This document shows, one piece after another, positions 1 through 64,000 of a stretch of 64,000 bases of DNA. Below the pieces are notes generated by a model, which saw only the letters and a list, made by a program, of their open reading frames with translations, had not been told where the DNA came from and ran no database searches. A program made the translations under genes and the position numbers. The stretch is from assembly GCF_002224485.1 (NCBI RefSeq), contig NZ_CP022463.1, positions 2,186,990 to 2,250,989 on the forward strand. Direction: 5' to 3'. The DNA comes from Sinomonas sp. R1AF57. GTDB lineage: Bacteria; Actinomycetota; Actinomycetes; Actinomycetales; Micrococcaceae. How positions within the stretch are numbered: position 1 is the stretch's first letter; each line of letters opens with the position of its first letter.

Positions 1-210
1 GGCTTCGGCACCCGCACCCAGGTCGGCTCCGGCTGGGGCGTCATGAACGCCATCCTCGGCATCGGCGACTTCAACGGCGACGGCAAGAACGACATCCTCG
101 CCCGCGACACCGCCTCCGGAGGCCTCTACCTCTACCCCGGCAACGGCACCGGCGGCTGGCTCACCCGCACCCAGGTCGGCTGGGGCTGGAACGGCCTCAC
201 CCTCCCCTGA
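1..210 (+). CDS. FG-GAP/VCBS repeat protein, C-terminal fragment
   Basis: The window opens inside this gene; only the last 69 codons, ending at a TGA, are visible. The peptide carries a calcium-loop motif GIGDFNGDGKNDILARD, the DxNGDGxxD signature of FG-GAP/VCBS beta-propeller blades, and the phrase TRTQVG occurs twice about 50 residues apart, as expected for tandem blades. Proteins of this type in actinobacteria are usually exported and end in several such repeats after a hydrolase or lectin domain, but the N-terminal part is outside the window so the activity cannot be named. A strong hairpin follows 30 bases after the stop. Confidence 0.8.
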   Translation, partial: GFGTRTQVGSGWGVMNAILGIGDFNGDGKNDILARDTASGGLYLYPGNGTGGWLTRTQVGWGWNGLTLP

Positions 211-240
211 CCCGACCCGACCCACACACGACCCGACCCA

Positions 241-286
241 CGCACGACGGCGCCCCCTCCCACCCAGGAGGGGGCGCCGTCGTGCG
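241..286. terminator. Intrinsic terminator with 20-bp perfect stem
   Basis: Positions 241-260 and 267-286 are perfect reverse complements with a six-base loop (caccca). It lies directly downstream of the FG-GAP gene. There is no T tract, which is common for actinobacterial terminators. The outer part of the stem (CGCACGACGGCG) is shared with other terminators in this window. Confidence 0.85.
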
Positions 287-439
287 TCTCCTGCCCATGA
301 AGTGTGCCCGCGGTTCTGGGTCGTTGTGCCCTGTGCTGGAGGAGCCCGGATCCCGCACGATGGAAGCAGCGGGGCCAGCCGGTCCACGCAACCGTTGTAT
401 GCGTTGCTGGGGAGCATCCACAGAACACCGGGGGCGTTC

Positions 440-973
440 ATGGAGATCTCCAGACGTTTTGCCTTACAGCTGTGTGCCCTGGCGGCAGGAGTAGGGGTTG
501 CCGCTGTGGCGGCGGTCGGGGCGCAGGCCGCGCCGGCCGTGCCGACAGCCCGCAAGACCCCCACGGATACCGCGAAGGAGAGGCCGGAACGGCCCACGCG
601 GTACCTGTTCGCCGCGAAGCTCTACGACGGCACCGATCTTCCCGAGCTGACGAGCCTGGAAGAGCTGTGGTCCAACAGCCGCTACCTGCAGGTGGCCTCA
701 TGCCAGGCCAAGTACGTCGGCCCCCGGCCCCAGGCCCTGACCGCGGAGGAGAACGCGGCCGTGGACGCCGCCATCGCCGCCGGGGCCAAGGGCAGCCGCG
801 AGCAGATCTGCCTGGACATCGTCACCGCGGCGACCCGACTGGACCAGCGCACGGTCGAGGCCGGGATCCGCAGAGTCGGCTCCCCGATCGTCCAAGGGGT
901 GCTCGTCCTGGCCCCCCAGGCTCCGCAGGCCGCCATCATGAAACGCTGGATCGACGCCGGCGCCCCCGCTTGA
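440..973 (+). CDS. Small exported hypothetical protein
   Basis: A 177-residue protein of unknown function. The start is placed at the ATG at 440 because residues 1-32 then form a clean export signal: MEISRRFALQL, a hydrophobic stretch rich in Ala/Val, and an AQAAPA cleavage region. SRRFAL resembles a twin-arginine motif but lacks the Phe at the usual place, so Sec export is equally possible. The mature part has two cysteines (in VASCQAKY and QICLDIV) that could form a disulfide. The frame is open upstream to 302, but that segment looks non-coding. It is followed 65 bases later by the ceramidase-like gene, so the two may be co-transcribed; no partner or domain is recognised. Confidence 0.6.
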   Translation: MEISRRFALQLCALAAGVGVAAVAAVGAQAAPAVPTARKTPTDTAKERPERPTRYLFAAKLYDGTDLPELTSLEELWSNSRYLQVASCQAKYVGPRPQALTAEENAAVDAAIAAGAKGSREQICLDIVTAATRLDQRTVEAGIRRVGSPIVQGVLVLAPQAPQAAIMKRWIDAGAPA

Positions 974-1038
974 GGGCGCGGCCCGCCGGCACCTGAGTCC
1001 GACGATCCACGGCCAGCATCACAAAGAGGAGAGAGAAC

Positions 1039-2385
1039 ATGGCGTTCACTGTGGCGACGGCGAAGGTCAACATCACGCCCACGCTGAGTTCCAACCCCTA
1101 CATGGCCGGCTACGGCACTGCGGACGGCGGACGCCTCGCGACGAGCAGCACCCCGTATGAGCCCCTGTGGACCCGCGCCGTCGTCATCCGTGAGAACGGC
1201 AGCCCCCATCTGATCCTGAGCGTAGACATCCTCGCGATCCCCCGGACGATGCACCAGCGCATCCGCCCGCGGCTTCTGGCGCTTGCGAACTGGGCAACCT
1301 CGGACATCCTGCTGCAGGCCACCCACACGCACAACGGGCCCACGCTCGTCGACACGCTGCAGCCCTTCTCCAGCTACGGCATCACCGAAATGGACCAGAT
1401 CCGGGCCTACTCGTCCTGGCTCGAAGACCGGATCGTCGAAACCGCCCGGGCGGCCCTCAACGCCAGCCAGACGACGGTGAGCCTCGACTACAAGGTCATC
1501 CAGCAGACCTGGTCGGTGAACCGGGCCGGCCTGAGCTATGTCGAGACCGACGTTCCGGTCCTTGTGTGCCGCCGCTCGAACGGGACGGCCGCAGCGGTCA
1601 TCTTCGGCTACGGCTCGCATCCGGTCGCCGCCGGCGATCGGTCGCTGTTCGACGGCGACTACCCCGCCGGGGCGTGCAACTACATCGAGAACCGCTCGAA
1701 CACGTTCGCGCTCTTCCTCATCGGCCCCGCCGGCGACCAGAACCCTGCGGGCTCTCCGCCCAGCTGGGCGCTGCGCGACCAGTGGGGAGACAGCCTCGGC
1801 TCGGCCGTCCTCAGCGCGGCGCAAAGCGCGGGGCGGGCCCTCACCGGTCCCATCAACACCAAGTACCAGCAGGTCAATCTGCCGCTGGAGATCAGCACCA
1901 CCGCGGGCAATCTCGCGGCGCTCCGCAACGCCTACGCCGCCCGCCTGCCCAACCCGAGCGGCTTCCCCGCCTACTACGTCCGCCACGCCCAGATGATGAT
2001 GGCCAGGATCGACTCCGGCAACGTCGCCACCAGCGTCCCCTCCCCCTTCCAGGTGTGGACCATCGGCGGCGGCACCCCGCTGCGGATGGCCTTCGTCGGC
2101 GGGGAGATGGTCAGCGGCTACGCCGCATACTTCCGCTCCAGATACGGCGGATCGGCCGGGATCTGGATCGGCGGCTACGCCAACGAGTCCTGCTGCTACA
2201 TCCCCTCCAACGAGTTCTTCTCCCCGTACATGACCGCAGGGAGCTACGAGGGCGGGTGGGACACCGACGCCCCCGGCATCGCCGGCGGCTCCATGACCGT
2301 CTACGGCCACATCGCCCACTTCCGCGCCGGCACCAACGGCGTCGAATCCACCCTCATCAACGCCCTCACCGCCATGCTCGGCTGA
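1039..2385 (+). CDS. Neutral/alkaline ceramidase-family hydrolase
   Basis: A 448-residue protein resembling the N-terminal catalytic domain of neutral ceramidases, zinc amidases that cleave the fatty-acyl amide of ceramide. Visible family marks are THTHNGP (residues 95-101), GSHPVAAGD (192-200) and GEMVSGY (355-361), placed where the family keeps its zinc His, His and Glu ligands, plus ANESCCYIPSNEF (381-393) near the active site. Family members are normally about 650-700 residues with a C-terminal immunoglobulin-like domain and a signal peptide; this one has neither and starts directly at the catalytic fold. A strong ribosome-binding site (aaagaggagagagaac) precedes the ATG. The substrate need not be ceramide, since actinobacteria rarely make sphingolipids; scavenging of host or soil lipid amides is possible. 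Family assignment is firm, substrate is not. Confidence 0.8.
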   Translation: MAFTVATAKVNITPTLSSNPYMAGYGTADGGRLATSSTPYEPLWTRAVVIRENGSPHLILSVDILAIPRTMHQRIRPRLLALANWATSDILLQATHTHNGPTLVDTLQPFSSYGITEMDQIRAYSSWLEDRIVETARAALNASQTTVSLDYKVIQQTWSVNRAGLSYVETDVPVLVCRRSNGTAAAVIFGYGSHPVAAGDRSLFDGDYPAGACNYIENRSNTFALFLIGPAGDQNPAGSPPSWALRDQWGDSLGSAVLSAAQSAGRALTGPINTKYQQVNLPLEISTTAGNLAALRNAYAARLPNPSGFPAYYVRHAQMMMARIDSGNVATSVPSPFQVWTIGGGTPLRMAFVGGEMVSGYAAYFRSRYGGSAGIWIGGYANESCCYIPSNEFFSPYMTAGSYEGGWDTDAPGIAGGSMTVYGHIAHFRAGTNGVESTLINALTAMLG

Positions 2386-2397
2386 CCTGACTGCATG

Positions 2398-2441
2398 ACG
2401 ACGTCGGCCCCCACCCCGGGCGGGGTGGGGGCCGACGTCGT
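2398..2441. terminator. Bidirectional terminator between convergent genes
   Basis: Arms 2398-2417 and 2422-2441 form a perfect 20-bp GC-rich stem with a four-base loop (gggc). It separates the ceramidase-like gene from the oppositely oriented glycosyltransferase and can serve both. The outer stem begins ACGACGTCGG, the clamp shared with other terminators here. Confidence 0.85.
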
Positions 2442-2486
2442 GCGTACCGATCACTCACAGAGCACCGGCCGAAGCCGGGTTCCCTC

Positions 2487-3449
2487 CTAGTTCGCTGTCT
2501 GCGGCTGGAGCTTGTGGAGGGTCGGGCTATTGGGACTGCCCTGGATGTCTAGCTGCAGCGACATCAGGAGCATCTGGACCCCGAGCATGAAGGGCACCGC
2601 CGCGAGCATGACCGAACCCGCGGTCGGCGAGCCGACGCTCGCGAGGATGACCCAGATGCCGATCGCAATGCCGCCCACGAGGAGGGCGAGCCCGAAGATC
2701 AGCAGGAGGGCGACTGCCGAGAAGGACCAGACCATGTACTTCCACCAGACCCGCCGCCAGAAGCCGCCGAAGAGCAGCGACACGAGCTCCGGGATGACCC
2801 TGCTGAGCTTGATGCTGGAGACCTCCGCACCGTACACGGCTGGGATCGGGACGTCGCAGATCGGCACGTCGAGGATGTTCAGGTGGATGAGGAGGTCGTT
2901 CTCAAAGCTGTACCGCTGCGCGACCTTGTTCAGGGGCAGCCGGCGCAGGACCTCCGTGCGGATCGCCGTGTAGCCGTTCTGAGGGTCGAAGATGTGCCAG
3001 TAGCCCGAGGCCAGCTTCGTCATGAAGGACAGGACGATGTTGCCGAAGATCCGGTACCCGGGCATTCCGGCGAAGGACTCGCCCGAGAAGAAGCGGTTGG
3101 CCTTCGCGAACCCGTATCCGTCGATCACGGGGTCGAGCAGCTGCGGGAGGTAGTCTGGGTCCATCTGCGCGTCCCCTGCCATGACCACATTGATCTCCGA
3201 GCCGAGGTCCATCGCCGCGCGGTGCGCCGTCATGATCGCACCACCCACGCCCTGGTTGACCTCGTGGCGGATGAGGGTGACGCGGCCGTCGTCGGCGCGC
3301 CGTGCGGCACCAGAGGTGTCGTCCGGGCTGCAGTCGTCGACGATCACGATGTCGTCGACGAAGTCCGGCATCGTCTGGATGACCGTCCCGATGTGCAGCT
3401 CCTCCTTGTAGGCGGGCACGACCGCGGCGATCCGTACTCCTCGGTACAT
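2487..3449 (-). CDS. Family 2 glycosyltransferase, DPM-synthase-like
   Basis: 320-residue GT-A glycosyltransferase. The N-terminus VPAYKEE is the nucleotide-sugar entry, VDDCSPDDT (residues 37-45) and AGDAQMD (91-97) are the family 2 metal and substrate aspartates, and the protein ends in two or three hydrophobic segments (about residues 240-310). This layout matches polyprenyl-phosphate sugar synthases, which make a lipid-linked sugar donor on the inner membrane face. The gene starts two bases after the GtrA-like gene, whose family often moves such lipid-linked sugars, so the pair may supply a side-chain or modification sugar to the polysaccharide made by this operon. Last gene of the operon, ending at the shared terminator 2398-2441. 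The exact sugar is not readable from sequence. Confidence 0.85.
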   Translation of the reverse strand: MYRGVRIAAVVPAYKEELHIGTVIQTMPDFVDDIVIVDDCSPDDTSGAARRADDGRVTLIRHEVNQGVGGAIMTAHRAAMDLGSEINVVMAGDAQMDPDYLPQLLDPVIDGYGFAKANRFFSGESFAGMPGYRIFGNIVLSFMTKLASGYWHIFDPQNGYTAIRTEVLRRLPLNKVAQRYSFENDLLIHLNILDVPICDVPIPAVYGAEVSSIKLSRVIPELVSLLFGGFWRRVWWKYMVWSFSAVALLLIFGLALLVGGIAIGIWVILASVGSPTAGSVMLAAVPFMLGVQMLLMSLQLDIQGSPNSPTLHKLQPQTAN

Positions 3450-3451
3450 CG

Positions 3452-3928
3452 TTATCCTTCGCTGTTCGTCGATGGTGTCGGGTGAATGGGGGCACTGGTG
3501 TCCGGCGCGCTGGGCTCGGCGGCCTTGCTCCTGTGGTGCTGTGGGAAGACCCAGTGCTTGTAGATGAAATAGTTCCAGCCGGTGGTGAGGATGGTGGCGA
3601 CGACCTTGCCCACCACATAGCCTGCACCGACGAACTCGAAGAACTGGACAATGCCCATGACGGCGAGCGTGTTCACCACGAGGAGCCCCGAGTAGCGCAG
3701 GACGCCACCGAGCGCGCTCCCGCCTCCCCCGAAGGAGAAGTGGCGCTGCAGGAAGTAGTTGAAGAAGAAGCTTCCCCAGAACCCGGCGCCAGTCGCGACC
3801 CACAGCGGGAGGCCGAACACCTGGTAGCACAGGGCCAGGAGGCCGAGGTCCACGAGGAAGCTGAGGCCGCCGATGAAGAGGTAGCGGAAGAGGCTCGAGC
3901 GCAGGAAGCGCTTTGCTTTGTCGAGCAT
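3452..3928 (-). CDS. GtrA-family membrane protein
   Basis: 158 residues with four predicted membrane segments, starting MLDKAKRFLRSSLFRYLFIGG and containing a conserved FNYFLQRHFSF block typical of GtrA/DPMS-like proteins. Members of this family are proposed flippases or partners for polyprenyl-phosphate sugars. The start ATG overlaps the stop of the preceding 703-residue membrane protein by one base (ATGA arrangement), and the next glycosyltransferase gene begins two bases downstream, so translation of the three is probably coupled. The tail after residue 130 is polar and rich in Pro/Ser/Thr. Function in this operon is inferred from the neighbouring family 2 glycosyltransferase. Confidence 0.85.
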   Translation of the reverse strand: MLDKAKRFLRSSLFRYLFIGGLSFLVDLGLLALCYQVFGLPLWVATGAGFWGSFFFNYFLQRHFSFGGGGSALGGVLRYSGLLVVNTLAVMGIVQFFEFVGAGYVVGKVVATILTTGWNYFIYKHWVFPQHHRSKAAEPSAPDTSAPIHPTPSTNSEG

Positions 3929-6039
3929 CAGCAGATCCTTCCAAGGGGGGCAATCCCGTCGGGGTCGGAGTTCAGGAGTATGCCGGGCACATCCCCGATC
4001 TGGTGGCGGTCACCGGCCCGGGCCTCGAGCTGGGCGCGGCCGCCCGGCAGGCTGTCCCAGTCGAGCTTGTAGACCGCGGCATTGCCGTCGCGGGCGAGGA
4101 GCTTGAGGAACGGGATCTGGTCCGGGTGCGTCAGCCCGGGCTTCGGCTCGTCCCAGGCCCTGATGGTCCCGTCGGCGATGTAGACGTACTCGATGCCGAG
4201 CTCGGCGGCCGCGGCGCGGGCCTGGGAGTCGGTCGCGAGCTCGGGGAGCTTCTGCAGCACGAGGAGCTGCCGGTTGGTCGGCAGGATCTCGAAGTGCCGG
4301 ATCATCGGCATGCGGTTGCCGAGCGCGTACATCCAGACCGAGCCGTTGCACGAGTCGTTGAGCACCGTCGCGTCCTGTGGCACGTAGTCGGCGATATGGG
4401 TCAGGAGGCGCACTTCGGCCGTGGAGAGCGTCGCGCCGTCGACCTTGGTGTTGATCTCAATCCGTGCCGCGTTCTCTGCGAAGTAGGGACGTGCGACGAC
4501 TCCCGCGAGCAGAAGCACGACCGCTGCCGTGGCGAGCACGGCGACAGGCGTCGCGGACGACGCCGCGTGCGCGGCCGCCGTCGTGCGCTCGCCCTGCGCG
4601 CGCCTCCCCCGCTCGCTGCGGAACCGCCGCACCGCCCAGCCGACGGCCTCGGCCAACTGCGCCACACCGAGCCCGGCGAGCGGCACGAGCAGCATGACCA
4701 GGATGCCGAAGATCCGCCACTGGTCGTCGTAGAACGGAGCGGTCAGGCTCGCGAACAGCGTGCTGTTCGAGCCCATCGTGTAGGCGGAGAGGAAGGCGTA
4801 CGCCAGGACCGGCGCGAGGTACCACCACATCTTCGGCCGCACGAGGAGAGCCACAACCCCGAGGCCGACCATGGCGGAGAGGATCGGCTGGGGGGTTGAC
4901 CCGTGGTGCAGGAGGAGGATGTTCTGGATCGCGCCCATCCGGTCGGTGTCCGCGGCCCAGACCTGCTTCGAAACGCGCTCCGCCTCCTTGAGCATCTGCT
5001 GGATGATCGGCAGGCCGAGGACCGCCGCGAGGACTGCACCTGCGGCGAGGACGAGGGCGGGCACCACGGCCGCGAGGCGGCGTCGGACCAGGAGCGCGAT
5101 GAACCAGAAGACCAGGATGGGAGCCACCACGAAGGCCAGCGAAGGGTGGACGGCGATGAGCGCCACCGCTCCGAAGGCGATCGCGGGCACCCACAGCCAG
5201 AAACGGCCGAGGGCGGCACGCACGGCGAGGAGGCAGAAGGGCCCGACGAGCAGCATCCCCGCGAAGAAGGGGATGAGCGGTCCGCGCCAGAGGAGGTCGA
5301 ACGGGTACACCGTGAACCAGCCGGACACGGCGGCCGCGGCCGCCAGCGCGACGGGGCGTCGCGTCACGACGAGGCCGAGCGCGACAGTGCTCAGGGGGAG
5401 CTGGACCGCCATCATGAGCACGACGAAGACATTCAGGAACGTCGGCAGCGCCACGCCGGTCACCGGCCAGACCAGCGCGAGCATGGCGTGGAACGCGATC
5501 GGGTAGCTCCGGATCGGCGCGTCGGCGATGTTGGTGTCGTAGTACGCGAAGTTGCCGGCGATCGAGGGGTCCCACACCTGGTTCTCCGCGATGAGGCGGA
5601 TCATGTTGGCGTGCCAGGGGATGTCCCAGTCCTGGTTGATGCCCAGCAGCCCCTCGGTGCCGACCGTCCACGAGGTGGCGGCGACGACTCCCCCGGCGAG
5701 GATGCCGGCTGCGAGGGTCAGCCACGCCCCGCGGTAGCCCCACCTGCCGAAGAAGGGCTCCGGATCCGCGGCGGCCCTGCGCCGCCGGACGGCGACGCGG
5801 ACGCCGAAGAGCACGGCGGCGAGGACGAGGACCGTGATCGCCACGGTGAGGGCGTTCCATGCCATGCCGGCGAGGTGCCCGATGGCCCCGATGCTGGCAA
5901 GCGCCCCGACCCCGATGAGGGGCGCCACGGCCGGCAGGAGGATGCGGCGGATGCCGAGCGCCTCTCCCAGCAGCCAGCCGGGACCCCACCAGACGAGGGC
6001 GATGAGGGCGACGCTGAGCGCCAGCGGGCCGAGGTCCAT
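3928..6039 (-). CDS. Large polytopic membrane protein, DUF6541-like
   Basis: 703-residue integral membrane protein with roughly a dozen hydrophobic segments in the first 500 residues and a 180-residue polar C-terminal domain that would lie outside the membrane. This shape (many helices followed by an extracytoplasmic domain) is that of GT-C type glycosyltransferases and of the actinobacterial DUF6541 family found in cell-wall polysaccharide loci. A conserved acidic residue pair near the N-terminus cannot be assigned confidently. It sits between the ABC ATPase gene (60 bases upstream) and gtrA (ATGA overlap). A role as a membrane glycosyltransferase using a lipid-phosphate sugar is a reasonable inference, not a demonstrated one. 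Confidence 0.75.
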   Translation of the reverse strand: MDLGPLALSVALIALVWWGPGWLLGEALGIRRILLPAVAPLIGVGALASIGAIGHLAGMAWNALTVAITVLVLAAVLFGVRVAVRRRRAAADPEPFFGRWGYRGAWLTLAAGILAGGVVAATSWTVGTEGLLGINQDWDIPWHANMIRLIAENQVWDPSIAGNFAYYDTNIADAPIRSYPIAFHAMLALVWPVTGVALPTFLNVFVVLMMAVQLPLSTVALGLVVTRRPVALAAAAAVSGWFTVYPFDLLWRGPLIPFFAGMLLVGPFCLLAVRAALGRFWLWVPAIAFGAVALIAVHPSLAFVVAPILVFWFIALLVRRRLAAVVPALVLAAGAVLAAVLGLPIIQQMLKEAERVSKQVWAADTDRMGAIQNILLLHHGSTPQPILSAMVGLGVVALLVRPKMWWYLAPVLAYAFLSAYTMGSNSTLFASLTAPFYDDQWRIFGILVMLLVPLAGLGVAQLAEAVGWAVRRFRSERGRRAQGERTTAAAHAASSATPVAVLATAAVVLLLAGVVARPYFAENAARIEINTKVDGATLSTAEVRLLTHIADYVPQDATVLNDSCNGSVWMYALGNRMPMIRHFEILPTNRQLLVLQKLPELATDSQARAAAAELGIEYVYIADGTIRAWDEPKPGLTHPDQIPFLKLLARDGNAAVYKLDWDSLPGGRAQLEARAGDRHQIGDVPGILLNSDPDGIAPLGRIC

Positions 6040-6099
6040 GTGTCGAATGGCCTTTCTGGTGGTTCCGGGAGGGGTCTGGGGGCGGGACGGGGCGCGCGG

Positions 6100-6828
6100 C
6101 TACCGGGACCGGAGCCAGTCGACGGCGTCCGGGGCGGGTCCGTCGAAGGCCACCTTGCCGTGCTCGAGCACGACGCCGCGGGTGCAGATGCGGGAGACCA
6201 TGTCGAGGTCGTGGCTCACGACGACGAGCGTCCGGCCCTCGTCCGAGAGCTTCCGGATCCGCTCGAGGCACTTGCGCTGGAAGGGCTCGTCGCCGACGGC
6301 CAGGATTTCGTCGACCAGGAAGATGTCCGGCTGGGTGTGCACGGCCACCGCGAACGCGAGGCGCAGGAACATGCCCGAGGAGTAGAACTTCACCTCGGTG
6401 TCGATGAACTGCTCGATCTCGGAGAAGGCGACGATCTCATCGAACTTCTCGTCGATCTCGGCCTCGCTCATGCCCAGGATCGCCGCGTTCAGGTAGACGT
6501 TCTCGCGGCCCGAGAGATCAGGGTGGAACCCCGCGCCGACCTCGATGAGGCCTGCGACCCGGCCGCGCGTGCGCACCGTGCCGCCGTCGGGCAGGATCAC
6601 GCCGGAGATGAGCTTGAGCAGGGTGGACTTGCCCGAACCGTTGAAGCCGAGCAGCGCAACGGTCTCACCCTCCCTGACCTCCAGGTCCACGCCGTCGAGG
6701 GCGCGGAACTTCTTGGACAGGTCCTCCTTGCGGCCCTTGAGGAGCCAGACGACCGTCTCCTTGAGGGAATGGGTGTGCCTCAGGTTGAAGGTCTTGCCCA
6801 GGCCCTCGATCTTGATGACGGGATTCAT
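6100..6828 (-). CDS. wzt: Polysaccharide ABC exporter ATPase (Wzt-type)
   Basis: 242-residue ABC ATPase: Walker A GFNGSGKST (residues 61-69), signature YSSGMFLRL (149-157), Walker B IFLVDE (169-174) and the switch region VVSHD. The YSSGM signature and the long insertion before the Walker A strand (TFNLRHTHSLKETV) are typical of Wzt/TagH exporters for O-antigen, teichoic acid or galactan. There is no C-terminal carbohydrate-binding extension, so export is probably not coupled to a terminal sugar cap. Its ATG overlaps the permease stop (ATGA), so the two subunits are made together. Together with Wzm it should flip the lipid-linked polymer across the membrane using ATP. Confidence 0.92.
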   Translation of the reverse strand: MNPVIKIEGLGKTFNLRHTHSLKETVVWLLKGRKEDLSKKFRALDGVDLEVREGETVALLGFNGSGKSTLLKLISGVILPDGGTVRTRGRVAGLIEVGAGFHPDLSGRENVYLNAAILGMSEAEIDEKFDEIVAFSEIEQFIDTEVKFYSSGMFLRLAFAVAVHTQPDIFLVDEILAVGDEPFQRKCLERIRKLSDEGRTLVVVSHDLDMVSRICTRGVVLEHGKVAFDGPAPDAVDWLRSR

Positions 6829-7681
6829 CAGACCTCCTGGGCGAAGTGGCCTTCGAGCCGGCGGAACGCCAGCTGGCCGATGAGAAGGAACAGTGCGGCC
6901 ATGCCCAGGCCCGCGAGGCCGGTGAGCATGAGGTGCGGCGGCAGCTCGACGGGGCCGCGCACCGAGGGGTGCCAGAACGCCCAGTGGAACATCTCCACTG
7001 CCACCGTGACCGGATTCAGCTGGTAGACCACGAACAGCCAGTCGGGCAGGATCCGCCGGATCATGGTCCAGTCGTAGAGCACAGGCGAGACCCAGGTGAC
7101 CATCATCATGAGCATGTCCACGATGTTCTCCGAGTCGCGGAAGAAGACGTTCACGGCTCCGGCGAGCAGGCCGAGGCCCACCGCGGTGATGGCCACGATG
7201 ACGAATCCGATGACCGCGCCCACGAGGCCCGCCAGGTCGGGGCTCCACCCGCTCACCAGCGCGGCGAGCAGGAGGACGATCAGCTGCGGGAGGAAGTGCA
7301 CGGCAGCGACCCAGACCGAAGCCACCGGGAACAGCTCCCGCGGAAGGTAGATCTTCTTCACCAGGGGCGCGTTCCAGACGATGGAGCGCGTCGCGTTCGA
7401 GAACGCCTCGGTGAAGAAGTTGACCACGATCACGCCCGAGAACATGTACAGGGCATAGTTCGGGATGGCCTCCCCCACGCGTAGCACAATGCCGAGCGCG
7501 ATGAAGAGCACCAAGTACTGCACGAGCGGCTTGACGTACGACCAGGCGAGCCCGAGGACCGATCCGCGGTAGCGGACCCTGAGCTCCTTGCGGACGATCA
7601 GCTTGAGCAGGTACCGGCGGCGGAAGACGTCGAGGAGCCCGGCCCCGACGCCCGGCGTGTCGTAGGTGGCGGTGTCCTGGG

Positions 7682-7685
<4 letters not shown>
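6828..7685 (-). CDS. wzm: Polysaccharide ABC exporter permease (Wzm-type)
   Basis: 285-residue ABC-2 type permease with six hydrophobic segments. The N-terminal amphipathic region KLIVRKELRVRYRGSVLGL followed by AWSYVKPLVQYLV is characteristic of Wzm/TagG permeases. Start chosen at the ATG overlapping the glfT2-like stop (ATGA); the frame is open much further upstream but only as a shadow of that gene. It pairs with the ATPase gene immediately downstream. In Mycobacterium tuberculosis an equivalent pair exports galactan precursors; the presence of Glf and a GlfT2-like enzyme just upstream suggests the same cargo class here. Confidence 0.92.
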
Positions 7686-11049
<3,364 letters not shown>

Positions 11050-12036
11050 TCAGAGCTGGACGACGGCGCCCGACCGGGCCGATTCGAGCAGCGCCTCGGC
11101 GACGCGGAGCGTCTCGAGGCCCTCTGTCATCGTGACGACGTCCTTGGAGATCCCCAGAACGGCGTCGCGGAAGGCCTCGTGCTCCATCTTGAGGGGTTCG
11201 CGCTTGGCGATCGCGAACCGCGTCGAGGAGCCTTCGGACACGCCGCGGAAGTTTGCGATCGAGTCCCAGTCGGTTTGGAACGTGCCGTTCTCCACGAACG
11301 TGAGGTCGGCCGAGACGGTGTCCGCGATGAACGCTCCCCTCTCGCCCAGCACCACCGTGGTTCGCTCCTTGAACGGGGAGAGCCAGTTCACGATGTGGTT
11401 GGTGCCGATGCCGCCTTCGAGGTGGCCGATGGCGCTGACCATGTCCTCGTGCTGGCGGCCGGAGCGATGAGTGGTGTGCGCGGCGACCGTCGCGTACCGG
11501 CTCTGCGCGAGCCAGGCGGTGAGGTCGATGTCGTGCGTCGCGAGATCCTTGACGACGCCGACGTCGGCGATCCGGGCCGGGAAGGGGCCCTGACGGCGCG
11601 TCGAGATCTGGTAGACGTCCCCGAGGTCGCCGTTCTCGAGGCGCTCCCGGAGGCTCTGCAGAGCCGGGTTGAAACGCTCGATGTGACCCACCGCGCCGAC
11701 GAGTCCGCGTTCCTCGAAGGCGTCGGCGATCCGCTTGCCCGACGCGGAGTCGTTGGCGATCGGCTTCTCGACGAGGGTGTGCACCCCTGCCTCTGCGAGC
11801 TTGAGGGCGACCTCCTCGTGGAGGATGGTGGGGACCGCGGCAACGGCGAGGTCGATGCCGGCGTCGATGAGCTGGTCAACCGAGGACAGCAGCGGGAGCG
11901 AACCGGCCACGCCGTGCGGGTCGCCGAAGGCGTCGGCGACCGCGACGAGCTCGACGCCGTCGAGCTCGCGGAGCACGCGGGCGTGATGGCGCCCCATCAT
12001 GCCGAGGCCGATGATGCCTGCGCGGAGCTGAGCCAT
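11050..12036 (-). CDS. Gfo/Idh/MocA-family sugar-nucleotide dehydrogenase
   Basis: 328-residue NAD(P)-dependent oxidoreductase: GIIGLGMMGRHHA is the Rossmann motif, VEKPIA (residues 89-94) holds the EKP catalytic-lysine motif, and DLATHDIDL is the conserved His region. The set of neighbours (DegT aminotransferase and hexapeptide acetyltransferase) matches WbpB/WlbA, which oxidises C3 of UDP-N-acetylglucosaminuronate. ATG at 12034-12036 overlaps the upstream stop (TGATG); an in-frame GTG one codon earlier is also possible. Third and last gene of the operon, followed by a terminator. The family is certain; the substrate is inferred from context, because these dehydrogenases are diverse. Confidence 0.85.
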   Translation of the reverse strand: MAQLRAGIIGLGMMGRHHARVLRELDGVELVAVADAFGDPHGVAGSLPLLSSVDQLIDAGIDLAVAAVPTILHEEVALKLAEAGVHTLVEKPIANDSASGKRIADAFEERGLVGAVGHIERFNPALQSLRERLENGDLGDVYQISTRRQGPFPARIADVGVVKDLATHDIDLTAWLAQSRYATVAAHTTHRSGRQHEDMVSAIGHLEGGIGTNHIVNWLSPFKERTTVVLGERGAFIADTVSADLTFVENGTFQTDWDSIANFRGVSEGSSTRFAIAKREPLKMEHEAFRDAVLGISKDVVTMTEGLETLRVAEALLESARSGAVVQL

Positions 12037-13127
12037 CACGCACCTGCCTTCGCGACGGTGTTCACTGCCTCGACGATGCGCTCGAAGTCATCCTGGCTCA
12101 GCGAGGGGTGGACCGGGAGCGAGACCACCTCGGCCGCGGCCTGCTCGGTCACCGGGAGGTCATCGCTCGTGCGGAACGGGGCAAGGCGGTGGTTCGGGAT
12201 CGGGTAGTAGACGCCCGAGCCGACGTTGTGCTCCTCGCGGAGGGCCTTGACGAAGCCGTCCCGGTCATCCGCGACGCGGACGGTGTACTGGTGGTACACG
12301 TGCTCGTAGCCCTCGGCGACGCGCGGCGTGACGACGCCCTCGATATTCGCGTCGAGGAACGCGGCATTGGCGCGGCGCTGGTCGGTCCAGCCGAGGACCT
12401 TCGTCAGCTGAACCCGGCCAATGGCGGCGTGGATGTTCGTCATGCGGTTGTTGAAGCCGACGAGCTCGTTCTCGTACTGCCGCTCCATGCCCTGGTTGCG
12501 CAGGAGCCGAAGGCGGCGCTCCACCTCGGCGTCGCCGGTGGAAACCATGCCGCCCTCGCCCGACGTCATGTTCTTGGTCGGGTAGAGGCTGAACATCGCG
12601 AACGTGCCGAAGGTGCCGACGCGACGGCCGTTGGCCTTGGCCCCGTGAGCCTGGGCCGCGTCCTCGAACAGGGCCACGCCGTGCTTGGCGGCCAAGGCCT
12701 CGAAGGCCTCGACGTTGAAGGGGTGCCCGTACAGGTGGACAGGCATGATGCCCTTGGTCCTGTCGGTGATCTTCTCCTCGACGGATGCCGGATCGAGGCA
12801 GAAGTGCTCGAGCTCGATGTCGGCGAAGACGGGCGTGGCACCGGTCAGGGCAACCGAGTTGGCCGTCGCGGCAAAGGTGAAGGAGGGCACGATCACTTCG
12901 TCGCCGGGACCGATCCCCGCGGCGAGGAGGCCCAGGTGGAGCCCGGACGTTCCGGAGTTGACCGCGACGCTGGCCCGTCCGTCAAGCAGGACCGAGGAGA
13001 ACTCGTTCTCGAATGCGGCGACTTCGGAGCCCTGGGCAAGCTGCCCGGACGCGAGAACGCGGTCAACCGCGTCCCGCTCCTCCTGGCCGATGATGGGTTT
13101 GGCGGGGGGAATGAAGTCCTTGCTCAT
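12036..13127 (-). CDS. DegT/DnrJ/EryC1-family sugar aminotransferase
   Basis: 363-residue PLP-dependent aminotransferase acting on a keto-sugar nucleotide. The internal-aldimine lysine is Lys185 in SLYPTKNMTSGEGG, the PLP-binding aspartate is Asp156 in FEDAAQAHGA, and NSGTSGLHLGL (58-68) forms the phosphate-binding turn. In the diacetamido-uronate pathway WbpE/WlbC adds an amino group at C3 after oxidation by the neighbouring dehydrogenase. Starts in ATGA overlap with the acetyltransferase stop and ends overlapping the dehydrogenase start, so the three products should be made together. Other amino sugars (for example 4-amino-4,6-dideoxy sugars) are possible alternatives if the partner enzymes have different specificity. 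Confidence 0.88.
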   Translation of the reverse strand: MSKDFIPPAKPIIGQEERDAVDRVLASGQLAQGSEVAAFENEFSSVLLDGRASVAVNSGTSGLHLGLLAAGIGPGDEVIVPSFTFAATANSVALTGATPVFADIELEHFCLDPASVEEKITDRTKGIMPVHLYGHPFNVEAFEALAAKHGVALFEDAAQAHGAKANGRRVGTFGTFAMFSLYPTKNMTSGEGGMVSTGDAEVERRLRLLRNQGMERQYENELVGFNNRMTNIHAAIGRVQLTKVLGWTDQRRANAAFLDANIEGVVTPRVAEGYEHVYHQYTVRVADDRDGFVKALREEHNVGSGVYYPIPNHRLAPFRTSDDLPVTEQAAAEVVSLPVHPSLSQDDFERIVEAVNTVAKAGA

Positions 13128-13714
13128 GCGTCAACCTCTCGCAGGGTCTCGTCCTCTTCGATGTATTTCTCTCGCGTGCGCTGGCAGACCCAATGGTCCC
13201 CCTCGCGCACCAGCGGCTCTCCGGACTTGCCGACCCAGGCGATCCGGCGTGCGGGGACTCCAGCCACGAGGGCGAAGTCCGGCACGTCCTTGGTCACGAC
13301 GGCGCCCGCAGCCACGGTGGCCCAGCGGCCGATGGTCGCCGGTGCGATGCACACGGCCCGGGCCCCGATGGACGCCCCTTCGCGGATGGTCACGCCCACC
13401 GGCTCCCAGTCGTGGGCGCTCTTGAGCGATCCGTCCGGGTTCACCGACCGTGGGTAGGTGTCGTTCGTGAGGACGACAGCGGGTCCGATGAACACGCCGT
13501 CGTCCAGCACCGCAGGCTCGTAGACCAGGGCATAGTTCTGGATCTTGACGTTGTTGCCGATCTTCACGCCTGTGCCGACATAGGCCCCGCGTCCGACGAT
13601 GCAGTTCTCCCCGAGGACAGCGTCCTCACGGACCTGCGCCAGATGCCAGATCTTCGTCCCCTCGCCAATGCGGGCAGCATCGGAGACATCGGCCCCCGGG
13701 GCTACTGTGACCAT
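13124..13714 (-). CDS. Hexapeptide-repeat sugar N-acetyltransferase
   Basis: 196 residues made mostly of left-handed beta-helix hexapeptide repeats (IGEGTKIWHLAQVREDAVLG onward), ending in a short helical tail. The pattern IWHLAQVREDAVLGENC, KIQNYALVYEPAVLDDGVF and TNDTYPRS is that of WbpD/WlbB enzymes, which use acetyl-CoA to acetylate the 3-amino group of UDP-2-acetamido-3-amino-uronate. The start ATG at 13712-13714 has an AAGGAC site eight bases upstream; the frame is open further upstream but without a site. First gene of the operon; the product is probably UDP-2,3-diacetamido-2,3-dideoxy-glucuronate, provided an upstream UDP-GlcNAc dehydrogenase is encoded elsewhere. Confidence 0.85.
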   Translation of the reverse strand: MVTVAPGADVSDAARIGEGTKIWHLAQVREDAVLGENCIVGRGAYVGTGVKIGNNVKIQNYALVYEPAVLDDGVFIGPAVVLTNDTYPRSVNPDGSLKSAHDWEPVGVTIREGASIGARAVCIAPATIGRWATVAAGAVVTKDVPDFALVAGVPARRIAWVGKSGEPLVREGDHWVCQRTREKYIEEDETLREVDA

Positions 13715-13964
13715 GACTGATGTCCTTCCAAACGAGCTCCAAGGGTGTGGCCAAGGTTCAGTATATGCGCGGGTCGGAGGCCGCCCCGACCCGATGAACC
13801 GCCGCGGGGGGTGCCCCGGCACCGCGCGAGACCGTGGAATTGCGCGCCGAGAAGCGTCCTTCAGCGCGTTGTCCACAAGCGCGTCCTTGCGCTGGAATAC
13901 CTGCTCCCCGGGGCCTAGCGTGATCTGGGAGGGCCTCGAGTAAGTACGTTTCCTGGGGGGGAAC

Positions 13965-16900
13965 ATGGAGCTGCACTGCACGCTGGTCGTACCCGATGCC
14001 GGTCATCTGCAGTCTGGCCTGGCACGCCGCGACATCGTGGTCGACACCGCCAGGGGGACGTCTGGCAGCGTGATCCAGTCCGAGCTCACGGAACGCTACG
14101 GCGTGGGCCCGCTCGCCGTCGGAGGCAGCCCCCTGGAGGATCTGGTGGCGGGAACCGCGCCGCTGTGCAGCGGGGCCGTCCTCCTCCCGCAGTGGTGCGG
14201 CGGCTCCGCCGCCGCACCGCCGCTCGCCCTCGTCGTCAGGAGCGGGCCCGCGTCAGGGACTGTGGTTCCCCTTCCCCGCGGGACCTTCGGGATCGGCAGG
14301 AGTCCCTCGGGGCGCGGCCCGTGCATTGCGTTGGCCGATCCTGCACTGTCGCGCGACCACGCCGTCCTCGAGGTGACGGACACAGGCGTGGTGCTCCACG
14401 ACGCCGGCAGTGCGAACGGGACGTGGCTCGGTGGCCGCCGCGTGCGTGCCGCGCACCTCGCGGTGGGCGAGGGCTTCAGGATCGGCGCGAGCACCTGCGC
14501 GCTGGCGTTCAGCTCTGAGGCCCCGCAGATCGATCCCGCGGCCGGTGGTGCGCCCGGCGAGACGCTGACGGTGCCCCAGAGCGTTCCGCCGTCCCGGAAG
14601 GCCGCGCTGATCGCCATGGCCGTCCTGCCGCTGCTCCTCGGCATCGGGATGGCCCTTGCCACCGGCACGTGGATGTTCCTGGCATTCACCGCCGTCTCTG
14701 CGGTGTCGATCCTGTTCCCCCTCGCGGAGGCCCGCTCGGCCCGGCGCGACCTGCAGCGCCGGCTCAGGCGCGCGGCCGACGACGACGCCGACCGGCGCCG
14801 CCGCGCCTCGCCAGACGCCGGACTGCTCGCGCGTGCCCAGGGATGGGCTCTCCCGCCAGCCGGTGCGGCAGGAAGTGCCGCCGCGATGACCGGGGTCCTC
14901 GCACGGCAGGCTGACGGGAGCCCGCGCGCCGGCGTCGCCGGGTCTCCGCAGTCGGGCCATCTCAGGCTCGGGACAGCTGATGTCCCTGCGGCCGTCGTGG
15001 TGTCACCGCCTGGCCCGGCCGCTCCGATCATCCGCGACGCGCCCGTCACAGTGCCCGTGGACAGCGGGATCGCGGTGTCCGGCGCGCCGCGGGAGGCTGC
15101 AGGGCTCCTGCGGTTCGTGCTGCTGCAGCTCGCCCTCCTTCCGGCCTTCGCCGGAACTCGCGCGCTGGTGGCGGGCGGCCCGTCGTCCCTCAGGATGACC
15201 GCGCGGTTCCTGCCCCGCGTGCGAATCCTTCCGGACAGCGCGGTACCCGACCCAGCGTGCCTTGAGCGCGCGGCAGGCGCGGCACAGCAGGTGGTCGTCG
15301 TCGTGCCGGGAGGACCTGCCTCGGACGGCCCACAGGCTCCGCACCCGCAGGAGGCGCTCGTGCGCGCCGCTGCGGAGCGCGGATGGCCGCTCATCGGCCC
15401 GTCCGACGCCGTCGGGCCCGGCTCCGGGGCCGAAATCCGCCTCCGGTCTGGTCGGGCCGAACTGGTCAGACTCGGAAAGAGGACGGAGTTCATCCCCGAC
15501 CTCATGCCGGCACCGGCCTTCGAGGCCGCCGCGCGGAGAGCCGGACTCCGCGGAAGCGACGAGGGCAGCGCAGGCCTGCCCGAGAGATGCGCCCTCGATG
15601 ACGTGGTGCGCTTGGACGCCGACGGCATCCGCGCCGCATGGCGGCGCAGCGCGTCAGCGCGGGATTTGGCTGTCACCCTGGGCATGTCGGCCTCCGGCCC
15701 CCTCGCGTTCGACCTGGTCGCCGACGGGCCGCACCTCCTCATCGCCGGAACCACCGGCTCCGGGAAGTCCGAGCTCTTGCGAAGCCTCATCGCCGGGGCC
15801 GCGTCGGCCCACCCGCCCGACCGGCTGACCTTCCTGTTCGTCGACTTCAAGGGCGGATCGGGGCTGGAGCCGCTCGCGGGCCTCCCGCACTGCGTCGGCC
15901 TGGTCACGGACCTCGCCGCGGGCGACGTGGACCGCACGCTCGCGTCACTGCGTGCCGAGCTCGTCCGACGCGAGAGGATGCTCGCCTCGGTGGGCGCTGC
16001 CGATCTGGACGACTTCGCACGCGAGGGGGCCGCGACCCTCCCCCGCCTCGTGCTCGTCGTGGACGAGTTCCGCGTGCTCGTCGACGAGGCGCCTGCGGCG
16101 CTCGCCGAGCTCATGCGGATCGCGACTGTGGGGCGTTCCCTCGGCATGCATCTGGTCATGGCAACCCAGCGCCCCCAGGGCTCCGTGTCGAGCGACATCC
16201 GGGCAAACGTCACCTCCAGCATCGCCCTCCGCATGCAGGACGACGTCGAATCGTCGAACGTCGTGGGCAGTCCCGTGGCCGCGCGGATTCCCGTAGGCCT
16301 GCCCGGGCGGGCCTACCTGGCCGTGGGAACCGGACCCCCCCTCGAGTTCCAGGCGGCGTCCCTGGGAATTGGTGCCGCCAGGCGCGCCCGGCCCCGCATC
16401 ACCGTCGTGCCAGCCGAGAAGTGGGCAGCCCGCCCGCCCGCAGATGGACCGGGGGCGCTGTCCCTGTCCCCCGCGGACGCCGCCGCGCCCCTGGTCCGGA
16501 CGGTTGCCGACCTGTGGTGCAACTGCGGCGGGGGGCCGGTGCGGCGTCCCGTGGCGGCTCCACTGCCCGACCGGGTCGAGCTGCCCCGGCTGGCCGGCGA
16601 GCCCAGCACGTCAATCACGGACCGAGGCTGCGATGCAGCGGATCCCGCGTCCTCGGCCGGCCAGGACATCGTCCGCCTCGGTATCGTCCGCCTCGGTATC
16701 GCCGACCTTCCGCACGAGCAGCTCACCCGCGAACTGGCCTGGGATCCCGCGCGTCAGGGCCATCTGGCCCTCTGCGGACCGCCTGCCGCCGGGACAGCCG
16801 GCACTCTGGAATCGGTCGCCGCGCAGCTGGCCGGGTCGGCAGTGGAACGCCACCTGTATGTGCTCGACGCCGATGGGACACTGGACTTCCTCCGGGACCA

Positions 16901-18167
16901 TCCCCGCGTCGGCGCGCACGTCGACCTCGCCGACCTCGTCAGGGCCGCGCGGGTGATCGCGCGGCTGTGCGAGGAATCCACCGCGCGGCTCCACGCCGAC
17001 CCACGCGCACGCATCCCGCTCGTGCTGGTCGTGAGCGGGTGGGGCAGCTGGATCTCGGCACTTCGCCAGAGCCCGCACGCAGGGGCGGAGGAAGCGATCG
17101 CGGACATCGTCCGGGATGGGCCTCCCGCGGGCATCACGCTTGTTGCGGCCGGTGAGAGGGAGCTCGTGTCGTCGCGGGCCTTTGCTGGGATGCGGGCGCG
17201 CGTCTTCTTCCCGTGCGGCGCCCCGGAGGAGGCCCGCCTCGCGTGGCCGCGGCTCCCGGCCATGCTCCCCGTCCCCGGGCGGGGCGCAGCGCACGGGGCG
17301 CTGGCGGAACCCGCGCCAGTCGTTCTGCAGTGCTACGCCGCCCCGGACCCAGCCCGCGCCGCCGCAGGGACTGCCTCCTCCCGCGCCCAACGCAGAGGTT
17401 CACGGCCGTTCCGGATCGAGCCGCTGCCAGCCGTCGCCGATGCTGCCGCGATTGCCGCCTCTGGGGCAGAATCAGCCAACGGTGGCACGACGTCCGGACC
17501 CGGGCCGCGCCTCAGCCTCGCCATAGGGCTCGCAGGCGACGAACCGCGGCCGCTCCGCCTCAGGCTCGGGCCCGGCGACGTGCTGCTGGTGCTGGGCAGG
17601 CCCGAGTCGGGCAGATCATCGCTGCTGCGGGCGCTGGAGGTGATGAACCCCGGGGTCTGGTTCGTTGGCTCCCATGCCGGGCAGCGAAGCCACGACTGGG
17701 AGGGGCTTCTTGCCGAACTGGGAGGCCCACTGCCGAGCGAGGCCCATACCAGGCGCACGCCAGTCGTCGTGGCCGATGACGCGGACGCGCTGGGCCCGCA
17801 GGAGAACCAGCTGCTCGCCCAGCTCGTCGAGGCCGGGGCTGCCGTCGTGGCGACGGCCGGCTACGGTGCGGGCCTCTACGCACGCTGCCCGATCGCGCTC
17901 CAGACCAGGTCCGGTGGCATGGGAATCCTCATTGGCCCACGCGGTCCCGCCGACGGCGACGCTTTCGGCGTGCGCGTCGACGCTCAGCCCTCCCCAGCAG
18001 GACGGGCAGTCGCGATTGTCGAGGGGCGTCAGATCGAGGTCCAGCTGGGATTCTCCGCAGAAGGCGACGTCACGGCTCGGGATGCTGGCGGCCGCTCCGG
18101 AGGGTCGCCGCAAGCACTCGCCGCTCGAAGAGGAGAAGGATGGCGGCAGCGGCCGGGACGAGGATGA
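13965..18167 (+). CDS. EssC/EccC-like FHA-FtsK/SpoIIIE secretion ATPase
   Basis: 1400-residue protein. Residues about 85-182 form an FHA phosphothreonine-binding domain (FGIGRS, SRDHAVL, SANGTWL). Two membrane helices follow (about 213-255). The first P-loop domain is intact: Walker A GTTGSGKS (595-602), VDFKGGSGL, Walker B LVLVVDE ending at 701, and ATQRPQGSVSSDIRANV. Two later P-loop domains are degenerate: GPPAAGTAG from 938 lacks the lysine, and GRPESGRSS from 1211 has Arg1217 instead, with VVVADDAD as its Walker B. This one-active-plus-two-degenerate plan is that of type VII secretion coupling ATPases. No WXG100, EccB, EccD or mycosin gene is nearby. The last 98 bases overlap the convergent membrane-protein gene, so the true C-terminus is uncertain. 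A G-rich ribosome-binding site precedes the ATG. Confidence 0.85.
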   Translation: MELHCTLVVPDAGHLQSGLARRDIVVDTARGTSGSVIQSELTERYGVGPLAVGGSPLEDLVAGTAPLCSGAVLLPQWCGGSAAAPPLALVVRSGPASGTVVPLPRGTFGIGRSPSGRGPCIALADPALSRDHAVLEVTDTGVVLHDAGSANGTWLGGRRVRAAHLAVGEGFRIGASTCALAFSSEAPQIDPAAGGAPGETLTVPQSVPPSRKAALIAMAVLPLLLGIGMALATGTWMFLAFTAVSAVSILFPLAEARSARRDLQRRLRRAADDDADRRRRASPDAGLLARAQGWALPPAGAAGSAAAMTGVLARQADGSPRAGVAGSPQSGHLRLGTADVPAAVVVSPPGPAAPIIRDAPVTVPVDSGIAVSGAPREAAGLLRFVLLQLALLPAFAGTRALVAGGPSSLRMTARFLPRVRILPDSAVPDPACLERAAGAAQQVVVVVPGGPASDGPQAPHPQEALVRAAAERGWPLIGPSDAVGPGSGAEIRLRSGRAELVRLGKRTEFIPDLMPAPAFEAAARRAGLRGSDEGSAGLPERCALDDVVRLDADGIRAAWRRSASARDLAVTLGMSASGPLAFDLVADGPHLLIAGTTGSGKSELLRSLIAGAASAHPPDRLTFLFVDFKGGSGLEPLAGLPHCVGLVTDLAAGDVDRTLASLRAELVRRERMLASVGAADLDDFAREGAATLPRLVLVVDEFRVLVDEAPAALAELMRIATVGRSLGMHLVMATQRPQGSVSSDIRANVTSSIALRMQDDVESSNVVGSPVAARIPVGLPGRAYLAVGTGPPLEFQAASLGIGAARRARPRITVVPAEKWAARPPADGPGALSLSPADAAAPLVRTVADLWCNCGGGPVRRPVAAPLPDRVELPRLAGEPSTSITDRGCDAADPASSAGQDIVRLGIVRLGIADLPHEQLTRELAWDPARQGHLALCGPPAAGTAGTLESVAAQLAGSAVERHLYVLDADGTLDFLRDHPRVGAHVDLADLVRAARVIARLCEESTARLHADPRARIPLVLVVSGWGSWISALRQSPHAGAEEAIADIVRDGPPAGITLVAAGERELVSSRAFAGMRARVFFPCGAPEEARLAWPRLPAMLPVPGRGAAHGALAEPAPVVLQCYAAPDPARAAAGTASSRAQRRGSRPFRIEPLPAVADAAAIAASGAESANGGTTSGPGPRLSLAIGLAGDEPRPLRLRLGPGDVLLVLGRPESGRSSLLRALEVMNPGVWFVGSHAGQRSHDWEGLLAELGGPLPSEAHTRRTPVVVADDADALGPQENQLLAQLVEAGAAVVATAGYGAGLYARCPIALQTRSGGMGILIGPRGPADGDAFGVRVDAQPSPAGRAVAIVEGRQIEVQLGFSAEGDVTARDAGGRSGGSPQALAARRGEGWRQRPGRG
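16668..16697 (+). repeat. Perfect 15-bp tandem duplication inside the FtsK/SpoIIIE gene
   Basis: ATCGTCCGCCTCGGT occurs twice back to back (16668-16682, 16683-16697), encoding IVRLG-IVRLG just before the second, degenerate ATPase domain. It keeps the frame. This looks like recent replication slippage in a linker. Confidence 0.9.
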
Positions 18168-18510
18168 GGAACCCGTAGACCGGGTAGCCACCGGTGAGGG
18201 TCGGCACGCCGATTGTCAGCGCAAAGAGCTGCGCGACCAGCGCACCCGCACGCGTCCACCGGAACCCACGCCAGAGGAAGAGGGCCACGGCGCCGAGCCA
18301 GATGCCGAACAGCAGCAGGAGCACCATCGTGAACGCCGCACCGACCGGAGACGTGGCTGCCTGCCCCGCGGCAAGCCACACCGCATAGAGGACGCCAAAG
18401 GCGAGGAGCGCCAGTGCCTCGAGAGCGATGATGAGGACGAGGACGGCCAAGGTCCAAGGCCGTGCTCCGGGAGCATCGGCGGCGCTCGGCTTATCGGGGT
18501 GGCTGGGCAC
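18070..18510 (-). CDS. Small four-helix membrane protein
   Basis: 146-residue hypothetical membrane protein: a short polar N-terminus (PSHPDKPSAADAPGARP) and four hydrophobic segments with the last loop FRWTRAGALVAQ and ending FERRVLAATLRSGRQHPEP. No catalytic motif is seen. The GTG start at 18508-18510 sits six bases after a TAGGGT -10 hexamer, so the mRNA is probably leaderless; an ATG in another frame two bases upstream gives only a shadow. Its 3' end overlaps the last 98 bases of the convergent FtsK/SpoIIIE-like gene. Similar small integral proteins next to whiB1 are common in Micrococcales, but their role is unknown. Confidence 0.75.
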   Translation of the reverse strand: MPSHPDKPSAADAPGARPWTLAVLVLIIALEALALLAFGVLYAVWLAAGQAATSPVGAAFTMVLLLLFGIWLGAVALFLWRGFRWTRAGALVAQLFALTIGVPTLTGGYPVYGFLILVPAAAAILLLFERRVLAATLRSGRQHPEP

Positions 18511-18516
18511 ATCCGA

Positions 18517-18522
18517 ACCCTA
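18517..18522 (-). promoter_or_regulatory. Leaderless -10 element (TAGGGT)
   Basis: On the minus strand TAGGGT ends six bases before the GTG start at 18510. No ribosome-binding site is present. Confidence 0.6.
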
Positions 18523-18700
18523 CCGGACGCGCTCGCCGCCTTCGTCTCCGGCCAGCCCCGCCTCGCCGCGCGATGTGACGGATACCTCCCGCTTCCGAGC
18601 GGATTAGTGGGTCAGGACCCTTGTTTACACCCAGTTAACGTGACAACCTTAACGGAGTTGACCGCGGGGCCCCCAAAGGCCCCTTTGCTTTGAGAGCACT

Positions 18701-18716
18701 CGTGAATCTTTTCACA
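18701..18716. promoter_or_regulatory. CRP-like site upstream of whiB1
   Basis: CGTGAATCTTTTCACA matches the CRP consensus TGTGA-N6-TCACA in all but the first base, with exact spacing. It lies 40 bases before the whiB1 start. CRP (Rv3676) control of whiB1 is established in M. tuberculosis, which makes a real site more likely. Confidence 0.55.
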
Positions 18717-18755
18717 AAGTGCCGATACCCCCGAGAAACGGAGTTGCACTTCCCC

Positions 18756-19004
18756 ATGGACTGGCGTGATCGCGCGGCCTGCCTCGACAAGGATCCTGAA
18801 CTGTTCTTCCCAGTCGGGAACACGGGGCCGGCCCTCCTGCAGATCGAAGAGGCCAAGAGCGTCTGCCGCCGGTGCCAGGTCATCGACACGTGCCTCCAGT
18901 GGGCTCTCGAGTCTGGCCAGGACGCCGGCGTCTGGGGCGGCATGAGCGAGGACGAACGCCGCGCACTCAAGCGCCGCGCCGCCCGCGCCCGCCGCGCTTC
19001 CTAG
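18756..19004 (+). CDS. whiB1: WhiB1 iron-sulfur transcription regulator
   Basis: 82-residue Wbl protein. The four cluster cysteines are at 9, 37, 40 and 46, the same positions as in M. tuberculosis WhiB1, followed by the turn GVWGG (58-62) and a basic C-terminus (SEDERRALKRRAARARR) for DNA contact. WhiB1 holds a [4Fe-4S] cluster, reacts with nitric oxide and binds the primary sigma factor; the DPELFFPVGN region is part of that interface. Start taken at the ATG giving MDWRDRAACL, matching the family; the frame is open 22 codons further upstream. A CRP-like site lies upstream and a hairpin terminator follows. The adjoining pdtaS gene on the other strand repeats the M. tuberculosis order. Confidence 0.95.
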   Translation: MDWRDRAACLDKDPELFFPVGNTGPALLQIEEAKSVCRRCQVIDTCLQWALESGQDAGVWGGMSEDERRALKRRAARARRAS

Positions 19005-19040
19005 GACGCGTGCCAGGACCGTCTGGCGCACCCTGAACCC

Positions 19041-19071
19041 CTGCCCGGGACAGCATCGCTGTCCCGGGCAG
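19041..19071. terminator. Terminator between whiB1 and pdtaS
   Basis: Arms 19041-19054 and 19058-19071 are perfect 14-base complements with a three-base loop, followed by ctctgtct. It lies between convergent genes and can serve both. Confidence 0.85.
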
Positions 19072-19114
19072 CTCTGTCTCGCCCTCAGTCCCGTCTCGCG
19101 GGCAGTGGCGCAGG

Positions 19115-20587
19115 CTAGTGGCGGGAAGGACGCAGCACGATCCGGACGCACGTCCCGCCGCCGTCCCGCTCGCCCCACTCGATCGTGCCGCCGAGTTCAC
19201 TCGTCACCAGCGTCCGCACAATCTGGAGGCCCAGGCCCTCATGGCGGTCGGACGCGGCGGGGAGCCCCACGCCGTCGTCTTCCACCGTGACCTCGAGCAT
19301 GGCCGTCCCCGTCGGATCCTGGTACCGTGCGGCGGTGAGCCACACGGTCCCCGACCGGTCGGCGAGCCCGTGCTCGACCGCGTTCGTGACAAGCTCGTTG
19401 ATCACGAGGGCAAGAGGGGTGACGAAGTCGCTGGGCAGCTCCCCGAACTCCCCGCGCCGCTCGGTGGCCACGTGCTGGCCCTCGGTCGCGACCTCGACGG
19501 AGAGCCTGAACTGGCGGGCGATGAGCTCGTCGAAATCGACCGTCTGGGTCAGGCCCTGGGAGAGGGTCTCGTGCACGAGGGCGATCGTTGCCACGCGCCG
19601 CATCGCCTGCTCGAGGCCCTGACGCGCTTCGTCGCTCTTCATCCGCCGGGACTGCATGCGCAGGAGCGCGGCCACCGTCTGGAGGTTGTTCTTCACGCGA
19701 TGGTGGATCTCCCGGATCGTGGCATCCTTCGTGACCAGCTCCATCTCGCGGCGCCTGAGCTCCGACACGTCGCGGCACAGCACGAGGGCGCCGAACCGCT
19801 CGTGCTCGTCCCGCAGCGGGATCGCCCGCAGCGACAGGCTCACGCCGCGCGACTCGATCTCACTGCGCCACGGCATCCGGCCCGTCACGACGAGCGGGAG
19901 GGTCTCATCGACGAGCCTTCGGTCCTTGAGCAGGCCCGTGGTCATCTCGGCCAGCGAGCGGCCCTCGAGGGACTCGATCCCGCCGAGCCGCCGAAAGGCC
20001 GACACGCCGTTCGGGCTCGCGTACTGGACGATGCCGTCCGCATCGAGGCGGATGAGCCCGTCGCCAACGCGGGGAGCGCCCCGGCGGGAGCCGGTGGGCG
20101 ATGCGAAGTCCGGCCACAGGCCGAGCGTCCCCATCCGGAGCAGGTCGTAGGCGCACTGCCTGTAGGTCAGCTCGAGCCGGCTCGGCATGCGCGAGCTGGA
20201 GAGGTCCATGTGGGAGGTCACGACGGCGAGCGTGCGCCCGTTGCGGACGAACGGCACGGCCTCGACCCGCAGCGCCATCTCGGAGTTGAAGCTCGTCTCA
20301 TGGCTGCGCTCGATGGTCTGGCTAGCCCAGGCCTTGTCCACGAGCGGCTTGAGGTCCGACCGGATCCGCTCCCCCACGAAGTCGCTGTGGAAGACCGTGT
20401 GGGTCGTTGACGGACGCACGTGGGCCAGCGCGATGTACCCGTCCTCAGGATGAGGGAACCACAGGGCCAGGTCCGCGAACGCAAGGTCGGCGACGAGCTG
20501 CCAGTCGCCGACGAGGAGGTGGAGCCATTCGGCATCCCCGGGGCCGAACTCGGCATGCTCCCTGATGGGGTCCGTGAAGATGGCCAC
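19115..20587 (-). CDS. pdtaS: Sensor histidine kinase PdtaS
   Basis: 490-residue soluble sensor kinase. An N-terminal GAF-like domain begins DAEWLHLLVGDWQLVADLAFADLALW, a PAS-like domain follows (about 170-285, IRLDADGIVQYASPN), then a HisKA_2 dimerisation helix IREIHHRVKNNLQTVAALLR (phospho-acceptor at His295/296) and an HATPase domain with NELVTNAVEHG and EDDGVGLP. These blocks match M. tuberculosis PdtaS (Rv3220c), which phosphorylates the RNA-binding antiterminator PdtaR and is inhibited by metal and nitric oxide signals. The GTG at 20587 is chosen because it aligns with the family start and lies downstream of the gdh terminator. No PdtaR gene is in the window. It lies opposite whiB1, as in mycobacteria. 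Confidence 0.92.
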   Translation of the reverse strand: MAIFTDPIREHAEFGPGDAEWLHLLVGDWQLVADLAFADLALWFPHPEDGYIALAHVRPSTTHTVFHSDFVGERIRSDLKPLVDKAWASQTIERSHETSFNSEMALRVEAVPFVRNGRTLAVVTSHMDLSSSRMPSRLELTYRQCAYDLLRMGTLGLWPDFASPTGSRRGAPRVGDGLIRLDADGIVQYASPNGVSAFRRLGGIESLEGRSLAEMTTGLLKDRRLVDETLPLVVTGRMPWRSEIESRGVSLSLRAIPLRDEHERFGALVLCRDVSELRRREMELVTKDATIREIHHRVKNNLQTVAALLRMQSRRMKSDEARQGLEQAMRRVATIALVHETLSQGLTQTVDFDELIARQFRLSVEVATEGQHVATERRGEFGELPSDFVTPLALVINELVTNAVEHGLADRSGTVWLTAARYQDPTGTAMLEVTVEDDGVGLPAASDRHEGLGLQIVRTLVTSELGGTIEWGERDGGGTCVRIVLRPSRH

Positions 20588-20658
20588 CTGCACCGCCTGT
20601 CGTGGATGCCCGGCCGGGCCGGGGTTTCGTCGTCGTGGGACTGGCGGTGAGCACGCGA

Positions 20659-20688
20659 AGGCCGCGGCGGCAGGAGCCGCCGCGGCCT
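20659..20688 (-). terminator. Terminator after gdh
   Basis: Arms 20659-20671 and 20676-20688 are perfect 13-base complements (loop agga), 15 bases past the gdh stop and upstream of the pdtaS start. Confidence 0.8.
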
Positions 20689-20703
20689 CATGCACCGTGC
20701 CGC

Positions 20704-23700
20704 CTAATGGCGCACGATCGACCGCAGCAGCCTCAATGCTACCGAGAGCGAGGCCATGTCGTCGCTCTCGAGGGCGTTGACCTCTGCGAACATCGCCGCC
20801 GCGCGATCCAGCTGCTCCCGATTCGCTTCCTCCCAGACGGCGAGCCGGGCGTCCGGGGCTGCCGAATCGGGTGCGGCGTCCATGACCGAACGCGTGAAGT
20901 CAGCGACCGTGGCATAGAGGTCGTCCCGCAGCGCCGCCCTGGCCAGCGCCTGCCAGCGGTCCCGACGCGGAAGCGCGGTGATCCGCTCGAGCAGGTCGTC
21001 GACCCGGAACCGGTCGAACACCGTGTAGTAGACGGCGGCGACCTGCTCCACAGGCGACCCAGTCGACTGGGCGATGCGCGCCACGTCGAGCAGCGCAAAG
21101 CTCTCGAAGAGCTCCGCCCAACGCTTCGCGAGCTCCTCGGGCAGGCCCCACGACCGGCCCCGCTCCAGCCAGGACATCACGCGGGCGGCGTCCTGGCCGC
21201 GGAGGTAGTCGAGCAGCCGGGCGCGCAGCGTGGCCAGCGGCGGCCCGTACTGCCCGACCACTTCGGCGATGGTCTTGCCCGCGGTGCCCTGGTGCAGGAG
21301 CCATCGCACCGCGCGGTCGAGGAGGCGCCGGATGTCGAGGTGGACCATCGTCCAGTGCTCGGTGGGGAACGAGGCCGGCATGGCGTTGACGGCGTCGGTG
21401 AGCTCGTCGAGACGGTACACCTCGCGCAGCGCGACGAACGCCTTGGCGACCGCGGCCGGCGTCGCGCTCGTCTCCTCGATGGTGCGGAAGGCGAAGGTGA
21501 TCCCGCCGAGGTTGATCATGTCGTTCGCCACGGCGGTGGCGATGATCTCCCGGCGCAGCGGGTGGCTGTCGAGCTCCTCGTCGAAGCGCTCGCCGATCTC
21601 GCTCGGGAAGTACTTCCGCAGCGTGTCCCGGAACCAGGGGTCGTCGGCGAGGTCGGATTCACGCAGTGCCTCGGTGAGCTCGATCTTCGCGTAGGCCGCG
21701 AGCACCGACAGCTCCGGCGACGTGAGCCCCTGGCCCTGCTCGACGCGCTTCTGGAGCTCCCCGGTGCTCGGGAGCGCCTCGAGGTCGCGCTTGAGGTCGG
21801 CCTCCTTCTCGAGCCAGTCCATGAGGCGCTCGAAGCTGGGGCTCCATTCGACGACCTTGGCACGGTCGTTCACGAGCAGGATGTTCTGGTCGATGTTGTC
21901 CGCGAGCACGAGCCGCGCGACCTCGCCGGTCATCGAGGCCAGGAAGTCGGTGCGTTCGGAGGCCTGAAGCTTGCCTGCGGCGACCATGCGGTCCACGAAG
22001 ATCTTGATGTTGACCTCGTGGTCGGACGTGTCGACGCCGGCCGAGTTGTCCATCGCATCCGTATTGAGGATGACGCCCTGGAGGGCCGCCTCGATGCGTC
22101 CGCGCTGGGTGAAGCCGAGGTTGCCGCCCTCCCCCACCACCTTGACCCGCAGGTCGCGGCCGTCGACGCGGATGGCGTCATTGGCTTTGTCGCCGACCTC
22201 GGCGTTCGTCTCGGTGCTCGCCTTGACGTACGTGCCGATGCCTCCGTTGTAGAAGAGGTCCACCGGTGCGAGGAGCACGGCCTTGAGCATCTCCGCCACG
22301 CTCAGCTGCGTGGTGCCTTCAGGCAGGCCGAGCGCGGTCCGCACCTCCTCGGACACCGGGATCCACTTCGCCGAGCGCGGGTACACACCGCCGCCTGCGC
22401 TGATGAGGTCGCGGTCGTAGTCGTCCCAGGACGACCGCGGGAGCTCGAAGAGGCGACGCCGTTCGGCGTAGGAGGATGCGGCGTCGGGCGTGGGGTCGAG
22501 GAAGATGTGGCGGTGGTCGAACGCCGCCACGAGGCGGATGTGCTCCGACAGGAGCATCCCGTTGCCGAAGACGTCGCCGGACATGTCGCCCACGCCCACG
22601 ACCGTGAAGTCCTCGGTCTGGGTGTCGTGGTCGAGCTCGCTGAAGTGCCGCTTCACCGACTCCCACGCGCCTCGGGCCGTGATGCCCATGGCCTTGTGGT
22701 CGTAGCCGACCGATCCGCCGGAGGCGAAGGCATCGCCGAGCCAGAAACCGTACTCCGCCGAGAGCCCGTTGGCGATGTCGGAGAACGTCGCAGTGCCCTT
22801 GTCCGCGGCGACAACCAGGTACGAGTCGTCATCGTCGTGGCGCACGACGCCGGCGGGCGGCACCACCTGTTCCCCGGCCTCGGTCGTCACCCGGTTGTCG
22901 GTGATGTCCAGGAGGCCGCGGATGAACGTCTTGTAGCTCTCGACCCCCTCGGCGAGCCATGCCGCGCGATCGGCGGCCGGGTCCGGGAGCCGCTTCGCGA
23001 AGAATCCGCCCTTGGCTCCCGTGGGCACGATCACGGCGTTCTTGACCACCTGCGCCTTCACGAGGCCCAGGATCTCGGTGCGGAAGTCCTCGCGCCGGTC
23101 GGACCAGCGCAGGCCCCCGCGGGCGACCTTGCCGAAGCGCAGGTGCACGCCCTCGACCCTCGGCGAGTACACCCAGATCTCGTACGCCGGCTTCGGCGAG
23201 GGCAGGCCCTCGATCTGTGACGGGCGCAGCTTGAGGCTGAGGTAGTTCCTGCCGAGGTAGAAGTTGGTGCGCAGGGTCGCCTCGATGAGGTTGATGAACG
23301 TGCGCAGGAGGCGGTCGGCGTCGAGCGTGGGGACCTTCTCGAGCTCTGCCATGAGCTCGGCGGTGACCTGGGCCGTCACCTGCTCCCTCTCTCCGTCCGC
23401 GACCTGCGGATCGAAGCGGGCCTCGAAGTACGCCACGAGGCGGCGCGTGACCTCGGCGTTGTTCAGGAGCGTGTCCGCGATGAACCCGAGCGAGTTCGTG
23501 TTGCCGGTCTGGCGCATGTACTTGGCGTAGGCCCTCAGGACGACGACCTGGCGCGACCTGAGTCCTTCGCGCAGGACGAGGCGATCGAGCCCGTCCGACT
23601 CGGTCTCCCCGGCGAGTGCCGCCCCGAACGCGTCGGCGAGCAGCTTCCCCGTGGCGAGCGGGTCGACGCCGGCCGGGTACTTGAGGCCGAGGTCGTACAG

Positions 23701-25587
23701 GAAGAACTCCCGCTCGTCGCCGGTCGTGATCTCGAAGGGTCGCTCGTCGAGCACCTCGAGGCCGAGGTTGTGGAAGTACGGGAGGATCTGGCTCAGGCTC
23801 TTGGGCTCGAAGAGGTAGAGCTTGACGCGCGCGTCCTCCTCGAGCGACTCGCCTGCCCCCTGGGGGAGGTACACGTGGACGGCAGGACGCTCGGGCGCCT
23901 CCTCGCCTTCCGCTCTCTCCGCTTCAAGGGCCGCCTGCTCCGCCGCGTAGGCCTCGAACCGCGTGAGGTCGTCGAGGGCGTCCTCGATGCTGTAGTCGAT
24001 GCGGTAGGACTGCGGGAACGCCTCGCTCCACACGGCGGCCAGATGCTCGGCCTGCTCGAGGGGCCGGTTCTCGTGGAGCACCTGGGCGATTCCTTCGCTC
24101 CAGGACCTGGTGGCGGTGACGAGGCGCTGCTCGAGGGCGGCAGTGTCGATCGAGTGCAGGTCCACCCCGCCGCCCTCCGCGCTCTTGGGAAGCCGGATGC
24201 GGAAGTAGAGCCGCGCGAGGGCAGAGTCGCTCATGTGGGAGTCGTAGTCGATCGAGGACGAGTGGAACTCCCTCTCGAGCTCCTGCTCGATGCGGCGTCG
24301 CACCGCGGTGTTGTAGCGGTCCTTCGGCAGGTAGACGACGGCGTTCATGAAGCGCCCGTAGATGTCGGGGCGTAGGAACAGCCGTGTGCGTCGGCGCTCC
24401 TGGAGGCGCTGGATGCGGGTCACCGTGTTCAGCAGGGTGTCCACATCGATCTGGAACAGCTCGTCACGGGGATAGGTCTCGAGGATCGCGAGCAGGTCCT
24501 TGCCGGAGTGGGAGTCGGACGGGAAGCCCGACCGGCGCATGACCTCGTCGATCTTGTCCTTGACGATCGGGACCGTCCGGGCGGACTGGGTGTAGGCACT
24601 CGAGGCGAAGAGCCCGATGAAGCGCCGCTCGCCATCGACCCGGCCCTGGGCGTCGAAGCGCTTGATGCCGATGTAGTCGAGGTAGGCGGGACGGTGGACC
24701 GTGCTGCGCGAGTTGGCCTTCGTGATGACGAGGGCGCGCCGTTCGCGCGCATGCTCCTGGCCCTCGGCCGTCAGGTGCTGGAGCGCGTGCGCGCCGTCCC
24801 CGCGGAGCAGCCCGAGCCCGCTGCCCTCGACGAGCTCGAGGACGTCTTCGCCGTCGGCCGTCGTGAGGTCGTACTCCCGGTAGCCGAGGAAGGTGAAGTT
24901 GCCTTCCTCGAGCCACCGGAGGAGCTCCTGGGTGGGGACGAGGTCGGGGATGTCCTCGGCGCCGGCGACCGTTCCGAGGCCGTCTGCGATCTCGAGGGCC
25001 TTGGTCCGCATGGGATTCCAGTCCTCGACGGCGGCCCTGACGTCCCCGAGCACCCGCTGGATGCCTTCGATCAGTTCCGGCTTCTGCGAGGCGGAGGCCC
25101 GGTTCGTCTCGATCGCGATCCAGGACTCGATGTGGGTGGCGTTGTCTCCGTCCGCGATGAGGGCGGAGAGCAGCGGCATGGTCGCGGTGTCGCCGCTGGT
25201 CATGCCCCACTGGGCGGGGACGCGGTCGACGGCGACGATCCCGTCGTCGCTGCGGCGGCGGGTCACGACGAACATGGGGTGCACGACGAGGTGGATGGGC
25301 GCGTGCTGGCGCACGAGCTCCGCGGTGACGGAGTCGACCAGGAACGGCATGTCATCGGTGACGATGTAGACGATGCTCCGGCCGCCTTCGTCGACGATGG
25401 CGACGTTGGCGGTGCCCACGACCCGCCCCTCGGCGACCTTCCAGTGCTCGCGTGCCCGTTCCTGCAGCGTCTCCGACGGGTATGCCTGCTGGTCTTCCTC
25501 GGCCAGATGCTCGTAGTACTCGGCGAGGAACCGGGATTCCTGCTCGGCGGACGGGAAGGGGGTCTGCTGGGCAGTACCGGTCGACAC
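20704..25587 (-). CDS. gdh: NAD-specific glutamate dehydrogenase, 180-kDa type
   Basis: About 1627 residues, the normal length of the large NAD-GDH family (M. tuberculosis Rv2476c). It converts glutamate to 2-oxoglutarate and ammonia with NAD. A long N-terminal region with ACT-like regulatory modules (VYIVTDDMPFLVDSVTAEL) precedes the catalytic core, which shows RGGLRWSDRREDFRTEILGL, the lysine loop VPTGAKGGFFAK, VGVGDMSGDVFGNGML and VGEGGNLGFTQ. A GTG at 25602 opens the frame, but the GTG at 25585-25587 has a GGAGG site eight bases upstream, so I start there. In relatives this enzyme is controlled by the FHA protein GarA/OdhI. Monocistronic, ending at the hairpin 20659-20688. Confidence 0.93.
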   Translation of the reverse strand: MSTGTAQQTPFPSAEQESRFLAEYYEHLAEEDQQAYPSETLQERAREHWKVAEGRVVGTANVAIVDEGGRSIVYIVTDDMPFLVDSVTAELVRQHAPIHLVVHPMFVVTRRRSDDGIVAVDRVPAQWGMTSGDTATMPLLSALIADGDNATHIESWIAIETNRASASQKPELIEGIQRVLGDVRAAVEDWNPMRTKALEIADGLGTVAGAEDIPDLVPTQELLRWLEEGNFTFLGYREYDLTTADGEDVLELVEGSGLGLLRGDGAHALQHLTAEGQEHARERRALVITKANSRSTVHRPAYLDYIGIKRFDAQGRVDGERRFIGLFASSAYTQSARTVPIVKDKIDEVMRRSGFPSDSHSGKDLLAILETYPRDELFQIDVDTLLNTVTRIQRLQERRRTRLFLRPDIYGRFMNAVVYLPKDRYNTAVRRRIEQELEREFHSSSIDYDSHMSDSALARLYFRIRLPKSAEGGGVDLHSIDTAALEQRLVTATRSWSEGIAQVLHENRPLEQAEHLAAVWSEAFPQSYRIDYSIEDALDDLTRFEAYAAEQAALEAERAEGEEAPERPAVHVYLPQGAGESLEEDARVKLYLFEPKSLSQILPYFHNLGLEVLDERPFEITTGDEREFFLYDLGLKYPAGVDPLATGKLLADAFGAALAGETESDGLDRLVLREGLRSRQVVVLRAYAKYMRQTGNTNSLGFIADTLLNNAEVTRRLVAYFEARFDPQVADGEREQVTAQVTAELMAELEKVPTLDADRLLRTFINLIEATLRTNFYLGRNYLSLKLRPSQIEGLPSPKPAYEIWVYSPRVEGVHLRFGKVARGGLRWSDRREDFRTEILGLVKAQVVKNAVIVPTGAKGGFFAKRLPDPAADRAAWLAEGVESYKTFIRGLLDITDNRVTTEAGEQVVPPAGVVRHDDDDSYLVVAADKGTATFSDIANGLSAEYGFWLGDAFASGGSVGYDHKAMGITARGAWESVKRHFSELDHDTQTEDFTVVGVGDMSGDVFGNGMLLSEHIRLVAAFDHRHIFLDPTPDAASSYAERRRLFELPRSSWDDYDRDLISAGGGVYPRSAKWIPVSEEVRTALGLPEGTTQLSVAEMLKAVLLAPVDLFYNGGIGTYVKASTETNAEVGDKANDAIRVDGRDLRVKVVGEGGNLGFTQRGRIEAALQGVILNTDAMDNSAGVDTSDHEVNIKIFVDRMVAAGKLQASERTDFLASMTGEVARLVLADNIDQNILLVNDRAKVVEWSPSFERLMDWLEKEADLKRDLEALPSTGELQKRVEQGQGLTSPELSVLAAYAKIELTEALRESDLADDPWFRDTLRKYFPSEIGERFDEELDSHPLRREIIATAVANDMINLGGITFAFRTIEETSATPAAVAKAFVALREVYRLDELTDAVNAMPASFPTEHWTMVHLDIRRLLDRAVRWLLHQGTAGKTIAEVVGQYGPPLATLRARLLDYLRGQDAARVMSWLERGRSWGLPEELAKRWAELFESFALLDVARIAQSTGSPVEQVAAVYYTVFDRFRVDDLLERITALPRRDRWQALARAALRDDLYATVADFTRSVMDAAPDSAAPDARLAVWEEANREQLDRAAAMFAEVNALESDDMASLSVALRLLRSIVRH

Positions 25588-25641
25588 GGGGCTCGCCTCC
25601 ACTGGACAGGGCTGCCACTTCGCAGCGCTCTGACGACGAGC

Positions 25642-26958
25642 CTAGCGCGGGGCCTCTAGGCCTGCTTTGGTACCACGTCTAGCGAAACGGCGTTTTTGCT
25701 GGACAGGTGCACACACGAGCTCGGCGATGGCCTTCCGCAGAGCCGAATCGGGCGCCGATTCGAGGAGGACCGAGCCGCCAAGCAGCGCCGCGTCGGCCGC
25801 AGCGCCGTCGAACGGGATCATGGCGGCCACGGGCACGCCCGGGCCGAAGCGCTCCCATGCCTCGCGCAGCGCGCGCTCGGGGAACCGCCCGATCGAGGAC
25901 TGCCTGACCTTGTTGAAGACGACCCTCGGGCTAGCGCTCGGGACGGCCTGCTCCAATTCAGAGATGGCCCGCACGAGGCGGGGCATTCCCACGGCGTCGG
26001 CTGCGCCCACGGCGAACACCCGGTCGGCAAGCTCGAGCGAGCGCAGCGTCGCCGCATTCCGGCGGGGCGCCATGGTGTCGAAGCTGAGCTCCTCGTCTGC
26101 CTCCAGGCAGAAGGACACATCCACGACCACGGCGTCGGCAACCTCGCGGCACCTCCCGATCACGTCGCCGAAGGCCGCCGCACGCAGCTCCGGCCACCGA
26201 TCCGCGCGGGTGAGGCCGGTGAGGACGCGCAGCGTCCCGCCGCCGACGACAACAGGAGTCGCAATGCGCTCGAGCGCCTGGCGGTCCAGGAGCCCCTGGT
26301 CGGCGAGCCTGCAGGCCTGTGCGAGGCCGGCGGAGTCGTCGAGGAGCCCGAGTGCGGGGGCGACAGAGGCTCCGTAGGTGTCGGCGTCGACCAGCACGAC
26401 GGCGCGCCCGTCCGCGGCGAGCTCCGCGGCACAGTTCACGGCGACCGTCGTCCGGCCGGGCGAGCCGATGGGCCCCCACACGGCGATCACCTCGCCCAGG
26501 CTCTCGGGGTCGCCGTCGTCCCCGCCGGAGCCGTCTGAGGCGTCCGCGACGGGTTCGGCGAGCGGGCGGGCACCGGCGACCGCGAAGGATGACAGGGACA
26601 CCGGGTCCTGCGCCACCTGCTCCACTGCGCGCCCGATGAGCCGCGCGAGCTCAGGCGCGGGGACGGACTCTGGCGCTGCGAACAGGCCGAGCGCGGAGAG
26701 CCTGGCCCGCTCGGCGTCGTCGTCGGTGAGACCGACCAGGGCCACACCGACGGCGGCGAGCCGGTCCGCGAGTGTCGCGGTGATGTCCTGGGTGCCCCCC
26801 GCCACGACGGCGGCCCGGGCGAGACCGGTCTGGCAGGCAGCGATGAGCTCGGAGAGCTCGCCGCAGCGCCTCACCACCGTGACCGGCCCGTGGAGCCGCT
26901 CGAGCGACCCGACGAGCTCGGCTTGGCCGGCGCCGATGGTGACCACGGGAATGCTCAT
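25642..26958 (-). CDS. CpaE/ParA-like P-loop ATPase with altered Walker A
   Basis: 438 residues. Residues 1-115 form a receiver-like Rossmann domain without a clear phospho-acceptor; a Gly/Asp-rich linker follows; then a MinD/ParA-type ATPase domain with WGPIGSPGRTTVAVN (161-175) and VVLVDADTYGAS (187-198). The deviant Walker A has Arg169 where most relatives carry Lys, and there is no early KGG lysine. The two-domain layout is that of CpaE/TadZ, which localises Flp pilus assembly, but no pilin, CpaF ATPase or TadB/C gene is nearby. ATG at 26956-26958 overlaps the stop of the SAF-domain gene (ATGA), so the two proteins are very likely partners. Function unknown; family assignment good. Confidence 0.8.
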   Translation of the reverse strand: MSIPVVTIGAGQAELVGSLERLHGPVTVVRRCGELSELIAACQTGLARAAVVAGGTQDITATLADRLAAVGVALVGLTDDDAERARLSALGLFAAPESVPAPELARLIGRAVEQVAQDPVSLSSFAVAGARPLAEPVADASDGSGGDDGDPESLGEVIAVWGPIGSPGRTTVAVNCAAELAADGRAVVLVDADTYGASVAPALGLLDDSAGLAQACRLADQGLLDRQALERIATPVVVGGGTLRVLTGLTRADRWPELRAAAFGDVIGRCREVADAVVVDVSFCLEADEELSFDTMAPRRNAATLRSLELADRVFAVGAADAVGMPRLVRAISELEQAVPSASPRVVFNKVRQSSIGRFPERALREAWERFGPGVPVAAMIPFDGAAADAALLGGSVLLESAPDSALRKAIAELVCAPVQQKRRFARRGTKAGLEAPR

Positions 26959-27632
26959 CGCGTCCCGCCCGCGGGATTCCACACGAGCGAGACCTTCGCC
27001 TCGTTGGCCTGGGCGCCGAGGAGCTTGGGCAGTCTGGCGTCGTCGACCAGCACCAGCACGCGCGTCTCGCGGCTTCCGCCGAGCGTCGAGGTGGCGGCCT
27101 CGCGGTGCGCGATCTCGGCGCCCGGAACCAGGAGCACAGGTTCCGCGAAGCCGTTGCGCCCATCGGGAAGAGCGACCCAGATGTCGACCCGGGTCCCCGG
27201 CTGGGCTTCCGCGGGCAGCGAATCCCCTGCGCTGACGGAGACGGGCTTGCGGTCCACTGCACGCGGCTCACCGAGGCTCGACGCCGGGACGAGATCACCC
27301 TTCGCGACGCGCTGCAGCGCGACACGGCCCTCGGGAGGCGCGCCTGCGCGGAGGTATCGGCCTTCGGCGTCGCCCAGCCTGACGTCGACCTGCTCGAGCA
27401 GAGTCGCGTCGACCGGCTGTCCGACGGCGATGTCCTCCTTCGCGGAGTAGACCGGGACGGTCACATCCGCGGCGTCGACCAGCGCGACGACTCCGGCGGT
27501 CGACGCCAGGACGAGGAGCAGGCCCACCAGGAGCCGCGGATCCTTCCACGAGGGCCGCGACATCCTCGCTCCGGGTGGGTTGGCGGCTGGGCTCCTCGAG
27601 CCTGACGGCGTTGTGGTCATGGCAGCGGACAT
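26955..27632 (-). CDS. SAF-domain membrane-anchored protein (CpaB/RcpC-like)
   Basis: 225 residues: a basic cytoplasmic N-terminus, one membrane helix (LLVGLLLVLASTAGVVALV, about 32-50) and an external part with an SAF domain, VTVPVYSAKEDIAVGQPV through the KGDLVPASSL block, then a beta-rich C-terminus. CpaB/RcpC proteins of this form bind peptidoglycan or the secretin in Tad pili. Start chosen at ATG 27630-27632, which has a GGGGGGA site six bases upstream; ATG 27620 is a weaker alternative. It overlaps the ParA/CpaE-like gene by four bases. With no other Tad genes, it probably belongs to a different envelope-linked system together with the ATPase and the LysM protein downstream on the other strand. 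Confidence 0.8.
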   Translation of the reverse strand: MSAAMTTTPSGSRSPAANPPGARMSRPSWKDPRLLVGLLLVLASTAGVVALVDAADVTVPVYSAKEDIAVGQPVDATLLEQVDVRLGDAEGRYLRAGAPPEGRVALQRVAKGDLVPASSLGEPRAVDRKPVSVSAGDSLPAEAQPGTRVDIWVALPDGRNGFAEPVLLVPGAEIAHREAATSTLGGSRETRVLVLVDDARLPKLLGAQANEAKVSLVWNPAGGTR

Positions 27633-27729
27633 CGAGATCCCCCCTCGAACGCGGGCCGCACCCCGGCCCCCCGGCGACATTGTGTCCGGCGGGCGGCGGT
27701 GCGCCCAAGTCACACCACGCCAAAGGGGG

Positions 27730-27745
27730 TCAAACTGTGGATAAC
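27730..27745 (+). promoter_or_regulatory. Candidate operator TCAAACTG-N4-YAAC, site 1
   Basis: TCAAACTGTGGATAAC lies 47 bases before the HTH gene start. The same TCAAACTG-N4-YAAC pattern occurs twice in tandem upstream of the LysM gene, the nearer-distance match ending at the identical distance from its ATG. Confidence 0.5.
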
Positions 27746-27780
27746 TCCACCAACGAGTGTTGAACCAGTCCCGGCGGTGG

Positions 27781-27786
27781 CAGAAT
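27781..27786 (+). promoter_or_regulatory. Leaderless -10-like element (CAGAAT)
   Basis: CAGAAT ends six bases before the ATG at 27793. TTGAAC at 27760-27765 could be a -35 but the spacing (15) is short. No clear ribosome-binding site is present. Confidence 0.4.
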
Positions 27787-27792
27787 GTGACC

Positions 27793-28014
27793 ATGCCTCG
27801 TTTCCTGACGCTCGCGGATGTGTGCGAACAGCTCCAGATCAGCTCGGCGCAGGCGTACGCGCTCGTGCGCAGCGGCGAGCTCAAGGCCATCCAGGTCGGC
27901 GGCCGCGGACAGTGGCGGGTCGAGGACGTCAAGCTGGAGGAGTACATCCAGGCCAGCTATGCGAAGGCCGAGAAGATGCTCGCCGAGAACCGTCGCTCGC
28001 ACAGCGCAGGCTGA
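27793..28014 (+). CDS. Small excisionase/MerR-type HTH DNA-binding protein
   Basis: 73 residues. MPRFLTLADVCEQLQISSAQAYALVRSGELKAIQVG is a winged helix-turn-helix of the AlpA/excisionase/BldC class, followed by a wing (GRGQWRVEDVKLEEYI) and a short charged helix. No effector domain. There are no phage genes nearby, so a chromosomal regulator is more likely than an excisionase. A GTG at 27757 is an alternative start in the same frame, but ATG 27793 fits the family start and has a -10-like hexamer six bases before it. It sits between the divergent SAF/ATPase operon and the hypothetical and LysM genes, and a shared sequence motif upstream of itself and the LysM gene makes it the likely local regulator. 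Confidence 0.8.
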   Translation: MPRFLTLADVCEQLQISSAQAYALVRSGELKAIQVGGRGQWRVEDVKLEEYIQASYAKAEKMLAENRRSHSAG

Positions 28015-28038
28015 CCCGACGTTCGCCGCGCCAGCCGC

Positions 28039-28596
28039 TCAGCCGCCGGACCGCACCGCCAGTAGCGCCGCGAACGGGATCAGCAGCGTGCGCGGCTGCC
28101 GCTCGTCAGGCGCCTCCGCACCGTCGGCGCGCGTGACCTCGAGGTAGTCCCCGCCGACGACGTCGATCCTGCCGGTGACCGTCCAGGGATCCGTCCTGCC
28201 CACGTCCACCATGCAGCCCACCACCACGCGGTCGCGCGCGAGCGCACGCAGCCCTGAGGACAGCGAGAGGGAGCGGCGTACGGCTGACTCCTCGCGCGCG
28301 GCACGCCGTCCCACGCCTGCGACTGTGGCGACCGCGTGTGCCGGAATCAACAGGCTCCGCGGTGGATCCTCCAGAACGAACCACGTGTCCGCGATCTGGC
28401 TGACCTTGCCCCGGCACCTCGTCCCGTGGCGCAGGAGGACCTCGACCGGCCGCCCCGCACCAGCCCGCAGCCGGTCCGCCAGGAGCACCGCAGACTGCTC
28501 GGCGCGCGCTCTCTCCGCGACTTCTGCCTCCAGATCGAGGTGCCCCGCCGCGGCCATCTGCGCTTCGAGGTCTGAGAAGAGGGCATCCCACCGCAT
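28039..28596 (-). CDS. Conserved actinobacterial hypothetical protein
   Basis: 185 residues, soluble, without signal or membrane segment. It begins MRWDALFSDLEAQMAAAGHLDLEAEVAERARAEQ-like (an acidic helical N-terminus), then two beta-rich halves, each with a strand ending in TLLIP or SLLIP followed by a small helix, suggesting an internal duplication of an SH3- or Sm-like barrel. Similar proteins in Arthrobacter relatives are sometimes labelled Fis-family regulators, but I see no HTH. Its start is six bases after TAGGGT (leaderless). Its last codon is 25 bases from the HTH gene end, convergent, and it is divergent from the LysM gene. Confidence 0.7.
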   Translation of the reverse strand: MRWDALFSDLEAQMAAAGHLDLEAEVAERARAEQSAVLLADRLRAGAGRPVEVLLRHGTRCRGKVSQIADTWFVLEDPPRSLLIPAHAVATVAGVGRRAAREESAVRRSLSLSSGLRALARDRVVVGCMVDVGRTDPWTVTGRIDVVGGDYLEVTRADGAEAPDERQPRTLLIPFAALLAVRSGG

Positions 28597-28602
28597 GCGT
28601 CA

Positions 28603-28608
28603 ACCCTA
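28603..28608 (-). promoter_or_regulatory. Leaderless -10 element (TAGGGT)
   Basis: Minus-strand TAGGGT ends six bases before the ATG at 28596; no ribosome-binding site. Confidence 0.6.
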
Positions 28609-28677
28609 GAGAACGCACCCCCCGCTAAGCAATTGCCCTCGTATCCCGCCATCACTGGACAAAGTGTTCTGTTCGTG

Positions 28678-28716
28678 ATCAAACTGGATCTAACGACATC
28701 AAACTGGATCCAACGA
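28678..28716 (+). repeat. Two 19-bp direct repeats, period 20
   Basis: ATCAAACTGGATCYAACGA occurs at 28678-28696 and 28698-28716, differing at one base. The 20-base period is close to two helical turns, as for a head-to-tail bound regulator. The repeats lie 25-64 bases upstream of the LysM gene and share TCAAACTG-N4-YAAC with the site before the HTH gene. Confidence 0.8.
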
Positions 28717-28741
28717 GCCAAGCGCCTATGTGGGGGAAGAC

Positions 28742-29620
28742 ATGGAGAACACGCAGCGTCAGCAGGTCATGGCAGACGCACTGACCACCGCGGCAGTACT
28801 GGTCCTGGCGGCCGTGCTCGTCGTCGCAGGCACGATGCTTGCGGGAAGTCTCGCGCCGGGCGCCTCCGGTGACTGGCTGCGGATCGCACCGGACGCGTTC
28901 GACGGCGGCACGCTCCCGGGCTTCGACGTCCTCCTCGGGCTCCTCGCAAGCGTGGCCGGGCTCGCGGCGGTGACCTGGTGGCTGCTCTCCATGGGCTTGG
29001 CCGTCACGGCGGCCCTGCTGGCTGCCGCCGGCGCGCCGCGCGCGTCGGGGATCACTGGGGCCTTCGCGCCGGCCTTCATGCGCAGGCTTGCCCTTGCCGT
29101 GCTCGGCCTCAGCCTTGCGGCCGCGCCTGCCGCGCACGCGGACACACTTCCCGATCCGACATGGCAGCCGTCGGTCTCGGTTCCCGAGACGCTCGCTGCC
29201 ACACCCCACGCGTCCGCGGCCGCTGGCGCGGAGACTCCAGCAACACAGTCTCCAGCAGGACAGACCCCAGCAGCAGAGACAGCACCGGCCGAGGCGGCAC
29301 CTGCGGAGACGACAGCCGCCGAATCCGCCCCCGAGCCGACGCCGCTCCCGCAGCCCGGCTGGACACCGTCCGCTCCCCTGGCCCCGACGGGCCTGCTGAT
29401 CCAGCAGCCCGCCCGGGGAGCAGAGGCCGCGGGGATGACGACTGTCGAGGTCCGCCCCGGCGACACCCTCTGGTCGATTGTGGCAAGGCATCTCGGGCCG
29501 GGTGCCACGGAACTCGACATCGCTGCCGCCTGGCCCGACTGGTACGCGGCCAACAGGGGTGCGATCGGGGACAGCCCGCATCTCATCCTGCCGGGCCAGC
29601 TCCTCACCGCACCGCACTGA
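28742..29620 (+). CDS. Membrane-anchored LysM-domain protein
   Basis: 292 residues. Three hydrophobic segments (about residues 15-37, 62-95 and 105-130, the last ending AAPAAHA) are followed by a long Ala/Pro/Glu/Thr-rich linker with repeats such as PAETAPAEAAPAETT, and a single C-terminal LysM domain (VEVRPGDTLWSIVARHLG, WYAANRGAIGDSPHLILPGQLL). The LysM binds peptidoglycan and the linker can span the wall. ATG 28742 has a GGGGGA site upstream; GTG 28730 is in frame. Downstream by 87 bases is the Rv3235-family gene. Proteins of this build occur next to Rv3235 family genes and secA in many actinobacteria, but no function is known. Confidence 0.82.
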   Translation: MENTQRQQVMADALTTAAVLVLAAVLVVAGTMLAGSLAPGASGDWLRIAPDAFDGGTLPGFDVLLGLLASVAGLAAVTWWLLSMGLAVTAALLAAAGAPRASGITGAFAPAFMRRLALAVLGLSLAAAPAAHADTLPDPTWQPSVSVPETLAATPHASAAAGAETPATQSPAGQTPAAETAPAEAAPAETTAAESAPEPTPLPQPGWTPSAPLAPTGLLIQQPARGAEAAGMTTVEVRPGDTLWSIVARHLGPGATELDIAAAWPDWYAANRGAIGDSPHLILPGQLLTAPH

Positions 29621-29707
29621 GACTCCTCGGCTCCGACGCTACCGGGACCCGAACCGCGCACACGAACGTCCCGCAACCACGCCGCCGACCTGCAAAGGAA
29701 GCACGCC

Positions 29708-30415
29708 ATGACATCACTCGCCGTCGTCGCCGGCTCAGCCGCGCTGGACGAGAAGACAGCACCTGACTCTCCCGGACGCGCTGGTCCGTCGGCGCCCCGC
29801 CGCTCCTCGGATGCCGAAGCCGGGGACCCTGCCGCCGTGGTGGTCCACGTCGTCCCGGACGGACCGCGCACCGCTGACGTCCTCCGCTTCCACAGGCCGC
29901 GGCGGGAGCGGTCGGCGACGCCGGGACCAGACGTCCGGACCTCCGGGAACACGGCGCTGGCCCCCGAGCAGGCGGAGCGCCAGAGGCCACCTGCGAGAGC
30001 GCTGCGCGCAGTGGCCCAGCCTGACGAGGCCGGAGAAGTGCGACACCTCGCCGCCTCGATCACCAGGGCCATCATGGAAGTCCTCGCGGGGGTGCGCCCG
30101 CTGCAGCAGCTTGTGCCGTGGCTCCACAGGGACCTGCTGGCGCCCATCGAGTTGCGCAGTGCCCTGTCGCGTCCCCGGCCGGCCCCAGGCCCGCGACAGG
30201 GACGCGACAGGGACGCCGCCCGGACAATCCCACCGAAGCTCGCCTTGGCACACCGCGCGGTGTCCGTGCGCTCTGTGCACGCGGCCCGGGTGGCGCCGGG
30301 GATCTACGAGGTCGCGGTCGTCGTGGTCGACGCCCTCCGCTGCAGGGCGGTTGCGCTGCGCCTCGAGTCGGGCGACGGGGCCGGGTGGCAGGTCACCGCG
30401 CTCGAGATCGGCTGA
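29708..30415 (+). CDS. Rv3235-family protein
   Basis: 235 residues: a low-complexity N-terminal half, a helical segment ASITRAIMEVLAGVRPLQQLVPWLHRDLLAPIELR, and a compact C-terminal beta-sheet region VSVRSVHAARVAPGIYEVAVVVVDALRCRAVALRLE. The two latter blocks define the Rv3235 family, conserved in actinobacteria beside secA. Function is unknown; the fold around the helical motif is shared with a putative SecA-proximal accessory, but that is only positional. AAAGGA precedes the ATG. It follows the LysM gene in the same direction and ends at the shared terminator with secA. Confidence 0.85.
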   Translation: MTSLAVVAGSAALDEKTAPDSPGRAGPSAPRRSSDAEAGDPAAVVVHVVPDGPRTADVLRFHRPRRERSATPGPDVRTSGNTALAPEQAERQRPPARALRAVAQPDEAGEVRHLAASITRAIMEVLAGVRPLQQLVPWLHRDLLAPIELRSALSRPRPAPGPRQGRDRDAARTIPPKLALAHRAVSVRSVHAARVAPGIYEVAVVVVDALRCRAVALRLESGDGAGWQVTALEIG

Positions 30416-30458
30416 GACGGGCCCCAGTCGCCACTTCGCGCTATTCGGCCAGCCAACG

Positions 30459-30502
30459 ACGACGCCGGCCCTCCCCCACTGAAGGGGGAGGGCCGGCGTC
30501 GT
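30459..30502. terminator. Bidirectional terminator between Rv3235-family gene and secA
   Basis: Arms 30459-30477 and 30484-30502 are perfect 19-base complements with loop actgaa. The stem begins ACGACGCCGG, the clamp shared with other terminators in the window. Confidence 0.85.
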
Positions 30503-30521
30503 GCGTCTGCGCAGCGGCCCG

Positions 30522-33245
<2,724 letters not shown>

Positions 33246-33305
33246 GTGGCGTTCGCTCCCTTGTCAATGGCGTGGGCCGCAGCACGCGCGCGCTGCGGGC
33301 GGGCA

Positions 33306-34598
33306 TCAGTCTACGTCAGACACGTATGGGACGGCTTGAGGGTTCCGGGCCGGCAGCGGGGATGCCGCCCCGGGCGTTCCTCGTCCGAGACGGCCGGGGA
33401 GCTCCCGCCGCAGCGCGGGGGCGAGGCTGCCGCTGTCGGCGACCCGGACGTCGTCGAGCCCGAGCCAGTCCGCGAGGAGCGCCAGTTCCGCGGCGAGTTC
33501 CACGGCGGTGTCCGGCGGGGCTCCGGGCTCGCCATGGGCGGCGTGCACGATGAGCGTCCGGCCGACGCGGTCTGCCTTGAGGTCGACCCGGGCCACCACC
33601 GCGTCGCGGAGGAGGAAGGGCAGGACGTAGTAGCCGTACTCGCGCCGGGCGGCCGGTGTGTAGATCTCGAGCCGGTACCGGAAGCCGAAGAGCTCCTCGA
33701 GGCGCCGACGCTCGAAGACGAGCGAGTCGAAGGGGCTCAGCAGGGCCCGGCCCTGCGCCGTGCGCGGGACCCTGCGCTGCGGATCGCGATAGACCGGCCC
33801 GGGCCATCCCGGCACGTCGACCGGTTCCGCTTCCCCCGAGACGACAAGCCGCTCGAGCGCACGGCCGGTGTCGCGGTGCGGCAGGCGGAAGTAGTCGGCG
33901 AAGCATCGGACGGTCCCGATCCCGTGCGCTGCCACGGCTGCGCGCGTCAGTTGCAGGATCGCGGCGTCCCGGGACAGCGCGGGATCCCGGGCGAGGCCGG
34001 GCGGCAGGACTGCCTCCATGAGCGCATACCTGCGCTCGAACGACGGCGAGCGGCCGGCTGAGCCGAGGATCCCCTCCTCGAAGAGGTGGCTGGCGACGCG
34101 CTGGACGGCGTTCCAGTTCCATCCCCAGCTGTCGGTCCGGCGCTCCTCGACGTGGCCGAGCCGTTCGGTGAGCTGGGACGCGGTCAGGGGCCGGCTCGAG
34201 GCGAGGACCGCGACGATGCGCTCGGCGAGGTCTGCGCGGGTCCCGCTGTCCATGCGGTGGGCACCCACCCAGGCGCGCCGCTGCCACAGCCGGAGGGCAT
34301 CGAAGTGCTCGGGCCGCACGAAGCTCGCCTCGTGCGCCCAGTACTCCACCATCCGGCGCGGACTGCGGGCGGAGAGCCGGTCCAGCGCGCCCCGGTCATA
34401 GGCGCCGAGCCTCGAGAAGAACGGCAGGTAGTGGCTCCGGACAAGGACGTTGACGGAGTCGATCTGGACGAGCTGCAGGCGCTCGAACACCGCCGTCAGG
34501 GACCTCGCCGAGGCCGGGGCTGCGGGACGGGGCCGGTGCAGGCCCTGGGCGGCGAGCGCAAGGCGGCGCGCCTGGGCAAGGCTGAGGGTTGCCGTCAT
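33306..34598 (-). CDS. HTH_42 DNA glycosylase, YcaQ/AlkX-like
   Basis: 430 residues of the winged-helix HTH_42 family. The catalytic QxD motif is present as Gln45-Ile-Asp47 in LQLVQIDSVNVLVRSHY, as in E. coli YcaQ, which unhooks DNA inter-strand crosslinks; AlkX and azinomycin-resistance enzymes of Streptomyces belong here. Other family blocks are WAHEASFVRPEHFDALR, WGWNWNAVQRVASHLFEEG and LSPFDSLVFERRRLEELFGFRYRLEIY. It would excise bulky alkylated bases in the cytoplasm. ATG 34596-34598 is chosen as the first methionine fitting the family N-terminus. Located between hpf and secA; the insertion there is not known in mycobacteria, so this may be a lineage-specific addition. Confidence 0.85.
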   Translation of the reverse strand: MTATLSLAQARRLALAAQGLHRPRPAAPASARSLTAVFERLQLVQIDSVNVLVRSHYLPFFSRLGAYDRGALDRLSARSPRRMVEYWAHEASFVRPEHFDALRLWQRRAWVGAHRMDSGTRADLAERIVAVLASSRPLTASQLTERLGHVEERRTDSWGWNWNAVQRVASHLFEEGILGSAGRSPSFERRYALMEAVLPPGLARDPALSRDAAILQLTRAAVAAHGIGTVRCFADYFRLPHRDTGRALERLVVSGEAEPVDVPGWPGPVYRDPQRRVPRTAQGRALLSPFDSLVFERRRLEELFGFRYRLEIYTPAARREYGYYVLPFLLRDAVVARVDLKADRVGRTLIVHAAHGEPGAPPDTAVELAAELALLADWLGLDDVRVADSGSLAPALRRELPGRLGRGTPGAASPLPARNPQAVPYVSDVD

Positions 34599-34628
34599 GC
34601 GCCCTCGCCTCCGGGAGGCCCGCACGCC

Positions 34629-34660
34629 GCAGCGGCGGCCCCAGACGGGACCGCCGCTGC
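34629..34660 (-). terminator. Hairpin after hpf
   Basis: Arms 34629-34638 and 34651-34660 form a ten-base perfect stem with a 12-base loop, about 23 bases past the hpf stop. A weak terminator or attenuator between hpf and the glycosylase gene. Confidence 0.45.
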
Positions 34661-34682
34661 TGTTGACGCGCCAGACGGGGTG

Positions 34683-35420
34683 TCAGGAGACAACGGCGCC
34701 CTGGTCGTCCGAACGGTAGGCGAGGATCTTCTCCTCGACGGTGGTCTGGCCCGGCTCGCACGCCCGGTCCAGGCTGATGACGCCGTAGGTCCAGCCGCGG
34801 CGGCGGTACACGACGGAGGGCGTGTTCGTGTCCGCGTCGATGAAGAGGTAGAAGTCGTGTCCCACGAGCTCCATGTTGTCAACTGCGTCATCGAGGGTGA
34901 GCGTCGCGGCGGGGAAGACCTTCCGGCGGATCAGCACGGGGGAGTCGCCGGCGGGGATGTCGTTCTCGACCTCGTACGGCGACTGCTCCTCGCCGGAATC
35001 GGCGGACGTGCCAGTGGCGCTCTCGAGCGCGTGCTCAGCGTAGATCGGCTGGCTGCTGCTCACCACGGGAAGGGCCGCCGTGGCGGCGCTGACACCCACA
35101 GGCGTGTGCTTTCCGTGGTGTACCTTCCGCCTGTCCTTGACCCGCCGCAGCCGTTCGAGGAGCTTGCCGTAGGCGAGGTCGAACGCAGCGAACTTGTCCG
35201 GCGCCGTTGCCTCGGCGCGGATCACGGGACCGCGTCCGGTGACCGTGAGCTCGACGGTGAGCTGGTCGCCTCCCGAACGGGCGCCATTCTGCTTGGAGCA
35301 CTTGGCGTCGACGCGCTGGACCTTGTCTGCGAGGGTTCCGATCTTCTCGATCTTCTCGCTCGCGTACTCACGGAAACGATCAGAAACCGTCAGGTTGCGT
35401 CCGCTGATGTTGAACTCCAT
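34683..35420 (-). CDS. hpf: Long ribosome hibernation promoting factor
   Basis: 245 residues with the two-part layout of long HPF: an N-terminal ribosome-binding domain MEFNISGRNLTVSDRFREYASEKI with the KCSKQNGAR/EATAPDKFAAFDLAYGKLLERLRRVKDRR core, an acidic linker, and a C-terminal dimerisation domain (VLIRRKVFPAATLTLDDAVDNMELVGHDFYLFIDADTNTPSVVYRRRG). It binds the 30S decoding centre and dimerises ribosomes into 100S particles in stationary phase. ATG 35418-35420 is preceded by GGAGGG. The gene is the Rv3241c equivalent by position, between comF and secA. Confidence 0.95.
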   Translation of the reverse strand: MEFNISGRNLTVSDRFREYASEKIEKIGTLADKVQRVDAKCSKQNGARSGGDQLTVELTVTGRGPVIRAEATAPDKFAAFDLAYGKLLERLRRVKDRRKVHHGKHTPVGVSAATAALPVVSSSQPIYAEHALESATGTSADSGEEQSPYEVENDIPAGDSPVLIRRKVFPAATLTLDDAVDNMELVGHDFYLFIDADTNTPSVVYRRRGWTYGVISLDRACEPGQTTVEEKILAYRSDDQGAVVS

Positions 35421-35566
35421 GGTGCCCTCCAAATTTCCGAGTTCAGCCCGATATCGGCACCGCAAGGCTCGTGCTGTGACAGTCGAGCCCCTTTCCTGAG
35501 CCGCTATCGACGGGTCCTTCTGGCTACGGGACCCACTACAGACGTTAGTGGATCGTCACCTTTTAT

Positions 35567-36538
35567 TCATCCTCCATTGGTCCCGTCCCGCCCCTGTCCG
35601 CTGGGAGCGTAGCTGCGCGAGCCCGCCGTCGGCTCCCGCAGGGGGACGTAGGCGAGCGTGGCTGCGCCGAGGACGACGGCGCCCGCGGCCTCGAGCGCGC
35701 GGGCCGCCTCCCTCAGGGTCGCCCCGGTCGTCAGGACGTCGTCGACGAGGACGCACGGGCGTCCCCGGACGCGCGCGAGCCCCGTCCGCCCCGGGACCCT
35801 GACCCGCGCCCTGGCCTCGAGCGACTCGGCCGCGCGCCGGCGCCTCTGGCCCTTCCCCAGCCCCTTCTGCGAGCCGTCCCCGAACCCGGCGGCCGAGCGG
35901 GCCGCGCGGAGCAGCGCCGAGTGCAGCGGGACCCGCCGCTGCCTCAGGGCAGGCACCCAGACCGCGCCGGGAGGCAGGCGGCCCTCGCGCCGCGCCCTGC
36001 GGCCCAGGAGCGCGAGCGGGTCGAAGCCCCGGCGCAGGAATGCCGCCGTACTCGTCGGAACGGGCACGAGCCACACCGCGACGCCCTGGGTGCCGACCGC
36101 GGCCCGGACTGCCCGGGCGAGCCCTGCCGCGAGCTCGCGTTCGAGCGTCCGGCTCCCGTGCCGCTTGAAGTCGAGCAGTGCCAGCGAGAGCTCGTTGCGG
36201 TAGGGCCCAGCCGCGACAGCGGGGAGCAGGACGGTCCCATCGGCCTCGATGAGTGCCGCCGCGTGGGCCTCGACCCGGGCCGGACGCGCCGTGATCGAGC
36301 GCAGCCGGCGTGCGCAGCGCCCGCAGAGTGTGCTGTCCGGAGCGCCGCACGAGACGCAGTCGACGGGGACGACGAGCCCGAGCAGCTCGCGCGCCGCGGC
36401 GGCAGCGCAGGCGGCCAGCCGCAGGAGCCGGCCGTGGGGCGCAGCAGCGTGGCGTGAGGGGCCGTGCGGCTCGGGCGTCGATGGCGGTCCCGCGCCCACG
36501 GCGGGGCGGCGGCGGGAGGAGGCTCCGTCGTCGTGCAT
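35567..36538 (-). CDS. comF: ComF-family phosphoribosyltransferase
   Basis: 323 residues. An N-terminal zinc knuckle (Cys61, Cys64, Cys72, Cys75 in CVSCGAPDSTLCGRC) is followed by a PRTase fold whose PRPP loop is VLVDDVLTTGATL. ComF proteins are linked to uptake of transforming DNA in Bacillus and naturally competent bacteria, but actinobacterial members are often orphan. The 60-residue Arg/Pro-rich N-terminus is unusual and the ATG at 36536-36538 has only a weak site; GTG 36572-36574 extends it by 12 residues. It follows lpqB by 63 bases, in the same order as M. tuberculosis Rv3242c, and precedes hpf. Confidence 0.85.
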   Translation of the reverse strand: MHDDGASSRRRPAVGAGPPSTPEPHGPSRHAAAPHGRLLRLAACAAAAARELLGLVVPVDCVSCGAPDSTLCGRCARRLRSITARPARVEAHAAALIEADGTVLLPAVAAGPYRNELSLALLDFKRHGSRTLERELAAGLARAVRAAVGTQGVAVWLVPVPTSTAAFLRRGFDPLALLGRRARREGRLPPGAVWVPALRQRRVPLHSALLRAARSAAGFGDGSQKGLGKGQRRRRAAESLEARARVRVPGRTGLARVRGRPCVLVDDVLTTGATLREAARALEAAGAVVLGAATLAYVPLREPTAGSRSYAPSGQGRDGTNGG

Positions 36539-36601
36539 CCCACCAGCGTTGCGCGGCCGCGCCGCGCCCGCCACGTGGCGGCCGTGTATGTGGACAGCGC
36601 G

Positions 36602-38323
36602 TCAGCCGGCGAAGGCGGGGTACTCGACTCCCTTGCCGTGCTCGGTCCAGGCGGTGCGCACGAGCTGGAACACGCCGGCAGGCGTCTGCGCGTAGATGGC
36701 CTGCTCGCCGTTCCCGGCACTGATCGAGTGGATCCCGGCCAGCGGCGGCAGCTGGCGCGGCTCGCCCCCGCGCAGTGACACGATCTCGGGTGCCACCGGT
36801 TCGGTGGAGGCGAGGCCCGAGACCAGGAGCGTCAGCTCGTCGACCCAGGCCACACGGCGGGCGCCCGCGTCCGCCGTCGGGAGCGTGACGGGATCCGCGA
36901 GCTCCCGCGGCACGCCGTCCGGGCCGCGCACGATCCCCGCAAGCTGGAGGACGGCCTTGCCGTCCCGCGAGGACAGCACCGCGACCCGCGCGCCGTCGCG
37001 CGAGACCCGCAGGTCCTCGACCGTCCGGCCCGCGAGCCAGCGCGGGGCGATGGCGACGTGCGGCACGTCCGCTCCCTCGGCGACCCCCACGGGCCGGTAG
37101 GCCACCACCTCCGTTGCCCCGGTGGCACCGGGCCCGGCGGTCCAGACCCAGTCGGTGGGAGAGACGGAGGGCGGCGACAGCCTCGTCCGGGATTCGAGGA
37201 GGCGCGCCGGCTGGTTGGGCACCGCGGAGTACAGCGCCGGGCCGTCGCCGAGGAACGCGTAGACCTGCTGGGACTGGGCCGCTGCCGGCTCGCGGGGGTT
37301 GAACTGGGCGACACTGCGGAGCCCGTCGATGCGGGCCGCCTGCTGGTCGGCGTACCGCACGAGCTCGCCGCCGGCCACGGCGACCTGCCACGTGGGCACC
37401 TGGGGGTCGACGGTGGGCTGGGGGATGTTCCCGCCGGTGGTCGGGTCCTCGAGCGCGACCTCGCTCTGGTTCGAGCGCAGCGTCACCCCAACTACCGAGC
37501 TGATGCCCGAGAAGGTGCGCACGAGCTGGGCGTGCATCCGCTGGCGGTCCGTGAACGAGGCGTCGCGGACCTCCGAGGTGAGGTCCACCTGGGCGGTGTT
37601 GTCGACGATCGGCACGGACTCGCGCTCGAGCCGCACCCCCTGGGGGAAGGACGTCGCGACGGCGGACCGCAGGTACGGGGCCGGCCCCGCGATGAGGGCG
37701 CTCACGAGGGACTTCGCCACGCCGGAGTTGTCGATGAACCACCGCACGTCCGGGACGAGCGTGCTGAAGCCCGGGTCGAAGAAGTACAGCGGGAAGGACT
37801 TGTACAGGACCTTGAAGGTCTCCTCGGGGATGGCGGTGCCGTCGGGGAGCTTGGACAGCCGCCACTGGCCGTCCACCGACGAGACGGTCACGTCGAGGTG
37901 CTCCTTGGTGCCGGGCGGGAAGGGAGTCGAGATCCCCTGCGAGTCGACCGAGTAGGCGAGGTCCATCTCGTAGCTGTACTCGTTCTCGCGTCCGGTGGGC
38001 ACGACGGCCGCGCTGCCCCGGTAGACCAGCGTCCGCTGGCTCGGCTTCCAGGTGACGGCCTGTGCGGGGGCGAGGAACTGCCGCGCGACCGTGAAGTCGT
38101 TCTGGTAGCCGCTTCCGGCGTTGAAGAAGCCTTCGATGACGGACTGCGGGCTCGCGCCGTCGCGGGGCCCGGGCGGGATGTACTGGGGGGCGTTGCCCCT
38201 CGTCGTCGCGCTGTCGCGGCTCTTCCCCACGGATCCCGTGATCGGCATCTGCGCGCACCCCGCCAGCGCCCCGAGGCACAGCACGACGGCGAGCACGGCC
38301 CACCGCAGCCAGCGGCGCGTCAC
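36602..38323 (-). CDS. lpqB: Lipoprotein LpqB
   Basis: 573 residues. The GTG start overlaps the mtrB stop by four bases (GTGA). A lipobox LAGC places the lipidated cysteine at residue 23, so it is anchored outside the membrane. A GerMN-like region (about 220-330) and a C-terminal beta-propeller follow. In mycobacteria LpqB binds the sensor domain of MtrB and tunes MtrA phosphorylation and cell division. The order mtrA-mtrB-lpqB is identical here. The codon frame stays open far into mtrB, but that part is a shadow of mtrB. Confidence 0.93.
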   Translation of the reverse strand: MTRRWLRWAVLAVVLCLGALAGCAQMPITGSVGKSRDSATTRGNAPQYIPPGPRDGASPQSVIEGFFNAGSGYQNDFTVARQFLAPAQAVTWKPSQRTLVYRGSAAVVPTGRENEYSYEMDLAYSVDSQGISTPFPPGTKEHLDVTVSSVDGQWRLSKLPDGTAIPEETFKVLYKSFPLYFFDPGFSTLVPDVRWFIDNSGVAKSLVSALIAGPAPYLRSAVATSFPQGVRLERESVPIVDNTAQVDLTSEVRDASFTDRQRMHAQLVRTFSGISSVVGVTLRSNQSEVALEDPTTGGNIPQPTVDPQVPTWQVAVAGGELVRYADQQAARIDGLRSVAQFNPREPAAAQSQQVYAFLGDGPALYSAVPNQPARLLESRTRLSPPSVSPTDWVWTAGPGATGATEVVAYRPVGVAEGADVPHVAIAPRWLAGRTVEDLRVSRDGARVAVLSSRDGKAVLQLAGIVRGPDGVPRELADPVTLPTADAGARRVAWVDELTLLVSGLASTEPVAPEIVSLRGGEPRQLPPLAGIHSISAGNGEQAIYAQTPAGVFQLVRTAWTEHGKGVEYPAFAG

Positions 38324-40260
38324 GGTGCCCCCGTCTCGGGCGACGGCGGGGCGGTGCGCGGGAACGCCTGCGGGCCCACGACGACGTCCCGGGTCGTGGT
38401 GCCCTCGACGAGGACCACGTCGCCGTCGGCCGGCGCCAGCGCGACGGGCGACTCGCTGATCGTCCCGTCCGCGCGCAGCGGGAGGGTGAGGCGGAAGCAG
38501 GACCCCTGGCCCTTGCTCCCCCAGGCCTGCAGCCACCCGTTGTGGAGCTTCACGTCTTCGGTGGCGATCGAGAGGCCGAGACCGGAACCGCCGGTGGTGC
38601 GGGCCCGTGCCGGGTCGGCCCGCCAGAACCGGTCGAACACCCGCGCGGCCTCGGAGGCAGCCATCCCGATGCCGTGGTCCCTCACGGCGACGCCAACCGC
38701 ATCGGCGTTGGCGGCGACGAACACCTCCACCGGGCGGCCCTCGCCGTGCTCGAGGGCGTTGTTCAGGAGGTTGCGCAGCACCCGCTCGATGCGGCGGTCG
38801 TCCATCTCGACAATGATGCTCGGGCTCCGCGTGTAGAGCTTGACCTCGGACCCGCACTCGGCGGCGATGGGGGCCGCCTTGTCGATGGCACTGCGCACGA
38901 GGGCGACCATGTCCCGCGGCTCTGCGTCGAGGACCGCCACGCCGGCGTCGAACCGGGAGATCTCGAGCAGGTCGTTCAGGAGCGCCTGGAAGCGCTCGAC
39001 CTGGTTGTAGAGCAGTTCGGCGGAGCGCTTGGTGATCGGGCTGAACTCGTCCCGCGCGTCGAACAGGACCTCGGCGGCCATGCGGACGGTCGTGAGCGGG
39101 GTCCGCAGCTCGTGGCTCACGTCTGAGACGAAGCGCTGCTGCATGTGGGACAGGTTGGCCAGCGCGGTGATCTGCTCCTGGAGGTTTGCGGCCATGTGGT
39201 TGAACGCCGCGCCGAGGCGCGCGACCTCGTCCTCGCCCTCCACCGCCATGCGCTCCTCGAGCTGCCCGGCGGCGAGCTTCTCGGACACGGCCGCGGCGTG
39301 GCTCACGGGCGAGACGACGCTGCGCGTCACGATCCAGGTGATGGCGCCGATGAGAAGGAGCAGGAACATGCCGCCGAACCACAGGACGTTCTGCATGTCG
39401 TCGAGCGTCTGCTGGGCGGAGACGATGTCGTACAGGAGGTACAGCTCGTAGACGGTCCCACCGAAGCTGACCTTGTTCCCGACCGCGATCGCGGGGTGCT
39501 CCCGGTTGTCCACGGTGAGCGGGATGGACTGCCAGTACTGCTCCTGCTGGGAGTGCTGGACGGCCTCGCGGAGGCTTGGGGGGATGTCGTTCTCGGTGCG
39601 CAGGTAGGACGCCCGCGAGTCGACCCAGCGGTTGCGCGGCTGGTCCTGGTTGGGAACGGCCAGGAAGACGTACTGGCGCGGGGTGCTGGACTCGCGGTCC
39701 TCGAGCTGGTCGAGCGTGTCGTTGACGAGCTTGAGCACGCTCTGCTGGTCGGTGACCTGCGCGCCGTCGAACGTCTCCTGGACCTGCTGCACCGCCTGGC
39801 GGGTCTGGTTCTCCGCCTGCGCGAGCCGCTCCTGGAACAGGTTGTTCGCGATCTGGTTCGAGAGGTAGGCGCCCACGGCCAGGAAGGAGACGAAGGTGAG
39901 GACGAGTGTGATGAGCACCGTGCGGAACTGCAGCGACCGCCGCCAGCGGCGCATGAAGCCGCCGCGGACGGCTGCGAGGGCGGGACCGATGCCCGCTGCC
40001 GTCCGGCCGAGCGCCCTGACGGCCCGCAGCGCGAGGATGCGCCCTCGGCGGGCGAGGATCCGTGCCCGGTCCTGGGGCCGCTCGCGGCGCACCCACCGGC
40101 GGGCAATGGCCAGTCCCAGACGGGCCCGGGCACGCAGCCGCGCAGCACGCTGCGCCCGGCCGGGGCGGTCGACGGCGCCGGGCAGGCTCGCGCCGCCGTC
40201 GTGCGTCCCGCCCTGGGGTGCCTCGTTCGACGGCGGCCTGCTGCGATGATCTGTGTCCAC
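38320..40260 (-). CDS. mtrB: Sensor histidine kinase MtrB
   Basis: 646 residues. Two membrane helices (about 113-133 and 292-311) flank an extracellular sensor of 160 residues; a HAMP linker follows, then the HisKA phosphorylation box SHELRTPL with His383, and an HATPase domain. It controls MtrA and with it cell division, peptidoglycan turnover and osmotic response. Before the first helix is a 110-residue cytoplasmic tail extremely rich in Arg (RERPQDRARILARRGR), longer than in M. tuberculosis MtrB. GTG start 40258-40260, 23 bases after the mtrA stop, without an obvious ribosome-binding site. Overlaps lpqB at the 3' end. Confidence 0.94.
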   Translation of the reverse strand: MDTDHRSRPPSNEAPQGGTHDGGASLPGAVDRPGRAQRAARLRARARLGLAIARRWVRRERPQDRARILARRGRILALRAVRALGRTAAGIGPALAAVRGGFMRRWRRSLQFRTVLITLVLTFVSFLAVGAYLSNQIANNLFQERLAQAENQTRQAVQQVQETFDGAQVTDQQSVLKLVNDTLDQLEDRESSTPRQYVFLAVPNQDQPRNRWVDSRASYLRTENDIPPSLREAVQHSQQEQYWQSIPLTVDNREHPAIAVGNKVSFGGTVYELYLLYDIVSAQQTLDDMQNVLWFGGMFLLLLIGAITWIVTRSVVSPVSHAAAVSEKLAAGQLEERMAVEGEDEVARLGAAFNHMAANLQEQITALANLSHMQQRFVSDVSHELRTPLTTVRMAAEVLFDARDEFSPITKRSAELLYNQVERFQALLNDLLEISRFDAGVAVLDAEPRDMVALVRSAIDKAAPIAAECGSEVKLYTRSPSIIVEMDDRRIERVLRNLLNNALEHGEGRPVEVFVAANADAVGVAVRDHGIGMAASEAARVFDRFWRADPARARTTGGSGLGLSIATEDVKLHNGWLQAWGSKGQGSCFRLTLPLRADGTISESPVALAPADGDVVLVEGTTTRDVVVGPQAFPRTAPPSPETGAP

Positions 40261-40283
40261 GCGGCCCTGCGGCTCCCGGCGGC

Positions 40284-40958
40284 CTATCCGCCGGCCTTGT
40301 ACCCGACCCCGCGGACCGTCAGGACGATCTCCGGGGCCTCGGGATCGCGCTCGATCTTCGAGCGGAGGCGCTGGACGTGCACATTCACCAGGCGGGTGTC
40401 GGCAGCGTGGCGGTAGCCCCAGACCTGCTCGAGCAGCAGCTCGCGCGTGAACACCTGCCAGGGCTTGCGGGCCAGGGCCACGAGGAGGTCGAACTCGAGG
40501 GGGGTCAGGGAGATGTGCTCATCGCCCCGCTTGACGGTGTGGCCCGCCACGTCGATGGAGACCTCGCCGATCCGCAGCGTTTCGGGAGCCTTCGTCTCGC
40601 CCGGGCGGAGGCGGGCGCGCACGCGCGCGACGAGCTCGGCGGGCTTGAAGGGTTTGGGGACGTAGTCGTCCGCACCCGACTCGAGGCCGCGCACCACGTC
40701 GGAGGTGTCGGACTTGGCCGTGAGCATGACGATCGGGACGTCCGACTCGGACCGGATCTGCCGGCACACCTCGATGCCGTCGAGGCCGGGGAGCATGAGG
40801 TCCAGGAGCACCAGGTCGGGGCGCTGGGCCCGGAACACGTCAAGGGCCTGCCCGCCGTCGGCGCAGAACACCGGCTCGAAGCCGTCGTTGCGCAGGACAA
40901 TGCCGATCATCTCGGCCAGGGCCTCGTCGTCGTCCACGACCAGAATGCGTGCCTTCAT
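40284..40958 (-). CDS. mtrA: Response regulator MtrA
   Basis: 224 residues: receiver domain with phospho-acceptor Asp53 (LVLLDLMLPGLDG) and acidic pocket VVDDDEA, linked to an OmpR-type winged helix (LTPLEFDLLVALARKPWQVFTRELLLEQVWGYRHAADTRLVNVHVQRLRSKIE). ATG 40956-40958 gives MKARILVVDDD; an in-frame GTG three codons earlier (VEGMKARIL) matches the annotated start of the mycobacterial protein, so either is possible. Partner of the kinase in the next gene. Upstream 155 bases carry the promoter region and are divergent to the ctaG-like gene. Essential regulator of cell-wall enzymes in relatives. Confidence 0.96.
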   Translation of the reverse strand: MKARILVVDDDEALAEMIGIVLRNDGFEPVFCADGGQALDVFRAQRPDLVLLDLMLPGLDGIEVCRQIRSESDVPIVMLTAKSDTSDVVRGLESGADDYVPKPFKPAELVARVRARLRPGETKAPETLRIGEVSIDVAGHTVKRGDEHISLTPLEFDLLVALARKPWQVFTRELLLEQVWGYRHAADTRLVNVHVQRLRSKIERDPEAPEIVLTVRGVGYKAGG

Positions 40959-41111
40959 GCCTTCCACTCTCCCCCACTCGACGTCCCGGGCCGGGCGTGC
41001 CGCGCCGGGTGTACACCGCCCTTCATTCTAGGCGCCGCGGCTGGGCGCCCGCCCCGGTCGCCCAGCGCGGGCCCCGCCTGGGAGTCCCAGCGGGGTCTCA
41101 GGCAGCGCCGC

Positions 41112-41117
41112 TAGTGT
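41112..41117 (+). promoter_or_regulatory. Leaderless -10 element (TAGTGT)
   Basis: TAGTGT ends six bases before the GTG at 41124; no ribosome-binding site precedes it. Confidence 0.6.
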
Positions 41118-41123
41118 TCGCGG

Positions 41124-42011
41124 GTGCCGCCGCTCGCCGAGATCCTCTCCGCCGCAACGCTCGACTCCGCGGCGATCGCCTTCGCGCTCGCTGCGTCCGC
41201 CCTGTACGCGGCGGGCCTCGTGAGGGCACGGCGGCGCGGCGTGGCATGGCCCCTGTGGCGCGTGCTGGGCTTCTACCTGCTCGGGGTCCTGCCGTACGTC
41301 GCGCTCGCGTGCGGGTTCACCGGGGCCTATGGGTCCTTGCTCCGCTGGGCCTTCACGCTCAAGGTCGCGCTCATCTTCTTCGTCGTCCCGCTCTTCCTCG
41401 GGCTCGGCCAGCCGGTCGGCCTCGCCCGGGCCGCGTTGGCCGGGCGCGCGAAGGACCGGCTGGACCGGGTCCTGGCCAGCCGGGCCATGCGCATGCTGGG
41501 CAACGCCTTCGTGGCCCCTCTGGTCGGCCTCGTCCTGTTCGGGACGTTCCTCACCCCCCTGCTCTCCGTCTACCGGGGGTCACCGCTGGCCAGCGGGATC
41601 CTGAGCATCGTCGTCCCGCTCGTCGGCCTCCTGCTCGCCCTGCCGCTGACCGAGGGGGACTCCTTCGAGCGCTCGAGCGCGTTCATCGTCCTGGAGTTCG
41701 TGTACGTGTTCATCGAGCTCCTCGCGGACGCGGTGCCGGGGATCTTCCTCCGGCTCTCCCCCACGGTGCTCGACGGCGCAGCCTCCTGGGCGGCGGGCGT
41801 TCCGCCGTGGTTCCCCTCACCCCTGCGTGACCAGCAGCTCGCAGGCGACCTCCTGTGGTTCATCGCCGAAGCGGTGGACGTCCCGGTCATCATCCTCATG
41901 TTCGTCCGCTTCTCGCGCAGCGACCGCCGCGAGGCCAGGTCCTTCGACGAGCTCAGCGACGAGCAGATGGACGCGCTGGCGCAGGAGCACCTCCGCCGCC
42001 GCGGCAGCTGA
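41124..42011 (+). CDS. Caa3-type CtaG-like membrane protein
   Basis: 295 residues, eight or so membrane helices. The patterns ARRRGVAWPLWRVLGFYLLG and RDQQLAGDLLWFIAEAVDVPVIILMFVRFSRSDRREARSFDE are those of the caa3_CtaG family, which helps assemble cytochrome c oxidase, possibly by delivering copper. The His residues that the family normally keeps in the third and fourth helices are missing: the segment reads AFTLKVALIFFVVPLFLGLGQP. The whole sequence lacks His, so metal binding by this family's usual route is unlikely. It ends 12 bases before the convergent MetE-like gene. The role of a His-less member is open. Confidence 0.7.
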   Translation: MPPLAEILSAATLDSAAIAFALAASALYAAGLVRARRRGVAWPLWRVLGFYLLGVLPYVALACGFTGAYGSLLRWAFTLKVALIFFVVPLFLGLGQPVGLARAALAGRAKDRLDRVLASRAMRMLGNAFVAPLVGLVLFGTFLTPLLSVYRGSPLASGILSIVVPLVGLLLALPLTEGDSFERSSAFIVLEFVYVFIELLADAVPGIFLRLSPTVLDGAASWAAGVPPWFPSPLRDQQLAGDLLWFIAEAVDVPVIILMFVRFSRSDRREARSFDELSDEQMDALAQEHLRRRGS

Positions 42012-42023
42012 GGGGCGCGCGGC

Positions 42024-43040
42024 TCAGCCGAGCGCGATCTGGTTGACGGCGTCGGCGAGCTTGACGGTCCGGTTCAGCCGCGCGGCCGCCTCGGCAGGGG
42101 TGAGAGCGGCGAGGCTGCCTGCCGGGGTGACGCGGACGGCGTCGAGCGCACCGAAGGACAGCCCGAGCTGCCGCCAGGGCCGCACCACCCTCTCGGCGAG
42201 CTCACCGGTCCGCAGCCGCGGCGCGCCGTCGGGCGGAAGGGCACCGAGCCACACGCGTGCGCCCGCCTCGACCGCGCCGGCCAGCCCTTCCCACTGCGGC
42301 ACGGTGAGATCCGCGAGCGGCAGCGAGACCCCATCCACGCCGGCCTCGAAGACCGCCGCGACGGGCGCCTCCCACGCCGGGAGGTTCACGACGACGGCCT
42401 CCGCCCCCGCTCCGTGCAGGGCATCGGTGAGGAGCGACCAGGCCGTCCGGGCCTCGTGGCCGGGGACCGCCCGCAGCGTGCGGTAGCCGCTGGCGGTGGG
42501 CAGGAGGCCCGCAAGCACCCGCGCGGCGTCGGGCTCGTCGAGCTGGACCGTGAGGCGGGCGCCCGGGACGGCCCGCGCCACCCTCTCGAGGAAGGCCACG
42601 ACGCCGGCCGCGAGGGACTGCGCGATGTCGCGCCGCGCGCCGTGGTCGCCCAGGACCCGCTCGCCCGAGGGGAGGTAGAGGCCGGCCATGAGGCTCAGCG
42701 GGCCCAGGATGCGGACGTGGAGGTCCTCGGCCGGCCGCTCCTCCTCGCCGGCGACGTCGGCCAGCACGTTGAGGTCCGTGGAGAGGGCCGACTCCGCTCG
42801 GGCGGCGTCGAGGCCGCGCCGGTCCACGACCCGCCACCCGTGCGGCTGGACGTCCGCATGCAGGTCGGCGAGGAGGGCGGCGCTCCGGCCCACCGGGTCA
42901 GACCCGACCCCCCGGCCGGGCAGCTCGGCGAGGACGGGGAGGTGCGGGGATCCCAGCTCGCCGCGAATGGCCTTGGCCGCTTCGAGGGGGTCGGTCCCCG
43001 GCCAGTCCCCCAGCGCGGTCGCAGTGACCTGTCCTGCCAC
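42024..43040 (-). CDS. MetE-like protein lacking zinc cysteines
   Basis: 338 residues resembling the C-terminal half of cobalamin-independent methionine synthase, the group called methionine synthase in actinobacteria (Rv3015c type). The (beta/alpha)8 pattern is visible, with VQLDEPDAARVLAGL and VVVNLPAWEAPVAAVFEAGVDGVSLPLADL. True MetE needs a His-x-Cys...Cys zinc site; this protein contains no cysteine at all, so it cannot carry out that reaction in the known way. The GTG at 43038-43040 starts one base after the chorismate mutase stop, so the two may be co-transcribed. Possibly a regulatory or repurposed enzyme. Confidence 0.75.
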   Translation of the reverse strand: MAGQVTATALGDWPGTDPLEAAKAIRGELGSPHLPVLAELPGRGVGSDPVGRSAALLADLHADVQPHGWRVVDRRGLDAARAESALSTDLNVLADVAGEEERPAEDLHVRILGPLSLMAGLYLPSGERVLGDHGARRDIAQSLAAGVVAFLERVARAVPGARLTVQLDEPDAARVLAGLLPTASGYRTLRAVPGHEARTAWSLLTDALHGAGAEAVVVNLPAWEAPVAAVFEAGVDGVSLPLADLTVPQWEGLAGAVEAGARVWLGALPPDGAPRLRTGELAERVVRPWRQLGLSFGALDAVRVTPAGSLAALTPAEAAARLNRTVKLADAVNQIALG

Positions 43041-43041
43041 G

Positions 43042-43476
43042 TCAGGCGTCCGAGGCGCTGTCCCGGCCGTCCCCCGAGCGGCGCGCGGAGACATCCTCGG
43101 AGATGGCCTGATGGTGCCGGATGACCTCGCTGATGATGAAGTTCAGGAACTTCTCTGCGAACGCTGGGTCCAGCTGGGCCTCCTCGGCGAGGCGCCGCAG
43201 CCGCGCGATCTGGGCGGCCTCACGCTCGGGGTCGGCGGGCGGGAGGTGGTGCTGGGCCTTGAGGAAGCCCACCCGCTGGGTGACCTTGAAGCGTTCGGCG
43301 AGGAGGTAGACGAGCGTCGCGTCGAAGTTGTCGATGCTCGAGCGGATGGAGAGCAGCTCCTCCATGACGGCCGGGTCCACGTGTCCCTTCAGGGAGCTCG
43401 CGCCGGGGTCGTACTGGCCCTCGGATCGGTGCTCGGTCGTCTCGGCGTCGGCGTCGGGGCGGTGCAGCTCGGTCAT
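43042..43476 (-). CDS. AroQ-type chorismate mutase
   Basis: 144 residues. The helical AroQ fold is shown by RSSIDNFDATLVYLLAERFKVTQRVGFLKAQHHLPPADPEREAAQIARLRRLAEEA; the Arg, Lys (in GFLKAQ) and Glu residues correspond to the substrate-binding set. It converts chorismate to prephenate, the first step to Phe and Tyr. An extra 30-residue acidic N-terminus and a charged C-terminus flank the domain. ATG start is six bases after TAGACT (leaderless). First gene of a two-gene unit with the MetE-like protein. Confidence 0.9.
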   Translation of the reverse strand: MTELHRPDADAETTEHRSEGQYDPGASSLKGHVDPAVMEELLSIRSSIDNFDATLVYLLAERFKVTQRVGFLKAQHHLPPADPEREAAQIARLRRLAEEAQLDPAFAEKFLNFIISEVIRHHQAISEDVSARRSGDGRDSASDA

Positions 43477-43482
43477 GCTGAC

Positions 43483-43488
43483 AGTCTA
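43483..43488 (-). promoter_or_regulatory. Leaderless -10 element (TAGACT)
   Basis: Minus-strand TAGACT ends six bases before the ATG of the chorismate mutase gene. Confidence 0.65.
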
Positions 43489-43549
43489 TGGGCCGCCGCG
43501 TGGTGGCCCCGCGCCCTGTGGGCCGCGGGGTCACCCTGCGGTGCGGCGG

Positions 43550-45268
43550 TCAGCCGCCGAGCAGCGCGCGGTGCGCAGCCCGGCGCTCGGCCTGCTCGAG
43601 CGGGTCGGGCACGGGCAGCGACGCGATGAGCCGCTTCGTGTACTCGTGCTCGGGTGCGCCCATGACGCGGGAACCGATTCCCTGCTCGACCATCCGGCCC
43701 TTGTACAGGACCCCGACCCAGTGGCTGAGCTGGTCCACCACCGCGAGGTCGTGGCTGATGAACAGCGCTGCGAACCCGAGCTCGGACTGGATCTCGCGGA
43801 ACAGCTCGAGCACCTTGGCCTGGACGGACACATCGAGCGCCGAGGTCGGCTCGTCGGCGACGAGCAGCCTGGGCCCGAGCGCGAGGGCACGTGCGAGCGA
43901 CGCGCGCTGGCGCTGGCCGCCGGAGAGCTCGTGCGGGTACCGGGCGGCGTACGACGCCGGCAGCTGCACCGACTCGAGCAGCTCGCCGACCCGGCGGCGC
44001 ACCTGGGCGCCACCGAGGTCCAAGTGGACCAGGAGGGGCTCCGCGACGCACTCGCCGATCGTCAGCTGCGGGTTGAACGAGGCAGCCGGGTCCTGGAACA
44101 CGAAGCCGATGTCCTTGCGGATCGGCCTGACGTCCCGCTCACGGAAGCCGACCATCTCGTGGCCGAGGACCGTCAGGCTGCCGCCAGTGGCCCGGTTGAG
44201 CCCGGCGATGGCCCGCCCGATCGTCGTCTTGCCCGATCCCGACTCGCCCACGAGGCCGAACACCTCGCCCGCGGACACGGTGAACGAGACGTCCTGGACG
44301 GCCTTGAACGGCGGAGTCCCGAGGCGGCCCGGGTACGTGATGTCGAACCCCTCAGCGCGGACCAGCACCTCCCCGTCCTGGTGCAGGCGAGCCGTGGCAC
44401 CCTCCGAGGCGGAGTCCCGCCCGAGGTGGGGAACGGCGTCGAGCAGGCGGCGGGTGTAGTCCTCCCGAGGAGAAGCGAAGAGCGTGCGGACCGCCGCCTC
44501 CTCGACCACCTCGCCCTGGTTCATGACGACGACGCGGTCCGCGAGGTCCGCGACCACGCCCATGTTGTGCGTGATCAGCACGATCGAGGTCCCGTAGAGG
44601 TCCCGCAGGTCGCGCAGCAGCTCGAGGATCTCAGCCTGGACGGTGACATCCAGCGCCGTCGTGGGCTCATCCGCCACGATGAGGCCGGGGTCGAGTGCGA
44701 GCGCCGCCGCGATGACCACGCGCTGCTTCTGCCCGCCGGAGAACTGGTGCGGGTAGTAGTCCACCCGCTTCTCGGGGTCGGGGATGCCCACCTTGCGCAG
44801 GGCCTCGACAGCCCGTTCCCTGGCCTCCTTGCGGCTGACCTTCCGGCCGTCCCTGTCGTGGTGCGCCCGGAGGCCCTCGGCGATCTGCCACCCGACCGTG
44901 AAGACGGGGTTGAGCGCGGTCGAGGGCTCCTGGAACACCATCGCGACGTCGCGCCCGCGCAGTTCGCGGAGCGTGGCGCGGCTGACCGTGACGACGTTCT
45001 GCCCGTTGATCACCACGGCCCCGGAGCTCGTGGCGGTCTCGGGCAGGAGGCCCAGGATGGTCTTGGCGGTGACGGTCTTGCCGGAGCCGGATTCGCCCAC
45101 GACGGCGACCACCTCGCCCGCACGCACGTCTAGGCTCACGCCGCGCACGGCGTCGACCTCCCCCGCATCGGTGGCGAAGGAGACCCGCAGGTCGTCGATC
45201 TCCAGGACGGTCTCGTCCGGCCGGGTCCCGCCCACCGGGCCGAGCTCCTCTCCGGTGCCGGTGTTCAT
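43550..45268 (-). CDS. Dipeptide ABC transporter, fused ATPases (DppD-DppF)
   Basis: 572 residues with two ABC ATPase domains in one chain. The first has Walker A GESGSGKT (58-65) and signature FSGGQKQR; the second has [12 protein letters not shown] (about 320-331) and LSGGQRQR. This fusion of DppD and DppF is common in actinobacteria. It energises import of dipeptides or oligopeptides through the two permeases just upstream. ATG overlaps the DppC stop (ATGA). Last gene of the operon. Substrate specificity depends on the binding lipoprotein, not readable from this gene. Confidence 0.92.
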
Positions 45269-46236
45269 GCCGGGTTCCCCTTCCGCTTGCGGCCGCGCGT
45301 GCGGAGGCGCGCGTCACCCAGGTCGTTGATGCTCTCTCCCACCAGCGTGAGCCCCAAAACTGTCAGGACGATCGACAGGCCGGGGAAGATCCCGGTCCAC
45401 CAGATGCCGGCGGTCACGTCGCTCAGGGCCTGCTTGAGGTCAAAGCCCCATTCGGCCGCGCTCGTCGGCTCGATGCCGAAGCCGAGGAAGCCCAGCGCCG
45501 CGAGCGTGAGGATGGCCTCGGAGGCATTGAGCGTGAAGATGAGCGGGATGCTGCGCGTCGCGTTCCGGTAGATGTGCCGGGCCATGATGCGCCAGCTCGA
45601 GGCGCCGATGACCATTGCCGACTCGACGAAGGGCTCCGCCTTCAGGCGGATCGCCTCCGCCCGCACCACGCGGAAGTACTGGGGTATGAACACGACGGTC
45701 ACCGAGAGTGCCGCCGCGAGGATGCCGCCCCACAGGCTCGACTGCCCGCGGGAGATGACGATCGACATGACGATCGCGACCAGCAGTGACGGGAAGGCGT
45801 AGACCGCGTCGGCGATCACCACGAGGACGCGGTCGACCCACCCGCCGATGTAGCCCGAGACGAGCCCCAGCGCGACGCCCGCGAAGATGGAGAGCGCCAC
45901 GGCGACGACGATCACGAGGATGGCGGTCTGGGCGCCCCAGACGACGCGGGAGAACACGTCGTACCCGCCCACGGTCGTTCCCCAGATGTGCTGGGGGCTC
46001 GGGGGGTCCTGTGCAGGGAAGTTGCCCGAGGCGTCGGAGAGCTGCGAGTAGCCATACGGAGCGACGATCGGGGCGAGGAGCGCGATGAGCAGGAAGACGA
46101 CGGTGAGTGCGAGTCCCGCGACGAGCATGGCCCGCTGCACACCGACGCTTGCCCTCAGGTGCGAGACGACCGGTAGCCGCTGCAGCAGCGGCTCCCTGCG
46201 TTCGATCTCGGGCAGGGCCTGGGTCTTGGCCGTCAT
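45265..46236 (-). CDS. Dipeptide ABC permease (DppC-like)
   Basis: 323-residue inner membrane permease with six helices and the EAA-loop (FVESAMVIGASSWRIMARHIYRN) that contacts the ATPase. The N-terminal LLQRLPVVSHLRASVGVQRA is typical for DppC. It precedes the fused ATPase with an ATGA overlap and follows the DppB-like gene by one base. Import of short peptides. Confidence 0.9.
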   Translation of the reverse strand: MTAKTQALPEIERREPLLQRLPVVSHLRASVGVQRAMLVAGLALTVVFLLIALLAPIVAPYGYSQLSDASGNFPAQDPPSPQHIWGTTVGGYDVFSRVVWGAQTAILVIVVAVALSIFAGVALGLVSGYIGGWVDRVLVVIADAVYAFPSLLVAIVMSIVISRGQSSLWGGILAAALSVTVVFIPQYFRVVRAEAIRLKAEPFVESAMVIGASSWRIMARHIYRNATRSIPLIFTLNASEAILTLAALGFLGFGIEPTSAAEWGFDLKQALSDVTAGIWWTGIFPGLSIVLTVLGLTLVGESINDLGDARLRTRGRKRKGNPA

Positions 46237-46237
46237 C

Positions 46238-47320
46238 TCAGTACCTCACCCTCGGGTCGATGAGCGCCGCAATGACGTCCACTACGAAGTTGGTGACCGC
46301 CACGATCACGGCCAAGAGCACCACGATGCCCTGCACGGCGACGAAGTCCCGCGCTGAGAGGTACTGCGCGAGCTGGAATCCGAGGCCCTTCCACTCGAAG
46401 GTCGTCTCGGTCAGGACCGCTCCCGCGAGCAGGAGCGCGATCTGCATGCCCATGACCGTGATGATCGGGATCAGCGCAGGCTTGTAGGCGTGCTTCGTGA
46501 CGAGACGGAACTCGCTGACACCCCGTGATCTGCCCGCCTCGACGTAGTCCTTGCCGAGCGTGCCGATGAGGTTGGTCCGCACGAGGCGGAGGAACACACC
46601 CGCCGTGAGGAGGCCCAGGGCGACAGCCGGCAGCACGGCGTGCGAGACGACATCCCAGAACGCCGGCATGTTGCCGCTGCGCAGCGCGTCGAGCCAGAAG
46701 ATGCCGGACGGTGCGGCGAGCTGGTTCATCGCGAGCTCGGTCGTGGTCGAGGCCCGGCCTGCGATAGGAGTCCAGCCGAGCCATACCCCGAACACGAGCT
46801 TGAGCAGGAGGCCCGAGAAGAAGACGGGGGTCGCGTAGAACAGGATCGCCAGCACCCGGAGCACGGCGTCCGAGGACCTGTCGCGCCGGTGGGCTGCGAG
46901 CATCCCCAGGGGGATCCCGACGATGAACGCCACGACGAGCGCGTTGACGGCGAGCTCGAATGTCGCGGTCCCGAAGGTCAGGAGCATCTCCGTGACCGAA
47001 CGGTTGTCCGAGATCGTCCGGCCGAAGTTGCCCGTGAAGATCTGTCCGAGGTATTCGACGTACTGGATGAAGACCGGCCGGTCGTAGCCGGCCTCGTGGA
47101 TACGGAGCTCAAGCTGGTCAGGCGGGAGCCTCCCGCCCAGCGCGGCGGTGATGGGATCGCCGGTGATGCGCATGAGGAAGAACACGATGGTCACGAGGAT
47201 GAAGATCGTGGGGAAGATGAGCAGGAAGCGTACGAGCAGGTAGGCGCCCAGCCCGCCGCCCTTCGCCTTGCTTGCCGGGGTGGTGGCGGCCTCTGGCGGC
47301 GCCTCGGTGAAAGCTGTCAT
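46238..47320 (-). CDS. Dipeptide ABC permease (DppB-like)
   Basis: 360-residue inner-membrane permease with about six helices and the DppB motifs TIVFFLMRITGDP, GDPITAALGGRLPPDQLE and the EAA-loop DYVEAGRSRGVSEFRLVTKHAYKPALIPI. A longer N-terminal cytoplasmic tail (about 30 residues) is present. Its start is 75 bases after the SBP gene, and a hairpin lies in that gap, so its expression is probably lower than that of the binding protein. Confidence 0.9.
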   Translation of the reverse strand: MTAFTEAPPEAATTPASKAKGGGLGAYLLVRFLLIFPTIFILVTIVFFLMRITGDPITAALGGRLPPDQLELRIHEAGYDRPVFIQYVEYLGQIFTGNFGRTISDNRSVTEMLLTFGTATFELAVNALVVAFIVGIPLGMLAAHRRDRSSDAVLRVLAILFYATPVFFSGLLLKLVFGVWLGWTPIAGRASTTTELAMNQLAAPSGIFWLDALRSGNMPAFWDVVSHAVLPAVALGLLTAGVFLRLVRTNLIGTLGKDYVEAGRSRGVSEFRLVTKHAYKPALIPIITVMGMQIALLLAGAVLTETTFEWKGLGFQLAQYLSARDFVAVQGIVVLLAVIVAVTNFVVDVIAALIDPRVRY

Positions 47321-47342
47321 GGAGATCTCCTGAACACGCCGC

Positions 47343-47372
47343 GGTGGCGGGGCGCCTCAGCACCCCGCCACC
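47343..47372 (-). terminator. Intra-operon hairpin between binding protein and permease genes
   Basis: Arms 47343-47352 and 47363-47372 form a perfect ten-base stem with a ten-base loop, 24 bases after the binding-protein stop. It may partly stop transcription or protect the upstream mRNA. Confidence 0.6.
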
Positions 47373-47395
47373 GGACGGCGGGCTGTTCCGTTCGG

Positions 47396-49027
47396 CTACT
47401 TGCTCAGGACGCCGAGGCGGAACTTGAACGAGGGATCAAGGGTCGTCTCGACGCCCTTGACCGAGGACCCGGCCACGGCGACCTGGGAACCCTGCAGGAG
47501 GGGCAGGGTGGGGAGGTCCTTCGCGACAGCCGTCTGGATGTCCTGGATCTGCTTCTCGCGGGCGGACTTGTCCGGGTTGGTCGCCTCCTTGGCGACGAGG
47601 TCCTGGACGGTCGCGTTGTCGTAGTGGTTCTTCAGGAAGCTGTTCTTCGTGAAGAACGGCGTGAGGTAGTTGTCCGGGTCGGAGAAGTCCGGGAACCAAC
47701 CGAGCTGGTACATCGGGTAGACGTCCTTCGCGCGGTCCTTCTGATAGGTCACCCACTCGGTGGACTGGAGGTTCACCTTGAAGAGGCCGCTCGACTCGAG
47801 CTGCTGCTTCACGAGCGCGTACTCGTCGCCCGAGGACTTCCCGTAGTGGTCCGGGTTGTACTGGAGGTTGATGGCGAGCGGAGTCTGGATCCCGGCGTCC
47901 GAAAGGGCCTTCTTGGCCTTGTCGGCGCTGGGCTTGCCGCTGCCGTCCCCGTACATGTCCTTGAGCGGGGTGTTCGCGCCGAGGAAGCCGTCGGCGACGT
48001 AGGAGTAGAGCGGCGTGTACGTGCCCTTGTAGACCTGCTGGGCGATCGCGTCACGGTCCACGAGGTCGGCCATGGCCTGCCGGACGGCGAGCGCCTTGGC
48101 GGGGTCCGCCTCGGGCGTCTTGGCACCGAACGGCATCGTGTCGAAGTTGTAGACGATGTAGCGGATCTCGCCGCCGGGGCCCTTGTGGACCGCAACCTTG
48201 GAGTCCTTCGCGAGGCTGTCCACATCGGTCGCGGTCAGCGACCGCCACGCGACGTCGATGCTGCCCTGCTGGACCTCGAGCTTGAGGTTGTTGGAGTCGG
48301 AGAAGTACTTGAGGTTGACGGTGTCCGTCTTCGGGGCGCCGAGAAGGCCCTTGTAGTCGGGATTAGCCTTGAACGAGACGAGCTGGTTCTTCTGGTAGGA
48401 GGACACCGTGTACGGACCGGCGAAGGCCTTCTTGGCAATGATGTCCTCGTCGTTCATGACCTTGTCGGCGGGGAACACATTGTGGTCCACGATGGGCCCC
48501 ACGGGGCCGGTGAGGACCTGCGGGAAGGTCTGGTCGTTCTCAAGCTTGAGATGGAAGACCACCGTCGTGGCGTCCTTCGCCTCGGTGCTCTCGAGGTTCT
48601 CGAGGAGCGACGCCGGCCCGTTGGGGTCGTTGATCTTGACCTGGCGGTCGAAGGAGAACTTCACGTCGGCGGAGTCCAGGGTGTCCCCATTGGCCCACTT
48701 GAGCCCGCTCTTGAGCTTGACGGTGTACTCCTTCGGGGAGGTGAAGGAGGCGGACTCCGCGATGTCCGGCTGGGGTTCGGCGCTGCCGGGCTTCGAGTTG
48801 AGCAGGAAGGGGAAGATCTGGTTCATGACCAGGAAGGAGCCGTTGTCGTAGGACCCGGCCGGATCGAGGAACGTGACCTTGTCGGTCGTGCCGACGGTGA
48901 TGGGTCCGCTCGCGGCGGATCCGCTGGGCGACGAGCCGCCCGAGGGGCCCGTGCAGGCTGCGAGGGCGAGGGCGGAGATGCCGACGAGCGCGACAGCGCC
49001 TCGCACAGCCGATGTGGTCTTAGCCAT
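47396..49027 (-). CDS. Dipeptide/oligopeptide-binding lipoprotein
   Basis: 543 residues, solute-binding family 5. A signal peptide with lipobox LAAC places the lipid-modified cysteine at residue 25. SBP motifs include KEYTVKLKSGLKWANGDTLDSADVKFSFDR and the C-terminal MYQLGWFPDFSDPDNYLTPFF. It captures peptides or related small molecules outside the cell and delivers them to the DppBC permeases. ATG 49025-49027 has GAAGG six bases upstream. First gene of the operon; the metallophosphoesterase lies divergently past a terminator. Family certain; ligand unknown. Confidence 0.92.
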   Translation of the reverse strand: MAKTTSAVRGAVALVGISALALAACTGPSGGSSPSGSAASGPITVGTTDKVTFLDPAGSYDNGSFLVMNQIFPFLLNSKPGSAEPQPDIAESASFTSPKEYTVKLKSGLKWANGDTLDSADVKFSFDRQVKINDPNGPASLLENLESTEAKDATTVVFHLKLENDQTFPQVLTGPVGPIVDHNVFPADKVMNDEDIIAKKAFAGPYTVSSYQKNQLVSFKANPDYKGLLGAPKTDTVNLKYFSDSNNLKLEVQQGSIDVAWRSLTATDVDSLAKDSKVAVHKGPGGEIRYIVYNFDTMPFGAKTPEADPAKALAVRQAMADLVDRDAIAQQVYKGTYTPLYSYVADGFLGANTPLKDMYGDGSGKPSADKAKKALSDAGIQTPLAINLQYNPDHYGKSSGDEYALVKQQLESSGLFKVNLQSTEWVTYQKDRAKDVYPMYQLGWFPDFSDPDNYLTPFFTKNSFLKNHYDNATVQDLVAKEATNPDKSAREKQIQDIQTAVAKDLPTLPLLQGSQVAVAGSSVKGVETTLDPSFKFRLGVLSK

Positions 49028-49186
49028 CTATGACCTTCTTTGTCGAGTCCTGGCCGGCCCCGATGCCGGCGCATACGCCTGCGTGACCCAGGGCACAGTC
49101 CTGATGACCTGATTCAACCACCTATCGGGCAAAATGAAACGGTTCTTTGACGGAATTGAGACCGAACGGTGACCTTCGCGGCGGCC

Positions 49187-49224
49187 GCGGACGACGGCGC
49201 GCGGTGGGGTGCGCCGTCGTCCGC
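49187..49224. terminator. Terminator of the metallophosphoesterase gene
   Basis: Arms 49187-49200 and 49211-49224 are perfect 14-base complements with a ten-base loop, 20 bases past the stop at 49244. It carries the GACGACGGCG clamp seen in other terminators here. Confidence 0.75.
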
Positions 49225-49243
49225 CCCTCTGGCGGGGCTCGCC

Positions 49244-50305
49244 TCAGCCGCGGAAGGGAACCCGCTCCCAGGTCAGGACCGGGGCCCCAATGCCCGCGGC
49301 ACCGTTCGGCGCCACGCTCACGCGGAGGTAGTTCTTCGCGTTCGAGGATCCGTCCACCGTCACGCGCGTGAGGTTCTCTGCCGAGCCCGCCACGCCGTAC
49401 CGCGTGAGCCACGGCGAGCCCGCGGCGAGGGGCCGGTCGACGTTGTAGACGTGGCTGTCGCCGTCGAACAGGTAGACCTCGCCGTCGAAGGCCCGGGCCT
49501 CCTCGACGAGCGCCTCCACGATCGGTGTGAACGCGCTGATGTCGCTCCACGGCACCGCGTAGGTGGGGTCGAACATGTCGGCCTGCTGGAAGACCGCCAC
49601 GGTCCGGTCGTTGCGCTGGCGTGCCTCGGCGAACGTCTTCCTGATCTCCGCGATGACAGCGTCGGTGCGGTGCGCGACCTCGTCGAGCTGCGCCTGGTTC
49701 GGCACTGCCTCGCCGCGGCCCGTCCACGGCTGGGTCGCGTTGTTGCTGCCCGGGACGTTGACGGCCGCGAAGGCGACGCGGTTGCGAGTGAAGGCGACGT
49801 TCTCCGGCAGCCCCAGCTCCGACTGGCTCCTGACGGGCATGGTGGCCCCGAGTGTGGTGCCGGGCCGGTCGAAGAAGACCTCGCGGAGCTTGCCGAGCCG
49901 CTCGAGGGGGCTGTACGCCCCGTTGTTGGCCCGATGGCAGTCGGTCCACTCGTTGTCGCCCGGCGTGTAGACGAGCGGATGCGTGAACCGGTCGAAGTCT
50001 GCTCGGACCTGCTCGAAGTACGCGTCAGAGCATTCCGAGGAGCCGTTCTTGATGTCGCCGACGTGCACCACGAAGTCGAGCGAGGAGTCGGCGTTGAGCT
50101 GCGCCACATGCTCGGGGAACTCGGCGACCGCGGAAGCGCCGTACGGAGTGTCGCCGATGACGGCGAAGCTGAAGGCGGTCTTGGGTCCGGGCTCGGCGGG
50201 GACGGCAGCGCCGGCGACGGCAGGGCCGGCGACGGCGGCGACCGCGGCGGTGAGGGCGACGGTGGCGAGAGCGGCTCCGGCGCGACGACGGGTGGATGCG
50301 GGCAT
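49244..50305 (-). CDS. Secreted metallophosphoesterase
   Basis: 353 residues. A long Ala-rich signal peptide (MPASTRRRAGAALATVALTAAVAAVAGPAVAGA) is followed by a calcineurin-like phosphoesterase fold: GDTPYG (51-56), HVGDIKNG (81-88), GDNEW (116-120) and DGDSHVYN near the end hold the metal ligands. The start ATG has AGAAGGA upstream; the frame is open well beyond, but only as a shadow of the caspase gene. Secreted members cleave phosphate esters or nucleotides; the specific substrate is unknown. It is divergent from the caspase-like gene across 141 bases that must hold both promoters. Confidence 0.82.
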   Translation of the reverse strand: MPASTRRRAGAALATVALTAAVAAVAGPAVAGAAVPAEPGPKTAFSFAVIGDTPYGASAVAEFPEHVAQLNADSSLDFVVHVGDIKNGSSECSDAYFEQVRADFDRFTHPLVYTPGDNEWTDCHRANNGAYSPLERLGKLREVFFDRPGTTLGATMPVRSQSELGLPENVAFTRNRVAFAAVNVPGSNNATQPWTGRGEAVPNQAQLDEVAHRTDAVIAEIRKTFAEARQRNDRTVAVFQQADMFDPTYAVPWSDISAFTPIVEALVEEARAFDGEVYLFDGDSHVYNVDRPLAAGSPWLTRYGVAGSAENLTRVTVDGSSNAKNYLRVSVAPNGAAGIGAPVLTWERVPFRG

Positions 50306-50446
50306 GGATCCTTCTTCCTGCGGGCTGACGGGTAGGGACAGCGGCAGGCTAGTGCGGTCCAGCTTTCGCCCGGTGTCCGGCAGGTATACGGCTGGCGAAC
50401 AGGGGCCTACCCTGTAGTCAGGGAGCTGGGCCCGGAGGAGGGCGTC

Positions 50447-51274
50447 ATGGCTCGCGCAGCCCTGTGCATCGGCATCAATCGTTTCGCCGCACTCCCGGAG
50501 GACAACTGGCTCGCGGGGTGCGTCAACGACGCGCACGACATCGCCGCCGCTCTGACCGGGGTGTTCGGCTTCGCGCCCGGCGAGGTCACGGTCCTCACCG
50601 ACGCTGCCGCGACGAAGGCCGCGATCCTCGGCGCCATCGGCGACATCGTGGAGCGCGCCGTGGACGGCCGTCTCGAGCAGATCGTGCTGACGTTCTCGAG
50701 CCACGGCACCCAGATCCCCGACGACGCGTCCGACCCGGACGAGCCGGACAGGATGGACGAAGCCCTGGCCGCCTACGACATCACCACGGCCGGGGACCAG
50801 TGGGAACGCGGCAGCGTGGTCGTCGACGACGAACTGCACGCGCTCCTGTCCCGCGTGCCCGCCCAGGTGATCACCGACGTCGTGCTGGATACCTGCCACA
50901 GCGGGAGCGGGCTGCGCGCCTTCGACGCACCGCGCGGCCGCCGCGCCCGGTTCCTCGCCCCGCCCGCGGCCGCCGGCGCCGACGCCGCAGCGGGTGCGGC
51001 GGCGCACAGCCTCCGCGAACTCGTCGCCTCGGGCCCGGGTCCCGTCCTCTTCGCGGCCTGCCGGGCGGACCAGACCGCCTCGGATGCGCCGTTCGGCGGC
51101 CGCTACAGCGGGGCCTTCACCCACTTCCTCCTCGAGGCCCTCACGAGCCAGCCGACGGCGTCGAGGTCTGCGACGCACCGGGCGGTCACGGCGGCGCTGC
51201 GCGCCGCGAAGTTCGACCAGCGGGCCCAGCTCGAGGGCACCGCGGCCCAGCGCGAGGCGGTCTGGGGCAGGTAG
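50447..51274 (+). CDS. Caspase-like cysteine peptidase (C14, metacaspase type)
   Basis: 275 residues, no signal peptide or membrane segment, so cytoplasmic. The catalytic dyad is His86 in FSSHGTQ and Cys150 in VLDTCHSGSG, and MDEALAAYD (103-111) fits the metacaspase region before the p10-like half. The C-terminal half runs through FAACRADQTASDAPFGGRYSGAFTHFLLEAL. Ribosome-binding site GGAGGAG precedes the ATG. A TACCCT hexamer at 50408-50413 could be the -10. Metacaspases cleave after Arg or Lys and are linked to programmed death and anti-phage systems in other bacteria; no partner toxin or sensor is fused to this one. It faces a metallopeptidase gene with 69 bases between. Confidence 0.87.
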   Translation: MARAALCIGINRFAALPEDNWLAGCVNDAHDIAAALTGVFGFAPGEVTVLTDAAATKAAILGAIGDIVERAVDGRLEQIVLTFSSHGTQIPDDASDPDEPDRMDEALAAYDITTAGDQWERGSVVVDDELHALLSRVPAQVITDVVLDTCHSGSGLRAFDAPRGRRARFLAPPAAAGADAAAGAAAHSLRELVASGPGPVLFAACRADQTASDAPFGGRYSGAFTHFLLEALTSQPTASRSATHRAVTAALRAAKFDQRAQLEGTAAQREAVWGR

Positions 51275-51343
51275 GCCCGACGGCGCCCGCCGGCCCGACG
51301 CGGGCTGACCGCCGCGGGCTGACCGACGTGCCCGTCTGGCACC

Positions 51344-53020
51344 TCAGGCCGGGAGGTCCTCGCGCTCGCCCTCCTGGTGGTACGACGCCGCGGCTCCGGC
51401 AGCTGCCTCCCGCTCGGCCCGCGCAGTGGCCGCGCGGGCCTGCTGGCGTTCGCCGTTCATGACCGGCTTGAGGGCCGCGAAGCACAGCCGCCCGCCCTCG
51501 TCGAACCGAAGGACCGCGCCCCCACGCACCGCGACGACCTCTCCCTCCGTCCTGAGCCCGAGCCTGTCCCTGGCCTCGCGGCGGCTGAGCCGGACGTCCT
51601 GGACGAAGGACGCGCAGATCTCCGAGACCACGAAGCCGTCTGGGCCCACCCGCACGGTGGGGCGCACGCGGTCGATCCGGATGCTCGTCTCCTCGTCCAG
51701 GTCCATGGCCCGCATGAGCCTGGGGTTGGCCCAGACGAAGCGGTTGAGCTCCTCGGGGTCGGAGGCGAGCGCGGAGAGCCGCACCGGGTACTGCAGGCCC
51801 TCGAGGTCGTCGAGCCCGTCGAGCCGCGCGTCCGGGTCGGTCGAGAGGTCGATGTTCCAGAACATGTCCCGGAGCACCTCGCGATAGCCCTTCGGCCGGG
51901 CCCCGTCCGGGCCGCTGGGGCGCCCGCACGGCGGGGTGTCGTACGGCATCATGACGAGGTCGGAGGCGAGGATGCCCCGCAGGAGGTCCGTCCACGTCGG
52001 GTCGACGGGCGGGAGGTAGGCCAGCGAGCGCAGGACCATGCCGAGCACCTGGCGTCCTACTCTGGCGCCGGACTGCGCGATCTGGAAGCGGCTCGACCGG
52101 CCGCCCGGGCAGTCGAGGCGCTGCTTCCAGAGCTCCACCACGGTGTTGAGCACGGCCTGGACGACGATCTCCCCGCGCGCGTGGGGCTCCGGGAGGAGGG
52201 TCCACTCGAACGGCACCTCCCGGTCGAGCGGGCGCCGCACCGCGGACCGGGTGAAGAGGCCGTCGGCGAGGCCGAAGAGGCCCGAGCGCAGGATCTTCTC
52301 GTCCGCCTCCCGCGACCCGCGGCCCTGCATCCCGGCCTCCTGGAGCATCTGCTCGACCCGGGTCTCGGAGGAGAACACCGAGAGCATGGCCACGAGGTCC
52401 GCCATGGCCTCGTGGAGCGCGAACCCGTCCAGGAGGGCGTTCGCGTCCGCCCAGCGGGGGCGGTAGCCGTCGAGGATCGCGTGGGTGACCTCGTGCGCGA
52501 CCAGATCCCGGTACAGGGCCATCGGGACGTGCCGGCTGCTGCGCGGATCGGCGCGGTGGCCGAAGCGCACGGCCTGCCGCTGCGGGTCGTAGCCCGAGTC
52601 GCGGAAGTCGACCGGGTCGTAGGCATCGATGCGGAGCCGGTGACCCCCGGCCCAGCCGAGCCTGCGGCCCATGGTCCGCTCGAAGATCTGCAGGGTGTCC
52701 GACGCGACCGCGTACACGTGCTGGGCGAGGAAGCGCCCGTCCGCGAGCAGCTGCTCGGTGTCCTCCGGCGGCGGCACGTCGTCGATCCCCCACAGCCCGC
52801 CGTCGAGGGAGAGCGGGATCGGCTGGGCCTCGTCGCGCCCAGGCCTGCGCACGCGCACGTCGAGCCTTGCGCCGATGGGACCGCTCCGGACGCGTTCGAG
52901 GGGCACCCGCACGGAGGCGAGCGCGGCGGGCCGGCCGGTGAACGGGCCTTCCGCCAGGACGGTGAGGCTGACGAGACCCGCGCCGTAGGCAACCCCGGGC
53001 TGAGCGTCGTCCCGTGCCAT
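51344..53020 (-). CDS. Cytoplasmic thermolysin-type metallopeptidase
   Basis: 558 residues without export signal. VAHEVTH (176-180) is the zinc site and ALHEAMADLVAM (202-213) carries the third ligand Glu204, reproducing the HEVTH...NEAMSD geometry of thermolysin-family (M4) gluzincins with a spacing of 24 residues. A large unassigned C-terminal region (about 310-558) with charged stretches (EARDRLGLRTEGEVVAVRGG) follows. The ATG at 53018-53020 has a weak GAGG site. Its gene converges on the caspase gene. Cytoplasmic gluzincins next to caspases are rare; a proteolytic cascade is a plausible reading but the convergent orientation means no operon evidence supports it. Confidence 0.75.
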   Translation of the reverse strand: MARDDAQPGVAYGAGLVSLTVLAEGPFTGRPAALASVRVPLERVRSGPIGARLDVRVRRPGRDEAQPIPLSLDGGLWGIDDVPPPEDTEQLLADGRFLAQHVYAVASDTLQIFERTMGRRLGWAGGHRLRIDAYDPVDFRDSGYDPQRQAVRFGHRADPRSSRHVPMALYRDLVAHEVTHAILDGYRPRWADANALLDGFALHEAMADLVAMLSVFSSETRVEQMLQEAGMQGRGSREADEKILRSGLFGLADGLFTRSAVRRPLDREVPFEWTLLPEPHARGEIVVQAVLNTVVELWKQRLDCPGGRSSRFQIAQSGARVGRQVLGMVLRSLAYLPPVDPTWTDLLRGILASDLVMMPYDTPPCGRPSGPDGARPKGYREVLRDMFWNIDLSTDPDARLDGLDDLEGLQYPVRLSALASDPEELNRFVWANPRLMRAMDLDEETSIRIDRVRPTVRVGPDGFVVSEICASFVQDVRLSRREARDRLGLRTEGEVVAVRGGAVLRFDEGGRLCFAALKPVMNGERQQARAATARAEREAAAGAAASYHQEGEREDLPA

Positions 53021-53101
53021 CGCCGCCGCCTCGTGCCGAGGGGTCCGCGCAGGCGCGGGCCCGCAGAAGTGAGACCTGGGGCCATTGTGGCACCGGGCCG
53101 A

Positions 53102-54250
53102 CTACCGGGGAAGTAGCCTCTCGTGCGATCGGGCGCTGTCGATCGTGGCCTGACCGAGGACCCTCGTCCCCTGGTAGAGGACCACTGTCTGGCCGGGGGC
53201 GACGCCGCGGAGGGGGGTCTCGAGCGTGACGACGAGCTCGCCGTCGTGTGCGTCCGGGGCGCCGGAGGCGGCTGCCGGCTCGAGGCGGGCACGGGCCGGG
53301 ACCGGATCGCCGTGGGCGCGGACCTGGGCTTCGCAGGCGAATTCCTCGCCCGTCTCCGCCTCGGAGGGCGGCAGGCCCGCCCACGACACGCGGATGCCGC
53401 GGATCTCCCCGACGGCCAGGAGCCGCTCGGGGCCCACCACCACGGTGTTGTCCTTCGGCCGGACCTCGAGGACGAAGCGGGGCCTGCCGTCTGGCGCGGG
53501 ACGGCCGAGGTGCAGGCCGCGGCGCTGCCCCACGGTATACGCGTTCGCCCCCGCATGCTCGCCGACCTTCTCGCCCGTCTCGTCGACGATCTCCCCGGGC
53601 TCCATCTCGATCCGCTCGGCGAGCCAGCCGCGGGTGTCGCCGTCGGAGATGAAGCAGATGTCGTGGCTGTCCGGCTTCGCCGCCACGGACAGGCCGCGGC
53701 GCTCTGCCTCGGCCCGGACCTCCGCCTTCGAGGGCGTGTCCGCGAGCGGGAAGAGGCAGTGCTCGAGCTGCTCGTGGGTCAGGACTCCGAGCACGTAGGA
53801 CTGGTCCTTGGCCCAGTCGGCGGCGCGGTGCAGCTCGGGATGGCCGTCCGCGTCCCGGACCACCTTGGCGTAGTGCCCCGTGCAGACGGCGTCGAAGCCG
53901 AGCGCGAGGGCCTTCTCGAGGAGCGCGGCGAACTTGATGCGCTCGTTGCAGCGCATGCACGGGTTCGGGGTCCGGCCGGCGGCGTACTCGGAGACGAAGT
54001 CGTCCACGACGTCCTCCTTGAACCGCTCGGAGAAGTCCCAGACGTAGAAGGGGATCCCGAGCCGGTCGCAGGCGCGCCAGGCGTCGTTGGAGTCCTCGAT
54101 GGTGCAGCAGCCGCGCGAGCCCGTGCGGAGCGTTCCGGGCATGCGGTTGAGGGCCAGATGGACCCCGACGACGTCGTGCCCCGCCTCGACGGCGCGCGCC
54201 GCGGCGACCGCGGAATCCACTCCTCCGCTCATGGCTGCCAGAACTCGCAC
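53102..54250 (-). CDS. mnmA: tRNA 2-thiouridylase MnmA
   Basis: 382 residues. PP-loop SGGVDS (8-13) binds ATP, and the catalytic pair Cys98 (NPCMRC) and Cys199 (DSHDICF) carries the persulfide. The enzyme adds sulfur to U34 of Lys, Glu and Gln tRNAs using sulfur from a cysteine desulfurase; one is encoded about 1.4 kb away in this window. GTG start at 54248-54250, six bases after a TAGAAT -10, so leaderless. M. tuberculosis has trmU next to iscS in the same order. Confidence 0.95.
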
Positions 54251-54256
54251 CGGTCT

Positions 54257-54262
54257 ATTCTA
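54257..54262 (-). promoter_or_regulatory. Leaderless -10 element (TAGAAT)
   Basis: Minus-strand TAGAAT ends six bases before the mnmA GTG; no ribosome-binding site. Confidence 0.65.
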
Positions 54263-54350
54263 GCGTCCGGGGCCCTCCGGCCGGGGCGGCCCCCTGCGGT
54301 GGCTGCGGGGGCACCGGCCCGTGGCGCCGCCGTCGTGCAGGGGAGGTACT

Positions 54351-55601
54351 GTGCAGCAGCCTATTGTCATCGTGGGCGGGGGGCTCGCGGCAGGATCGGC
54401 CGCGAAGACGCTCCGCCAGGAGGGCTACGACGGCCCGCTGACGATCATCGCCGCCGAGCGCCGCGAACCCTACCTGAGGCCGCCGCTCTCGAAGGAGTTC
54501 CTGAAGGGCCAGGAGAAGGAGTCTGACCTCCTGGTCAACCCCTCCGGCTGGTACGAGAAGAACGACGTCGACCTCCGCCTCGGCGAGCGGGCCGCCCAGA
54601 TCATCCCGGGCGCCCACATGCTCCGCCTCGAGAGCGAGGCCCTCGTCCCGTACTCCAAGCTCCTCCTCGCCACGGGCGCGCAGCCGCGGGCGCTGGACAT
54701 CCCGGGCGCACAGCTCGAGGGGGTGCACAGCCTTCGGCGGCTCGAGGACTCCCTCGCGCTCCGCGAGGAGCTCGCCGGCGGCGGGCGACGGGTGGTCATC
54801 GTGGGCTCCGGATGGATCGGCCTCGAAGTGGCGGCCGCCGCCCGCGAGTACGGCAATGAGGTCACGGTGCTCGGGCGGCACGCCTCGGTGCTGCGCCAGC
54901 TCGAGGGCCCGCTCGCGGAGGTCTTCCGCCGCGCGCTCGAGGCCGAGGGCGTCCAGTTCCGTCTCCCCGCCCACCCCGTCGAATTCGTCGCCGCGGCCGA
55001 CCGCGAATGCGTGGCGGGCACGGTGCTGAACACGGGCGAGCGGATCGGGGCCGACCTGGTCCTCGTCGCCGTGGGCGTCGAGCCGGACACGGCGCTGGCC
55101 GAGGAGGCTCGCCTGCGCCTGCGGGACGGAATCCTCACCGACGCCTCGTTGCGCACGAGCGCCGAGGACATCTTCGCCGCCGGCGACGTCGCGAGCTCCC
55201 TCCAGCCGCGCACCGGCGACCACGTGCGCAGCGAGCACTGGTCGAACGCGCTCAACGGCGGCAAGGTCGCCGCGAAGGCGATGCTCGGGGCCGACGCGCA
55301 GCTGGACATCGCCCCCTACTTCTACACGGACCAGGCCGGGCTGAGCATGGAGTACTCGGGGTTCGGGCAGCTGGTGCGGGGCGCGCACCTCGTCCTGCGG
55401 GGCCGGATCGACACGCCCGAGGCGGCGAAGGAGGGGTTCGTCGCGCTCTGGGTGAGGGACGGCGCCGTCGTGGGCGGGATGAACGTGAACACTCCCAGGC
55501 AGCAGAAGGCGATCAAGGCGCTCATCGCCTCCCGTGCCCCGGTGGACGAGGCGCGGCTGCGCGACCCCGCCGTACCGCTCCCGGAGCTCGCGGGAGTCTG
55601 A
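54351..55601 (+). CDS. FAD-dependent NAD(P)H oxidoreductase, ferredoxin-reductase-like
   Basis: 416 residues. FAD fold IVIVGGGLAAGSAA and NAD fold VVIVGSGWIGLEVAAAARE, with TDASLRTSAEDIFAAGDVA for the flavin-binding GD. The layout is that of rubredoxin/ferredoxin reductases of the pyridine nucleotide-disulfide class. The GTG at 54351 has a full GGGAGGT site five bases upstream; a start 10 codons earlier is a shadow. It ends inside a small palindrome shared with the convergent desulfurase gene. Partner ferredoxin is not in the window. Confidence 0.85.
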   Translation: MQQPIVIVGGGLAAGSAAKTLRQEGYDGPLTIIAAERREPYLRPPLSKEFLKGQEKESDLLVNPSGWYEKNDVDLRLGERAAQIIPGAHMLRLESEALVPYSKLLLATGAQPRALDIPGAQLEGVHSLRRLEDSLALREELAGGGRRVVIVGSGWIGLEVAAAAREYGNEVTVLGRHASVLRQLEGPLAEVFRRALEAEGVQFRLPAHPVEFVAAADRECVAGTVLNTGERIGADLVLVAVGVEPDTALAEEARLRLRDGILTDASLRTSAEDIFAAGDVASSLQPRTGDHVRSEHWSNALNGGKVAAKAMLGADAQLDIAPYFYTDQAGLSMEYSGFGQLVRGAHLVLRGRIDTPEAAKEGFVALWVRDGAVVGGMNVNTPRQQKAIKALIASRAPVDEARLRDPAVPLPELAGV

Positions 55602-55621
55602 CCCCTCCCGTCTGGGGGTCA
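55599..55621. terminator. Stop-codon palindrome between convergent genes
   Basis: TGACCCC at 55599-55605 and GGGGTCA at 55615-55621 are seven-base complements that contain both stop codons. Short, so a weak bidirectional terminator. Confidence 0.4.
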
Positions 55622-56842
55622 GGGGGCGCGGCGGGTGCTGGCCGTCTGGATGGTGCTCGCATGGCCGGCCATGCCCGCGGCGCGCGCCTGCGCCACGGCC
55701 GGCCCGATCGCCGCGAGCAGCGCGTCCACGTCCGCCTCGGTCGAGTTCCAGCCGAGGCTGAAGCGCTGCGCGCCGCGGGCCTGGTCCTCGGTGCGGCCCA
55801 TTGCGGTCAGGACGTGGGACGGGCGTGGGACGCCGGCGGTGCAGGCGGAGCCGGTCGACGTCGCGATTCCCGCCATGTCCAGCAGGAACAGGAGCGAATC
55901 GCCCTCGCATCCCGGGAACGTCAGGTGCGCTATCCCCGGCAGGCGGGCCTCCTCGCCGCGGTCGGCCGGCCCGCTCACGACGGCGTCCGGCACCTCGCGC
56001 GCGATCCCGTCCAGGAGCCGGTCCCTCAGCCCCGCGAGCCGGCGCGACTCCTCGGGAAGGTGCGCGACGGCGTCGTGCGCCGCGGCAGCGAAGGCGGCCG
56101 CGCCCGCGGAGTCCAGGGTCCCCGAGCGGAGGCCGCGCTGCTGGCCACCGCCGTGCAGGACCGGGGTGAGCACGACGTCGCGGCGCACCACGAGCGCGCC
56201 GACCCCCACTGGGGCGCCGATCTTGTGCCCGCTCACGGCCATCGTCGCGAGGCCGGAGGCGCGGAAGTCGACCGGGAGGTGCCCGAACGCCTGGACAGCG
56301 TCCGAGTGGACGGGGATGCCGTGCTCGGCCGCGATCCGCACGGCCTCGCGGACCGGCTGGACCGTGCCCACCTCGTTGTTCGCCCACATGAGCGCGACGA
56401 GGGCCACAGCGCCGGGATCCCGCGCGATCTCCGCACTCAGGGCCTCGAGGCTCGTCACGCCGGCGGCGTCGCACGGCAGCCATGCAGCCTCGGCTCCCTC
56501 GTGCGCCTCGAGCCACTCCACCGTGTCCGCGACGGCGTGGTGCTCGATGCCCGAGCACAGGATGCGGGTGCGGCGCGGGTCCTCGGCACGGCGGGACCAG
56601 TAGAGGCCCTTGACGGCGAGGTTGTCCGCCTCGGTGCCGCCGGAGGTGAAGACGACCTCTGTGGGGTGCGCGCCCAGGGAGGCCGCAAGGGACTCGCGGG
56701 CGTCCTCGAGGGCACGCCGCGCGGACTGGCCCGCGGCGTGGAGCGAGGAGGGATTGCCGCCGCGCGCGATCTGGGCGGTGTACGCGGCGAGCGCCGCGGG
56801 CGTCACCGGCGTCGTGGCGGCGTGGTCGAGGTAGACGGGCAC
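55619..56842 (-). CDS. iscS: Cysteine desulfurase
   Basis: 407 residues, PLP enzyme that transfers sulfur from cysteine. Lys207 in SGHKIGAPVG binds PLP, and Cys334 in STGSACTAG is the active-site persulfide cysteine. NEVGT and HSDAVQAFG are other family marks. GTG start at 56840-56842 is six bases after TACAGT (leaderless). It lies between the oxidoreductase and the Cys-rich regulator. It is the probable sulfur donor for MnmA and for iron-sulfur clusters; the M. tuberculosis order (trmU, iscS) is similar but with a gene inserted here. Confidence 0.94.
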   Translation of the reverse strand: MPVYLDHAATTPVTPAALAAYTAQIARGGNPSSLHAAGQSARRALEDARESLAASLGAHPTEVVFTSGGTEADNLAVKGLYWSRRAEDPRRTRILCSGIEHHAVADTVEWLEAHEGAEAAWLPCDAAGVTSLEALSAEIARDPGAVALVALMWANNEVGTVQPVREAVRIAAEHGIPVHSDAVQAFGHLPVDFRASGLATMAVSGHKIGAPVGVGALVVRRDVVLTPVLHGGGQQRGLRSGTLDSAGAAAFAAAAHDAVAHLPEESRRLAGLRDRLLDGIAREVPDAVVSGPADRGEEARLPGIAHLTFPGCEGDSLLFLLDMAGIATSTGSACTAGVPRPSHVLTAMGRTEDQARGAQRFSLGWNSTEADVDALLAAIGPAVAQARAAGMAGHASTIQTASTRRAP

Positions 56843-56848
56843 CCATCC

Positions 56849-56854
56849 ACTGTA
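56849..56854 (-). promoter_or_regulatory. Leaderless -10 element (TACAGT)
   Basis: Minus-strand TACAGT ends six bases before the desulfurase GTG. Confidence 0.6.
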
Positions 56855-56898
56855 GGACGCGCGGGTGGCCGGAGTCCTCGCCGTCTCCCGCGCGGGCA

Positions 56899-57600
56899 TC
56901 AGGGGCGGGGCACGACCCGGGCGCAGCACTCGTGGCCCGGGCCGTCGGGGTCCACGGGCTCGATTCCGTGCTGTCCGTCCCCGCAACCGGCGAGCGCGCC
57001 GTCCAGGAGGGCTCCGTTGAGGCTGCACACCACTCCCCGGTATTCGCGCGAGAGCCGGTGGAAGGGGCAGTTGGACAGGTCGATCCCGCCGTCCGCCGAG
57101 GAACGCGGGGCATACCCGGCGGCTTCGAGCACCGCGCCGATGCTGCCGTGCTCGCGGCCGAGCGTCTCCCCCGCCGCACGGCCCACGGCGGCGATGCACG
57201 CGGCCATCGGCTCGCCGTCGGCGATCGAGCGCTCCGCGGCCGCGGCGAGCAGCTCCCCCGCGAGCTCGTAGGACCGCTGTGGGACCGCCGCGACGACTTC
57301 CTGCACCGCGGGCTCGTAGAACTTGGACGGCCGTCCGGAGCCGGGACCACCGCTGCCGGCGGGCTTGGCGAACGTGGCGACCAGCACGCCGTCGTCCACG
57401 AGCCGGTCCAGGTGCGCCGCGGCGGTGCCGCGGGAGAGGCCGACGGCGTCCGCGGCCTCGTTCCGGCCCACCGGTCGGCCCGCCCCGCGCACGAAGAGGT
57501 AGAGCGCACGGCGGCGCTCCTCGCCCAGGGAGCCGAGGGCGCCTAGTCGGGCCCGCCACCCGAGCGGCTGCTGGGCACCATGGCTGGACGGAACGGGCAT
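56899..57600 (-). CDS. HTH regulator with a Cys-rich C-terminus, SufR-like
   Basis: 233 residues. Residues about 20-105 form a winged helix (RRRALYLFVRGAGRPVGRNEAADAVGLSRGTAAAHLDRLVDDG) with a Gly-rich loop before the wing (AGSGGPGSGRPSKFYEP). The C-terminal part has six cysteines at 135, 178, 192, 206, 225 and 226, in NCPFHRLSREYRGVVCSLN and PGHECCARV, a pattern seen in SufR-like regulators that hold an iron-sulfur cluster. ATG is six bases after TACCAT (leaderless). It is divergent from a DoxX-like gene, and two inverted 27-base elements in between are probable operators. The exact signal is unknown; oxidative or iron stress is the best guess. Confidence 0.75.
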   Translation of the reverse strand: MPVPSSHGAQQPLGWRARLGALGSLGEERRRALYLFVRGAGRPVGRNEAADAVGLSRGTAAAHLDRLVDDGVLVATFAKPAGSGGPGSGRPSKFYEPAVQEVVAAVPQRSYELAGELLAAAAERSIADGEPMAACIAAVGRAAGETLGREHGSIGAVLEAAGYAPRSSADGGIDLSNCPFHRLSREYRGVVCSLNGALLDGALAGCGDGQHGIEPVDPDGPGHECCARVVPRP

Positions 57601-57606
57601 GCCTCT

Positions 57607-57612
57607 ATGGTA
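57607..57612 (-). promoter_or_regulatory. Leaderless -10 element (TACCAT)
   Basis: Minus-strand TACCAT ends six bases before the regulator ATG. The upstream operator begins three bases away. Confidence 0.65.
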
Positions 57613-57614
57613 CG

Positions 57615-57641
57615 TCCAAAACAGGAATTCCTTGTTTTAGA
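57615..57641 (+). promoter_or_regulatory. Operator A, 27-base imperfect palindrome
   Basis: The element begins TCCAAAA and ends TTTTAGA, with a GGAATTCC core. It overlaps the doxX -35 hexamer and abuts the regulator -10. Confidence 0.6.
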
Positions 57642-57660
57642 GTCGGCACAAATCTAAAAT
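57632..57660 (+). promoter_or_regulatory. Promoter of the doxX-like gene
   Basis: TTGTTT (57632-57637) and TAAAAT (57655-57660) are separated by 17 bases, an ideal sigma-70-type spacing. Operators A and B lie over the -35 and -10 hexamers respectively. Confidence 0.65.
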
Positions 57661-57679
57661 CGGAGTTACCCATTTTGGA
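57653..57679 (-). promoter_or_regulatory. Operator B, inverted copy
   Basis: On the minus strand this element also begins TCCAAAA and ends TTTTAGA, with the same 27-base length as operator A. Centres are 38 bases apart. It covers the doxX -10. Confidence 0.6.
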
Positions 57680-57689
57680 AGGAGACATC

Positions 57690-58124
57690 ATGTCAGCCAC
57701 GTCAGCCCCGCACGGACGGTTCTGGACCGCGGCAGCAAGCCGCTCGGGAGCCATGGCCATGGCGCCGGCGGACCAGGCGTTCTACATGCTGCGGACGCTC
57801 TACGTCGTGGCGCCGATCCTCTTCGGCCTCGACAAGTTCTTCAACATCCTCACGTACTGGCCCAACTACCTCGCCCCGGTCGCCACCACAGTGGTGCCGG
57901 TCAGCCCTCAGACGTTCATGTATGCCGTCGGGGTCGTGGAGATCATCGCTGGCCTCCTCGTCGCGTGGCGGGCGAAGTGGGGATCGCTCGTCGTCGCCCT
58001 CTGGCTGCTCGGGATCATCGTCAATCTGCTCGTGCTGGGGCACGGGTTCGACGTCGCGCTGCGCGACTTCGGCCTCATGGTCGGCGCGCTCGCCCTCAAC
58101 CGCCTCGCCTCGCGCCGGGCCTGA
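57690..58124 (+). CDS. DoxX-like small membrane protein
   Basis: 144 residues with four membrane helices; the segment APILFGLDKFFNILTYWP and GVVEIIAGLLVAWRAKWGSLV are typical for the DoxX/SURF4 superfamily. Members are linked to quinol and redox balance or oxidative stress. AAGGAG lies before the ATG. It is divergent from the Cys-rich regulator and its promoter is bracketed by two operators of that pattern, so it is the likely target. Function in the cell is not established for this subfamily. Confidence 0.8.
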   Translation: MSATSAPHGRFWTAAASRSGAMAMAPADQAFYMLRTLYVVAPILFGLDKFFNILTYWPNYLAPVATTVVPVSPQTFMYAVGVVEIIAGLLVAWRAKWGSLVVALWLLGIIVNLLVLGHGFDVALRDFGLMVGALALNRLASRRA

Positions 58125-58157
58125 CCCGGCCGGCCCGCAGGCCTCTCTGCTGGCCCG

Positions 58158-59099
58158 TCAGGCCGCCCCGGACCGCTGGGGGTCCGAGGAGGCCGGCGCG
58201 GCCAGGACCGCGAGGGCACCGGGAACCACGCTGATGGTGACGGGGGCAGGCGCAACCCGCTCGCCGTCCGCGTACACGACCACGCCGGAACCGCCCAGCG
58301 AGACCTTGGACGCGCGCGAGAGGTCGACGGCGGGATGCCCCACGTGCTGCCCGCGGAAGACCTTGGGGAAGACCCCCAGGAGGGCGAGCCGCGTCAGGGG
58401 ACGCACGACGAACAGGTCCAGCACGCCGTCGTCCGCGCGGGCCTCGGGCGCCACGCGCATCCCTCCCCCGAGGGACGGCCCGTTGGCGACCGAGACGAGC
58501 ATCGCCCGCTCGTTCCGGGGCGTGCCGTCGACCGTGAGCTCGAACGGAATGGGCCTGAAGGTGGCCAGCTCGCGCAGGAGGGCCAGCGTGTACTTCGCCG
58601 CCCCTCGGGGCCAGCGCCAGGAGTTCGCCCGTTCATTGACGCGGGCGTCGAAGCCGGCCGAGGCGACCGCAAGGAAGTGCCGCTGGCCGCCGTCCCACTC
58701 GATCAGGCCCAGGTCCAGGGACTTCGGCGGGAGCTCCAGCGCCGAGAGCGCCGCCTCCACGGCACCCTGCACCGACCCGAGCGGGACGCCCAGGAGGCGC
58801 GCGGCGTCGTTGCCCGTCCCGGCCGGGATGACGCCCAGGGGCACGCCGGTACCCGCGAGGACGTTCGCCACGAGGTTCACCGTCCCGTCCCCGCCGGCCA
58901 CCAGGACGGCATCGGCGCCGTCGATCTCCCCGGCCACCGCTGCCGCAAGGGCCGAGCCGCTCCCCCGGACGAGTTCGGTGACAGTGGCGCCGCGGGCCCT
59001 CAGGAGGGCAGCGGCCTCCCGCGCCCGGACCCCGCCCTGTCCGGACGAGGCAGCGGGGTTGACGGCGAGAACCAGCCGTAGAGGGCGCGGGGAGGGCAT
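58158..59099 (-). CDS. Diacylglycerol/sphingosine-type lipid kinase
   Basis: 313 residues of the YegS/DagK family. GGDGT (69-73) is the nucleotide-binding motif and PAGTGND (92-98) follows; the C-terminal half has FDARVNERANSWRWPRGAAKYT and DGVLDLFVV. It phosphorylates a lipid such as diacylglycerol at the membrane. It converges on the DoxX-like gene. Upstream, 61 bases separate it from the divergent J-domain protein. ATG start; ribosome-binding site is unclear. Confidence 0.88.
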   Translation of the reverse strand: MPSPRPLRLVLAVNPAASSGQGGVRAREAAALLRARGATVTELVRGSGSALAAAVAGEIDGADAVLVAGGDGTVNLVANVLAGTGVPLGVIPAGTGNDAARLLGVPLGSVQGAVEAALSALELPPKSLDLGLIEWDGGQRHFLAVASAGFDARVNERANSWRWPRGAAKYTLALLRELATFRPIPFELTVDGTPRNERAMLVSVANGPSLGGGMRVAPEARADDGVLDLFVVRPLTRLALLGVFPKVFRGQHVGHPAVDLSRASKVSLGGSGVVVYADGERVAPAPVTISVVPGALAVLAAPASSDPQRSGAA

Positions 59100-59148
59100 G
59101 CTCAGGATTATTCCAGCGGATGCCCAGAATCTGCGGGTGCGGCGCCCC

Positions 59149-59154
59149 TAGGAT
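59149..59154 (+). promoter_or_regulatory. Leaderless -10 element (TAGGAT)
   Basis: TAGGAT ends six bases before the ATG at 59161. GGGAG lies only one base from the ATG, too close for ordinary ribosome binding. Confidence 0.6.
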
Positions 59155-59160
59155 GGGAGC

Positions 59161-60117
59161 ATGCCGCCGCACGTCCCCTCGCACTACGAGGTCCTCGGCG
59201 TGCCCGTGACAGCCAGCGAGGCCGACCTCAAGCGCGCGTACCGCCGTGCCGCGCGCCTGCACCACCCGGACCATGGCGGCGACGTCATCGAGTTCCGGCG
59301 CGTCACCCTCGCCTATGAGGTCCTCTCCGACCCGAAGCGGCGCACCGAGTACGACCGCAGCTACTTCACCTCGGCACCCCAGCAGGAGTCCGCCCGCGGC
59401 GCCGGGGCGGGGACGCCGCCGTCGTCCGGAGCGGGGCGCACGACGCCGGGCGGCAGCTTCCGCGCGCGGGCCGCCTCCCGCGAGGCGGGACGGCGCAATC
59501 CGTCGGGCGAGCCTGCGGTGTACGTGCCTCCGTTCGCGCCCGGGACCACCCCGCTCGTCCCCGCCGAGGTCGCCGCGCGTGCCGAGCACGGCATCCCCCG
59601 CCGCAGGGGCCTGTTCGGCGCAGACGCCCGCATCCAGCGGGAGCTGCGGACGGCCGCGCTGATCCGGCGCCAGGTCCTGACCTCGATCCCCGCCGCGCGG
59701 CTCTTCAACGGCCTCCGCTCCCCCGCTTCATCGGTGCACATCGCCCACGCGGTCCTAGCCGGCTACCGGCTCGCGCTCGTGGACTCGATGCTCGTGCCGG
59801 CGGGCAACTACGCGTGGGACGGCGCGCACCTGCTGCACGGCGGCCGCGTGGTCGCTCCGCCGCGCCTTGCCGAACAGGTCCGGCACTTCCAGAACCTGTT
59901 CCCCGAGCTCAACGTCCAGGGGTTCGTGCTCGTGCAGACACCCCAGGAGAACCTGCACGAGCCGGTGATCGATGTCCGCCGCGGGACGGAGGGGCTCATC
60001 GAACCCCGCAACGCCGCCAAGTTCCTCCGCGAGCTCACGTTCTTCCTCGCCTCCGGCCCCCAGCCGAACGTCGTGTTCGTCCCGGCCTTCGCGCGCCTGC
60101 TCACCGGGCTGCACTGA
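59161..60117 (+). CDS. J-domain protein with a NERD-like C-terminal region
   Basis: 318 residues. A J-domain (8-70) with the HPD motif at residues 35-37 of LHHPDHGGDVIEFR recruits Hsp70. There is no zinc finger, so it is a type III J-protein. A basic Ser/Pro-rich linker follows. The C-terminal part (about 150-318) has HIAHAVLAGYRLALVDSMLVPAGNYAWDG and resembles the beta-beta-alpha core of NERD/restriction-type nucleases, but where catalytic members carry a lysine (iDsK) this one has LVDSM, so nuclease activity is doubtful. Leaderless start. Function is unknown; DNA binding or chaperone targeting are possibilities. Confidence 0.7.
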   Translation: MPPHVPSHYEVLGVPVTASEADLKRAYRRAARLHHPDHGGDVIEFRRVTLAYEVLSDPKRRTEYDRSYFTSAPQQESARGAGAGTPPSSGAGRTTPGGSFRARAASREAGRRNPSGEPAVYVPPFAPGTTPLVPAEVAARAEHGIPRRRGLFGADARIQRELRTAALIRRQVLTSIPAARLFNGLRSPASSVHIAHAVLAGYRLALVDSMLVPAGNYAWDGAHLLHGGRVVAPPRLAEQVRHFQNLFPELNVQGFVLVQTPQENLHEPVIDVRRGTEGLIEPRNAAKFLRELTFFLASGPQPNVVFVPAFARLLTGLH

Positions 60118-60169
60118 GGCTCGCGGCCGACGCCGACGCGCACCGCCCCGGGCTGCTCCTGGGCGGCCG

Positions 60170-60175
60170 TAGGAT
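60170..60175 (+). promoter_or_regulatory. Leaderless -10 element (TAGGAT)
   Basis: TAGGAT ends seven bases before the GTG at 60183; an ATG at 60174 overlaps the hexamer and is unlikely to be used. Confidence 0.5.
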
Positions 60176-60182
60176 GGAGGGC

Positions 60183-60650
60183 GTGTTCCGCATCCTCTTC
60201 TACACCCCAGAGATCCCCGGCAACACGGGGAACGCGATCCGGCTCGCCGCGGTGACGGGCTCCGAGCTGCATCTCGTCGAGCCCCTCGGCTTCGACTTCG
60301 AGGACGCGAAACTCCGCCGGGCCGGCCTCGACTACCACGACCTCGCCGTGGTGACGGTGCACAAGAGCCTGGACGACGCCTTCGCGGCACTCCTGCCGGC
60401 CCGCGTCTTCGCCTTCACGTCCCACGGCGACACGCAGTTCACGGACGTCGACTACCGTCCCGGCGACGTGCTGTTCTTCGGGCCGGAGTCCGTGGGGCTG
60501 CCCGAGGACGTCCTCGCCGACCCTCGTATCAACGCGCGCGTCCGACTCCCGATGCAGCCTTCGCGGCGCTCCCTGAATCTCGCCAACGCGGCATCGATCG
60601 CCGTGTACGAGGCGTGGCGCCAGAATGGGTACGCCGGCGCGCAGCTCTGA
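60183..60650 (+). CDS. trmL: tRNA (cytidine/uridine-34-2'-O)-methyltransferase
   Basis: 155-residue SPOUT enzyme. Motifs PEIPGNTGNAIRL, DVLFFGPESVGLP and MQPSRRSLNLANAASIAVYE form the trefoil knot that binds SAM. It methylates the ribose of nucleotide 34 in leucine tRNAs. The GTG at 60183 is chosen because it lies just past the -10; an ATG three codons upstream is in frame. It ends 24 bases before the convergent PIG-L gene. Confidence 0.9.
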   Translation: MFRILFYTPEIPGNTGNAIRLAAVTGSELHLVEPLGFDFEDAKLRRAGLDYHDLAVVTVHKSLDDAFAALLPARVFAFTSHGDTQFTDVDYRPGDVLFFGPESVGLPEDVLADPRINARVRLPMQPSRRSLNLANAASIAVYEAWRQNGYAGAQL

Positions 60651-60674
60651 GGCTCCGGCGCGAGGCCGCGGCCG

Positions 60675-61451
60675 TCAGAATCCGGCGATCGTCTCCGGGT
60701 TGTTGACCGAGACGACGTGGAACTCCTCGGCCGAGGACCCCTCGGCGAGCCCTGCGGCAGAGGCGCTGGCCCGCATGCGGCTGCGCACCGACTCCTCCAT
60801 GGCGGCGACATCGGGGTGCTGGCTGATGTGCACCTGGAGCGCGGTGATCTTCGTGTCGACGAATGCGCTCACGTCCACGCGGTGGTTGGTCCGCTCGGCC
60901 GGGCCTGCGTAGAGCCACAGCCACGGCACGCGGTAGGCGTCCAGCCCGGCCTCAGCGAGCTCGGGGTAGGCGAAGGGGTTCTCCACCGCCGGGTAGATGG
61001 CCCGGGTGACCGCCTCGCCGCAGGCGAGGTGGTCCGGGTGGGACTTCTGGATGCGGTCCCAGTTCCGCTCGGGGTGCATCGCGAGCACGACGTCGGGGCG
61101 CACCCGCCGGATGAGCTCGACCACGTCGCGCATCACCTCGTGCGACGGCTCGAGGTACCCGTCCCGGTAGCCGAGGAAGTGGACGTCGTCCACCCCGACG
61201 AGCGCGGCCGCGGAGCGCTGCTCCTCGTGCCGCATGGCGACGATGCTGGCCCGGTGGGCCGGGTCGAAGCCGCCCGCGTCGCCGTCGGTCATGATGCAGT
61301 AGTGCACCTCGACGCCGGCGGCCGTCCACGCTGCGACCGTCCCGGAGACGCCGAAGTCGAGGTCGTCCGGATGGGCCCCGAAGGCCACGACCCGGCGCAC
61401 CGCGTGGCGTGCCGGGTCGAAGGGCCCGGGGGCTTCAGGGGCCTCGGGCAT
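60675..61451 (-). CDS. PIG-L family N-deacetylase
   Basis: 258 residues. AHPDD (26-30) and SHPDH with RNWDRIQKSH hold the zinc ligands. Family members deacetylate GlcNAc-type sugars; actinobacterial relatives include MshB and Mca of mycothiol metabolism, but this sequence lacks their specific blocks, so a different substrate is likely. ATG overlaps the etfA stop (TGATG), so it is probably translated together with the electron-transfer proteins, an unexplained pairing. Confidence 0.85.
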   Translation of the reverse strand: MPEAPEAPGPFDPARHAVRRVVAFGAHPDDLDFGVSGTVAAWTAAGVEVHYCIMTDGDAGGFDPAHRASIVAMRHEEQRSAAALVGVDDVHFLGYRDGYLEPSHEVMRDVVELIRRVRPDVVLAMHPERNWDRIQKSHPDHLACGEAVTRAIYPAVENPFAYPELAEAGLDAYRVPWLWLYAGPAERTNHRVDVSAFVDTKITALQVHISQHPDVAAMEESVRSRMRASASAAGLAEGSSAEEFHVVSVNNPETIAGF

Positions 61452-62413
61452 CAGCCGCGGCGCCGCTTGATCTCGGCCGCGGCCTGCGGGAGGACCTCGA
61501 AGAGGTCCCCGACGATGCCGAGGTCCGCGATCTCGAACACCGGGGATTCGGGGTCCGAGTTGACCGCGACGATGACCTTGGCGGTCTGCATGCCGGCCTT
61601 CTGCTGGATGGCGCCCGAGATCCCTGCGGAGATGTAGAGCTGCGGCGAGACGGTCTTGCCCGTCTGGCCCACCTGGAGGTCGTGGCTGACCCATCCGGCG
61701 TCGGCCGCGGCGCGCGAGGCGCCGACGGCCCCGCCGAGGGCGTCGGCGAGTTCCTCGATGGGCCCGAAGTCCCCGTCGGTCCCGCGTCCCCCGGCCACGA
61801 CGACGCGCGCCTCGGTGAGCTCGGGCCGCCCGGTGACGGGCTTCTCGGTCCGGCCGGCCACGCGGGCGGCGCGGGCGAGCGCGGCCTGCGGGACGGGAAC
61901 AGCCACGGGCTCCGCCGCGCCCGCTGCCTCGGCCGGCGCAGCCTCGACGCTGTTCGGCTTGACCGTGACGATGGCGACGGCGCTCGTGGCACGGGCCCTG
62001 ACCTCGTAGGACCCGGCGAGGACGGACTTGTGCACCGTGCCGTCGGCCTCGAGGGCCACAACGTCGGTGACCACGCCGGCGTCGAGCCGCACGGAGAGCC
62101 GCGCCGCGGTCTCCTTGCCGGTCGGCGAGTTGTCGAGCACGACGGCGGTGATCCCACCTGCCGCCGCGACCACGTCGGCGGCCCAGGCGGCTGAGGGGCC
62201 GACGAGGTACCCGGACAGGTCGGCGCCCTCGGGCACGTACACGGCCTCGGCGCCGTAGTCGGCGAGCTCGCCCCGCACCGCGTCGGAGACCGGGCCGGTC
62301 GCGGCGACAGCGATCGTGCCGAGGATGCGTCCGGCGGTGAGGACCTCCCGCTGGGACTTCGTGAGGGACGCTCCGGGGGCGTCGAGGACAACCAGGACAT
62401 TTGCTGCAGTCAT
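61451..62413 (-). CDS. etfA: Electron transfer flavoprotein alpha subunit
   Basis: 320 residues. The C-terminal FAD domain is complete: VVAGGRGTDGDFG, GQTGKTVSPQLYISAGISGAIQQKAGM and VNSDPESPVFEIADLGIVGDLFEVLP. With EtfB it carries electrons from acyl-CoA dehydrogenases to the membrane quinone pool. Start ATG follows a GAGGGAGAG site, 14 bases after the etfB stop. The etfB-etfA order is that of M. tuberculosis fixA-fixB. Confidence 0.95.
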   Translation of the reverse strand: MTAANVLVVLDAPGASLTKSQREVLTAGRILGTIAVAATGPVSDAVRGELADYGAEAVYVPEGADLSGYLVGPSAAWAADVVAAAGGITAVVLDNSPTGKETAARLSVRLDAGVVTDVVALEADGTVHKSVLAGSYEVRARATSAVAIVTVKPNSVEAAPAEAAGAAEPVAVPVPQAALARAARVAGRTEKPVTGRPELTEARVVVAGGRGTDGDFGPIEELADALGGAVGASRAAADAGWVSHDLQVGQTGKTVSPQLYISAGISGAIQQKAGMQTAKVIVAVNSDPESPVFEIADLGIVGDLFEVLPQAAAEIKRRRG

Positions 62414-62427
62414 GAGTTCTCTCTCCC

Positions 62428-63228
62428 TCAGATGAGCTTCTGGGCGGCCAGGAAGTCGACGAGCTTGACGCCGGCGTCACCCTCGTCCGTGATGATCGTC
62501 CCGGCGGTGCGGGCGGGCCGCGGCTCGGCGGACTCGACGGCGGTGAGCGAGCCGGCGGCGCCGACCCGGCCGGCGTCGACCCCGAGGTCGGCAAGGGTCA
62601 CGGTGGCGATCTTCTTCTTCTTGGCCGCGAGGATGCCCTTGAAGTTCGGGTAGCGCGGCTCGTTGATCTGGTCGGTCACCGACACGACCGCCGGCAGCTC
62701 GGCCTCGACCGTGTCGGAGTGGCCGTCGCCGTCGCGCTGGATGCGGGCGGTGCGGCCTTCGACCTCGAGCGAGGAGGCGAAGGTCAGCTGCGGCAGGTCG
62801 AGCCGCTCCGCGAGCTGGGCCGGGACGAGGGAGGTCTCGCCGTCGGTCGAGGCCATTCCCGTCAGGACGAGGTCCACGTCGCCGATGTGGCGGATGGCCG
62901 CCGCGAGGGCCAGCGCGGTCGCCCAGGCGTCCGAGCCCGCGAGCGCCTCGTCGCTGAGGTGCACCCCCGAGCTGGCGCCGATCTGCAGGGCCTTCTTGAG
63001 GGCGTTCGCGGCGTCGGGGCCGCCCATCGTCAGGGCGATGACCTCGTTGCCGCCCTTGTCGCCGCCGCGGGCCTCGGACAGCTGCAGCGCCGCCTCGAGG
63101 GGGTACTCGTCGAGCTCGGAGAGGATGCTCTCGGAGCGGTCGAGGGTGCGCTCGCTGCCGATGTGACGGTCGAATTGCGCATCAGGGACGTGCTTGACCA
63201 GCACGACGATCTTGAGGGTGTCTCCCAC
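62428..63228 (-). CDS. etfB: Electron transfer flavoprotein beta subunit
   Basis: 266 residues. LKIVVLVKHVPDAQFDRHI and the AMP-binding region ALTMGGPDAANALKKALQIGAS are typical. Start taken at GTG 63226-63228 (VGDTLKIVV) with GGAAGG ten bases upstream; the frame is open to 63273 without a site. First gene of the operon, about 230 bases from the HtrA terminator. Confidence 0.94.
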   Translation of the reverse strand: MGDTLKIVVLVKHVPDAQFDRHIGSERTLDRSESILSELDEYPLEAALQLSEARGGDKGGNEVIALTMGGPDAANALKKALQIGASSGVHLSDEALAGSDAWATALALAAAIRHIGDVDLVLTGMASTDGETSLVPAQLAERLDLPQLTFASSLEVEGRTARIQRDGDGHSDTVEAELPAVVSVTDQINEPRYPNFKGILAAKKKKIATVTLADLGVDAGRVGAAGSLTAVESAEPRPARTAGTIITDEGDAGVKLVDFLAAQKLI

Positions 63229-63557
63229 AGTCCATGGCCTTCCATCTTCGCCGCTTGGCGCGGGCGGGGTCACTCGCGCGGCAGGGTGCCGCCGGCCCGC
63301 GGGGCGGGCGCGCTCGCGCGTCCGGCATGCGTGCGGCAGCCGGGCACGCCCTAGCTAACCACACGCCGCTGCCCCCGCGCTCCCCCGTTTGACTCCGTGT
63401 GTCGGTTCGCGGGTCCCGAATGCGCGAGCAGGGCCGCACGGTCAGCCCGGCGACCAGACGCACGACGGCGAGCGCAGGCTGGGTGCCCGCGCTCGCCGTC
63501 GTGCGCTGCTTCGCGCCGGTCGTCACGGCGCCGGCCCGAAGCCGGTCGCGCCGCGTC
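63229..63557. other. Intergenic region upstream of etfB
   Basis: 329 bases. It contains the HtrA terminator (63459-63505) and a GC-rich stretch upstream of etfB that must hold the promoter. I see no coding sequence and no clear -10/-35 pair; a small palindrome at ctagctaa (63351-63358) is the only AT-rich spot. Confidence 0.6.
63459..63505 (-). terminator. Terminator of the HtrA gene
   Basis: Arms 63459-63475 and 63489-63505 are perfect 17-base complements with a 13-base loop. The stem starts CGCACGACGGCG, the same clamp as the terminator at 241-286. Confidence 0.85.
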
Positions 63558-64000
63558 CTACTTGGCCGTCCCGAGCGTGACGTCCACGTCCATGTTCTGC
63601 CCGTTGCGCTGGAGGCTCACCTTGGCGGTGGAGCCTCCGGCCTGTTCGCGGACGGCCGCGGTGAGCTCGCTCGCATCGCCGATGTGCCGACCCGCGAAGC
63701 CGGTGATGACGTCGCCGACCTTGATGCCGGCCTTGTCCGCAGCCGAGCCGCTCGTGACCTCGGCGACCTGGGCACCCACCGAGAAGGACGAGTTCGACCC
63801 GTTGGCTGCCTTGGGCTGGACCGAGACGCCCAGCTGGCCGTGGGTCGCCTTGCCGTTGGCGATGATCTCCTGGGCGATCCGGTGGGCGTAGTTCGCGGGG
63901 ATGCTGAACCCCACTCCGATGTTGCCGGAGCTCGAGCTCGTGGAGCCCTGCCCCGTCGACGCGATCGCCACGTTGATCCCGACCAGCTCACCCTTGCTGT
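63558..64000 (-). CDS. HtrA-type serine protease, C-terminal part
   Basis: The window ends inside this gene; the last 146 codons are visible. The start of the visible part (NSKGELVGINVAIASTG, GVGFSIPANYAHRIAQEII) is the end of the trypsin-like protease domain with its substrate-binding loop, and a single PDZ domain (GQLGVSVQPKAANG through GDVITGFAGRHIGDASELTAAV) ends the protein. HtrA/DegP proteases degrade misfolded envelope proteins. The catalytic serine and any membrane anchor lie outside the window. It ends at a strong terminator. Confidence 0.9.
   Translation of the reverse strand, partial: SKGELVGINVAIASTGQGSTSSSSGNIGVGFSIPANYAHRIAQEIIANGKATHGQLGVSVQPKAANGSNSSFSVGAQVAEVTSGSAADKAGIKVGDVITGFAGRHIGDASELTAAVREQAGGSTAKVSLQRNGQNMDVDVTLGTAK

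Follow-up and report, generated by a model that had tools for sequence, protein, structure and literature searches.

A small BldC-like protein appears to control a neighbouring LysM-Rv3235 operon through 10-bp direct repeats across many actinobacteria

In this study, we report the analysis of a 64,000-nucleotide stretch of Sinomonas sp. R1AF57 DNA (the window) together with related genomes. A small helix-turn-helix (HTH) protein shared by many actinobacteria seems to govern the cell-envelope operon next to it and, in certain species, its own gene as well. We consider it likely that this protein is a dedicated, BldC-like oligomeric regulator of the LysM-Rv3235 operon, probably a repressor, and that it is autoregulated in Micrococcaceae. 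The evidence comprises arrays of direct repeats with an exact period, their conservation, their location in trans to the HTH gene in one group, their loss together with it in others, the covariation of the repeat unit with one HTH residue and the predicted fold of the protein. The genes of the locus are the following:

25642 to 26982, minus strand, P-loop (CpaE/ParA-like) gene downstream of the SAF gene (CbiA, E 4e-9)
26955 to 27632, minus strand, divergent SAF-domain (CpaB-like) gene (PF08666, E 0.0017, below the curated cut-off)
27793 to 28014, plus strand, HTH gene, 73 aa, HTH_17/excisionase-type winged HTH with a predicted BldC-like fold
28039 to 28596, minus strand, conserved DUF gene between the HTH gene and the LysM promoter (tblastn synteny)
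28742 to 29620, plus strand, LysM gene, 292 aa, with a hydrophobic N-terminal half (by eye) and a C-terminal LysM pattern
29708 to 30415, plus strand, Rv3235-family gene (DUF6459), second in the operon (PF20060, E 7.3e-22)

By tblastn, the order P-loop(-), HTH(+), DUF(-), LysM(+), Rv3235(+), SecA(-) was widely conserved in many genera. The LysM gene product had no Pfam or NCBIfam match, and its assignment is based on the GDTLW pattern common to its orthologs. The SAF gene and the HTH gene have a common intergenic region; the former was checked in the window and in loci L207 and L290, and its match in L207 was too weak to name. The P-loop gene was absent in 27 of the 30 genomes with the HTH absent or weak and, given this joint loss, the SAF/P-loop genes may form one module with the HTH gene. 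Two side observations concern the rest of the locus. The DUF protein gave a very weak Hfq/Sm-like match (E 0.19), and a GC-rich inverted repeat with CCCTCCCCCACTGAAGGGGGAGGG at its centre (30461 to 30500, by eye), located between the convergent Rv3235 and secA genes, is probably a terminator for both.

The first-pass annotation had drawn attention to the motif TCAAACTG-N4-YAAC, of which exact copies are found at 27730 to 27745, 28679 to 28694 and 28699 to 28714. The first of these is indeed a third copy of the core before the HTH gene, and 47 bases separate the end of this core from its ATG (27793), as they do for the first LysM-side core (ATG at 28742). When the whole genome (3,939,870 bases, 3.94 Mb) was scanned, as had been proposed, the exact motif occurred three times, always at the HTH/LysM locus, with no occurrence of its reversed control. 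The two 19-base direct repeats described before the LysM gene (28678 to 28696 and 28698 to 28716) do have a 20-bp period but differ at one base, and the 16-mer of period 20 is not the unit: alignment side by side with relatives resolved the 20-bp repeat into a pair of 10-bp units. The HTH-side copy is, moreover, in part a DnaA-box sequence (TGTGGATAA, 27736 to 27744). Scans of the 16-mer with two mismatches were discarded as uninformative, with counts no better than the controls both in the window (3 against 1.21 expected, 11 of 100 shuffles reaching 3) and in the genome (40 against 48 for the reversed control), where the signal was gone.

The unit is 10 bp in length, A-T/G-CAAAC-N3, and is arranged head to tail with one helical turn between neighbours. 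In the window, one array holds four units before LysM and the other up to six before HTH:

27709 to 27768, plus strand, candidate HTH-promoter operator, up to six degenerate 10-bp units in register (GTCACACCAC GCCAAAGGGG GTCAAACTGT GGATAACTCC ACCAACGAGT GTTGAACCAG), the best at 27729 to 27738
28678 to 28717, plus strand, candidate LysM operator, four 10-bp units (ATCAAACTGG ATCTAACGAC ATCAAACTGG ATCCAACGAG)

Pairs of units (consensus NCAAAC or TCAAAN) were counted in 80 named loci. On the HTH strand there were 113 pairs at 10 bp, 70 at 20, 36 at 30 and 29 at 40, with at most six at each other spacing from 5 to 17 bp and at most eight at each other spacing up to 45 bp, while the reverse strand gave four pairs in total. 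At least one pair at exactly 10 bp was present in 68 of the 80 loci. The pairs before LysM were mostly located between +820 and +1150 from the HTH start; those before HTH lay at -61 to -73 in 17 of the 80 loci, all of them Micrococcaceae by name, with one further at -107. Autoregulation, which had been proposed from the window, would thus hold mainly for Micrococcaceae, and it is instead the LysM-side array that is class-wide. Among 222 units from the 145 of 150 loci long enough for this count, A was found at -1 in 80%, T or G at position 0 in 71 and 22%, respectively, and the final C in 74%; CAAA itself is fixed by the search rule and, given that the rule requires CAAA plus T before or C after, those columns are biased.

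The period was further assessed with a unit matrix, spacing 10 being said to win when its score beat those of all spacings from 6 to 16. Downstream of HTH it won in 118 loci out of the 149 (of 150) that were long enough; in a control stretch upstream it did so in 12 of 146. It must be considered that the matrix was trained on loci with the HTH, so that only the Nocardioides-group and HTH-absent sets described below are independent of it, and that several genomes were counted twice, as a named locus and under a G handle. When up to one mismatch was allowed, a two-unit pattern matched 15 times in 15 genomes of the genus, always at the locus, and its reversed control never did, five of the genomes being without any match; with a three-unit pattern and up to three mismatches, 31 of 35 matches were at the locus, and the reversed control gave 15. 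The class-wide two-unit scan was less specific. Only 14 of its 48 matches (counted by hand) were 0.8 to 1.2 kb from the HTH start, the other 34 being scattered, some in genomes without the HTH, and the reversed control gave 13. As an isolated case, locus L027 (G018:C4:146999-147464) showed two adjacent HTH gene matches, with a 10-bp array about 400 bases upstream of the anchor one.

The arrays accompany the HTH and LysM genes. Where HTH, Rv3235 and LysM were all present, spacing 10 won in 71 of 74 loci, and the link of the HTH protein to the LysM/Rv3235 operon advanced in the first-pass annotation, for which lack of conservation in such relatives had been named as a refutation, thus survives this comparison and seems right in substance. 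Where HTH and Rv3235 were present and LysM was not found, it won in 11 of 15; among the four misses, 10-bp units can still be recognized by eye in three (L148, and L118 and L156, whose stretches are identical). A set of 40 genomes had no HTH match or weak ones only (best 2.1e-20); 39 of them have Rv3235 and 37 regions were read, leaving out G099 (no Rv3235 match) and G258 and G056 (match at a contig end). The LysM pattern was not found in 36 of these 37 regions, and among those 36 spacing 10 won once, with a negative score. In ten of the 37 there was a diverged HTH near Rv3235, with the GGRGQWR wing altered. The exception, G047 (L290), is the main result against the model: it has LysM and a variant 10-bp array (features at about 2425 to 2460 and 3106), missed by the matrix scan and seen by eye, and no HTH ortholog was found in it. 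Decay of the array after a recent loss of the HTH, use of the array by another protein and absence of the HTH gene from the assembly are all possible.

Additional evidence came from the Nocardioides group, whose genomes keep the HTH gene beside the P-loop gene with no LysM gene there. Each of 16 such genomes had a single DUF6459 (Rv3235) match, which in 15 of them was at least 78 kb from the HTH gene or on another contig (in G215, the two are at 3.32 and 1.15 Mb, respectively). In the sixteenth, G303, the operon is only about 4 kb from the HTH gene, and the array is also present. The LysM pattern was recognized in 14 of the 16 Rv3235 regions, G180 and G198 being those without it. Strict unit pairs preceded the Rv3235 operon in 14 of the 15 trans genomes, and spacing 10, scored with a matrix in whose training these regions played no part, won in all 15 (15 and 16 of 16, respectively, when G303 is included). 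The array before LysM reads GCAAACNNACGCAAAC or close to it, and GTAAACGTACGCAAAC in G232, which is the one without a strict pair. By eye, the usual layout is TTGAC, 17 to 18 bases, a TTGAAT-like element, the array and the ribosome-binding site. Given that the array precedes a remote Rv3235 operon, it would be an operator acting in trans; it tracks LysM-Rv3235 and not the HTH gene.

The base before CAAAC varied with residue 34 of the HTH protein. Among 119 labelled loci, those with Q34 had T in 61 cases, mixed bases in 4 and G in 1, and those with K or R34 had G in 36 (six of them Nocardioides-group loci labelled by hand), T in 9 and mixed bases in 8. The same pairing was seen within the family coded f38, in which the Q34 genomes (L204, L211, L212 and L227) have TCAAAC and the K/R34 genomes GCAAAC. 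On the P-loop tree, from which the 12 mixed arrays of the 119 loci were dropped, independent changes were few, and the two supported pairs were concordant and not significant. The choice of T or G before CAAAC seems to have been re-specified during evolution.

The HTH protein matched Pfam HTH_17 (E 6.4e-11) and NCBIfam TIGR01764 (32 bits against a cut-off of 28.8), and the predicted structure of this very small protein is a MerR-like winged HTH with no extra domain. Its structure model (pLDDT 93.4) had BldC (6ama) as the best match by Foldseek and the second by VIA-align, with an rmsd of 1.3 to 1.8 Å over 47 to 53 columns against the BldC-DNA complexes 6ama and 6amk by Foldseek. The predicted fold thus backs the earlier assignment to the BldC-type class. 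In searches of the PDB, phmmer returned only gp41 constructs (E 0.29 or worse), and the profile search returned Pukovnik Xis (E 0.21) and a ribosomal protein, without BldC. BldC lacks a coiled-coil dimerisation domain; in this respect the model, although free of any extra domain, has a last helix (residues 45 to 72) that is longer than BldC alpha-3 (residues 51 to 60; PMC5859096). The head-to-tail interface of BldC places Phe21, Val23 and Trp31 against Leu11, Ile40, Thr42 and Gly44, with a Glu16-Arg22 contact (PMC5859096). Residues L14, I16, L24, F4, I33, V35, the invariant G37 and D9 of the HTH protein would fit this interface, mapped only by an offset of about 7 in the 6amk structural alignment; by the same offset, Q15 stands at the position of Arg22 and an alanine at that of Arg30.

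BldC of Streptomyces binds cooperatively and head to tail to direct repeats of variable number, its whiI-opt site being AATTXXXX(C) in 9-bp repeats (PMC5859096); at smeA-sffA there is one turn per protomer, and cooperative filaments have been reported for excisionases of the HTH_17 group (PMC11963761). BldC and the HTH protein are both small single-domain winged HTH proteins, BldC being the closest solved fold by Foldseek (6ama, 6amk). The candidate sites found here resemble those of BldC in that their repeats vary in number and all point the same way, with one inverted array as the exception. They differ in that the period is here exactly 10 bp with ATCAAAC/GCAAAC units, which do not follow the BldC consensus, in that essentially one operon and the HTH gene itself are concerned within the genus, whereas BldC has a wide regulon, and in the lack of a BldC match by sequence profile. 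With the excisionases (Pukovnik Xis 4j2n, RdfS 8dgl) the protein shares the Pfam/NCBIfam group and the fold; unlike them, it is chromosomal, has conserved synteny across many genera and is associated with a constant operon preceded by strictly periodic repeats. Judged from sequence, the HTH protein and its operator would be a variant of the BldC kind of regulation, with putative binding and sign.

Two probable promoter elements were recognized by eye:

27778 to 27786, plus strand, probable extended -10 of the HTH gene (TGGCAGAAT), with a similar element close to the start codon in many of the relatives compared
28656 to 28661, plus strand, probable -35 of the LysM promoter (TGGACA), 17 bases before the first TCAAAC

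The HTH -10 is only 6 bases before the ATG, so that the mRNA is probably leaderless. We propose that HTH protomers would bind the 10-bp units, one per helical turn, on one face of the DNA and would oligomerise head to tail over two to six tandem units. At the LysM-Rv3235 promoter, the array would follow the probable -10 and precede the ribosome-binding site, so that the bound protein would most likely obstruct RNA polymerase and act as a repressor. In Micrococcaceae, the second array would cover the -35 and the region upstream of the HTH promoter, and autoregulation may follow.

Classical MerR regulators activate transcription by distorting DNA at the promoter. The HTH protein could activate the LysM operon in this way, and it is in favor of this that BldC bends DNA (PMC5859096) and that the array is upstream of the probable -10 both in L207 and at the HTH promoter; however, in the Nocardioides-group LysM promoters the array starts 2 to 3 bases after the -10-like element and reaches the ribosome-binding site (by eye), which is the typical position of a repressor, and we consider activation unlikely. 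It is far less probable still that the repeats act in the LysM RNA leader, as a protein- or ribosome-binding element, and not in DNA. The LysM-side array is indeed immediately upstream of the ribosome-binding site, and transcription probably starts before it, but the exact helical phasing, the HTH-side copy upstream of a probably leaderless start and the lack of any Rfam match at gathering score between 27000 and 31000 argue against it. Additionally, in L207 (G191, about 1428 to 1462) the array is flipped at its usual position, upstream of a normally oriented LysM gene, which fits a DNA site better than an RNA site. OmpR/PhoB-type response regulators are general in actinobacteria. One of them, such as MtrA, might own the arrays, with the HTH gene as just another target, since they also bind direct repeats about one turn apart and are the other well-characterised bacterial direct-repeat binders (PMC5859096), and a GTCACA element is found at the upstream edge of the HTH array. 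Against such a general regulator, spacing 10 won in only one of the 36 Rv3235 regions with HTH absent or weak and LysM lost, and the unit covaries with HTH residue 34, which makes this explanation improbable.

The HTH-side array also contains a perfect DnaA box:

27736 to 27744, minus strand, DnaA-box sequence TTATCCACA (the reverse of TGTGGATAA), overlapping HTH operator units 3 and 4

In the 250 bp upstream of HTH, TTATCCACA was the most widespread 9-mer, present in 62 of 169 distinct regions (178 before reduction by identity of the last 60 bases), with TTATCCACA or TTGTCCACA in 86 and T[TC][AG]TCCACA in 110, while 1680 permuted TTATCCACA words occurred in a mean of 0.1 upstream regions. Outside Micrococcaceae, one of the two strict forms was found in 31 of 92 regions, and in 51 when variants are counted. 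Elsewhere in 109 loci there were six strict boxes in 694 kb, L126 being left out given its too short upstream. In the whole genome, TTRTCCACA occurs 47 times and its control 6 times; three of the TTRTCCACA boxes cluster in 380 bp, some 2 kb away from an ORF read as ParB by eye. A conserved box thus accompanies the HTH promoter, as in DnaA-box-regulated promoters, with which the SAF/HTH intergenic region shares TTATCCACA/TTGTCCACA; the difference is that here there is usually a single box beside a small regulator, and that the box may serve the divergent gene. Separately, 10 of the 16 Nocardioides-group LysM promoters (L244 to L259) carry box-like words adjacent to the -35, at a distance of 43 to 45 bases upstream of the array, three of the ten being exact TGTGGACAA.

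The box may belong to the divergent SAF gene. That it serves the SAF/P-loop operon only, or is an unrelated promoter element, with no role for the HTH gene, is quite possible, at somewhat below an even chance: a variant box (TCGTCCACA) remains before SAF in G047, and the P-loop gene is mostly missing where the HTH is absent or weak. On the other side, the box is fixed at -45 to -47 from the HTH start in the Arthrobacter-group loci and is retained in 9 of the 10 regions with a diverged HTH (a group taken for Microbacteriaceae), although neither point fully separates the two promoters. If the box does act on the HTH gene, DnaA bound inside the HTH array could, speculatively, compete with the HTH oligomer and tie the HTH level to replication. 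A wider and doubtful extension is an unreported class-wide circuit in which DnaA would act on the SAF/HTH promoter, in Micrococcaceae by direct competition with HTH oligomers for sites that overlap, and LysM-Rv3235 would in turn be set by the HTH protein through helically phased operators. SAF/P-loop, HTH and LysM would then be a cell-cycle-timed module coupling replication initiation to the cell envelope and lost as a unit in several lineages, which we take to include Streptomyces and Mycobacterium. Within the single literature collection searched, no title or abstract on an HTH/LysM-Rv3235/DnaA circuit or on DUF6459 was found.

An operator and a target operon are hereby assigned, by comparison, to a small HTH_17 protein, one of many whose annotation goes no further than 'excisionase family'. 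Given the strict 10-bp, sequence-specific code with T or G as alternatives, head-to-tail recognition in BldC-like proteins becomes testable base by base. The assignment is, in addition, a first point of entry to the LysM-Rv3235 (DUF6459) operon next to secA, which is uncharacterised, and it raises a possible link to DnaA.
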